Position numbers and translations under genes: made by a program
The notes under the pieces: model-generated
Seen by the model: only the letters and a program-made list of their open reading frames with translations
Told to the model about the DNA's origin: nothing
The model's database searches: none
Assembly (NCBI GenBank): GCA_012730015.1
Contig: JAAYBT010000019.1
Location: 1 to 36,258, forward strand
Length of the DNA: 36,258 nucleotides
Source: Clostridiaceae bacterium
Lineage (GTDB): Bacteria > Bacillota > Clostridia > Acetivibrionales > DTU013
Direction: 5' to 3'
Shown here: in pieces, positions 1 to 36,258 of the stretch
Numbering within the stretch: the stretch's first letter is position 1
How the letters are laid out: every line of letters starts with the position of its first letter

Positions 1-594
1 CCTTGCTGCCATGGCAAGAATTGATGCCTTGTCATCGCCCGAAATGGGTTCGATGGTCGCACTGTCGGATACCTCCTTTGCATTTATCTGGAGCGTAGTA
101 ATCAATATCAAAGAAAAGGGGGCCCCGGTACGCTTAGAGTACTTAATTTCCCGGTCCACATAGTTGTCAAATGACATGCTTATATCACTAATATTTTCTG
201 TATTGTAATGAAAGGCTTTTTCAGCATTAGTTAATACTCTTATCGAATCGTCAAGCCTTTTTATACTGTACGGCTTGACAATGTAGTCATTCACAGAATA
301 TTTCAAGGCTTCAACCTTCAGCTCCTGCCTGTCGGATTGGGAAAGCACTATAATTGGGACATTGACGTTGGAGGAGGTCCTAATTCTTTTCAAGACAAAA
401 AAACCATCATTTTCTGTAGGAAATGACAGGTCTAGAACAACCAGCTTTAGACCCTCTATATTTGAATTCATAAGTAGGAATTGACTTATATCGCCTACCT
501 CAACGACATTCAAATGGCCAATCTTATCTATAATTTGACGTATCCTCTGCCTTTCATAGGCCGAGTAATCCATTACCAAAACTACGCCGTCCAT
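1..594 (-). CDS. Response regulator, receiver domain plus start of a GGDEF-like domain (3' end outside window)
   Basis: This gene runs off the left edge, so the ORF track omits it. It opens MDGVVLVMDYSAYERQRIRQ, and the ATG is preceded by GGGGAG at 8 nt. A receiver domain is visible: the phospho-acceptor Asp in VVLDLSF (near residue 54) and the conserved Lys in DYIVKPYS (near residue 106). After a short linker, YVDREIKYSKRTGAPFSLIL resembles the first helix and strand of diguanylate cyclase (GGDEF) domains, but the signature motif would lie outside the window. The usual N-terminal acidic pair is reduced to a single Asp (VMDYS). It is divergent from the PPi-PFK gene. The receiver call is firm; the c-di-GMP output is only suggested. 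Confidence 0.75.
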   Translation of the reverse strand, partial: MDGVVLVMDYSAYERQRIRQIIDKIGHLNVVEVGDISQFLLMNSNIEGLKLVVLDLSFPTENDGFFVLKRIRTSSNVNVPIIVLSQSDRQELKVEALKYSVNDYIVKPYSIKRLDDSIRVLTNAEKAFHYNTENISDISMSFDNYVDREIKYSKRTGAPFSLILITTLQINAKEVSDSATIEPISGDDKASILAMAAR

Positions 595-704
595 GGCTAC
601 TTCTCCCCTTGTATAAAAAATGCTCTTATCCCTGCTCTTATTATATCGGCATTACTGCTCTAAAAGAACAGGTAATTATTGCTATGCTTATACTATTGCC
701 CAGG

Positions 705-732
705 TTGTAAAATAATACTCTAATGCTATAAT
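705..732 (+). promoter_or_regulatory. Sigma-A-type promoter for the PPi-PFK gene
   Basis: TTGTAA and TATAAT are separated by 16 nt, about 70 nt upstream of the pfp start and between the divergent response regulator and pfp. Confidence 0.6.
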
Positions 733-801
733 ATTATTGCAAAACTCCTGGCAATATAATATGAGCTGAAACATTATTCGCAGGATCGAAAGGAGCAAAA
801 G

Positions 802-2088
802 ATGAAGAAAAATGCACTTGTTGCACAATCCGGAGGCCCGTCACCTGTAATAAATGCGTCATTGCAGGGAGTAGTTGAGGCCTGTTTTGATTACCCTGAT
901 AAAATAGAAAAGGTTTATGCCGGTTGGCATGGAATCGAAGGCGTACTGCTGGAGGAGCTGATTGATATGGGCAAACAGCCCAGAGAGGAGCTTCAGCTGC
1001 TGCGCAAAACTCCTGCTTCAGGAGCCGTTGGGACCTGCAGATATAAATTGAGGGAAGATCAAAGAGAGGACTTTAATAGAATCATTGATGTGCTGAAGGA
1101 GCATAATGTAGGATACTTTTTCTACATCGGCGGCAATGATTCAATGGATACTGCCGACAAGGTATCCAGGCTGGCTCGAGAGAGGGGACTGGAGCTAGTC
1201 GTGGCCGGTGTCCCCAAGACTATTGACAATGATTTGGGTGACGATAAGTTTACAATCATAGACCATACACCCGGTTATGGCAGCGCTGCAAGGTACTGGG
1301 CGCATGCTATACAGAATGTCAATGAGGAAAACCGGGGGATGTGCGGCTCGGAGTCAGTTGCAGTATTGCAGGCTATGGGCAGGAAGGCCGGATATATCAC
1401 GGCCGCGGCCAGGCTGGCAGATCCACAGAGGGAAATGCCGCTGCAGCTTTATATGGCAGAGTCGGGACACAATCTTGAGACTCTTGCCGAGAATGTAAAC
1501 AATGAGCTTATGCGCTCAGGACGCTGCATAGTAGTTGTAAACGAAGGCTTTGACGTGGGCAGTCTTGGTGAGGCAAGAGACGCCTTTGGGCATATTGAAT
1601 ATGGAGCCAGCAAGACGACTGCAGCCCAGGTGGTTGTTAATTATCTGAATGAGCATGGGATAAAGGTCAGAGGTCAGGTCACAGGGCAGCTCCCGGGCGT
1701 ACTGCAAAGATCGACGTCAATTCATGCGTCGCCCGTGGATCTGGATGAGGCATATGAGGCAGGGCGCAAGGCAGTTCAGATTGCCATGGAGGACGGAACC
1801 GGCTGGATGGCCACAATACTCAGAGTACCCGGCAAAGAATATAAGGTAATATATGATAAGGTAAAGCTGAATGTAGTTGCCAACTCCGAGAGATTTTTGC
1901 CCAGGGAATGGATCGCAAAGGGCGGAATTGATGTGACTGATGACTTCGTTGCATATGCAGCACCCCTGATTCAGGGCGGGTGGCCTGATATTGAGCTGGT
2001 GAATGGATTGCAGCGATTTGCGAGGCTGGACATTAGGCTTATAGATAAGAAATTGCCGGCATATAAACCGCAGAGTTTTAACGGCTGA
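802..2088 (+). CDS. pfp: Pyrophosphate-dependent 6-phosphofructokinase
   Basis: This cytoplasmic glycolytic enzyme phosphorylates fructose 6-phosphate to fructose 1,6-bisphosphate, reversibly, with PPi as donor. The phosphoryl-donor loop reads GGNDS near residues 110-114, with Asp where ATP-PFKs have Gly. The catalytic segment is VPKTIDNDL near 137-145, with Lys in place of the Gly of the ATP-type GTIDND; this Asp/Lys pair is the recognised signature of PPi specificity. PGYGSA follows near 157. At 428 aa it is longer than bacterial ATP-PFK (about 320 aa) and fits the PPi-dependent group. RBS AAAGGAG lies 6 nt before the ATG. It is transcribed alone. PPi dependence is inferred from these residues; ATP use is the less likely alternative. 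Confidence 0.88.
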   Translation: MKKNALVAQSGGPSPVINASLQGVVEACFDYPDKIEKVYAGWHGIEGVLLEELIDMGKQPREELQLLRKTPASGAVGTCRYKLREDQREDFNRIIDVLKEHNVGYFFYIGGNDSMDTADKVSRLARERGLELVVAGVPKTIDNDLGDDKFTIIDHTPGYGSAARYWAHAIQNVNEENRGMCGSESVAVLQAMGRKAGYITAAARLADPQREMPLQLYMAESGHNLETLAENVNNELMRSGRCIVVVNEGFDVGSLGEARDAFGHIEYGASKTTAAQVVVNYLNEHGIKVRGQVTGQLPGVLQRSTSIHASPVDLDEAYEAGRKAVQIAMEDGTGWMATILRVPGKEYKVIYDKVKLNVVANSERFLPREWIAKGGIDVTDDFVAYAAPLIQGGWPDIELVNGLQRFARLDIRLIDKKLPAYKPQSFNG

Positions 2089-2238
2089 TATGTGACTATA
2101 CAGTCAGGTAGTTAAATGAAGCAAACGTTAGGATTGGGTTAAAAATGATGGTGGTAGCAATAGAATGAGATTCTTTTATATGCTTAGAATTATTGCCACT
2201 AATCAAGGCAGAAATTATCTTGTGAACATTTATACTAT

Positions 2239-2267
2239 TTGAATAAATATACCCGATATTGTATCAT
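2239..2267 (+). promoter_or_regulatory. Possible promoter for the Nudix-like gene
   Basis: TTGAAT and TATCAT are separated by 17 nt, about 70 nt upstream of the Nudix start. The rest of the 248-nt gap after pfp holds one imperfect hairpin (about 2149-2201, arms GTAGCAATA and TATTGCCAC) and no ORF. Confidence 0.4.
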
Positions 2268-2336
2268 AATAGTAGTGAATAACGGAAGTGTTTTGATTTG
2301 GAGCAAGGCACTCCGAGCGAAAGGAAGGGACCTACT

Positions 2337-2762
2337 ATGTTAGTTCGTAACTGCGCAGGAGGCATTGTCTTCTGCGGGAGCAAAGTGTTCATCCTGAAAA
2401 ATGAAAAGGGTGAATGGGTTTTTCCAAAGGGCGTAGTACGAAGCGGTGAGCTGCCTAACGAGGTTGCACTCAGGAAAGTGAAAGAGGAAGGCGACATAGC
2501 TTCGGAGATAGTTTCTACAGCAGGACATACCAATTATGAGTTCTTTTCCGTTACTCGTCAGAAACCGGTCTGTAACAAGATCATCTGGTACATTATGAAG
2601 TCAAACAATCTGTATTACAAGGTCAGTGAAAATGAGAAATTTATGGATGCGGGGTATTTTGAAGTCGAGGAAGCTATGAAACTGGTTACATACAGTCAAG
2701 ACAAGGCTCTCTTAAATTTATCATACAGAAGGTACAAAGATATTACCTCGGTAGCCGTTTGA
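2337..2762 (+). CDS. Nudix-fold protein with a degenerate Nudix box
   Basis: I chose the ATG at 2337 (MLVRNCAGGIVF) because AAGGAAGGG lies just upstream; the track start (TTG 2298) has no comparable RBS. The 141-aa protein has the Nudix beta-strand pattern (AGGIVF, VFILKNEKGEWVFPKG) and a Nudix-box segment GVVRSGELPNEVALRKVKEE. The canonical box is Gx5Ex7REUxEExGU. Here the Glu after Arg is Lys (RK) and the late Gly is Asp, while the EE pair is kept. That Glu is a metal ligand in active Nudix hydrolases, so catalysis may be lost or altered. A terminator hairpin follows, so the gene is probably monocistronic. The fold call is good; the substrate is unknown. Confidence 0.75.
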   Translation: MLVRNCAGGIVFCGSKVFILKNEKGEWVFPKGVVRSGELPNEVALRKVKEEGDIASEIVSTAGHTNYEFFSVTRQKPVCNKIIWYIMKSNNLYYKVSENEKFMDAGYFEVEEAMKLVTYSQDKALLNLSYRRYKDITSVAV

Positions 2763-2812
2763 AGATAGCATTGAAAAGGTAAGTAGTATCGAAATTATTA
2801 TTAATTTATTGT

Positions 2813-2851
2813 AAAATGAATGATAGCATGTTATCTGCTATCATTCATTTT
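2813..2851 (+). terminator. Perfect 16-bp inverted repeat, terminator
   Basis: AAAATGAATGATAGCA and its exact complement flank a 7-nt loop. The 3' arm ends in TTTT and the 5' arm begins AAAA, so it could work in both directions. It separates the Nudix gene from yigZ. Confidence 0.7.
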
Positions 2852-2931
2852 GTATGACGGGCATGCATGGGCAATCCGACCTATTTGCATATCCGGCTGT
2901 AGGACAGAGGGGTTCACAGGAGGTCTCGTTT

Positions 2932-3564
2932 ATGCGTAAGGAGTACTTAACCATATCACATGAAGCTGTTGCAGAGCTAGAGGAGAGAAAGTCCAGATTT
3001 ATTGCAACTGTGAGGCCTGTGACTTCTGAAGAAGACGCAAATAGTTTTATTAGCGAGCTAAAGACCAAGTATTGGAATGCGTCCCACAATGTTTACGCAT
3101 ACTATATATGTGCGAATAATATGCTGCAAAAATTCAGCGATGACGGAGAACCCTCCGGCACTGCAGGCCTGCCTGTGTTGGAAGCGATTAAGAAGTCAGA
3201 TTTACAGGATATTGCTGTAGTCGTTACACGATATTTTGGCGGAACAAAGTTAGGAGCTGCCGGATTGGTTAGAGCATATGGAAAAAGCGCAACGATGGGC
3301 ATCCAAGCAGCCGGGATAGTCAAAAAACAGCTTTGCATACTGTCGCAGGTAACGATGGAGTATACTCTGCTGGGGAAGGTGCAGGCTATGGTAGCATCAA
3401 ATGGCTATAGGGTAAAGGATACCATATATGCACAGGATGTTGACCTGCTTGCATACATTCCTGTTGATGAGCTTGAGGAGTTTACCTCGCTGATAAACGA
3501 AGCCACAAACGGACAGGCTTTAATCGATACAGGTGAGAAGGTATACATTACGATAGAAATGTAA
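2932..3564 (+). CDS. yigZ: YigZ/IMPACT family protein
   Basis: The start at ATG 2932 (MRKEYLTISHEAV) is set by AGGAGG 9 nt upstream; the track start at 2854 lies in the terminator region and adds 26 unlikely residues. The 210-aa length is normal for YigZ. Family motifs are present: KSRFIATVRPV near 21, DDGEPSGTAGLPVLEAI near 70, and VVVTRYFGGTKLGAAGLVRAY near 92. The C-terminal half matches the DUF1949-type ferredoxin-like domain of YigZ (VTMEYTLLGKVQ). The family is linked by structure and homology to eukaryotic IMPACT, a regulator of translational stress signalling, but the bacterial role is not settled. No operon partner is evident. Confidence 0.9.
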   Translation: MRKEYLTISHEAVAELEERKSRFIATVRPVTSEEDANSFISELKTKYWNASHNVYAYYICANNMLQKFSDDGEPSGTAGLPVLEAIKKSDLQDIAVVVTRYFGGTKLGAAGLVRAYGKSATMGIQAAGIVKKQLCILSQVTMEYTLLGKVQAMVASNGYRVKDTIYAQDVDLLAYIPVDELEEFTSLINEATNGQALIDTGEKVYITIEM

Positions 3565-3689
3565 GGCATAAGGAAGGTGCTAAAGCGCCTGCAGCGTATT
3601 TTGCGTTGCAAAAAGCGTGGTTTGGCGCTAATTCGCGCAAGCGCTCATTGAACAGGGCAACGCCAATGCAGCCGTTATCAAGAGTGTAT

Positions 3690-4643
3690 TTACGCTGAAA
3701 AGTTAGGAAATATCGAAAACTCCAGCTTTGCTGCTTCTGTAATATCACTTCTAATATCATCTGTCGCTGATTCAGTTGTGTCAGATTTTAGCAGCTTTAT
3801 CGGAAGCTCTATGATGAAATTTGCTCCTTTTCCATGCTCGCTTTTAATGCTTATGGTTCCTTCGTGAAGGTCAACAAAGGATTTAACCAGGGAAAGCCCG
3901 ATCCCGCTTCCTTCATTTTCAACGTGTGGTGAATCCCCTGTTTGGCTATATCGGTTGAATATAGTCTCTTGTTTTTCTTCCGGGATGCCAATGCCAGAAT
4001 CCTTCACCGAGATGCAGGCTCTTTCTCCGGATTTATATGAGCTGACCTGTACAATCCCTCCCGGCTTGGTGAACTTAATTGCATTGGAAAGTAGATTCAG
4101 CATAATCCGCTCAATTTTTTCCATGTCAACAGCCATTATAATGCTTTCATCATAATGGTTATACATTAGCTTGAGTTGTTTGTCTTCGGCATAAGGCTTG
4201 ACGGAATTGACTATCTCATCTAGGAGAACACTCAGTTTGCAATTTTTCGGCTTCAGTATATGATATCCAGCCTCTGCTCTGGTTATGTCCAGCATGTTGT
4301 AAATCAGGCGGAGGAGTCTGAAACAGTTGCATTTTACCACCTTTATATTCCTGGTCAATTTACTGTCTGCCTCTAGAAGAGCTTTATTTCCGGGGGCACC
4401 CAGATAAATCTCCATCACCTGTATCGCACCGAGTATGACGCTCAGTGGGGTTTTCAGCTCATGGGTCATATTTGAAAAAAACTCGTTTCTTTTGCTGCAG
4501 CTATCAGTAATCGAATCGATGCTCTGTAATAACTGTTTTTCATTCATGCGGGATTTTCTTAAAAGGTAAAAAAGAACGGTACACATTATCAGCAGCAAAG
4601 ACGTTAATATAATGCCGGACACAAATAAAGCCTTAGTAATCAT
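3690..4643 (-). CDS. Membrane-anchored orphan sensor histidine kinase
   Basis: Translation probably starts at the ATG at 4643 (MITKALFVSGI), behind AAGGTGG at 8 nt. One transmembrane helix occupies roughly residues 5-28, with almost no extracellular sensor. The HisKA box FFSNMTHELKTPL carries His61. HATPase motifs follow in order: N box NLLSNAIKFTKP, G1 DSGIGIPEEK, F box ETIFNRYS, and G2 GSGIGLSLVKSF. The 317 aa make a short kinase with no PAS or HAMP domain visible. No response regulator is adjacent; the nearest is the truncated one at 1-594, on the same strand but about 3 kb downstream with opposing genes between. In a spore former an orphan kinase could feed Spo0A, but nothing here proves it. 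Confidence 0.88.
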   Translation of the reverse strand: MITKALFVSGIILTSLLLIMCTVLFYLLRKSRMNEKQLLQSIDSITDSCSKRNEFFSNMTHELKTPLSVILGAIQVMEIYLGAPGNKALLEADSKLTRNIKVVKCNCFRLLRLIYNMLDITRAEAGYHILKPKNCKLSVLLDEIVNSVKPYAEDKQLKLMYNHYDESIIMAVDMEKIERIMLNLLSNAIKFTKPGGIVQVSSYKSGERACISVKDSGIGIPEEKQETIFNRYSQTGDSPHVENEGSGIGLSLVKSFVDLHEGTISIKSEHGKGANFIIELPIKLLKSDTTESATDDIRSDITEAAKLEFSIFPNFSA

Positions 4644-4754
4644 ATAAAGCCCACCTTTATCTTTTATAACGGATATGCTATTATATATGTGCAAGTTTTA
4701 CGGACTATGTAATATCATAATAATCTAAAATGCTTCGATTATGATACATTATAT

Positions 4755-4800
4755 TGCACAAGGCATTTAATGTAAATATATTTCCGTGTTATGGAAATAT
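4755..4800 (+). promoter_or_regulatory. Promoter with overlapping inverted repeat upstream of yebC
   Basis: TTGCAC and TATATT are spaced 16 nt. An 8-bp perfect inverted repeat (ATATTTCC, 7-nt loop, GGAAATAT at 4778-4800) overlaps the -10 and the expected transcription start, where an operator or 5' hairpin could sit. A second TATAAT-like block lies at about 4808. Confidence 0.4.
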
Positions 4801-4838
4801 AGCCTATATATAATTCAATATATTATGGAGGTAGACAA

Positions 4839-5570
4839 ATGTCAGGCCATTCAAAATGGGCAAATATTAAGATTAAGAAGGGTAAATCAGACGCTCAAAG
4901 AGGCAAGGCGTTCACCAAGCTGGGCAGGGAACTTGCCATAGCGGTGAAGCAAGGCGGCGCTAACCCTGATGCTAATTCGAGACTTAGGGATGCTATTGCA
5001 AAGGCAAAGGCTGCAAATATGCCTAATGACAACATTTCCAGAAGCATTAAGAAGGCCGCGGGCGAAGGTGATGGGGACAATTATGAGGAAATCACCTATG
5101 AAGGCTATGGGCCGGGCGGCGTGGCGGTTATTGTGGAAGCGGCTACTGATAATCGAAACAGGACTGCGGGCGACATTAGACATTATTTTGATAAATTCGG
5201 CGGCAATCTGGGACAGAGCGGCAGTGTGTCATTTATGTTCAATAAGAAGGGCATCATGTTAATCGAAAACGACGGCAAGATTTCTGAGGACAATATTATG
5301 ATGGATGTGCTGGATGCCGGCGCAGATGACCTTTCAACGGATGAGGATTATTTCGAGATTCTCACCGAGCCCGGTGATTTTTCAAAGGTAAGAGAAGCAC
5401 TGGAGAGTAAAGGCTACGAATTTGCTGAGGCATCAGTATCCATGCTTCCCACGACAATGACAAAGCTAACCGATGCCGGTCAGATAGAGCAGATGGAGCG
5501 GCTCATTGACAATCTCGAGGACATGGACGATGTCCAGAACGTCTACCACAACTGGGAGCAGGAGGAGTAG
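4839..5570 (+). CDS. yebC: YebC/PmpR family protein (TACO1-like)
   Basis: The protein opens with the family signature MSGHSKWANIKIKKGKSDAQ, then GRELAIAVKQGGANPDANSRL and MPNDNISRSIKKA. At 243 aa it has the standard three-domain YebC length. The acidic C-terminal segment (LIDNLEDMDDVQNVYHNWE) is also characteristic. Members have been described as transcription factors and, more recently, as translation factors that help ribosomes through proline stretches; which role applies here cannot be read from sequence. The RBS is TGGAGG with 8 nt to the ATG. In many bacteria yebC precedes ruvC; here no ruv gene follows and the gene stands alone. Confidence 0.95.
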   Translation: MSGHSKWANIKIKKGKSDAQRGKAFTKLGRELAIAVKQGGANPDANSRLRDAIAKAKAANMPNDNISRSIKKAAGEGDGDNYEEITYEGYGPGGVAVIVEAATDNRNRTAGDIRHYFDKFGGNLGQSGSVSFMFNKKGIMLIENDGKISEDNIMMDVLDAGADDLSTDEDYFEILTEPGDFSKVREALESKGYEFAEASVSMLPTTMTKLTDAGQIEQMERLIDNLEDMDDVQNVYHNWEQEE

Positions 5571-5640
5571 GCTAGAGCGAAGCGGGTTTGCGGGGTTTTA
5601 CGGCAGCTGAATTATGATATACATGCAATGAGCCATATAA

Positions 5641-5919
5641 CTATGGGTCTTCAGATAGTGAATCAAGCTTGATTTTCTTTTGGATTTTTTTCAGATGATC
5701 CAAATCCGAAAGATCTGAAATGCCGTATGTGCGGCAACACTTGCGGCATACGGACCGGCTGCCGCGATAGCCTGGATGGATACTTACTACCTCATGAATT
5801 CTAAAAAAGGGCCTAAGTTTTTTCCTGTGACAGCAGGAGCATAAGGGATATAAATCAGGTAAGAAAAGCAAAAATAAAAGGAATATAGAAAAACTGATAT
5901 AGAAAATAATAATGTGCAC
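5641..5919 (-). CDS. Small membrane-anchored Cys-rich (zinc-ribbon-like) protein
   Basis: The 92-aa ORF starts with GTG at 5919, preceded by GGGGG at 7 nt. A very hydrophobic N-terminal segment (IIIFYISFSIFLLFLLFL, residues 3-20) should anchor it in the membrane. Two cysteine clusters follow, LCSCCHRKK and VCRKCCRTYGI, separated by about 27 residues; this looks like a four-Cys zinc ribbon facing the cytoplasm or cell surface. The C-terminus is charged and helical (LDHLKKIQKKIKLDSL). I cannot name a family. It is the last gene of a minus-strand run of small genes, separated from the SASP by a strong hairpin, and converges on yebC. Confidence 0.6.
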   Translation of the reverse strand: MHIIIFYISFSIFLLFLLFLPDLYPLCSCCHRKKLRPFFRIHEVVSIHPGYRGSRSVCRKCCRTYGISDLSDLDHLKKIQKKIKLDSLSEDP

Positions 5920-5996
5920 AAAATCGCCCCCATTCTAAGATATTTATTTGGGGTCGAGTTTATGCAGAGGATGCTGCGCATAGAAAATACATCCTA

Positions 5997-6040
5997 AAGC
6001 ACAGGGGGCTGCCGATTTATCGGCAGCCCCCTGTGCTTTT
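5997..6040 (-). terminator. Long GC-rich perfect hairpin, terminator of the SASP gene
   Basis: The arms GCACAGGGGGCTGCCGAT and ATCGGCAGCCCCCTGTGC flank a 2-nt gap, giving about 18 perfect pairs, directly downstream of the SASP stop on the minus strand. The T-run is short on both strands, so termination would rely on the very stable stem. Confidence 0.75.
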
Positions 6041-6075
6041 CACAGCTTATTATGGTTTTTTATATCCACATAAGG

Positions 6076-6264
6076 TTATTTCTTTTCCAACTGATAAGTG
6101 TTGCCAGTATAAGCTTCGAAGACCTTCTTTACTATGTTGCCACCTATTTTGCCGGCATCTCTGGAGGCGAGGTCGCCATTATAGCCTTGCTTAAGGTTTA
6201 CACCCACCTGGTTGGCAATTTCATACTTCATGTTATCAAATGATGTTTTACTTCTGTTTGCCAT
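6076..6264 (-). CDS. Small acid-soluble spore protein, alpha/beta type
   Basis: This 62-aa protein would coat and protect DNA in the dormant spore and supply amino acids on germination. The family core is clear: FDNMKYEIANQVGVNLKQGY, containing the germination-protease (GPR) site at the E-I bond of KYEIA, and the second signature DLASRDAGKIGGNIVKKVFE. The RBS AAGGAGG sits about 7 nt from the ATG. About 50 nt upstream CATAATA resembles a sigma-G -10 (CATnnTA), but I see no good -35. It is monocistronic, ending in a strong hairpin. Forespore expression is inferred from family knowledge. Confidence 0.96.
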   Translation of the reverse strand: MANRSKTSFDNMKYEIANQVGVNLKQGYNGDLASRDAGKIGGNIVKKVFEAYTGNTYQLEKK

Positions 6265-6370
6265 GATAGTTACCTCCTTATTTCATTTTCGCTACCGGAT
6301 TTACTTAGCAGCGTGATATTATGATTTGTAAAACATAGCTGATTTATTACGGTAATTAATGCTATAACAG

Positions 6371-6604
6371 CTATTCACTAGCATTGGCGGGGCTCTCTCT
6401 AAACAATAGCGAGATAGTATATAAGCCCGAGACCCCCACTAGCGTAAATATAATTCTGCTGAATGCGGATATTGTTCCCTTAAATAAATTGCCTCCAAAT
6501 ATCATAGTAACAATATCGTAATTGGCGATACCTACAAGGAGCCAGTTTATAGCTCCGATGATTACAAGTACAAGTGCAAGCCTATCAATTGCTGTTCTAT
6601 TCAT
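6371..6604 (-). CDS. DUF378 family small membrane protein
   Basis: The start ATG 6604 (MNRTAIDRLALVL) has AAAGGAG at 8 nt; the track ORF adds 19 upstream residues without RBS support. The 77-aa protein contains two transmembrane helices, LALVLVIIGAINWLLVGI and FSRIIFTLVGVSGLYTISLLF. The motif IGAINWLLVGI...DIVTMIFGG is the hallmark of DUF378, a widespread small membrane family of unknown function. It lies between the SASP gene and a small Cys-rich gene on the same strand. Confidence 0.88.
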   Translation of the reverse strand: MNRTAIDRLALVLVIIGAINWLLVGIANYDIVTMIFGGNLFKGTISAFSRIIFTLVGVSGLYTISLLFRESPANASE

Positions 6605-6657
6605 TGAAACAACTCCTTTTCTATTTATTGATATTATTATTACCGCTAACTTTTGAA

Positions 6658-6825
6658 TCATTCGCTTTGCTTTTTGAAGTTTAAAGCAGAAGATCCTTTG
6701 TAAGGCCTTTTTTCAAAATAAGTGCAGTCGGTTTCGGCGGATAGGGTTTCGGAAACGGCATTCTGCAGCATGCACTTACCATCCTGCTGGTGCTTGCATT
6801 TTGAGGAGCAGTTGATTGTTGTCAT
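6658..6825 (-). CDS. Small Cys-rich protein, 55 aa (missed by the ORF track)
   Basis: Reading the minus strand from 6825 gives MTTINCSSKCKHQQDGKCML and ends SALNFKKQSE before TGA, 55 residues in all. RBS AAGGAGGG precedes the ATG by about 7 nt. Four cysteines occur in a C-x3-C-x8-C...C pattern (NCSSKC, GKC, TDCTYF), suggesting a small metal-binding fold. Similar short clostridial ORFs are often annotated, wrongly in my view, as 'hydroxymyristoyl-ACP dehydratase'; that recollection is not checked here. It lies 53 nt upstream of DUF378 on the same strand, so the two may be cotranscribed. Function unknown. Confidence 0.75.
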   Translation of the reverse strand: MTTINCSSKCKHQQDGKCMLQNAVSETLSAETDCTYFEKRPYKGSSALNFKKQSE

Positions 6826-6934
6826 AAATGTCCCTCCTTAATATATTATTTTGCCAAATAAGCAACAAAAAATACTGCCATGAATTGTATCTAAAAGGTT
6901 CTTTGTCGGGACATACTGAGCAAAGAGCTATAAC

Positions 6935-6968
6935 AAAAAGGCCGACAGCTGTACACTGACGACCTTTT
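6935..6968 (-). terminator. Terminator-like hairpin in the divergent gap
   Basis: On the minus strand AAAAGGTCG and CGGCCTTTTT flank an inner palindromic ACAGCTGT, followed by a T-run. It faces into the promoter region of the 55-aa gene and no gene upstream of it is evident, so it may end an unannotated short transcript. Confidence 0.45.
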
Positions 6969-7128
6969 ATTTAAATAACCGACATCAACCGCGGCAGATG
7001 TCAGTTAGTAGTAATATCAATGGCGATGCTCCTGCTTCCTAATCGTGATGTTTATTAGTATTGAGATCAGCGGGTTTACTTTGTATATTATGTATAACAT
7101 GAGGCTTTTGTGTCACAACCATTACTTA

Positions 7129-7157
7129 TTGACACTGTAAATTTCCAAGTGTAAAGT
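7129..7157 (+). promoter_or_regulatory. Promoter of the DUF6873-like gene
   Basis: Consensus TTGACA and TAAAGT are spaced 17 nt, about 20 nt before the ATG at 7177, giving a very short leader. Confidence 0.6.
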
Positions 7158-7176
7158 GTTGATAGAGGTTCGAACT

Positions 7177-7944
7177 ATGGATTTTGTATCAAATCCCAAT
7201 TTACCTGATAAACCTGTTGGACTGGCTGTGGCAGGAAGCTGTATTGGAGATAGCTCGGTAGAAAGATTGGAAGGGCTCGGGGTGAAGACTCTCCTGATGC
7301 CTCCGCATTCGTTTTTATACGATGCTGTATCCAGCCATCCGGACATGTTGCTTCATCATGTGGGTGCAGATATCATTGTGTATGCCCCCGAGACCGATGA
7401 AGGCCTACTTGACATGCTTAGATTAAACGGGTTCAAGCTTTTGCGTGGAGAAAAGAGGCTTTGTGCCAGATATCCGGATGATGTTGCATATAATGTAGCC
7501 AGAGTTGGGAAATACTACTTTCACAATCTAAAGCATACCGATAGGCTGCTGACGGAGCTGCTGAATCGGCGGGGGATTGAGCCAGTCCATGTGGAGCAGG
7601 GCTACTCAAAGTGTTCTGTTTTGACGGTTGATGAGCAATCCTTGATTACTACGGATGCAGGAATCGCAAAAGCCGCGCAAAAAGTAGGGCTGGATGTGCT
7701 TTTGGCAAAATGTGGCAGCTCGATTCGACTGCCTGGATTAAACTATGGATTTATTGGCGGTGCCTGCGGACTGATTTCAAAATCCATATGCGTTGTGAAC
7801 GGCTCTTTGGAGAAGCTGGACGACAGCCAGGCTATTGTTTCATTTCTTTCAAAAAGACAAATCAGAGTCATAGAGCTTTCTGACGATTTTGTTACTGATG
7901 TGGGATCAATTATTCCTTTGATGTCAATAAATACGGCGACCTAA
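7177..7944 (+). CDS. GME-fold protein, DUF6873-like
   Basis: I prefer ATG 7177 (MDFVSNPNLPDKPVGLAV) because AGAGG lies about 9 nt upstream and the promoter -10 overlaps the track start (GTG 7156). The 255-aa protein has the pseudo-repeat layout of guanidino-group-modifying (GME/DDAH-type) folds: HPDMLLHHVGADIIVYAPE, VARVGKYYFHN, and a late QGYSKCSVLTVDEQSLITTD. The Cys in YSKCSVLTVD and the Asp in the TTDAGI motif are conserved-looking, but I do not see the full DDAH His/Cys catalytic set, so enzymatic activity is uncertain. Such proteins are common in Clostridia without assigned function. It is followed by the sporulation gene ytxC on the same strand after about 130 nt. Confidence 0.6.
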   Translation: MDFVSNPNLPDKPVGLAVAGSCIGDSSVERLEGLGVKTLLMPPHSFLYDAVSSHPDMLLHHVGADIIVYAPETDEGLLDMLRLNGFKLLRGEKRLCARYPDDVAYNVARVGKYYFHNLKHTDRLLTELLNRRGIEPVHVEQGYSKCSVLTVDEQSLITTDAGIAKAAQKVGLDVLLAKCGSSIRLPGLNYGFIGGACGLISKSICVVNGSLEKLDDSQAIVSFLSKRQIRVIELSDDFVTDVGSIIPLMSINTAT

Positions 7945-8072
7945 CGCTGTAACTAACTATCCTTTTCTACATATACTATATAAGATTAATCGACGCAGCA
8001 AATGGGCATATATTCCGTGTTGTATACAACATTTTTATAAGACATATACTAGCACCTGAAAGGATGTGAAGC

Positions 8073-8987
8073 TTGATGCAGTTTCTTTGCATCGGAGTAA
8101 ACGGAAGCGCTGTTGAAGTCATGCAGTATATAGAAAAGGAGCTCCGACAGCTTAAAGACAAGAAGATTAATTACTCCATCAATGAAATCAATTCCGATGG
8201 GTTGACCTCAATAATTTGCACATTGAATGAAGGCAGGATTTATCGTGAAAAATCTCTGGAATCATACAAGGTGCTGATAACATATATTTCTAATGCATTG
8301 GCCGACTATATTATGAAGCAGTATGAGGAACGCCTGCTGACCAGGATTATCAGTGGAAACTTCTGCTATTTCAATGGGGCGGAGAGGAGAGAAATACTTT
8401 CCCGGGCTCTCAAAATTATCAAAAATGAAGACAAGACCTTTATAAACAGTCTTTTTCACATCAAGAGAAGAAGCATTATCATTAAACGGCTGATGGACTA
8501 CTTCGAAAATTCCAATAGCATTATCCTGGATGGCTTTGTTAATTTCAGGCTTAAGGAATATATGAAGGATCTTGAGGATGTAGTTGACAAGGCCGTGGAT
8601 GATTTCCTAACCGATCGTGAGTATAAGGAATTTATTAGATTATTGCGCTATTTTGTCGATATTCAGGAGCCTAAGATTGATACGGTTCACGTGGTTGTCA
8701 ATTTTGACAGCAGGTATGTGCTGCTCGACGGGACGAGGAGGGAAATAACTAATGAATGTGTCCGGGAGTATGTGAACGAGATTTCGACAGAAATTAATTA
8801 TGATGACTTGCTGGTAAGCTCGCTGATAACCTTTGCGCCGAAAAAAATTATTCTTCATGGCACAGGAAGGTTTAGGAATAAAGAGCTGATTGAAACTATT
8901 AAGAGCATTTTTATAGGGCGCGTAGTAATATGCCACGGTTGCGAGGTGTGCTCTGCAAAAATGCTTAAAAGTGAGACGAAGAAGTGA
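8073..8987 (+). CDS. ytxC: Putative sporulation protein, YtxC family
   Basis: The 304-aa ORF has two adjacent possible starts, TTG 8073 and ATG 8076; AAAGGATG upstream fits either. The C-terminal region VVVNFDSRYVLLDGTRREITNECVREYVNEI followed by NYDDLLVSSLITFAPKKIILHG is what I recognise from YtxC-like proteins, which are confined to spore formers. The body is charged and alpha-helical, with no signal peptide or membrane span. The final residues CHGCEVCSAKM give three cysteines (CxxC plus one). The exact biochemical role of YtxC is not established. No terminator follows immediately; an independent promoter at 9072 starts the next unit. Confidence 0.8.
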   Translation: MMQFLCIGVNGSAVEVMQYIEKELRQLKDKKINYSINEINSDGLTSIICTLNEGRIYREKSLESYKVLITYISNALADYIMKQYEERLLTRIISGNFCYFNGAERREILSRALKIIKNEDKTFINSLFHIKRRSIIIKRLMDYFENSNSIILDGFVNFRLKEYMKDLEDVVDKAVDDFLTDREYKEFIRLLRYFVDIQEPKIDTVHVVVNFDSRYVLLDGTRREITNECVREYVNEISTEINYDDLLVSSLITFAPKKIILHGTGRFRNKELIETIKSIFIGRVVICHGCEVCSAKMLKSETKK

Positions 8988-9071
8988 CGGGACAAAAATA
9001 TGCTTGCAGATAAATATCTACAAATAAAGCCAACATATCGGCAATTTCAACATAATTATTTAATATTTATA

Positions 9072-9099
9072 TTGACAAGCTGTTATGTCATGGTAAAAT
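9072..9099 (+). promoter_or_regulatory. Near-consensus sigma-A promoter
   Basis: TTGACA, 16-nt spacer, TAAAAT. The expected transcription start is near 9106, about 300 nt upstream of the next gene. Confidence 0.7.
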
Positions 9100-9105
9100 A
9101 GACTT

Positions 9106-9284
9106 GTAGCACAACATGCTGTATAAAATATGTTGCGCATGTACATAATATAGTTATTCTTGGACATTAAAAGTTTTAGATTTTTTACTAAAGATAAAAT
9201 ATTTAAGAAACAAGCGACAATCTTTCAGTGTACAAATGAAGAGAATCCGGGAAAAGAAAAGAGAGTCAATGACTCTCTTTTTCC
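9106..9284 (+). ncRNA. Candidate small RNA or attenuated leader, about 175 nt
   Basis: A strong promoter and an intrinsic terminator bound this segment, which has no ORF with an RBS. Near its 5' end CAACAT and ATGTTG form a hairpin (about 9109-9139). Either it is a free-standing sRNA or the terminator is an attenuator in the leader of the P-loop/Asp23 gene at 9405. The sequence does not match a riboswitch class I can recognise. Confidence 0.45.
9249..9284 (+). terminator. Intrinsic terminator, AAAGAGAGTC-GACTCTCTTTTT
   Basis: GAGAGTC and GACTCTC flank a 3-nt loop, with flanking A-rich and T-rich tracts extending the symmetry and a run of five T. Confidence 0.8.
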
Positions 9285-9404
9285 CTTCTATGGACAAAAT
9301 CATTTCCATTTTGATAAGATATAGATAATTTCTCTAGCATAGTTATAGAGAAGTGGCGTAAGCTTTATCTTACAGATAATATGAACTGTCGGGAGGTTGA
9401 CTGA

Positions 9405-10223
9405 TTGAAAACAATCGGTTTTGTCGGAGCAAGCGGTACCGGAAAGAGCCATAGGGCATCGTGGGTGGCCAGAGAAAGAGGGATAGATTATATCATAGAT
9501 GATGGACTCTTTATTAGGGTAAACCAGGTCCTTGCGGGCACGTCAGCCAAGAAGGAAAAGACCAGGATTGCCTCTATTAAGCATGCACTATTTACCAATG
9601 ATGAGCATGCCAATGAGCTGATGGAGGCTATCCGAGTAAATAAACCCGGCGCCATAATGATACTTGGGACCTCCGAAGGTATGGTGGAACGAATTGCCCA
9701 AAGGCTGCAGCTACCTGAAATAAGTGAGATTATTCGTATCGAGGACGTGGCGGATGAATTTGAAATTAAGCAGGCTGTTGCCACCAGGCGGGAGCAAGGC
9801 AAGCATGTTATCCCCGTTCCTACCTTCGAGATAAAGAAAGACTTCTCCGGCTATTTTCTTGATCCGCTTCAAATATTCAGGCGTAAAGGGAAGGTTAATT
9901 ACCAGCTGGACGGCGAGAAATCTGTTGTAAGACCGACCTTCAGCTATCTTGGCAGCTATACCATATCTGATTATACAGTTTATCAGATTGTGGAATTTGT
10001 TGTAACCAATATGGAGGGAGTAGGTAAGATTTCGAGGTTTCGTGCTGAAAACCATGATGAGGGTATTACTATGGAGATGGAGCTGGTGTTAGTATATGGC
10101 TACAATATCCGCAGACTTATCCAGGAAATCCAGCGCAGGGTTAGTGAGGAAGTGCAAAGGCTGACCGCGCTCAATATTAAGCAGGTTAATGTTACGGTGA
10201 AAAGTCTTATTATTGAAAAATAG
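9405..10223 (+). CDS. P-loop NTPase fused to an Asp23/Gls24-type domain
   Basis: A TTG start at 9405 is set by GGGAGG 8-9 nt upstream. Residues 1-15 contain a Walker A motif, GFVGASGTGKSHRA, at the extreme N-terminus. The middle has ATPase-like strand and helix segments (GAIMILGTSEGMVERIAQRL), and residues about 165-272 resemble the alkaline-shock Asp23/Gls24 domain (YTISDYTVYQIVEFVV ... ELVLVYGYNIRRLIQEIQRR). In Firmicutes Asp23 proteins attach to the membrane or respond to envelope stress; coupling to a nucleotide-binding domain recurs in Clostridia, but its task is unknown to me. No signal peptide or membrane helix. It is followed by the alcohol dehydrogenase after 65 nt without an obvious terminator. 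Confidence 0.75.
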   Translation: MKTIGFVGASGTGKSHRASWVARERGIDYIIDDGLFIRVNQVLAGTSAKKEKTRIASIKHALFTNDEHANELMEAIRVNKPGAIMILGTSEGMVERIAQRLQLPEISEIIRIEDVADEFEIKQAVATRREQGKHVIPVPTFEIKKDFSGYFLDPLQIFRRKGKVNYQLDGEKSVVRPTFSYLGSYTISDYTVYQIVEFVVTNMEGVGKISRFRAENHDEGITMEMELVLVYGYNIRRLIQEIQRRVSEEVQRLTALNIKQVNVTVKSLIIEK

Positions 10224-10288
10224 TCGTTTGTCTCGGCTGGCGAATGGGTAACCTATTATGTGGAAGCATATAATTTAGGAGGTTACAC

Positions 10289-11461
10289 ATGAATAATTTT
10301 ACATTCCAAAACACAACAAAGATCATATTTGGCAAGGGTAATGAAAGCACTGTTGGGTCAGAGGTAAGTAAATACTCGAAAAAGGTGCTGTTACACTATG
10401 GCGGAGGCAGCATCAAGAAATCAGGGCTATATGATAAGGTCGTTAATTCCCTGAAGGAAGCGGGAGTTGAATATATAGAGCTTGGCGGAGTAAAGCCCAA
10501 CCCAAGGCTTAGCCTCATTTATGAAGGTATCGATTTATGCAGGAAGAATGATATTGATTTTATACTTGCTGTCGGTGGTGGCAGCGTAATTGATTCGGCA
10601 AAGGGAATCGCCGTGGGAGTACTATATGATGGCGATGTCTGGGATCTATACACTCGAAAGGGCAGCACTGAAAAGGCTCTTCCCATAGGCACAATACTGA
10701 CCATTCCCGCAGCAGGGAGCGAGAGCAGCGGCTCTTCTGTGGTCACAAAAGAGGAAGGTCAGCTAAAGAGAGACATCGGATATGATTTCATTAAACCGCA
10801 GTTTTCAATATTGAACCCCGAATTGTGCTCGACACTCCCTCCATACCAGGTAGCATGCGGCGCAGCGGACATAATGGCGCATATTATGGAAAGATACTTT
10901 ACCAATACGCCTAATGTCGAGTTGACCGACAGACTAAGCGAAGCAACATTATTAACGGTGATTAATAATATACCGCGTGTTTTAGAAGACCTTAATGATT
11001 ACGATGCATTTGCAGAGGTCATGTGGGCTGGGACCATTGCACATAACGGTTTGCTTGGTACCGGCAGGCAGGAGGACTGGTCATCACATAAAATTGAGCA
11101 TGAGCTAAGCGGCATATATGATATCGCCCATGGAGCAGGACTTGCGATTGTATTCCCAGCATGGATGAAATACGTCTACAAGACAAATGTGGACCGCTTC
11201 GTTCAATTTGCCGTGAGGGTCTGGAAGGTGGAGCAGGATTTTGCGAACCCGGAAAAGACGGTACTAGAAGGGATTGCAAGGATGGAGGACTTCTTCAGGA
11301 GCATCGGGCTTCCGGTTCGCTTAAGCGAAGCCGGGATAACAGATGACCGATTTGAGGAAATGGCTCAGAAGGCCATAGATGCCGTGGAGGAAGATTCGTT
11401 TGGTAGCTTCCGGGAGCTGAAGAAGGAAGATATTGTGAATATTTATAAGCTTGCAAAATAA
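10289..11461 (+). CDS. Iron-containing alcohol dehydrogenase, butanol-dehydrogenase type
   Basis: The 390-aa protein belongs to group III Fe-dependent alcohol dehydrogenases and would reduce aldehydes such as butyraldehyde with NAD(P)H in the cytoplasm. Nucleotide binding is shown by LLHYGGGSIKKSGLYDKV near 34 and AVGGGSVIDSAKGIA near 94. The metal ligands are visible: Asp and His in CGAADIMAHIMERY near 195, His in WSSHKIEHELSG near 266, and His in YDIAHGAGLAIVFPAWMKY near 280. Length and motif spacing match BdhA/BdhB and YqhD-like enzymes. RBS AGGAGG lies 7 nt from the ATG, and a strong terminator follows. Cofactor choice and physiological substrate cannot be read with certainty. Confidence 0.9.
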   Translation: MNNFTFQNTTKIIFGKGNESTVGSEVSKYSKKVLLHYGGGSIKKSGLYDKVVNSLKEAGVEYIELGGVKPNPRLSLIYEGIDLCRKNDIDFILAVGGGSVIDSAKGIAVGVLYDGDVWDLYTRKGSTEKALPIGTILTIPAAGSESSGSSVVTKEEGQLKRDIGYDFIKPQFSILNPELCSTLPPYQVACGAADIMAHIMERYFTNTPNVELTDRLSEATLLTVINNIPRVLEDLNDYDAFAEVMWAGTIAHNGLLGTGRQEDWSSHKIEHELSGIYDIAHGAGLAIVFPAWMKYVYKTNVDRFVQFAVRVWKVEQDFANPEKTVLEGIARMEDFFRSIGLPVRLSEAGITDDRFEEMAQKAIDAVEEDSFGSFRELKKEDIVNIYKLAK

Positions 11462-11496
11462 ATAAGGTACCTTTCACCGAACCATAAATATAATGA

Positions 11497-11527
11497 TACC
11501 ATGGAGTGTTGCTCCATGGTATTTTTT
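11497..11527 (+). terminator. Terminator of the alcohol dehydrogenase gene
   Basis: TACCATGGAG and CTCCATGGTA form a perfect 10-bp stem with a TGTTG loop, followed by six T. Confidence 0.9.
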
Positions 11528-11532
11528 GTGGA

Positions 11533-11564
11533 GGGACGACACAACAGAAACGTCCCCCTGTGTC
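11533..11564 (+). repeat. REP-like element with two interleaved inverted repeats
   Basis: GGGACG (11533-38) pairs with CGTCCC (11551-56), while GACACA (11538-43) pairs with TGTGTC (11559-64), giving an interleaved, pseudoknot-like arrangement. Its complement carries GGGGACGTTTCT, the same core as the repeats inside the gene at 15088-16806. It lies between the adh terminator and the DUF4397 ribosome-binding site. Confidence 0.6.
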
Positions 11565-11585
11565 ATGGTGAAAGGAGAAATCAGA

Positions 11586-12272
11586 ATGAATTGCTACAAG
11601 GGCTTTCAATACAGGAATAATGTGATGCGGCGGCCATGTCCATATATGGCTGGACACGATATGCGACAGCAATTTTCCTACATGCGTTTGCTTCATGCAT
11701 CGCCAAATATGCAGACGGTGGATGTGTATGCAAACGGCAGCCCTATTGCCTATGGCTTATCCTATGGCGGATTCACGGAGTATCTTCAAATGGTACCTGG
11801 CAGATATATTGTGCAGATATTTGCAGCAGGAACTACAGCTCCGGAATTGCTGAATACTGTTTTTGAGCTCCCGGGGCAGTCAATTAATACGGCAGTTATT
11901 ATTGGCTTAGCTCCAAATATCACAATAAAGACTTTCTTTGAGACTGTAATACAAATTGCGCCGGGCCAGCTATATCTGCGCTTTGCTAATCTGGTGCCCA
12001 ATAGCCCGGATATGGATTTAGTCCTCTCTGACGGAACGAGGCTATTTGAGGATGTTACTTTTGGTATGGCTACAAACTACAGGCCGATAACAGCAGGGAC
12101 GCGCATATTTAATCTACTGCAGAGTGTCACAGGAGCAAGGCTCTTGTATGTGCCCAACATAAGTCTCGCAGAGGGTCGATTCTACACAATTTATGCAGTT
12201 GGTCTGATAGGAGGGACACCGCCGCTTCAGGTGCTGATACCGTTGGACGGGAATTCATATATCCGGGTATAG
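11586..12272 (+). CDS. DUF4397 domain protein (two repeats)
   Basis: The track ORF begins inside the upstream terminator; the real start is ATG 11586 (MNCYKGFQYRNN), with AAAGGAG about 8 nt upstream. The 228-aa protein has two related beta-rich units, each resembling DUF4397: FSYMRLLHASPNMQTVDVYANG near 31, and LYLRFANLVPNSPDMDLVLSDG near 125. No signal peptide is visible; the Cys/Met/Arg-rich N-terminus (residues 1-25) is unusual. DUF4397 proteins in other bacteria are mostly surface or exported, and clostridial versions without a signal could be spore-surface components; that is speculation. It converges on the minus-strand DUF6062 gene. Confidence 0.75.
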   Translation: MNCYKGFQYRNNVMRRPCPYMAGHDMRQQFSYMRLLHASPNMQTVDVYANGSPIAYGLSYGGFTEYLQMVPGRYIVQIFAAGTTAPELLNTVFELPGQSINTAVIIGLAPNITIKTFFETVIQIAPGQLYLRFANLVPNSPDMDLVLSDGTRLFEDVTFGMATNYRPITAGTRIFNLLQSVTGARLLYVPNISLAEGRFYTIYAVGLIGGTPPLQVLIPLDGNSYIRV

Positions 12273-12313
12273 GTTAGGTTAACAAACGCTTGGCGGCTGA
12301 CTTCTTGCTGCCA

Positions 12314-13093
12314 TTATTTCAAGTCGGAATAGCCCTTTAGCTTCTGTATGCTGCGAGGCAATGCATCCTTGGAATTGCCCCAGGGAGCATCATTGTTTCG
12401 GTAATCGAATTTTTTCGTGAACCAATCCAATTCCTTCTCAATTCTATCCAGGTTTTCAATCTGCTGCTCCATGAGCTGACTCAGGAACCTTTCGCTCTCA
12501 GCGGCTTTCAGATATTTTTGTGATGCTTCAATGAGCATTCTTAAATGAACTAGACAAAAACCTTTCTTCTCTGAGAAGAGTTTGCGGAAATCTGCCTCCT
12601 TCGACCAAAGGTACATGATGACATCCAGATATCTGTCCATCGTATGCTCCAGACGGCCGCATATGGTGCAGCTGTTTTCCATATCAATCAACAGCTTAAG
12701 CAGCTTAGTGTGTGGAGAGGAAGCGGACTTCTTCTCTTTGCCAAATCGGCCGGTCAGGGAGCTGAGAACCGAGTCAGAATTTCTTCTAATGTTTGTTGCT
12801 TTGATGATGTCCCTGCTAATCTCCTTAATCTGTGAAAGCTTCTCATTCAAATGGGTGTGTGTCTCAAGAGCCAAGCCCAGTCGATTCTCCTGCCTGTTGT
12901 AGAGCAGCTCAAAATGTCTGCGGCAAAAGCCCTTTTTATTGGTGTCTATTCTGCTATCCGGCTCCATTAGCGCAGGACCAAGATAATAATCGGTATAGTC
13001 ATTTTCAAGCTTACTATGGAGAAGGCATAATGGACATTCACAGTCTTGTCCAAACGCTTCAGTTACAGGGATTGTGTAAATCTTTTCTTTCAT
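12314..13093 (-). CDS. DUF6062 family Cys-rich protein
   Basis: The start is ATG 13093 (MKEKIYTIPVTEAFGQ), where GGAGGAG lies 5-6 nt upstream; the longer track ORF reads through the promoter region. The 259-aa helical protein has paired cysteine motifs typical of DUF6062: CECPLCLLHSKLENDY near 19, KGFCRRHFELLY near 56, a central CTICGRLEHTMDRYLD, and KGFCLVHLRMLIEAS. The duplicated CxxC ... FCxxH arrangement suggests two structural metal sites. The family has no assigned function. The gene is divergent from the OGG1-type glycosylase across a perfect palindrome that may carry both promoters. Confidence 0.8.
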   Translation of the reverse strand: MKEKIYTIPVTEAFGQDCECPLCLLHSKLENDYTDYYLGPALMEPDSRIDTNKKGFCRRHFELLYNRQENRLGLALETHTHLNEKLSQIKEISRDIIKATNIRRNSDSVLSSLTGRFGKEKKSASSPHTKLLKLLIDMENSCTICGRLEHTMDRYLDVIMYLWSKEADFRKLFSEKKGFCLVHLRMLIEASQKYLKAAESERFLSQLMEQQIENLDRIEKELDWFTKKFDYRNNDAPWGNSKDALPRSIQKLKGYSDLK

Positions 13094-13127
13094 GGGCTCC
13101 TCCTTAACTGTGGTACAATGTATATGT

Positions 13128-13163
13128 ATTATATCATGAATTCGCATTAATTCATGATATAAT
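13128..13163. promoter_or_regulatory. Perfect 15-bp palindrome carrying mirror-image -10 elements
   Basis: ATTATATCATGAATT, a 6-nt spacer, and its exact complement. Each arm ends in TATAAT read outward, with CATGAA 17 nt upstream of each, so the palindrome itself forms two divergent promoter-like sites, one for DUF6062 and one for the glycosylase gene. No T-run follows either arm, which argues against a terminator. Confidence 0.5.
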
Positions 13164-13243
13164 TGCGCATCGCCGCTTTGTAGGCCTTGGAAACAGGAGC
13201 GGGATCAGCAGCACTACCGCTGCCATGATCGTAAATTTGTGAG

Positions 13244-14161
13244 GTGGTTAGCATTTTATATAGAGACTATGAGGTACATTATGAAGAAGCGTCTGTGGAC
13301 AATCCTACAGAAGGCTGTGTAACAGTGTCGGGAGTCAGGGATTTTAACACGACCCACATTTTTGAATGCGGACAATGCTTCAGATGGTACAAGGAGCATG
13401 ATGGCAGCTATACAGGTGTGGTTCGGGGGAAAGCAGCTAATGTGAAATACACGCCGGACAGGCTAATTCTAAAAAATGTTACACTGGATGATTTTAAGCA
13501 GATTTGGTTTGACTACTTTGATCTCGGAACTGATTATGGCATTATCAAAAAGGCGGTATCCATAGATAGCACCATGGAAAAGGCTGTGGAGTTTGGCAAG
13601 GGAATCCGCCTGCTAAGGCAGGAGCCCTGGGAAACCCTGATTTCATTTATACTGTCCTCAAACAATAGGATACCCCGCATTATGAAAATAGTAGGCGAGA
13701 TATCAAGGCTTTTCGGTGATGGCTTTGAGGCCTTTGGCAAAGAATATTTCAGCTTTCCGCATGCACAAGCTCTTTCAGCCTGCTGCCTTGAGCAGATTCA
13801 GGAGTGTAGAGCGGGCTATAGGTGTGGGTACATATATGACACTGCAAGGGCGGTTGATGAGAGTGGATATGACCTTACGGGGCTTACCAAAATGACTACT
13901 GAGGAAGCCAGAAATGATCTTTTGAGGTTCAAGGGCGTCGGCAACAAGGTAGCGGACTGCGTTTTGCTCTACAGCGGAATTAAACGCGATGTTTTCCCAA
14001 CGGATGTTTGGGTCAAGCGGGTCATGGAGGAGCTATATTTTAAGACAGAGGCCAGCTTCAAGCAAATACAGCAGTTTGCAGCAGAAAACTTTGGCGAATA
14101 TGCGGGGGCGGCACAGCAATACTTGTTCTATTATGCAAGGGAGCATAAAATTGGTACCTAG
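13244..14161 (+). CDS. ogg: 8-oxoguanine DNA glycosylase/AP lyase, OGG1 type
   Basis: This enzyme would excise 8-oxoguanine opposite C in base-excision repair. The helix-hairpin-helix reads FKGVGNKVADCVLL with catalytic Lys235, and the GPD-loop Asp is Asp254 in FPTDVWVKRV; their 19-residue spacing equals that of human OGG1 (K249/D268). The N-terminal OGG_N fold is present (FNTTHIFECGQCFRWYKE ... YTGVVRGKAANV), as is WETLISFILSSNNRIPRI. The start is uncertain: GTG 13244 lies within GAGGTGG, which itself looks like the RBS and would then serve an ATT codon at 13253. The 305-aa length is normal for clostridial OGG. Confidence 0.9.
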   Translation: MVSILYRDYEVHYEEASVDNPTEGCVTVSGVRDFNTTHIFECGQCFRWYKEHDGSYTGVVRGKAANVKYTPDRLILKNVTLDDFKQIWFDYFDLGTDYGIIKKAVSIDSTMEKAVEFGKGIRLLRQEPWETLISFILSSNNRIPRIMKIVGEISRLFGDGFEAFGKEYFSFPHAQALSACCLEQIQECRAGYRCGYIYDTARAVDESGYDLTGLTKMTTEEARNDLLRFKGVGNKVADCVLLYSGIKRDVFPTDVWVKRVMEELYFKTEASFKQIQQFAAENFGEYAGAAQQYLFYYAREHKIGT

Positions 14162-14306
14162 TAGTTGATGCATGGGACTATAAGATTATAAGAGGCTTTG
14201 CAATGCAAAATACTCAATAATTATTGTTCAACGTCACATTATGTGTACTCCTTCAATAACATATAGATGTAAGCTATTATGTTCTGATGTTTGGAGTGTG
14301 AGATAT

Positions 14307-14564
14307 ATGGATTGCATCGCGATAATGGATTCGGGAAATTATGCATTGAAGCTTTGCAGCATACTTGAGAGGAAAGGCTATGTTTTTGAAGTGACGTCGA
14401 CCCCCTGCCAGATTTCAAAAGGCGGATGCAGCTATTGTCTAAGATTCCCACTAGCCTACAAGGAGCTTGTGCTGCAGCAGGCCCATATGAACAATATCAC
14501 AATCAGGGAGATCTACAAAGTAGAGCGGGAAGTAATGAAATACAAATATGTAAAAATATTATAA
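14307..14564 (+). CDS. DUF3343 (putative Se/S carrier-like) protein
   Basis: I start at ATG 14307 (MDCIAIMDSGNYALKLCSIL), with GGAG 10 nt upstream; the track ORF adds 22 residues with no RBS. The 85-aa protein matches the DUF3343 pattern: a beta-alpha start in which a ligand-binding loop follows (SGNYALKLCSILERKGY), then VTSTPCQISKGGCSYCLRF with three Cys. Such proteins are described as putative Se/S carriers by similarity; the second half (YCLRFPLAYKELV) fits this. It stands alone, followed by a tiny Cys peptide and the structured RNA. Confidence 0.75.
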   Translation: MDCIAIMDSGNYALKLCSILERKGYVFEVTSTPCQISKGGCSYCLRFPLAYKELVLQQAHMNNITIREIYKVEREVMKYKYVKIL

Positions 14565-14630
14565 TAGTAGCTACAAGATTACTTGCTATGGGAGCGATTT
14601 ATTAGAATGACGTAGATAATAGGAGGCAGA

Positions 14631-14669
14631 ATGAAAAATTCAACGTTCTGTGGGCTTAATTGCTTTTGA
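14631..14669 (+). CDS. Candidate 12-aa Cys-containing peptide
   Basis: An ATG preceded by AGGAGG (4-nt gap, rather short) encodes MKNSTFCGLNCF followed by TGA. Too short for the ORF track. The stop lies 7 nt before the -35 of the structured-RNA promoter. The CxxxC spacing and strong Shine-Dalgarno are the only support; it may be chance. Confidence 0.3.
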   Translation: MKNSTFCGLNCF

Positions 14670-14675
14670 GGTTTG

Positions 14676-14704
14676 TTGTTAAACTGGCGCCAAGGTGCTA
14701 TAAT
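14676..14704 (+). promoter_or_regulatory. Sigma-A promoter of the structured RNA
   Basis: TTGTTA, exact 17-nt spacer, TATAAT. The predicted start is near 14711. Confidence 0.75.
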
Positions 14705-14710
14705 GAAGCT

Positions 14711-15024
14711 ACAGCAAGCGAAACAGTAAGTTTGTACCGCGGGAAATAAGTAATTGAGTTTTGATAAATAAAGAGTTTGCAACCTGAAATGCTCGGATAA
14801 ACCTATTATTTTGAACCTACATTTGAGAAACGGGAGTCCGGCGTTTGATAGTAGATATCAGGCCACAAGCTAATTCCGGCATATGGGTAACCATATGTAT
14901 CGGCGGTGGAAGATTGAATTTGTCGGCAGGACACCCACCTGGCATTGGGCTAGGTGTCAAAATATGGGGGAACGGCTTTTCGGGTTTTAAATGTAAGGGT
15001 GATCTTATTCGATCATCCTTTTTT
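14711..15024 (+). ncRNA. Candidate structured noncoding RNA, about 315 nt, class not identified
   Basis: A consensus promoter and an intrinsic terminator bound a segment with no credible ORF. Strong local structure is visible: GTTTGATA/TATCAGGC closing a GTAGA loop (14843-14863); CATATGG-GTAA-CCATATG (14880-14897), a 7-bp stem capped by a GNRA tetraloop and extended by CCG/CGG across an internal loop; and GACACC/GGTGTC (14930-14958), which competes with CACCT/AGGTG. Conserved-looking single-stranded stretches such as TTTGAACCTACATTTGAG lie between. It is neither tmRNA, RNase P RNA nor a T-box by motif. 6S RNA or one of the clostridial structured classes such as raiA are options to test; I cannot assign it. 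Confidence 0.6.
14997..15024 (+). terminator. Terminator of the structured RNA
   Basis: GGGTGATC and GATCATCC pair (one G-T) across a TTATTC loop, followed by six T. Confidence 0.85.
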
Positions 15025-15087
15025 CTATGGTAATTTGCGCGAAGGCCTACATTTCACTGGGTTCTACTGACGCTTAAAACAGGGCAA

Positions 15088-16806
15088 TTACTCCTCGGCT
15101 CCCTGCCACTGTTTAGGCTCCTCCCAATTCTCCCACTCCTGCAGCTTTTCTGGATCGAGGGTAGATCCTGGTGGTGGGTTCTCTTCTTTAGGAGTTTCTT
15201 TAATGATGTCCTCTACTATGATGTCCTCTGCTTTGGTGTCTTCATTTATAGTGTCTTCCTTTATGGTGTCCTCTGCTTTGGTGTCTTCATTTATAACGTC
15301 TTCCTTTATAGTATCCTCTTTTATTGAGTCTTCACTTGTGGTGTTTTCATTTATACTATCATGTGGGAGGCTTTCTTTTTGCGAGACCAACTTTTGCTTG
15401 GCTTCTTCCTTGCACATGATTATTTCCCGGCCTCTTGTGAGTCTTTTATCTTGATTGAGCTGCCTTTTGTTTTGATCTAGTTGATTTTTGACCATGCCTA
15501 ATTGTATCGAATATTTATCAATTTCTTTTTTTAGTTCCAAATATGCGTTGGTAAGCTGGGACATTTCTCTTCTAGCTTCAGTCCACCCTTCTCTTATTTC
15601 CTCGACACTACCCTGTAGCTGGAGGAGAGTGTCGGCTACAAAACGGTTAAGATTTCGCTCGGGGATGTTCGCATTTGAACTATTGACTGAAAAAAGTGAA
15701 GAAGCGCCCCCACGAAGAGAACCGTCCCCTGATAAGAAGAGCAGTCTCAGGCCGTTTGAGAGACTTCCCGGGTATACTCCCGGCGAAAGTGAAGAACCGT
15801 CCCCCCGGAGAGAACCGTCCCCCCGGAGAGAACCGTCCCCGACGAGAGAAGCGTCCCCTTTGATGCGATCGCGGGGGCTGTTGGATTTGTAGCACAGGCA
15901 AAGCAGCTGGCTGCCGGGCTGGTTGCCATAGCGGGATGCCTTGCCCCAGTTACTGCCGTCTTGTGCGCCGCTATTATAATAAACAATGTTTTCGCGAACC
16001 CAGTAGACTATTATATTATCCTGAACTTGTAGTATGGAGGCATTTTCAAAGGAATGAACCGAGGAGTGTATTACTGTTTCGGCGGACCAAAGATTCCTGT
16101 CAGGAGCCTTCTGCTGATATACCATTTCAAAAAGCCTGGGCGTCCGCCTCTGATAACACAAATGTATCACACCGCTGCTGTCAACAAGGGCGTGCGGATA
16201 CTCGCAGTTACCTGCGTATTTAGTCACAGGGATGAAATCACTCCAATGCTTCTGCGCTGCATTGAGCTTTTTATAGCCGATTTGGAGATACTTGCCATCA
16301 TAGGATTGGTAAAAAGCATAAATATTCTGTCCCCGGTCATACACAATTGAGCAGGGCTGGCTGCTTCCAGAGACGTAATCCACTACCTTAGGCGTACTCA
16401 TCCGGAGATCATCGAGAATCTGGTAGGCCAACATAAATGAGTTATCATGTTGCAGGACATAAAAAAAGTAGAGACTGCCACTAAGGGGGGCAAGGTATAG
16501 CTGCTTATCATAGGCGGAGGGTGTCCTGCTATTAAGGACCGAAATGGTCTTTGTCGATTGGCCGTCCAGTCTGGAATAATTGATATTTCCTTTAATATCC
16601 TGAAACAGAATGTGATACACATCATCCTGGTCTATCTCGGCATAAAAATGCCGGTACACATTTTTGTGAAGTACAAATACATTACTCCAGACGCCGGTGT
16701 TTGTTAGTGTGTTGTAACATATGTTTTGCCCGGAATCACAAAAGAAGTTCCATAGCTCGCCGGTGGTCTGCCTGAAAATGAACTGCCTGTTATGAAAATT
16801 AAACAT
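15088..16806 (-). CDS. Beta-propeller-like protein with in-frame repeat insertions, coiled coil and acidic repeat tail
   Basis: Translation starts at ATG 16806 (MFNFHNRQFIFRQTTGELWN), AGAGG 5 nt upstream. Residues 1-310 are repeated beta-strand modules with aromatic and Asp-rich turns (YAEIDQDDVYHILFQD, ALVDSSGVIHLCYQRR), as in sialidase/BNR-like propellers; no signal peptide is seen. Residues about 318-375 are low-complexity GDGSLR units produced by a tandem DNA repeat. A coiled coil follows (about 385-455: VEEIREGWTEARREMSQLTN). The tail consists of five-residue units such as KEDTI, NEDTK and AEDTI, then a short Pro/Trp-rich end. This resembles a surface or spore-coat-type protein, but I recognise no named family. 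It is transcribed alone, convergent with the structured RNA. Confidence 0.7.
   Translation of the reverse strand: MFNFHNRQFIFRQTTGELWNFFCDSGQNICYNTLTNTGVWSNVFVLHKNVYRHFYAEIDQDDVYHILFQDIKGNINYSRLDGQSTKTISVLNSRTPSAYDKQLYLAPLSGSLYFFYVLQHDNSFMLAYQILDDLRMSTPKVVDYVSGSSQPCSIVYDRGQNIYAFYQSYDGKYLQIGYKKLNAAQKHWSDFIPVTKYAGNCEYPHALVDSSGVIHLCYQRRTPRLFEMVYQQKAPDRNLWSAETVIHSSVHSFENASILQVQDNIIVYWVRENIVYYNSGAQDGSNWGKASRYGNQPGSQLLCLCYKSNSPRDRIKGDASLVGDGSLRGDGSLRGDGSSLSPGVYPGSLSNGLRLLFLSGDGSLRGGASSLFSVNSSNANIPERNLNRFVADTLLQLQGSVEEIREGWTEARREMSQLTNAYLELKKEIDKYSIQLGMVKNQLDQNKRQLNQDKRLTRGREIIMCKEEAKQKLVSQKESLPHDSINENTTSEDSIKEDTIKEDVINEDTKAEDTIKEDTINEDTKAEDIIVEDIIKETPKEENPPPGSTLDPEKLQEWENWEEPKQWQGAEE
15203..15355 (-). 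repeat. 15-bp/45-bp tandem repeat coding for the acidic tail
   Basis: Units of 15 nt encode xED(T/I)(I/K) pentapeptides. A 45-nt higher-order unit (AEDTIKEDTINEDTK) is repeated almost identically, pointing to recent slippage or unequal crossing-over. Confidence 0.8.
15700..15859 (-). repeat. In-frame GGGGACGNTTCT repeats (18-bp tandem plus dispersed copies)
   Basis: On the minus strand GGGGACGGTTCTCTCC recurs, with copies exactly 18 nt apart at 15791-15859 and further copies at 15700-15729. They encode GDGSLR. The same core occurs in the intergenic element at 11533-11564, so these look like a dispersed REP-type element that entered and multiplied inside a reading frame. Confidence 0.75.
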
Positions 16807-16844
16807 ATTAGCCTCTCTAATTCTTAACCCTTCTACTTATATAT

Positions 16845-17021
16845 ATGACGGAGGTGATTTCATTTATTGCTCAATCTACGAATGATTTATCAAATGCTCC
16901 TAAGACGCTCATTGAAATTGTTGTAAGAAATATCACAAAAAGCAAGGTGCAACATATTATGAAAATGAGAGGGAAATCAAATATTGATTTTAATGAAGGG
17001 AGATTGAGATATGGGATGTAG
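16845..17021 (+). CDS. Possible 58-aa ORF overlapping the next gene (doubtful)
   Basis: An open frame from ATG 16845 reads MTEVISFIAQSTNDLSNAPK and ends RLRYGM, overlapping the start of the 17011 gene. A perfect GGAGGTGAT at 16850 lies inside the frame rather than before an ATG, so the real start, if any, would be a non-ATG codon near 16866. I recognise no family. The GGAGGTGAT may be coincidence. Confidence 0.2.
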   Translation: MTEVISFIAQSTNDLSNAPKTLIEIVVRNITKSKVQHIMKMRGKSNIDFNEGRLRYGM

Positions 17022-17922
17022 TCATGATAAAGTACTTCCGGGTCTAATAAGTGAACGAGACCTTTGCAGGATAAGAGAAGCAGTTTGTATACAGGTTGAA
17101 AAAATCTATGATTCATGTAAAGAAAAGGACTGCATTGAAGATGCCAGAGTGTTTTTTAAGAATCCGCAGCAGGCTAATTGGCTCATTTGTCATGCGATTA
17201 ACGTAAAAGCAAGGCGGGCCGAAGTAGTGAAGGTATTCTCGGACGTTGAGGAGGTGCCCTTCAAGAGAGGCTTCTACACCGTTGATGTGAAATTTTTCAT
17301 CAAGGTCACACTAGACTTCTTTGTACCAGGTCTTGGTGGCGGAATAAAGATTATCACAGTGCCTGGTATCGTACTCTTTGACAAAAAGGTCATTCTTTTC
17401 GGCTCAGAAGGCAATGTAAAGATATTCAAATCACATTTTGTAGAAAAAGGGTTGGATAATCAGGGCGGCTCAGCTCTTCAACAGGATAATTTACCTATTT
17501 CCAAGATCGAGGTCGCAGAACCGATTACACTGGGTGCAAAGCTTGTTGATGTGCTGGAAAGCTCCTGCGATGACGGCTGTGCGAGAAACCTTCCCAAGGT
17601 TGTCAGTGACTTAATTGAAGACTTCGATTTTGATGAAACAGATCTTGCCGTAGACAACACAAGAGAGCTTAACATCAGAAGGCAGGCAGTGGCGACGGTT
17701 GGGCTTTTCTCGATTATAAAGCTTGCCAGATTTGTTCAGCTATTGATACCTGCATTTGACTTCTGCATTCCAAACAAGCAGTGTGTTGCAGCAACGGAGG
17801 AAAACCCATGCGACTTGTTTGACACAATTGATTTCCCAATCGATGAATTCTTCCCGCCTCAAAAGGCAGATTTCCCGGGGGCGCTCGAAGATGATAGGGC
17901 ATTGACAAAGGATGACCTGTAG
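17011..17922 (+). CDS. Conserved clostridial protein of unknown function (possible spore-surface protein)
   Basis: ATG 17011 is supported by AAGGGAG 8 nt upstream. The 303-aa protein starts MGCSHDKVLPGLISERDLCR. Conserved-looking segments include CIQVEKIYDSCKEKDCIEDA (near 26), followed by a beta-rich region with paired strands (GFYTVDVKFFIKVTLDFFVP). Cysteines are scattered in the later half (SSCDDGCARNLP, CIPNKQCVAA, NPCDLF). The end is acidic. There is no signal peptide or membrane helix. I recall similar Cys-containing proteins in Clostridia, where a coat or exosporium role is plausible, but I cannot name a domain. A hairpin terminator follows. Confidence 0.55.
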   Translation: MGCSHDKVLPGLISERDLCRIREAVCIQVEKIYDSCKEKDCIEDARVFFKNPQQANWLICHAINVKARRAEVVKVFSDVEEVPFKRGFYTVDVKFFIKVTLDFFVPGLGGGIKIITVPGIVLFDKKVILFGSEGNVKIFKSHFVEKGLDNQGGSALQQDNLPISKIEVAEPITLGAKLVDVLESSCDDGCARNLPKVVSDLIEDFDFDETDLAVDNTRELNIRRQAVATVGLFSIIKLARFVQLLIPAFDFCIPNKQCVAATEENPCDLFDTIDFPIDEFFPPQKADFPGALEDDRALTKDDL

Positions 17923-17937
17923 TAACAAGATTTGTAC

Positions 17938-17968
17938 ATAAAGGGATGGCTTGAGCCATCCCTTTATC
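17938..17968 (+). terminator. Hairpin terminator after the 17011 gene
   Basis: AAAGGGATGGCT and AGCCATCCCTTT form a 12-bp perfect stem with a 2-nt loop; the trailing T-run is short (TTTATCT). It could serve both this gene and the convergent holin-like gene. Confidence 0.75.
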
Positions 17969-18019
17969 TCTTGTGTCTGCGAAGCAAATCCGATGTTTAC
18001 GGTGCCCACACCAGTTCGA

Positions 18020-18382
18020 TTACATAGTTTTTCCGGGTATCAAAAGGTTGATGATGCCATACACAAGAGCGCCCAGTACTGCTCCAACCAGTGTTACATC
18101 ATATCCCGGTACAATAAACTTGACGACATAAATAATTATTGCAGCGACGATAAAGCCTGTTATCCCTCTGCCAAAGGGCGTCGCGTCTACTCCAAGAACC
18201 TTTTGTACAAGGTAATCGATGATAGCGATTACAGCGGCGGCAACAATCAATGGCCAGACACCTGATATTGTGAAACCAGGTGTGAGAAAGGCCGTTACAG
18301 CCAATACAACTGCCCCGACCAACCATCTTATTATGAACTGTCCAAAACTGAAATGTTGTGATCTCTCGACATTTTCAGCCAA
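18020..18382 (-). CDS. Phage-holin superfamily IV / YvlD-like small membrane protein
   Basis: The track start (GTG 18391) sits directly on the RBS; AAAGGAAG at 8 nt favours TTG 18382, giving 120 aa (AENVERSQHFSFGQ...). Four hydrophobic segments are visible: FIIRWLVGAVVLAVTAFL, WPLIVAAAVIAIIDYLVQ, GITGFIVAAIIIYVVKFIVP, and VTLVGAVLGALVYGIINLLI. The pattern with a DATPFGRG loop fits the four-helix family (PF04020-type) labelled phage holin family, best known from chromosomal YvlD. No phage genes are nearby, so this is a chromosomal membrane protein, not a lysis gene. Confidence 0.75.
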   Translation of the reverse strand: MAENVERSQHFSFGQFIIRWLVGAVVLAVTAFLTPGFTISGVWPLIVAAAVIAIIDYLVQKVLGVDATPFGRGITGFIVAAIIIYVVKFIVPGYDVTLVGAVLGALVYGIINLLIPGKTM

Positions 18383-18544
18383 CCATATCACTTCCTTTCA
18401 AAGGATATTATGAAGATACAAACTGTCGTCGATACTATTATTTATTCATGACGATAGGATTATACAAACTTGACTATCGAATTTGTTTACTTTTTAACTA
18501 ATATTTGATAAAATGAATAAACTGTAGATATAAGAAGAAAAATA

Positions 18545-18816
18545 TTTCAAAGATGATGACCTGGGAAAGTAATTCGAATAAAAGCCACAGAGAGATGCCG
18601 CCACCGGCTGGAAGCGGCGTTGGTAATCGAAGGGATTAAGAGCCCGAGATTTTTATCGGATGAAGTGCCCCATGTGAGTCGGAAGCCTGAACCAAGTAGG
18701 GTTTCCCGGGAACGCGCCGTTATGCGGATAAGATTGGCAGATTTTTGAAATCGTTCTGCCGAACTAGAGTGGAACCGCGGAATACTTCGCCTCTATATTA
18801 GAGGGCGAAGTTTTTT
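18545..18816 (+). promoter_or_regulatory. T-box leader, cysteine-specific (UGC specifier)
   Basis: The leader senses uncharged tRNA and controls cysE-cysS. The T-box sequence AGAGTGGAACCGCGG is at 18766-18780. Stem I has the AGAGAG bulge and distal arm (GCCGC/GCGGC, around 18590-18635). The specifier region ATGAAG-TGC-CCCATGTGAG places a Cys codon UGC at 18666-68. CTGAACCAAGTAGG marks stem III. The terminator CTTCGCC...GGCGAAG-TTTTTT is at 18785-18816, competing with the antiterminator formed with the T-box. Downstream cysE and cysS both use or make cysteine, which agrees with the specifier. Confidence 0.93.
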
Positions 18817-18940
18817 ATTTGCTGCAAGCATAGGTAACGGCAGTGCCGTTTATGGAGGCACTACAGTAAGTGCTTGGAAGCAAAGCAGAAATACACGGTA
18901 CTGCCACCAAGCTAGAATAATAATGAAACGAGGCAATATT

Positions 18941-19654
18941 ATGTTTAAAGGATTGTTGAGCGATGCCAGATCCATAGCAGCAAAGGACCCGGCCGCTAAA
19001 AGTACGTTGGAGGTATTCCTTTTATATCCCGGCTTTCATGCTCTGATTTACCATCGTATTGCCCATTGGTTTTTCAAAAGGAAGCTGTTTTTTCTTGCCC
19101 GTGCTACATCCCAGTTTTCTCGATTCATTACGAGCATTGAGATACATCCCGGAGCAAAGATTGGTCGTGGCCTTTTTATGGATCACGGCATGGGTATAGT
19201 TATTGGTGAAACAGCAGAAATCGGCGACAATTGTACTATTTACCACGGGGTGACTCTGGGGGGGACCGGAAAGGAAAAGGGTAAAAGGCATCCTACGATT
19301 GGGAATAATGTCCTCATAGGAGCAGGCGCAAACCTGCTTGGACCCATCACTGTCGGCGACAATGCCATGATCGGGGCAGGCTCAATTGTGCTCAGTAATG
19401 TTGATGCCGATACCACAGTAACAGGGACGAAGGCGCGAGCTGTGAAACAGGCGGGCAGGAAGCTGGCACCGTCTGTAGAGCTAGATCATATACATGTGGC
19501 GGATCCTTTCTCCCAAGAGCTGTGTAAGCTTCAGGTGCGTATGGAGCGTATGGAGGAAATGCTGCGCAGAGCCAGGCCGGATGATGCATTGGAGGATGCG
19601 GACACGATTGCAAAAATGAATAAATGTGGAGGGAAAGGGAATGAAACTGTATAA
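18941..19654 (+). CDS. cysE: Serine O-acetyltransferase
   Basis: ATG 18941 ([20 protein letters not shown]) has GAGG 9 nt upstream, so I trim six residues from the track ORF. The enzyme acetylates L-serine with acetyl-CoA, the first committed step of cysteine synthesis. The left-handed beta-helix region is clear: [53 protein letters not shown], including the catalytic His-containing MDHG and [10 protein letters not shown]. About 237 aa matches the short EpsC/CysE form. The C-terminus is extended and charged ([15 protein letters not shown]). Transcription is controlled by the Cys T-box, and the end overlaps cysS by 14 nt. Confidence 0.95.
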
Positions 19655-21038
19655 TACATTATCCAGACAAAAGGAAGAATTCAAGCCGATACAGGAAGGA
19701 GTTGCAAGCATTTATTCCTGTGGGCCCACCGTATATCAGTATGCGCATATCGGTAACATGAGATCCTACGTGTTCATGGACATATTGAGACGTGCCCTCA
19801 AATATAACGGCTATAATCTTAAGCACGTTATGAATATAACCGATGTCGGCCACCTGGTATCGGATGCCGATGAGGGTGAAGACAAGATGGTTAAGACCGC
19901 CAAACAGACACAAAAATCTCCCTTGGAGATCGCAGAGTACTATACTGGTGTCTTTATGAAGGATATTGCCGAGCTGAATATAGAAAAGCCGGAGTATATT
20001 CCAAAGGCGACAGAGCATATCGATGAGATGCTGCAGTTTGTGGAGGAGCTGGCTGAGAAGGGCTTTGCATACGAAACCAGCGATGGCATCTATTTTGACA
20101 TAATGAAGTTCGAGGGCTACGGAAAGTTATCCAGGCTGGATCTGGAGGGGCAAATTGCAGGCGCCAGGGTGGACGTGAATGAGGAAAAAAGGCATCCTGC
20201 CGACTTTGCACTTTGGAAGAAGGCACCCAAAGAGCATATCATGCAGTGGCCTAGCCCCTGGGGCATGGGATATCCAGGCTGGCATATAGAGTGCTCCGCC
20301 ATGAGCAGAAAATACCTGGGAGATGTATTTGACATTCACACAGGTGGTGTGGATCACATTCCTGTACATCATGAAAATGAAATAGCGCAGAGCGAGGCGC
20401 TTCTTGGCAAGCCTGCGGTCCATTACTGGCTTCATGGAGAATTTCTGCTTATCGACAACGGCAAAATGTCCAAGAGCCTTGGCAACGCTTACACGATAGC
20501 TGACATTAAGAAGGAGGGCTATAGCCCTCTGGCATTTAGATATATGTGCCTGAATGCAAACTACAGGAGCAAGCTCAACTTTACCTGGGAGGGAATAAAG
20601 GCTGCACAGGTGGCTTTAGACAGGCTATTTGAGGGAGTGCTGGCTCATAGGAAGGCACCCGAGGGGATAGAGCTGGAGGCTGGCTTACTTAAAAGGTTTG
20701 AAGAGGATTTTAAAGACGCGGTTAATGATGACCTGAACATCCCAAAGGCATTGGGAGTGGCTTGGAATGCTGTGAAGCACGGGACCAAGTCTCAAGATAT
20801 TTATGGGCTGCTCTTAAAAATGGATAATGTTTTAGGATTGGACTTTGCAAACATAGCTCAGAAGCATGAGGATGAGGCGTCGGAGCTCAGCCCTGAGATA
20901 GAGGAGCTTGTGAATATTAGGCAGCAGGCGCGCAAGGATAAAAACTGGAAGCTGGCCGATGAGATCCGGGATAAGCTGAACGGCATGGGAATACAGCTTG
21001 AGGATACTCCCGAGGGAGTTAAGGCGACACGCAAGTGA
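19641..21038 (+). CDS. cysS: Cysteinyl-tRNA synthetase
   Basis: ATG 19641 ([16 protein letters not shown]) is preceded by GGAGGGAAAGGGA, so the track's GTG at 19626 is inside the RBS region. The 465-aa class I synthetase charges tRNA-Cys. The HIGH motif is HIGN within [25 protein letters not shown] is KMSKSLGN. Zinc ligands are consistent with Cys of SCGPTVY, Cys of [13 protein letters not shown] and the His residues of [19 protein letters not shown]. The C-terminal anticodon region includes [21 protein letters not shown]. It overlaps cysE and shares its Cys T-box. Confidence 0.97.
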
Positions 21039-21127
21039 AGTTTTTGTGTATGGTGGGGGATGCAACATTTATGGAGCATTATAATATACTGATTATGTAA
21101 ATAAATCTTGTGTTAGGATGTGATCTA

Positions 21128-21322
21128 GTGGTAATGGATGTAATTAAGTGGGACATGAACATGGCTTACAGATGCTTTGAAAGAGCCGCCAAGAGCTATG
21201 AGACCTTCTTCAACGAGCTTGTTAAGGACAAAAAGGATGCTTCTATAGGGTCTTCCCAACCGGGAGAGTGGGATGATTTTAAATCCGAAGTCAATGAGGC
21301 AATTGCGAAAAGGCGCAGATGA
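21128..21322 (+). CDS. Small hypothetical protein downstream of cysS
   Basis: The start GTG 21128 (VMDVIKWDMNMAYRCFERAA) has AGGATG about 9 nt upstream; the track start at 21110 has none. The 64-aa product is helical and charged, with no Cys pattern beyond one residue and no membrane segment. I recognise no family. It stands about 90 nt after cysS and before a strong terminator, so it may be read through from the cys operon. Confidence 0.5.
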   Translation: MVMDVIKWDMNMAYRCFERAAKSYETFFNELVKDKKDASIGSSQPGEWDDFKSEVNEAIAKRRR

Positions 21323-21360
21323 TACCAGGCAGATGCGCTGCGATTGCGTGGTATTGATTA

Positions 21361-21405
21361 AGGAGTATGAACAGTCTTAAGTCAGACTGTTCACACTCCT
21401 TTTTT
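21361..21405 (+). terminator. Intrinsic terminator after the cysE-cysS unit
   Basis: AGGAGTATGAACAGTCT pairs with AGACTGTTCACACTCCT with one mismatch, followed by six T. Confidence 0.9.
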
Positions 21406-21490
21406 GCAGCCAGAGTTCACCATATCCGGCCGGAATCGAGAGGGGCGCGCTGCCTGGGATGCATTGATGAGGGGCAGCGAAGTGAAAGGA

Positions 21491-22441
21491 TTAGTTTTTC
21501 AGACGATACCAGCTGATGAAGCGCTCAATCCCATCCTCCAGCTTTACCTTGGGGCTGTATCCCAATAGGTTTGCCGCTTTGCTGATATTTGCCAATGTTT
21601 TGGGAACATCACCGGGCTGCTGAGGTAAAAACCGGAGATGTGCCTGCCTTTGAAGCTTGCTTTCAATTATCCTTACAAGGGTCAAAACATCGACGGCATT
21701 TGAGTTTCCAATATTCAAAAGCTCAAAAGCACATTTGCAGTCTATGGATGCGACGATTCCATCTACCACATCATCAATATAGGTGTAGTCCCTGGAGCTG
21801 CTTCCGTCGCCGTAAATGCCGACTTCAAGCCCTCGTGAGATGGCCTTTGTAAAGATGTGAATTGCCATGTCAGGTCGCTGCCTGGGGCCGTATACGGTAA
21901 AAAACCTCAGACAGACTGTCGGTATACTATAAAGCTGATGCCAGGTCTTACACAATAGCTCCCCGGAGTATTTGGCGGCGGCATAGGGTGAGGCCTGGCA
22001 GATGAGATTGTTGCTCTCCCTAAAGGGAACCGTGCCGTTGCCGTAGACGGAAGATGAGGATGCAAAAATGAACTTGCTAACCCCATATTTTCTGCAAGCC
22101 TCCAGCATAATGACAGTACCCTTAATATCTGTGTCCACATAATCAAGGGGCGTCAGGATGGAATTCCTTACACCCGCAAGAGCTGCAAGATGCACAAGGA
22201 TATCGATATTATGCTGCTTCATAAGTCGGTCGACCAGGTCGGCGTCGAGTATGTTACCCTCCACAAGTTTGTAGCTTGGGTGCTCAAGTGCGCTGTGCAC
22301 ATTTTCTCTTTTAATTAAGGGATCGTAGTTATCCCGGAAGTTATCCAGACCTATCACATTATAGCCCAACTGCAGCAGCCTTTCACACAAGTGTGAGCCA
22401 ATGAAGCCTGCACTGCCGGTTACTAATATATTGCTCTTCAT
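21491..22441 (-). CDS. NAD-dependent sugar-nucleotide epimerase (YtcB-like)
   Basis: The 316-aa extended SDR begins with the Rossmann motif ILVTGSAGFIGSHLCERLL and has the catalytic YxxxK in SPYAAAKYSGELL plus the preceding Ser triad (FASSSSVYG). PRQRPDMAI and GDGSSSRDYTYIDDVVDGI are typical of UDP-glucose/UDP-glucuronate 4-epimerases; GDVPKT near the end favours UDP-glucuronate 4-epimerase-like enzymes. Beside a UDP-glucose dehydrogenase, conversion of UDP-glucuronate to UDP-galacturonate is the likeliest activity. It overlaps the preceding gene by ATGA, implying translational coupling in a coat-sugar operon. Compare B. subtilis ytcB near cotSA. Confidence 0.85.
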   Translation of the reverse strand: MKSNILVTGSAGFIGSHLCERLLQLGYNVIGLDNFRDNYDPLIKRENVHSALEHPSYKLVEGNILDADLVDRLMKQHNIDILVHLAALAGVRNSILTPLDYVDTDIKGTVIMLEACRKYGVSKFIFASSSSVYGNGTVPFRESNNLICQASPYAAAKYSGELLCKTWHQLYSIPTVCLRFFTVYGPRQRPDMAIHIFTKAISRGLEVGIYGDGSSSRDYTYIDDVVDGIVASIDCKCAFELLNIGNSNAVDVLTLVRIIESKLQRQAHLRFLPQQPGDVPKTLANISKAANLLGYSPKVKLEDGIERFISWYRLKN

Positions 22442-25059
22442 TTTTTACCAACTCCTTCATAGTAAAAGCCAAAGCTTCTCACATAATCCGGGTCGTAAAC
22501 ATTGCGCAAGTCCAAAAAAACCGGTTTTCTTACAATGCCTTTTAGAGCGTTGAAGTCCAGACAGGAAAACTCTTCCCATTCGGTTGCTAGTACAATGCAA
22601 TCGCTTTGAGCACAGGCAGAGTACACATCAGTAAAGTATTCCAGACTTAAATCAGGATAACTTTTTTTCATGTTCCCCATGGCTTGTGGATCATAGACTG
22701 CTACAGCAGCCTTTTTTTCTAGAAGCGATGTCAGGACTGTCAGTGAGGGGGATTCGCGAATGTCATCGGTTCCGGGCTTAAATGCAAGCCCCAACACAGC
22801 TATTCTGCGCCCCTCCAAACCATCGAGAGCAGCTTCTATTTTTCCTATCATCCTTTTTTTCTGGCGATTGTTCACTTCAAGCACACCATCCAGAAGCAGG
22901 GGCTCATAGCCGAGACCTCTGCTCAAACCGGTCAGGGCGCGGACATCCTTCGGGAAGCAGCTGCCGCCAAAGCCTGGACCGGGGTTCAGATACTGTAGTC
23001 CAATCCTCTTGTCCAACCCCATTCCCTTAGTAACTGTGCTGATGTCAATGCCGCAAAGCTCACATATATTGGCGACTTCATTAATGAAGCTAATTTTCGT
23101 AGCAAGAAAGCAGTTTGATGCATATTTTATCATCTCAGCCGCCTCAATACTTGTTACAAGCACAGGGATATTAGAATCAATCTGGCTGCGATAGATTTCC
23201 TTTACAATATTTGCTGCCCGGTCATTTTGTGCACCGATGATAATTCTATCGGGGTTTATGAAATCCCCTACGCTTGACCCTTCTCTTAGAAACTCCGGAT
23301 TGGAGACCAGGTCAAAGTCAAGCTTCTCATTTCGCTCCTTCAAAATTTCTGTGATTTCATTTTTTACCCTCATACCGGTGCCTACAGGCACAGTGCTTTT
23401 ATTAACGATGACTTTGTAGCAGCTCATATTTTGAGCGATTTCACGTGCTGCTTCTAATACATGACTGACATCGCAGGTATTGTCCTCGAGGGTTGGAGTG
23501 TTGACGGTGATGAAGATGATATCCGAGCGATTCACAGCGGCTTTAATGTCGCTTGTGAAGTGGAGGCACTTGCGTTTCTTCACACATTCATCTATGATAT
23601 CGTCGAGGGAGGGTTCGAAAATTGGTATTATGCCTCTTCTTAAGCCATTGATTTTTTCCATATCCCGGTCGCAGCAATATACATTCATGCCCATTGATGC
23701 CAGACAGGCTCCTGTCACAAGGCCAACATAGCCTGTGCCTATGATTGAGATGCTTGGCTTGGGCTTAGTCTTCGGTTTCAGCTTGCTTTTGCCGGCTTGA
23801 CGCCGGAGCTTCTTAGTCGAAGCTGAGACACGTATTTCGGGAGCCAGCTTGGCCTGTGCCATGTCAAATGATTTTTTTGGGCCCTGTGTACGGAGCTTCT
23901 CGGGAGGCATTTTGTCCCTTTCTTCCGGCACATATGCTGCAGGAAATATTTCCTCGGCGACTCTCTCCCAGCTAAATCTCTCATCAGCCATTTTTCTGCC
24001 TGCAGCGCCCATATCAAGGGATTTGTTCGGATTGTCCAGCAGATTACAGATTTGCTGAGCCATTACATCAGAGCTATCATACTCATCGATTACAATGCCG
24101 TTGCCGTACCCAGCAATCACTTCTGCATTACCGCCCCTGTTGGTCGTTATAATCGGCAGTCCTGCCGCCATGGCCTCATAGTGGACTCTGGCCAGGGGCT
24201 CGCTCCATTGAGATGCGCAAATAAACAAATCACCAATACTGTAGTAAGCAGGGATATCCGCAGGAGGGATGAAGCCGGTAAAGATAACAGGTCCGGGCAA
24301 ATTCTCCGCATAGCTGCTGATTAGCTTGGTATATTCATCTACATCGTTCTTTCCATACCACTTGCTTCCTACAATGAAAAGAGCGGTATTCTTGTGACTT
24401 TTCATCACGTTGTCCATTGCTCTCAGCAGAACATGGACGCCCTTTTTTATGCTCAGTCTGCCCACATAAAGTACAACCCTATAGTCCTCCAGCCCGTATC
24501 TTTCCTTCATTGTCTGTTTGAGCCGGGCACCCTCCTGTGTCCAGCCGGGATGATATTTCAGCGTGTCAACGCCGGAATAGACCAAACGCATTTTTCCCTC
24601 AGCGGCAGGAAATCTTCCTACAACCGTGTCTGCGATATACTGGCTTACAGTGTTGATGAATTCTGACCTTTCAATACATCTCGAAGCAAGCTCATTTGAT
24701 ATTTTTCCAACATGTAACATTTCGTTATGAAGGCTCAAACTGAATTTAGAATCGGGGAGTCCCTCCGAAAGCGCTAGCAGATATCGGGGACGATTAAATA
24801 CATGGATTAGGTCAAATTCCGGCTTCAATACTGCCTTCAGGTTTCTTACATAGGCAGTGTCCACATTGCCAGCTACTCTGATATATTTGACATTGCCTCT
24901 GGTTTCCTGCTCAGGCAGCGTGGGGTGTTGAATGCTGTAAACTGTAATGTCATGCTGCCTCGATAAATAGGGAAGGATACCGTCTATATATAATTGAATT
25001 GCACCACCGGCAATCGGCGGCATAGGAAGCTTTTCAGTACAAATTAGGGCTATTTTCAA
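22438..25059 (-). CDS. Fusion: GT4 glycosyltransferase (CotSA/YtcC-like) with UDP-glucose 6-dehydrogenase (YtcA-like)
   Basis: One open frame of about 873 aa joins two enzymes. I prefer TTG 25059 because AAAGGAG lies 8 nt before it; the track GTG overlaps that RBS. Residues 1-377 are a GT-B glycosyltransferase: GGAIQLYIDGILPYL, YVGRLSIKKGVHVLLRAMD, and the GT4 donor motif EPLARVHYEAMAAGLPIITT. A basic linker (about 378-438, KSKLKPKTKPKP) leads into UDP-glucose dehydrogenase: IIGTGYVGLVTGACLASMG, VNTPT, NPEFLREGSS, the catalytic GFGGSCFPKD (Cys704 in track numbering) and VLGLAFKPGTDDIRESP. The dehydrogenase makes UDP-glucuronate and the transferase may consume it or a derivative. Homologous functions are separate genes in B. 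subtilis. Confidence 0.9.
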   Translation of the reverse strand: MKIALICTEKLPMPPIAGGAIQLYIDGILPYLSRQHDITVYSIQHPTLPEQETRGNVKYIRVAGNVDTAYVRNLKAVLKPEFDLIHVFNRPRYLLALSEGLPDSKFSLSLHNEMLHVGKISNELASRCIERSEFINTVSQYIADTVVGRFPAAEGKMRLVYSGVDTLKYHPGWTQEGARLKQTMKERYGLEDYRVVLYVGRLSIKKGVHVLLRAMDNVMKSHKNTALFIVGSKWYGKNDVDEYTKLISSYAENLPGPVIFTGFIPPADIPAYYSIGDLFICASQWSEPLARVHYEAMAAGLPIITTNRGGNAEVIAGYGNGIVIDEYDSSDVMAQQICNLLDNPNKSLDMGAAGRKMADERFSWERVAEEIFPAAYVPEERDKMPPEKLRTQGPKKSFDMAQAKLAPEIRVSASTKKLRRQAGKSKLKPKTKPKPSISIIGTGYVGLVTGACLASMGMNVYCCDRDMEKINGLRRGIIPIFEPSLDDIIDECVKKRKCLHFTSDIKAAVNRSDIIFITVNTPTLEDNTCDVSHVLEAAREIAQNMSCYKVIVNKSTVPVGTGMRVKNEITEILKERNEKLDFDLVSNPEFLREGSSVGDFINPDRIIIGAQNDRAANIVKEIYRSQIDSNIPVLVTSIEAAEMIKYASNCFLATKISFINEVANICELCGIDISTVTKGMGLDKRIGLQYLNPGPGFGGSCFPKDVRALTGLSRGLGYEPLLLDGVLEVNNRQKKRMIGKIEAALDGLEGRRIAVLGLAFKPGTDDIRESPSLTVLTSLLEKKAAVAVYDPQAMGNMKKSYPDLSLEYFTDVYSACAQSDCIVLATEWEEFSCLDFNALKGIVRKPVFLDLRNVYDPDYVRSFGFYYEGVGKK

Positions 25060-25060
25060 G

Positions 25061-26095
25061 CTACTCACTCCTTTTTAGCAAAACTGCCAGAGCTTCTTCC
25101 TTTGAAAGCTCAAATCTTGCAATCTTTTCTATTTCAGAAGGCCTCAGGGATTTACCCTTTTGAAACAGATTTTTCACCAGCCCGAAAAACCAATGTGGAT
25201 ATGTCAGGTCGGTATAGAGTATATCCTTTTCCTTCTCGGAAAGGGGGTTGATTTGCGTGTACCAACTGAGGATTTGTTCGATTGTATCGCAGGACCAAAG
25301 CCCAGCATTCTCGCAAGCTTTGCCGATGATTTTTCTTAGATCCCTTGCCGGCAGATCATAGGTTACTCCATCTAAATCAATCACATAGGTTCCATCTGCT
25401 GCATCAAGGACATTTCCTCTTCCGAAGTCCTGATGACAAAGCACAATAGAGGGGGAGCCCTCCTGTGTCAGATGTAAATAGTCTGATTCCGAGAGTCTTT
25501 TCAAAGCCAGATCGGCAAGGGCTATAATCTGGTCTATATATGCCAGGTAAGCCTGATAAGGCTCTTTAGAGGCCCCGGAGGAGACTTCCTTCCATTCAAG
25601 CATCCTCCTCTTCATGGAGTTATACTGATCCGGCCACTTTCTCAGCTTTGTGGATATTCTGCATTGCTCATTGGGAATATAGCCCCTTGAGGCAACATGA
25701 AATGCGGCCAGACCCTGCACGGCCTTTCGAAAATCTGTTGTAAGTGAGAAATTCAAGTCGCTGCCATTAATCCACCCGTAGAGTACAAATAATTGACCCT
25801 CATATTCGGTAATGGCTTGTTTGTCTCTATTTAAAATAATTCCGGGAACCTTACCGCCGGAATTCCTAATATATATTTGAGCGTTGACGGAAAATAGAGC
25901 TTTGTCAAGGGTCTGCTTTAGACGTTTGAGACAGAGCCAGCTACCGCTCGCGTTGACTTTCCAGACAGTCTTAATGGTGCCTGCCTGGATCAACACAAGC
26001 TTTTCCGGATTGATGCTGTATCTGCCTAACACATGAGTCGCAGTGGCCTCAAGATTTTCTTCAGTAATTCCTTTTCTATCTATCAATAGTCTCAT
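25061..26095 (-). CDS. CotS-family spore coat kinase-like protein (second copy)
   Basis: The protein is 344 aa if ATG 26095 is used; AAAGGA abuts that ATG, so the TTG at codon 4 may be the real start. It has the aminoglycoside-phosphotransferase/choline-kinase fold of CotS: N-lobe VWKVNASGSWLCLKRL, hinge-like ITEYEGQLFVLYGWINGSDL, catalytic loop LCHQDFGRGNVLDA (HxDxxxxN) and metal Asp in YVIDLDGVTYDL. CotS and YtaA-type proteins are spore-coat associated, and members have been proposed as spore sugar kinases. The stop lies 1 nt from the GT4-UGDH start, whose RBS is inside this gene, so the two are tightly coupled. Confidence 0.85.
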   Translation of the reverse strand: MRLLIDRKGITEENLEATATHVLGRYSINPEKLVLIQAGTIKTVWKVNASGSWLCLKRLKQTLDKALFSVNAQIYIRNSGGKVPGIILNRDKQAITEYEGQLFVLYGWINGSDLNFSLTTDFRKAVQGLAAFHVASRGYIPNEQCRISTKLRKWPDQYNSMKRRMLEWKEVSSGASKEPYQAYLAYIDQIIALADLALKRLSESDYLHLTQEGSPSIVLCHQDFGRGNVLDAADGTYVIDLDGVTYDLPARDLRKIIGKACENAGLWSCDTIEQILSWYTQINPLSEKEKDILYTDLTYPHWFFGLVKNLFQKGKSLRPSEIEKIARFELSKEEALAVLLKRSE

Positions 26096-26195
26096 TCCTT
26101 TCAGTGTTATTCTGGCGGTAAAGCATCGGGCAAGGTCTTTGCGAAACTACGAGTTATTTTGATGCCAGCTCAAAAGCAGCTAATTCGCAAGGAGC

Positions 26196-27227
26196 CTAAG
26201 TGGGAATAATGGATTGGAAGTTATCCAATAGCGGCTCACCGGTCTTCTCAAATGCTGACATTTCCGCAATCCTCTGCATATATTTTTCTTCCGACCACCC
26301 TTTATCTCGCCTCAGATAAAACTTATTGACAGCGCCGATGAAAAGGTGGGGGAACAAAAGATCAAGCCTTACGACCTCCCACTGGGATGGAGTTAGCGGA
26401 TTGTACCTGTGATAATAACGAAGAATGTCCCCTGTCAGCTTCGGTTGCCATTTACCCGATTTCTTCATTACCTTGTTCAAGAGCTTTCTAATATCCCGCG
26501 CAGCGATATCAACTGTCAACGAATCCGTATCAAGGACATACAGGTCTGATGCAGGAGTGATGAGCAGATTTCCTGCGGCAAAGTCCTGGTGACAAAGGCT
26601 TCCCAGCTCTTTGGCTTCATAAACCCAGTCGGTATATTCCTTTCCCCGCAGCCCCTCGATTGCTTTTTCTGCTCGTTGGTAAAAATGTGCGAACTCACTG
26701 ATAATAAGTGCAGTGATTGGCTTGCGCTCCTTTGTAAGTAAATCGTTATCGTAATAGGTCTTGATGTCTTCAAGCTGCTTTATATAATCCTCGACCCATA
26801 AGCCCAGGTGATACTTGGGCTTAGTTCCGGGCGAGGGGAAAAAGCCTTTAGAAGCCCTGTGGAACTTAGCTAACCCGCCTGCGACCATAGCAAGCTCTGT
26901 GGGCGAGGTGTATAGTGGATTTTTCCCCATAACTGCCTCTGAGAGCAGGTAGCACACTCCGTCGATGCAGACATACTCTCTTCCATCAATAGTTTTCTGT
27001 ATCTGTGGAAGGAGAATGCCCCTGTGGGCCAGGTGCCTGACCGCATCCAATATGAATAGCAGGGTTTGCTCGGAATTTGATACCTTTTTGAGGACCTTCA
27101 TTCCTTTATTTGTATTAATCCACCAGACTCCCTTTTTGCCCTTATAGGATTCATTTCTTATGTCCAAAACAGTAAGGGCATATTGCTTCAACACAATATC
27201 CAGGGGTTCGTTCTCAGTTAAGGCCAA
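26196..27227 (-). CDS. CotS-family spore coat kinase-like protein (first copy)
   Basis: The TTG at 27227 has an ideal GGAGG RBS at 8 nt, so it is the start. The 343-aa protein shares the CotS kinase-like fold with its neighbour: GVWWINTNKGMKVLKKV near 33, LLSEAVMGKNPLYTSP, catalytic loop LCHQDFAAGNLLI near 222, and metal Asp in YVLDTDSLTVDIAARDIRKLL. Catalytic residues are intact, so phosphotransfer is possible. The copies differ substantially and are an old duplication. It opens the minus-strand coat operon; a 100-nt gap before the second copy contains an inverted repeat TTGCGAA/TTCGCAA and no ORF. Confidence 0.85.
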   Translation of the reverse strand: MALTENEPLDIVLKQYALTVLDIRNESYKGKKGVWWINTNKGMKVLKKVSNSEQTLLFILDAVRHLAHRGILLPQIQKTIDGREYVCIDGVCYLLSEAVMGKNPLYTSPTELAMVAGGLAKFHRASKGFFPSPGTKPKYHLGLWVEDYIKQLEDIKTYYDNDLLTKERKPITALIISEFAHFYQRAEKAIEGLRGKEYTDWVYEAKELGSLCHQDFAAGNLLITPASDLYVLDTDSLTVDIAARDIRKLLNKVMKKSGKWQPKLTGDILRYYHRYNPLTPSQWEVVRLDLLFPHLFIGAVNKFYLRRDKGWSEEKYMQRIAEMSAFEKTGEPLLDNFQSIIPT

Positions 27228-27251
27228 AGCGCTTACCTCCTTTATAGTTGT

Positions 27252-27272
27252 AAGACTAATATGGCTAGTCTT
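27252..27272 (-). promoter_or_regulatory. Inverted repeat upstream of the coat-sugar operon
   Basis: AAGACTA, 7-nt spacer, TAGTCTT, about 25 nt upstream of the first cotS-like start. CATATTAG inside it vaguely resembles a sigma-K -10 (CATAnnnTA), without a convincing -35. It could be an operator or a 5' mRNA hairpin. Confidence 0.35.
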
Positions 27273-27279
27273 GGCTGCA

Positions 27280-27307
27280 AAAGAAACAGGGGGAGTTGAA
27301 CCCCCTG
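27280..27307 (-). terminator. Terminator of the amphi-Trp gene
   Basis: On the minus strand CAGGGGG and CCCCCTG flank a 7-nt loop, followed by TTTCTTTT, just after the amphi-Trp stop. Confidence 0.75.
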
Positions 27308-27325
27308 CCCTGCTCCGTCGGTTAA

Positions 27326-27559
27326 CTACACATCAAGCTCTAGGTCCATTTCAGGATTGTCCCAGGATACTTTGATTGAGACAGATCCGCCCTCTATGTC
27401 GTCATCGTACTTTACCTTGTAAGTAAGCTCAGTATCTGACGGTAAGGCAACCGGGTTTCCTTCAACGGTGAGATTACCTGCAAAAAGATCCGGGATAGCC
27501 TTTTTAATGAATTCTCCGAACTCAGCTCTTGAACCAAGATATGATTCCTGATACTTCAT
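27326..27559 (-). CDS. Amphi-Trp domain small protein
   Basis: ATG 27559 (MKYQESYLGSRAEFGEF) has AAGGAG 8 nt upstream, three codons inside the track ORF. The 77-aa protein fits the amphi-Trp domain: an amphipathic helix (FGEFIKKAIPDLFAG), the LTVEGNPVALPSD strand, then VKYDDDIEGGSVSIKVSWDN with the conserved Trp. These small acidic proteins are frequent in Clostridia and archaea; function is unknown. It is on the same strand as the cotS operon but is separated from it by a terminator. Confidence 0.7.
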   Translation of the reverse strand: MKYQESYLGSRAEFGEFIKKAIPDLFAGNLTVEGNPVALPSDTELTYKVKYDDDIEGGSVSIKVSWDNPEMDLELDV

Positions 27560-27663
27560 GAAAACCACTCCTTATAAATAGTGTATACATTTACATAATA
27601 TTTTTTGGGAGGGGATTATGTTACATATATTTGTAAAATGAGTCGCGCCGATTGAATACTGCA

Positions 27664-27692
27664 TTGAAATCCATGGATATGTTCAGTATAAT
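27664..27692 (+). promoter_or_regulatory. Sigma-A promoter for lplA and the gcv cluster
   Basis: TTGAAA, exact 17-nt spacer, TATAAT, about 70 nt before the lplA start. The 195-nt leader region shows no glycine-riboswitch signature. Confidence 0.7.
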
Positions 27693-27763
27693 AATGAAAG
27701 CTACTTTAAAGATTTGACAATTCGTTTCACAGAGTTTGAATGAGTATAGCCGGAGGCCTTCGA

Positions 27764-28816
27764 ATGGCAGATAATTCACGGATAATCTTTACAAAATCAA
27801 TAGATCCCTGGTGGAACCTGGCGGGGGAGGAATATCTGCTGGACAGGGTAGAGCCGGGACAGTGCATATTGTATCTGTGGCAAAACAATGATACTGTCGT
27901 TATAGGAAGAAATCAGAATCCATGGAGAGAGTGCAGAGCACAGGAGCTTGAGGCAGACGGAGGCAAGCTTGCACGAAGGCTTTCGGGTGGCGGCGCAGTG
28001 TTTCATGATATTGGCAATATTAATTTCACCTTCGTTGTAAGTAAAGAGCTCTATAATTTGGACAAGCAGCTGGATGTTATCCTAAATGCAGTAAGAAGCT
28101 TTGGGATAGGTGCGCAAAGGAGCGGCAGGAATGACATAATTGCCGACGGACGAAAGTTTTCAGGGAATGCCTTCTGCTTCAGAAAAAGGAGTGCATATCA
28201 TCACGGAACGATCCTGGTTTCGTCTGATTTTGACAAGCTTTCGAAGTATCTGCAGGTTTCCGAGGAGAAAATGCGCTACAAAGGAGTTCAATCCGTTCAA
28301 TCCAGGGTGGTAAACCTTTCTGAACTGAGTCAGGATATTACTGTCGAAAGAATGGCTGATGCCCTGATTGATTCCTTTAGGGCTTCATATGGCAGCGCAG
28401 CGCCTGTTGAAAAGTGTGTGACTGTAGATAAAGAGGGAAAGGAAGCTCTTGAGGAGCTTTATTGCAAGTATTTATCCTGGACATGGCGCTATGGAGAAGC
28501 CCCCAAGTTTGATGTGACTATTGAGAAAAGATTTGACTGGGGTTCAGTGGAGCTTGGCATTAAGCTGGAGGGCGGCATTGTTAGCAGTTTGGCGGCATAT
28601 TCGGATGCGCTGGATGAGGAATATATTGCACTACTGCCGGAGCTTTTTAGAGGATGCCACTTTGATTCGAAGAAGCTGGCTCAAAGGCTTCGCCAATCTG
28701 TCTGTGAGCAAGTGGCAGCTATTGAGCCCGAGGCGGCTGATGAGCCCCTTGGATCTGATTTGCGGCGGACTATGGCGCTCGATCTTGCTCAATGGGTTGA
28801 GAGCAAGAAATTTTAA
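27764..28816 (+). CDS. lplA: Lipoate-protein ligase
   Basis: ATG 27764 (MADNSRIIFTKSIDPWWNLA) has CGGAGG 7 nt upstream; the track start at 27740 precedes that RBS and is unlikely. The 350-aa enzyme adenylates lipoate and attaches it to lysine of lipoyl domains. Motifs: RRLSGGGAVFHDIGNINFTF near 80, GRNDIIADGRKFSGNAFCF near 125 with the conserved Lys, and HHGTILVSSDF near 150. The C-terminal accessory domain is present. It opens the run to gcvT, and its expected client is GcvH, encoded about 1.2 kb downstream. Confidence 0.93.
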   Translation: MADNSRIIFTKSIDPWWNLAGEEYLLDRVEPGQCILYLWQNNDTVVIGRNQNPWRECRAQELEADGGKLARRLSGGGAVFHDIGNINFTFVVSKELYNLDKQLDVILNAVRSFGIGAQRSGRNDIIADGRKFSGNAFCFRKRSAYHHGTILVSSDFDKLSKYLQVSEEKMRYKGVQSVQSRVVNLSELSQDITVERMADALIDSFRASYGSAAPVEKCVTVDKEGKEALEELYCKYLSWTWRYGEAPKFDVTIEKRFDWGSVELGIKLEGGIVSSLAAYSDALDEEYIALLPELFRGCHFDSKKLAQRLRQSVCEQVAAIEPEAADEPLGSDLRRTMALDLAQWVESKKF

Positions 28817-28908
28817 GTGGAATTTTGATTACATTGCATATATTATTGATGTAGCTGAAGATTTCAGCAGTTGCTGAAGGATGGATTTGATGGGGAGGGA
28901 TTATGGAA

Positions 28909-30009
28909 ATGCACAGTGAGGCTCAGAAAACACCCCTATACGAGGCACATGGGTCTGCCGGAGCGAAAATTATTGATTTTCATGGTTGGCTATTACCTGT
29001 GCAGTACAGCGGCATTTTGCAGGAGCATGAAGCTGTACGTACTAAGGCGGGACTTTTTGATGTTTCGCACATGGGTGAGCTGGAGGTTAGCGGAGAAGAT
29101 GCCTACCAATTCCTCCAGAGTGTACTGGTCAATGACATTAATGCAAAGCCCGGAAAGGCCGTATATTCGCCTATGTGCTACCCAAGCGGAGGCACGGTGG
29201 ACGACCTGATTGTCTACAAGCAAAATGAAGCAAAGTATTTGCTGGTGGTAAACGCAGCGAATACAGCCAAGGATTTTCAATGGTTACAGGAGAACAAGAG
29301 GGGCCGTGTCAATCTAGTGAACCGCTCCGCAGAGTTTGCCCAGCTCGCGCTGCAAGGGCCGAAAGCAGAAGAAATATTGGGTCAGCTAATGGCGGAGGAT
29401 TTAACTCAGTTGCGCTACTTCAGCTATGATAATGATGCGAAGGTAGGAGATATGTCCCTTATTCTTTCACGTACCGGCTATACCGGCGAGGATGGATTCG
29501 AGCTCTACTGCCGGCCTGAGGACGCTCAAAGGCTGTGGGACATGCTTCTGGAGAAGGGCTTTCCCCTTGGCTTGGTGCCTGTAGGCCTTGGAGCAAGAGA
29601 TACCTTGCGGCTTGAGGCGGCATTGCCTCTGTATTCACAGGAGCTTTCGGAGGACATTTCACCGGTTATGGCTGGATTGCAACGCTTCATTAAGCCTGAA
29701 AAGGGAGAATTTATCGGAAGGGAGCCCCTTTCTGCTCAGCTTCAGGGAAGCATTCAGCAGAAAATTGCCGGCTTTGAGATGATCGACAGGGCGGTCCCGA
29801 GAAGCGGTTATGAGGTATATTGCAATGGCAGCAGGGCCGGACATGTTACCAGCGGGGGATATTTCCCTACATTAAAGAAGAACATGGGACTGGCTCTTAT
29901 TGATAATGGTTGCGCACAGGTGGGAAATACGATAGATGTAGAGGTAAGAGACAAGCTGTATAAGGCGGAAATTATTCAGTTACCCTTTTACAGCAGAAAA
30001 CGGGGATAA
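28909..30009 (+). CDS. gcvT: Glycine cleavage system T protein (aminomethyltransferase)
   Basis: Two in-frame ATGs (28903 and 28909) follow GGGGAGGG; the second gives a proper 9-nt spacing, the first only 3 nt, so I prefer 28909 ([15 protein letters not shown]). The folate-dependent enzyme takes the methylamine moiety from GcvH to make 5,10-methylene-THF and ammonia. Motifs: [28 protein letters not shown], the catalytic Asp region [24 protein letters not shown] and [21 protein letters not shown]. About 366 aa, normal. It begins the T-H-PA-PB order. Confidence 0.95.
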
Positions 30010-30061
30010 TAAGCGCGGTTAGTCGTATAAACATAGTTTAGCAGAAGGATGGAGGATTGTT

Positions 30062-30445
30062 ATGAAAACATATCAAGGAATCAAATACACCAGGGAACAT
30101 GAGTGGGCAAGGGTTGAGGATGGATTGGTATACGTCGGAATATCGGATTTTGCGCAGAATGCGCTGGGCGATATCGTATTCGTCGAGCTGCCAAATCCGG
30201 GAAAGAGCCTGAAGGCAGGCGAACAGGCCAGCGTGGTAGAATCGGTAAAGGCTGCGTCTGACATTTATTCACCTGTATCCGGTACCATTGTAAAGGTGAA
30301 TGAGGCGCTCGAAGACACCCCGGAGTTACTGAATGCCGAGCCTTATGAGAACTGGATTGTCGCACTTGAGCCGGAAAATTTATCAGAAATGGACGCCCTT
30401 ATGGATGAACAGCAGTATGGCGACTTCTGTGCAAAGGAGGCATGA
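30062..30445 (+). CDS. gcvH: Glycine cleavage system H protein
   Basis: This 127-aa lipoyl carrier shuttles the aminomethyl group among the P, T and L proteins. The lipoylation Lys63 lies in VVESVKAASDIYSPVSG. REHEWARVEDGLVYVGISDFA and LGDIVFVELPNPGKSL are family signatures. The RBS GGAGG lies 5-7 nt upstream. It sits between gcvT and gcvPA; the stop is 1 nt before the gcvPA start, whose RBS is inside gcvH. Modification is presumably by the LplA upstream. Confidence 0.96.
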   Translation: MKTYQGIKYTREHEWARVEDGLVYVGISDFAQNALGDIVFVELPNPGKSLKAGEQASVVESVKAASDIYSPVSGTIVKVNEALEDTPELLNAEPYENWIVALEPENLSEMDALMDEQQYGDFCAKEA

Positions 30446-30446
30446 C

Positions 30447-31874
30447 ATGTCCCGATATATTCCTAATACACAGGAAGATATGGAGCAAATGCTTTCAGAG
30501 ATTGGCTTATCGAGTGTTGACCAGCTGTTTACAGACATTCCTGAGGGAATGAAGCTTAGTAGAGCCCTGGATTTGCCGGGGAGCTTGTCGGAGATGGAGT
30601 TGTCCGGCCTAATGAGGGGCCTGGCAAAGAAAAACGCACATTGCGGAGAATACGCCTGTTTCCTGGGTGCGGGGGCATATGACCACTTTGTTCCCGCCAT
30701 GGTGAAGCAGGTGTTGTCAAAGCCCGAATTCTATACCTCCTATACGCCATACCAGCCTGAAATCAGCCAGGGGATGCTGCAGGCAATTTTTGAATACCAG
30801 ACAATGATCTGCCAATTAACCGGCATGGATGTGTCCAATGCGTCCATGTATGACGGTGCTACCGCCGTAACAGAGGCCGCACTCATTGCCGTGCGTTCCA
30901 CGGGGAAGAGCAGGCTTCTGGTATCACAGGGTCTGCACCCGGAATACCGGGAGGTACTGAAAACCTACGGGAAGTACAATGATCTCGTAATAGAAGAGAT
31001 ACCCTTACGAGATGGGATAACGGCTGTAAGTGAGCTCGATGTAATGTCGGGAGTAAAGGGTAGCGATGGCGCAAATGCAGCGAACACCACTTTAGGTGAT
31101 GAAAACGCAGGGAAAGCCACCACAGGGAAGAGTGATATTGCGGCTGTAATCGTGCAAAGCCCCAATTTCCTGGGAGCCGTAGAGGATTTGAAATGGTTTG
31201 GGGAGTTTGCTGCCAGCAAAGGGGCGCTTTCTATAGCATGTGTGGATCCTATTTCTATTGCCCTGCTAGAGCCCCCGGGAGCATGTGGGATTGACATCGC
31301 TGCAGGAGAAGGACAGGGGCTCGGAAACGCTCTAAACTACGGCGGTCCCTATCTGGGTTTTCTGGCAGCAAAAAAAGCATTTGTCAGAAAAATGCCCGGC
31401 AGAATTGTCGGTCAGACCACAGATAATGAGGACAAAAGAGGCTTTGTTCTCACGCTGCAGGCTAGAGAGCAACACATCCGAAGAGAGAAGGCGGTTTCTA
31501 ACATTTGCTCAAATCAGGCTTTAAACGCACTGGCGGCGGCGGTCTACATGTCCGTAATGGGCAAGGAAGGCATTAAAGAGGCGGCTAACCTATGCCTACA
31601 GAAGGCGCATTATGCTGCAGAGAAACTATTTGCTACCGGCAAATTTGCCAAGCTGTCAGAGGCAGCCTTTATAAAGGAGTTCGCAGTAAGAGCATTACAT
31701 GAGCCGATTCAGGCAATCAATGAAAGGCTTCTCAGGCATGGCATTATAGGTGGCTTGGATTTGGAGAAGTATTATCCGAAGATGAAGGACTGCTGGCTAT
31801 TGGCAGTGACCGAGAAGCGCACAAAGCAGGAAATAGATGATATGGTGAGAATTGCTGCAGGAGGTGAGAGCTGA
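30447..31874 (+). CDS. gcvPA: Glycine dehydrogenase (decarboxylating) subunit 1
   Basis: The track ORF begins inside gcvH; the real start is ATG 30447 ([20 protein letters not shown]) with AAAGGAGG 7 nt upstream. It is the alpha half of the split P protein, which decarboxylates glycine and loads GcvH with GcvPB. Motifs: [37 protein letters not shown]-like [13 protein letters not shown], and [17 protein letters not shown]. The 475 aa exceed the usual length (about 450) because of a low-complexity stretch near residue 205, [20 protein letters not shown] and a few more, which is absent from relatives as I know them. It does not disrupt visible motifs. Confidence 0.95.
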
Positions 31875-31875
31875 G

Positions 31876-33411
31876 ATGGCAGATAAGATAAATGAGCGGC
31901 AGGTGAATTCTATTGATAATGGACGGGCCGAGCTGGAGGATAGGAGGCAAATAGAGCAGAATAATAGGGAGCAAGCGATGCTGATATTTGAGATGAGCAG
32001 GGATGGGAGAAGGGCATATAGCCTGCCCGCCTGTGACGTACCAGTGAAGGAGGGCTTGATTCCCGACGCTTTTGCCAGAAGAAGGGATGCCGATCTGCCC
32101 CAGGTCAGCGAAGTAGACGTGGCCCGGCATTACACGCGGCTTGCAGGACGTAACCACGGTGTGGATTCCAGCTTTTATCCACTTGGCTCCTGCACAATGA
32201 AATACAATCCGAAAATCAATGAAGAAATAGCCTCTCTTGATGGATTTACAGGGGTTCACCCCTATCAGAATGAGGAATCTGCTCAGGGCAGCCTGCAGGT
32301 ACTATATGAAATGGACAGGATGCTCTCGGAGATAACTGGTATGAAGCGTGTAACACTGCAGCCTGCGGCAGGAGCTCATGGCGAATTGACTGGACTTATG
32401 ATAATCGGTGCATATCATAGAAGTCGCGGCGATGCGGCGCGGACAAAGATAGTTGTTCCGGATTCGGCGCATGGGACAAACCCGGCTTCGGCAGCCTTTG
32501 CAGGCTTTGAGGTGGTTGAGGTGAAGTCGAATCCGTCAGGCGGAGTAGACATCGAAGACCTAAAGCTTGCTGTGGGTCAAGATACAGCCGGATTGATGCT
32601 GACAAATCCCAATACCCTGGGATTGTTTGACGAGAATATTGAGGAGATTGCCAGGATTGTCCACGATGCAGGCGGGCTCCTGTATTATGACGGCGCCAAT
32701 GCCAACGCAATAATGGGCATTTGCAGGCCAGGCGATATGGGCTTTGATGTGGTACACCTGAATTTACACAAGACCTTCAGCACTCCGCATGGCGGCGGCG
32801 GACCGGGTTCGGGCCCTGTTGGGGTTAAAGAGGAGCTTGTTCCCTTTTTACCGGTACCGGTGGTGGAATGTGAAAATGACCGATATTGGCTGGATTATGA
32901 CCGGCCCCAGACAATTGGGCGCGTGAGATCCTTCTATGGAAACTTTGGGGTTGTGCTCAAAGCCTATGCTTATATTAGGACAATGGGTCCCGATGGTCTC
33001 AAAAATGTTTCGGAGTTGGCTGTGCTAAATGCCAACTATATGATGAAGCGACTGGAGGATTCCTTCGACATCCCCTATAAACGCATTTGCATGCATGAGT
33101 TTATTTTGTCCAATAAGAAGCAGGAGCACAATGGCGTGCGTACGCTAGATATAGCTAAAAGGCTGCTGGATTTCGGCTATCACCCGCCAACTGTTTATTT
33201 CCCGCTGATTGTACATGAAGCAATGATGATCGAGCCTACGGAAACAGAGAGCAAGGAGACGCTGGACAGCTTTGTAGACGCGCTTATCAGCATTGCCCGG
33301 GAGGCGGAGAATGAACCCGACAGGGTCAGGAAGGCCCCTTATACAACTGTCGTTTCAAGGCTGGATGAGGTCAAGGCAGCTAGGAATCCTGTGCTGAAGT
33401 GGGGAGATTGA
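31876..33411 (+). CDS. gcvPB: Glycine dehydrogenase (decarboxylating) subunit 2
   Basis: ATG 31876 ([14 protein letters not shown]) follows gcvPA by 1 nt and has GGAGG about 12 nt upstream. This subunit carries the PLP lysine in [21 protein letters not shown]. Family motifs: [38 protein letters not shown], and [16 protein letters not shown]. Canonical GcvPB begins near the LIFEKSRPGR motif, so the first 35 residues ([20 protein letters not shown]...) are extra, polar and probably disordered. An internal ATG at 31978 (MLIFEM) would remove them but has a poor RBS. The 511-aa length is otherwise normal. Confidence 0.94.
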
Positions 33412-33415
33412 TAGG

Positions 33416-33856
33416 ATGAACGAAGAGGTATTCAGGGAAATGGGGAAGGAGCTCCAGATCAGGCGTGAGGACTTGAAGATGTATTCGCCCCTTGTGCTGG
33501 CCTATGTGGGCGATGCGGTTTTTGAGCTTTATATAAGAACGCTGCTGGTCGGCAAGGGCAACGCGCCGGTCCACAAGCTTCATAAGCAGTCCATTGACTA
33601 TGTGAAGGCAAAATCACAATCGGACACCATTCACAGGATGCTTGAGGACTTGTCAGCCGAGGAGCAGGATGTTGTGCGCAGGGGCAGGAATGCCAAGTCC
33701 GGTACTATTCCTAAGAATGCAGATGTGACAGACTACAAATATGCAACGGGCTTTGAGAGCTTGATAGGATACCTCTATCTGAAGGAGGACTATCCACGGC
33801 TACTGGAGCTGCTGAAAATCTCGGTTGAAAGCAATCATGAGGACAAAAAGGCATAA
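33416..33856 (+). CDS. mrnC: Mini-ribonuclease III
   Basis: The 146-aa protein is a stand-alone RNase III catalytic domain that matures 23S rRNA precursor ends. The catalytic region YSPLVLAYVGDAVFELYIRT contains the Asp, and the partner helix includes GFESLIGYLYL. The absence of a dsRNA-binding domain defines MrnC. It starts 4 nt after gcvPB, with GGGGAG about 10 nt upstream. In most Firmicutes it directly follows cysS, so its position after the glycine-cleavage cluster marks an insertion into that block. Confidence 0.93.
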   Translation: MNEEVFREMGKELQIRREDLKMYSPLVLAYVGDAVFELYIRTLLVGKGNAPVHKLHKQSIDYVKAKSQSDTIHRMLEDLSAEEQDVVRRGRNAKSGTIPKNADVTDYKYATGFESLIGYLYLKEDYPRLLELLKISVESNHEDKKA

Positions 33857-33974
33857 GGGCAGGCAGAGGAGCGAAGGCTAAGGCTGAGACATTGAGGGCC
33901 GGTGCAAGAGGAAGCAAAGAATAGGCTAAGAGCAGGCGAAGAATAGGCGAAAATGGGAGTTAAGGAAGGATAAA

Positions 33975-33998
33975 GTGAACTTGTATGGCAGCAGATAG
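33975..33998 (+). other. Possible 7-codon leader ORF overlapping the rlmB start
   Basis: AAGGAAGGATAAA precedes a GTG that opens MNLYGSR and then stops inside the rlmB frame. The rlmB ATG itself has no well-placed RBS, so this minicistron could couple translation to rlmB. The short length makes chance likely. Confidence 0.3.
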
Positions 33999-35109
33999 AA
34001 AAGGAAAATTTAGCAAGGATAACCGCAATGTGAGCCCTGGCGATAGGCGGGGCGAAGGCCGATACGAGAGCCGGAACGATAGGCGGGGCGAAGGCAGGAA
34101 GGAAAACGAAGGCGAAGCCTGGAACAAAAATGTTAACCGCAGCAGAAACGAAAACCCCGTGGATAGGCGGGGCGAAGGCCGATACGAGAGCCGGAACGAT
34201 AGGCGGGGCGAAGGTAGGAATAAAAACGAAGGCAGAAAAATTGCTTATAAGGGCGAGAAGGCAAATAAGAGAGATTTCAAAAGCGAAAGCATTGACAGGA
34301 GTGAGAAGCTGAGAGATAGCCTTAAGAACGAGTTTATGAAGCCGGACATTGAGGGCTTTCATGAGGAGCAGGACTTGCTGGAGGGTAGAAATTCGGTGCT
34401 TGAGGCACTCAGGTCTGGCAGGAGCATCAATAGGATATTCGTTGCAAAGGGTGACCGTGAGGGTTCAATAAACCAGATAATAGCAATGGCCAGAGAACGC
34501 CATACTATTATCCAGGAGGTCGACAGGTCCAAGCTGGATGCAATGTCACAGACATTTGCTCACCAAGGGGTAATAGCCCTAGTAGCCGCCAAGGATTATG
34601 TCGATGTGGACGATATCCTGAAGGCTGCGCAAGAGAGCGGCCGACCACCCTTCATTATCATATTGGATGAAATAACAGATGCTCATAATCTGGGATCGAT
34701 TCTAAGAACTGCGAATGCCGCAGGGGTACATGGAGTTATTATTCCGAAGAGAAGGGCGATTGGGCTGACCTCAACTGTTTCGAAGGCCTCGGCCGGCGCG
34801 GTTGAATATGTTCCTGTAGCAAGGGTTACGAATATAGCACAAACAATAAAGAATCTGAAAAAGCAGAATATTTGGGTAGTCGGCACGGATGCAACAGGGG
34901 AGAAGGCCTACTTCGACAACGATCTATCAGGACCCATTGCGCTTGTAATCGGCAGCGAGGGAGAGGGAATGGGCAAGCTGATTCGGGAGAGCTGCGACTT
35001 TGTTGTAAATATTCCTATGCTGGGGCAGATAAGCTCCTTGAATGCGGCTGTAGCGGGGGCTATTGTTACCTTTGAAATACTGAGGCAGAGAAGTAATAAG
35101 CAGCCTTGA
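33985..35109 (+). CDS. rlmB: 23S rRNA Gm2251-type 2'-O-methyltransferase with repetitive N-terminal extension
   Basis: The C-terminal 250 residues are a SpoU/TrmH methyltransferase: substrate-binding domain LLEGRNSVLEALRSGRSINR, motif 1 DEITDAHNLGSILRTANAAGV, motif 2 ALVIGSEGEGMGKLI, and the knot motif IPMLGQISSLNAAVAGAI. That set fits RlmB. The first 115 residues are a hydrophilic Arg/Glu/Gly/Asn-rich extension (DRRGEGRYESRNDRRGEGRN), encoded by a 59-bp direct repeat 120 bp apart; they may contact RNA. The start ATG 33985 has only a distant RBS. Some clostridial RlmB proteins carry similar extensions. Upstream 33857-33984 is purine-rich with fragments of the same GATAGGCG motif. Confidence 0.93.
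   Translation: MAADRKGKFSKDNRNVSPGDRRGEGRYESRNDRRGEGRKENEGEAWNKNVNRSRNENPVDRRGEGRYESRNDRRGEGRNKNEGRKIAYKGEKANKRDFKSESIDRSEKLRDSLKNEFMKPDIEGFHEEQDLLEGRNSVLEALRSGRSINRIFVAKGDREGSINQIIAMARERHTIIQEVDRSKLDAMSQTFAHQGVIALVAAKDYVDVDDILKAAQESGRPPFIIILDEITDAHNLGSILRTANAAGVHGVIIPKRRAIGLTSTVSKASAGAVEYVPVARVTNIAQTIKNLKKQNIWVVGTDATGEKAYFDNDLSGPIALVIGSEGEGMGKLIRESCDFVVNIPMLGQISSLNAAVAGAIVTFEILRQRSNKQP
34042..34220 (+). repeat. 59-bp direct repeat (120-bp period) in the rlmB extension
   Basis: Copies at 34042-34100 and 34162-34220 begin GATAGGCGGGGCGAAGGCCG and differ at one position (34095 C, 34215 T). The near identity including third positions shows a recent duplication that preserved the frame. Each copy itself contains the GATAGGCGGGGCGAAGG unit twice. 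Confidence 0.9.
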
Positions 35110-35120
35110 TTGGTGTCTTA

Positions 35121-35336
35121 TCGCATTTTTAGCCGGTGAGGGCTGGGGCAACTCGAGGGTTGCGTGAGTATAGCTTACCAGACAGGATTATTAGCCTGCG
35201 ACGGAAAATGCGACCTTGCATGCATACGAAGCTATGCTCCGGTATCGCGCCAACTTGACATAAAGGCTTGTGAACCTTATAATTGAGTATGGTGAAGCCA
35301 AGTATACTGCCATGATCATCAGAAGAATCGCATTTT
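35121..35336 (+). promoter_or_regulatory. Leader region with three mutually pairing 9-nt segments before sigH
   Basis: TCGCATTTT occurs at 35121-35129 and again at 35328-35336, immediately before the sigH ribosome-binding site; AAAATGCGA, complementary to both, lies at 35205-35213. The first pair would enclose a branched domain that contains GCAAC/GTTGC. Pairing with the second copy would lie next to the sigH Shine-Dalgarno. The consensus promoter at 35255 starts after the middle segment, so only read-through mRNA from rlmB could use the switch. Confidence 0.4.
35255..35283 (+). promoter_or_regulatory. Perfect consensus sigma-A promoter for sigH
   Basis: TTGACA, exact 17-nt spacer, TATAAT; the expected start is near 35290, leaving a leader of about 65 nt. 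Confidence 0.85.
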
Positions 35337-35354
35337 GTATGAGGGGGCATATTA

Positions 35355-36008
35355 TTGAAGCTAAATGCTCGAGCCGAGGCACAATTAATTTACAATCCGG
35401 CAGATGACGAGGAAATCATCAGAGACGCAAAAGCTGGTGATGGCCGGGCCCTCGAATTTCTGATCAACAAATACAAGAGTTTTGTCCGAGCTAAGGCTAG
35501 GACCTATTTCTTAATTGGTGCTGACCGGGAAGATATAATTCAAGAAGGTATGATTGGCCTTTACAAGGCCATAAGAGACTACCGAGGGGACAAGCTCTCA
35601 TCATTCCGGGCTTTTGCTGAGCTTTGTATTACGCGTCAGATAATAACGGCAATAAAGACGGCTACCCGGCAGAAGCATATTCCGCTCAATTCCTACATAT
35701 CCCTTAACAAGCCTATCTTTGATGAGGATTCGGATCGTACACTTCTCGACATACTGAGCGAGGAGAATATTAACGACCCCGAGGAAATGATGATAAACAG
35801 GGAGGAATTTGCAGGGATTGAAGTGAAGATGGGTGAAATCCTTAGCAGCCTTGAGTGGGAGGTTCTATCCAGGTATTTGCAGGGGCGCTCTTACCAGGAA
35901 ATCGCCGTTGACCTGAACAGGCATGTCAAATCAATAGACAATGCCCTACAGCGCGTGAAACGCAAGCTGGAAAAGCATTTACAGGAGAACAGAGAAGACA
36001 AAAATTGA
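35355..36008 (+). CDS. sigH: Sporulation sigma factor SigH
   Basis: A TTG start with GAGGGGG 7-9 nt upstream; the 217-aa length suits the sigma-H (Spo0H) group. Region 2 is clear: ALEFLINKYKSFVRAKARTYFLIGADREDIIQEGMIGLYKAIRDY, with DIIQEGMIGL typical of region 2.2, then FRAFAELCITRQIITAIKTATRQKHIPLNSYISLNKP. Region 4 is WEVLSRYLQGRSYQEIAVDLNRHVKSIDNALQRVKRKL. SigH directs early stationary-phase and pre-septation sporulation genes. A consensus promoter and an unusual leader precede it, and tRNA genes follow. Confidence 0.93.
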   Translation: MKLNARAEAQLIYNPADDEEIIRDAKAGDGRALEFLINKYKSFVRAKARTYFLIGADREDIIQEGMIGLYKAIRDYRGDKLSSFRAFAELCITRQIITAIKTATRQKHIPLNSYISLNKPIFDEDSDRTLLDILSEENINDPEEMMINREEFAGIEVKMGEILSSLEWEVLSRYLQGRSYQEIAVDLNRHVKSIDNALQRVKRKLEKHLQENREDKN

Positions 36009-36012
36009 GGTA

Positions 36013-36042
36013 TAGACACGAGCGTGAGCGATGTGTTATAAT
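36013..36042 (+). promoter_or_regulatory. Promoter of the tRNA-Gly/tRNA-Thr pair
   Basis: TAGACA, 18-nt spacer, TATAAT, about 30 nt upstream of tRNA-Gly. Confidence 0.6.
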
Positions 36043-36071
36043 GTTATTCGCTTGTTGGTTTCCGCATACTT

Positions 36072-36145
36072 GCGGGTGTAATTCAGTGGTAGAATATCAG
36101 CTTCCCAAGCTGACTGTGTGGGTTCGATTCCCATCACCCGCTCCA
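36072..36145 (+). tRNA. tRNA-Gly (anticodon CCC)
   Basis: A complete cloverleaf can be read: acceptor GCGGGTG/CACCCGC, D arm ATTC/GAAT, anticodon stem TCAGC/GCTGA with loop TTCCCAA (anticodon CCC), T arm GTGGG-TTCGATT-CCCAT, and encoded CCA. It decodes GGG. Confidence 0.93.
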
Positions 36146-36182
36146 TAGCAATATCGGTGTCACAGCCCCAAATTGCATATCC

Positions 36183-36258
36183 GCCCTCATAGCTCAGTAG
36201 GCAGAGCGCATCCATGGTAAGGATGAGGTCATCGGTTCGATTCCGATTGAGGGCTCCA
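36183..36258 (+). tRNA. tRNA-Thr (anticodon GGT)
   Basis: Acceptor GCCCTCA/TGAGGGC, anticodon stem CATCC/GGATG with loop ATGGTAA (anticodon GGT), T loop GGTTCGATTCC, and encoded CCA ending at the last base of the window. Confidence 0.93.

Follow-up and report, generated by a model that had tools for sequence, protein, structure and literature searches.

A charged, repeat-built N-terminal tail on a predicted RlmB methyltransferase and its counterparts across a bacterial order

The window analyzed here is a 36,258-nucleotide stretch of contig JAAYBT010000019.1 from a 278-contig, about 87% complete assembly (GCA_012730015.1). Judging by its named relatives, the source organism, which is uncultured, belongs with Acetivibrio, Ruminiclostridium, and Herbivorax in one order, and "the order" carries that meaning in all comparisons below. 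Toward the end of the window, mrnC is followed by a purine-rich gap and then by rlmB, with sigH downstream. Positions are those of the window.

33416 to 33856, plus strand: mrnC (Mini-RNase III; PF00636, 85.2 bits), an upstream neighbor kept in most relatives
33857 to 33984, no strand assigned: intergenic gap between mrnC and rlmB, purine-rich (76%), containing a 22-bp imperfect tandem
33985 to 35109, plus strand: rlmB, 374 amino acids, with an ATG start and a frame open from the ATG at 33985
33985 to 34374, plus strand: N-terminal tail (residues 1-130), mixed-charge and of low complexity, predicted to be disordered except for a weak helix at residues 102-118
34375 to 35106, plus strand: RlmB core, in which an L30e-like substrate-binding domain precedes a SPOUT methyltransferase domain bearing the motifs NLGSILR, VIGSEGEG, and SLNAAVAGAI

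A previous reading of the same DNA from its sequence alone (hereafter the sequence-only reading) had assigned the gene to RlmB, and profile scoring agrees. The TIGR00186 RlmB equivalog matches residues 129-369 with 257.8 bits, above its cut-off of 160.15. PF08032 (L30e-like substrate-binding domain) covers residues 131-205 and is followed by PF00588 (SpoU methylase) at 223-362; the SPOUT motif residues N235, G237, R241, G323, E325, L352, and N353 occupy invariant columns in an 18-sequence alignment. Residues 132-370 align to residues 15-253 of a solved relative, E. coli RlmB (1gz0; E=8e-55). The score against PRK10864 (YfiF) was 77.1 bits, below the cut-off of 267, and does not support membership in that family. 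Judging from these matches, the product is predicted to be a regular RlmB, the 23S rRNA Gm2251 2'-O-methyltransferase, with intact SPOUT domains.

A highly charged tail had also been proposed ahead of the SpoU domain, and both composition and domain positions confirm it: K/R account for 28% and D/E for 22% of residues 1-130, with a net charge of +7. AlphaFold gives pLDDT values of about 40-46 (about 42) for residues 1-100 and a weak helix at 102-118, with the core modeled confidently (mostly >80); residues 1-100 are thereby predicted to be intrinsically disordered. An RGG-box RNA-binding tail was considered and rejected: no RGG occurs in the tail, and the repeated unit, DRRGEG, is nearly balanced in charge. 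The purine fraction by codon position is 0.81 (first), 0.83 (second), and 0.49 (third), counted over codons that are non-independent owing to repeat copies; a bias at the first two positions and not the third is as expected if driven by amino-acid composition. With the tail as query, no similar tail was found among other proteins of the same genome, a search limited by the low complexity of the sequence.

The internal organization of the tail comprises two repeat copies, each with two smaller units.

34035 to 34113, plus strand: repeat copy 1, 79 nt, extended match
34042 to 34058, plus strand: DRRGEG unit 1, exact pattern
34078 to 34094, plus strand: DRRGEG unit 2, exact pattern, 36 bp after unit 1
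34155 to 34233, plus strand: repeat copy 2, 79 nt, 73/79 identical (92%) to copy 1
34162 to 34178, plus strand: DRRGEG unit 3, exact pattern, 120 bp after unit 1
34198 to 34214, plus strand: DRRGEG unit 4, exact pattern, 120 bp after unit 2

The 59 nt at 34042-34100 recur at 34162-34220, a spacing of 120, with one mismatch (C at 34095, T in copy 2; 58/59 identical) and a longest exact run of 53 nt. The tail's best repeat score is 64.5; 60 codon-shuffled versions of it gave at most 13.0. The coordinates and shuffles bear out the near-perfect direct repeat recognized from the sequence and, with repeat steps of 36 and 120 that are both multiples of three, growth of the tail by in-frame repeats. 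Codon differences between the 79-nt copies comprise two synonymous changes and three that alter the residue. Each copy carries, 36 bp apart, two instances of a 17-18-nt unit, GATAGGCGGGGCGAAGG(C), which encodes DRRGEG. The 2.85-Mb assembly contains exactly four occurrences of the 17-nt GATAGGCGGGGCGAAGG, all of them in the rlmB tail (reversed control, 0). The further proposal that the tail was built by recent duplication holds for the copying of the repeat and fails for a fresh, clean 120-bp tandem, since similarity at a lag of 120 spans only 79 of 120 bp and each copy has an extra 36-bp step. The sequence would be better explained by an earlier 36-bp step, after which 120 bp were copied and later subject to loss or replacement.

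The suggestion that the repeat extends into the upstream noncoding gap was not sustained. The best match between gap and tail scores 12.0, within the shuffled range (maximum, 12.5), and the GAATAGGC fragments in the gap belong to a separate 22-bp imperfect tandem (33906-33949; self-score 14.0, reached by 0 of 60 shuffles) that is not homologous to the tail repeat. Given that the mrnC-rlmB gap varies freely in length and purine content among relatives, it falls outside the tail system. The two genes usually adjoin directly in the order; in many other members of the class and phylum, a spacing of about 700-1000 bp leaves room for a gene. A search for structured RNA within 33300-35400 returned no Rfam match at E≤1, and terminator-like and promoter-like sites showed no excess over shuffles. 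On the sigH side, a perfect sigma-70 promoter, TTGACA-17-TATAAT (12/12), lies at 35255-35283, about 70 bp ahead of sigH, which starts at 35355.

Other repeats and an apparent fusion gene occur elsewhere in the window. A GGGGACGGTTCT array at 18-bp steps (15718-15858, minus strand) lies inside the open reading frame at 15088-16806 and translates as GDGSLR repeats. The 12-mer has 101 genome copies (42 forward, 59 reverse; reversed control, 0), clustered and in both orientations, and is a dispersed REP-like element that in the window sits within a reading frame. The 572-amino-acid protein of that frame had no Pfam or NCBIfam match; its acidic EDTI/KEDT/NEDTK C-terminal stretch, encoded by 15-bp tandem repeats (15203-15355, minus strand), is a second repeat-grown charged tail in the window. 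At 22438-25068, also on the minus strand, an 876-amino-acid apparent fusion joins a GT4 glycosyltransferase (residues about 27-374) to a TuaD-like UDP-glucose 6-dehydrogenase (440-875), and an APH-family kinase-like gene (25061-26095) adjoins it.

We compared RlmB tails among relatives. Tail capacity was measured as the stop-to-stop open frame with a threshold of at least 275 codons, which overstates protein length, equally across groups. This length was reached by 98% of 54 order members (median, 313). In the other orders of the class the proportion was 38% (108 members; median, 261), and in a 145-genome phylum sample it was 24% (median, 259). The order's tails mostly span about 32 to 203 residues and are rich in K/R/D/E/N/G; those within the source genome's own family measure 58, 58, 75, 130, 140, and 203. 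Composition is steady across families (K/R mostly 0.22-0.33, D/E mostly 0.14-0.28, few hydrophobics), net charge is usually slightly positive, and the tails of several species are built from mutually unrelated in-frame repeats. Because nearly all relatives in the order have tails, several with repeats of their own, the tail represents a lineage habit rather than an oddity of the source genome. Many bacterial RlmBs have none. In a phylogeny built from 110 cores, 13 gains or losses are needed to account for tails of at least 30 codons, versus a mean of 35 for shuffled labels, and such tails fill the order's clade almost completely; this clustering indicates that the order has long had the tail and that it was gained or lost several further times elsewhere. 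A Sericytochromatia match from outside the phylum (L063) has its own DRPARSSSYNRD-type repeats in the tail. In two other matches (L052 and L069, G004), the sequence consists of N across the rlmB tail region, possibly because repeats could not be assembled.

The tail appears to be translated and loosely constrained, because tails of close relatives show dN/dS values of 0.14-0.74 where measurable (mostly 0.14-0.37). Cores range from 0.01 to 0.16, and in close pairs tail values exceed core values by factors of several to about 25; the relatives searched were all from outside the genus. In the eight strongest repeat-bearing tails, every period is divisible by 3, and since codon shuffles likewise favor multiples of 3, this is supportive and does not amount to a probability. 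A relative from the same family (G002, L003) carries thirteen 8-amino-acid units starting with DRKPY, mostly DRKPYGD[RN], in which the motif is kept and codons vary mainly at synonymous sites. At the codon level, this array reads as a clean case of protein-level constraint.

These comparisons also bear on where translation begins. If the true start were downstream, at V16 or M118, the 5' part would be an untranslated purine-rich repeat. In-frame GTG (34030) and ATG (34336) codons are available for this, and the best purine-rich, ribosome-binding-like sequence, AGGAAGG, lies about 15 nt from the ATG at 33985, longer than usual. We nonetheless regard a downstream start as very unlikely, since relatives keep the ATG, the frame, and the R/K-rich beginning, the tail has a synonymous excess, and repeat periods are multiples of 3. 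The comparison of RlmB N-termini recommended by the sequence-only reading thus came out in favor of the upstream ATG: start, frame, and tail composition are kept and tail dN/dS is below 1, making a start near MKPDIEGF unlikely. It is harder still to credit the repeat as an assembly artifact of a metagenome bin. The assembly comprises 278 contigs and the tail region of a relative reads N, but 6 of 79 bases distinguish the two copies, ordinary short reads are longer than the repeat, and tails of their own are present in related genomes, including single-contig ones. Least probable of all is an origin of the repeat from a dispersed or mobile DNA element by chance insertion into the gene. The GGGGACGGTTCT element, with its many copies and an array inside another reading frame of the window, offers a precedent in the same genome; the rlmB repeat, however, is found only in rlmB, and a 496-bp query gives no other significant place in the genome. 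With only four units, all in the rlmB tail, this origin is refuted within the assembly as far as it is complete.

The reading we favor, and consider probable, is a regular RlmB with a translated, disordered, mixed-charge tail that is shared by the order, undergoes repeat-driven turnover, and would tether rRNA or pre-50S particles, tethering being its most likely function. Short in-frame repeats would expand and contract by slippage or recombination, so that tail length and exact sequence would change fast, and what selection would retain is chiefly the reading frame and a composition of K/R interspersed with D/E, G, and N. Projecting from the L30e-like RNA-binding domain, the tail may make weak, sequence-nonspecific contacts with 23S rRNA or pre-50S particles, which would raise the local substrate concentration and leave the methylation site unchanged. 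The sequence-only reading had suggested a role in rRNA or ribosome-precursor binding, which is plausible. Two points count against a tether: the modest net charge implies that simple electrostatic attraction would be weak, and a nearly neutral spacer would be expected to be loosely constrained as well. The main rival, possible though doubtful in our estimate, is a tail that is translated but nearly neutral, at an N-terminus tolerant of repeat growth whose sole requirement is not misfolding. The wide range of lengths within the order, repeat units unrelated between species, tail dN/dS far above that of the core, and the many tailless bacterial RlmBs all fit near-neutrality; dN/dS values that mostly stay within 0.14-0.37, a composition constant across families, and the retention of a tail by nearly every order member speak against it. 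We find it improbable that RlmB in the order doubles as an RNA-assembly factor, whose fast-evolving charged tail would act on pre-50S rRNA apart from methylation, either as a chaperone or within RNA-rich condensates, with changes in repeat number tuning the effect.

Our literature search, which covered few subscription journals, found no work describing bacterial rRNA methylases whose disordered tails are built from repeats, or bacterial RlmB with tails throughout an order. E. coli RlmB (YjfH, 1gz0) shares the domains, motifs, and family of the present protein and is without its ~130-residue disordered tail, given that the match begins at residue 15 of a 253-residue chain. N-terminal extensions of the eukaryotic MRM1/MRM3 type can include import signals. 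In mitochondrial MRM1 and MRM3 (eukaryotic COG0566B/C), a charged N-terminal extension likewise precedes a 2'-O SPOUT enzyme whose modification target is large-subunit rRNA (PMC1829167, PMC9508554); they are eukaryotic, unlike the present RlmB, and the tails are without sign of homology. RNase E, also a bacterial RNA enzyme, carries a region that is likewise disordered and noncatalytic (PMC4435900); this arm differs from the present tail in being C-terminal, in scaffolding named partners, and in belonging to a different enzyme. A 2007 SPOUT survey ascribed charged N-terminal extensions to YfiF of E. coli and to eukaryotic relatives, and not to other members of these families, bacterial RlmB included (PMC1829167). 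YfiF (PRK10864) and its orthologues form a paralogous lineage, whereas the present protein matches the RlmB equivalog. Because the survey places such extensions on YfiF and eukaryotic relatives, an order-wide tailed bacterial RlmB extends the known kind, and a whole bacterial order keeping charged N-terminal tails on RlmB itself amends a small statement of that survey. The order thereby provides a natural series, in which a single conserved enzyme core is joined to tails of about 32-203 residues made from different repeats, that is useful for testing the role of disordered charged arms on an rRNA-modifying enzyme.
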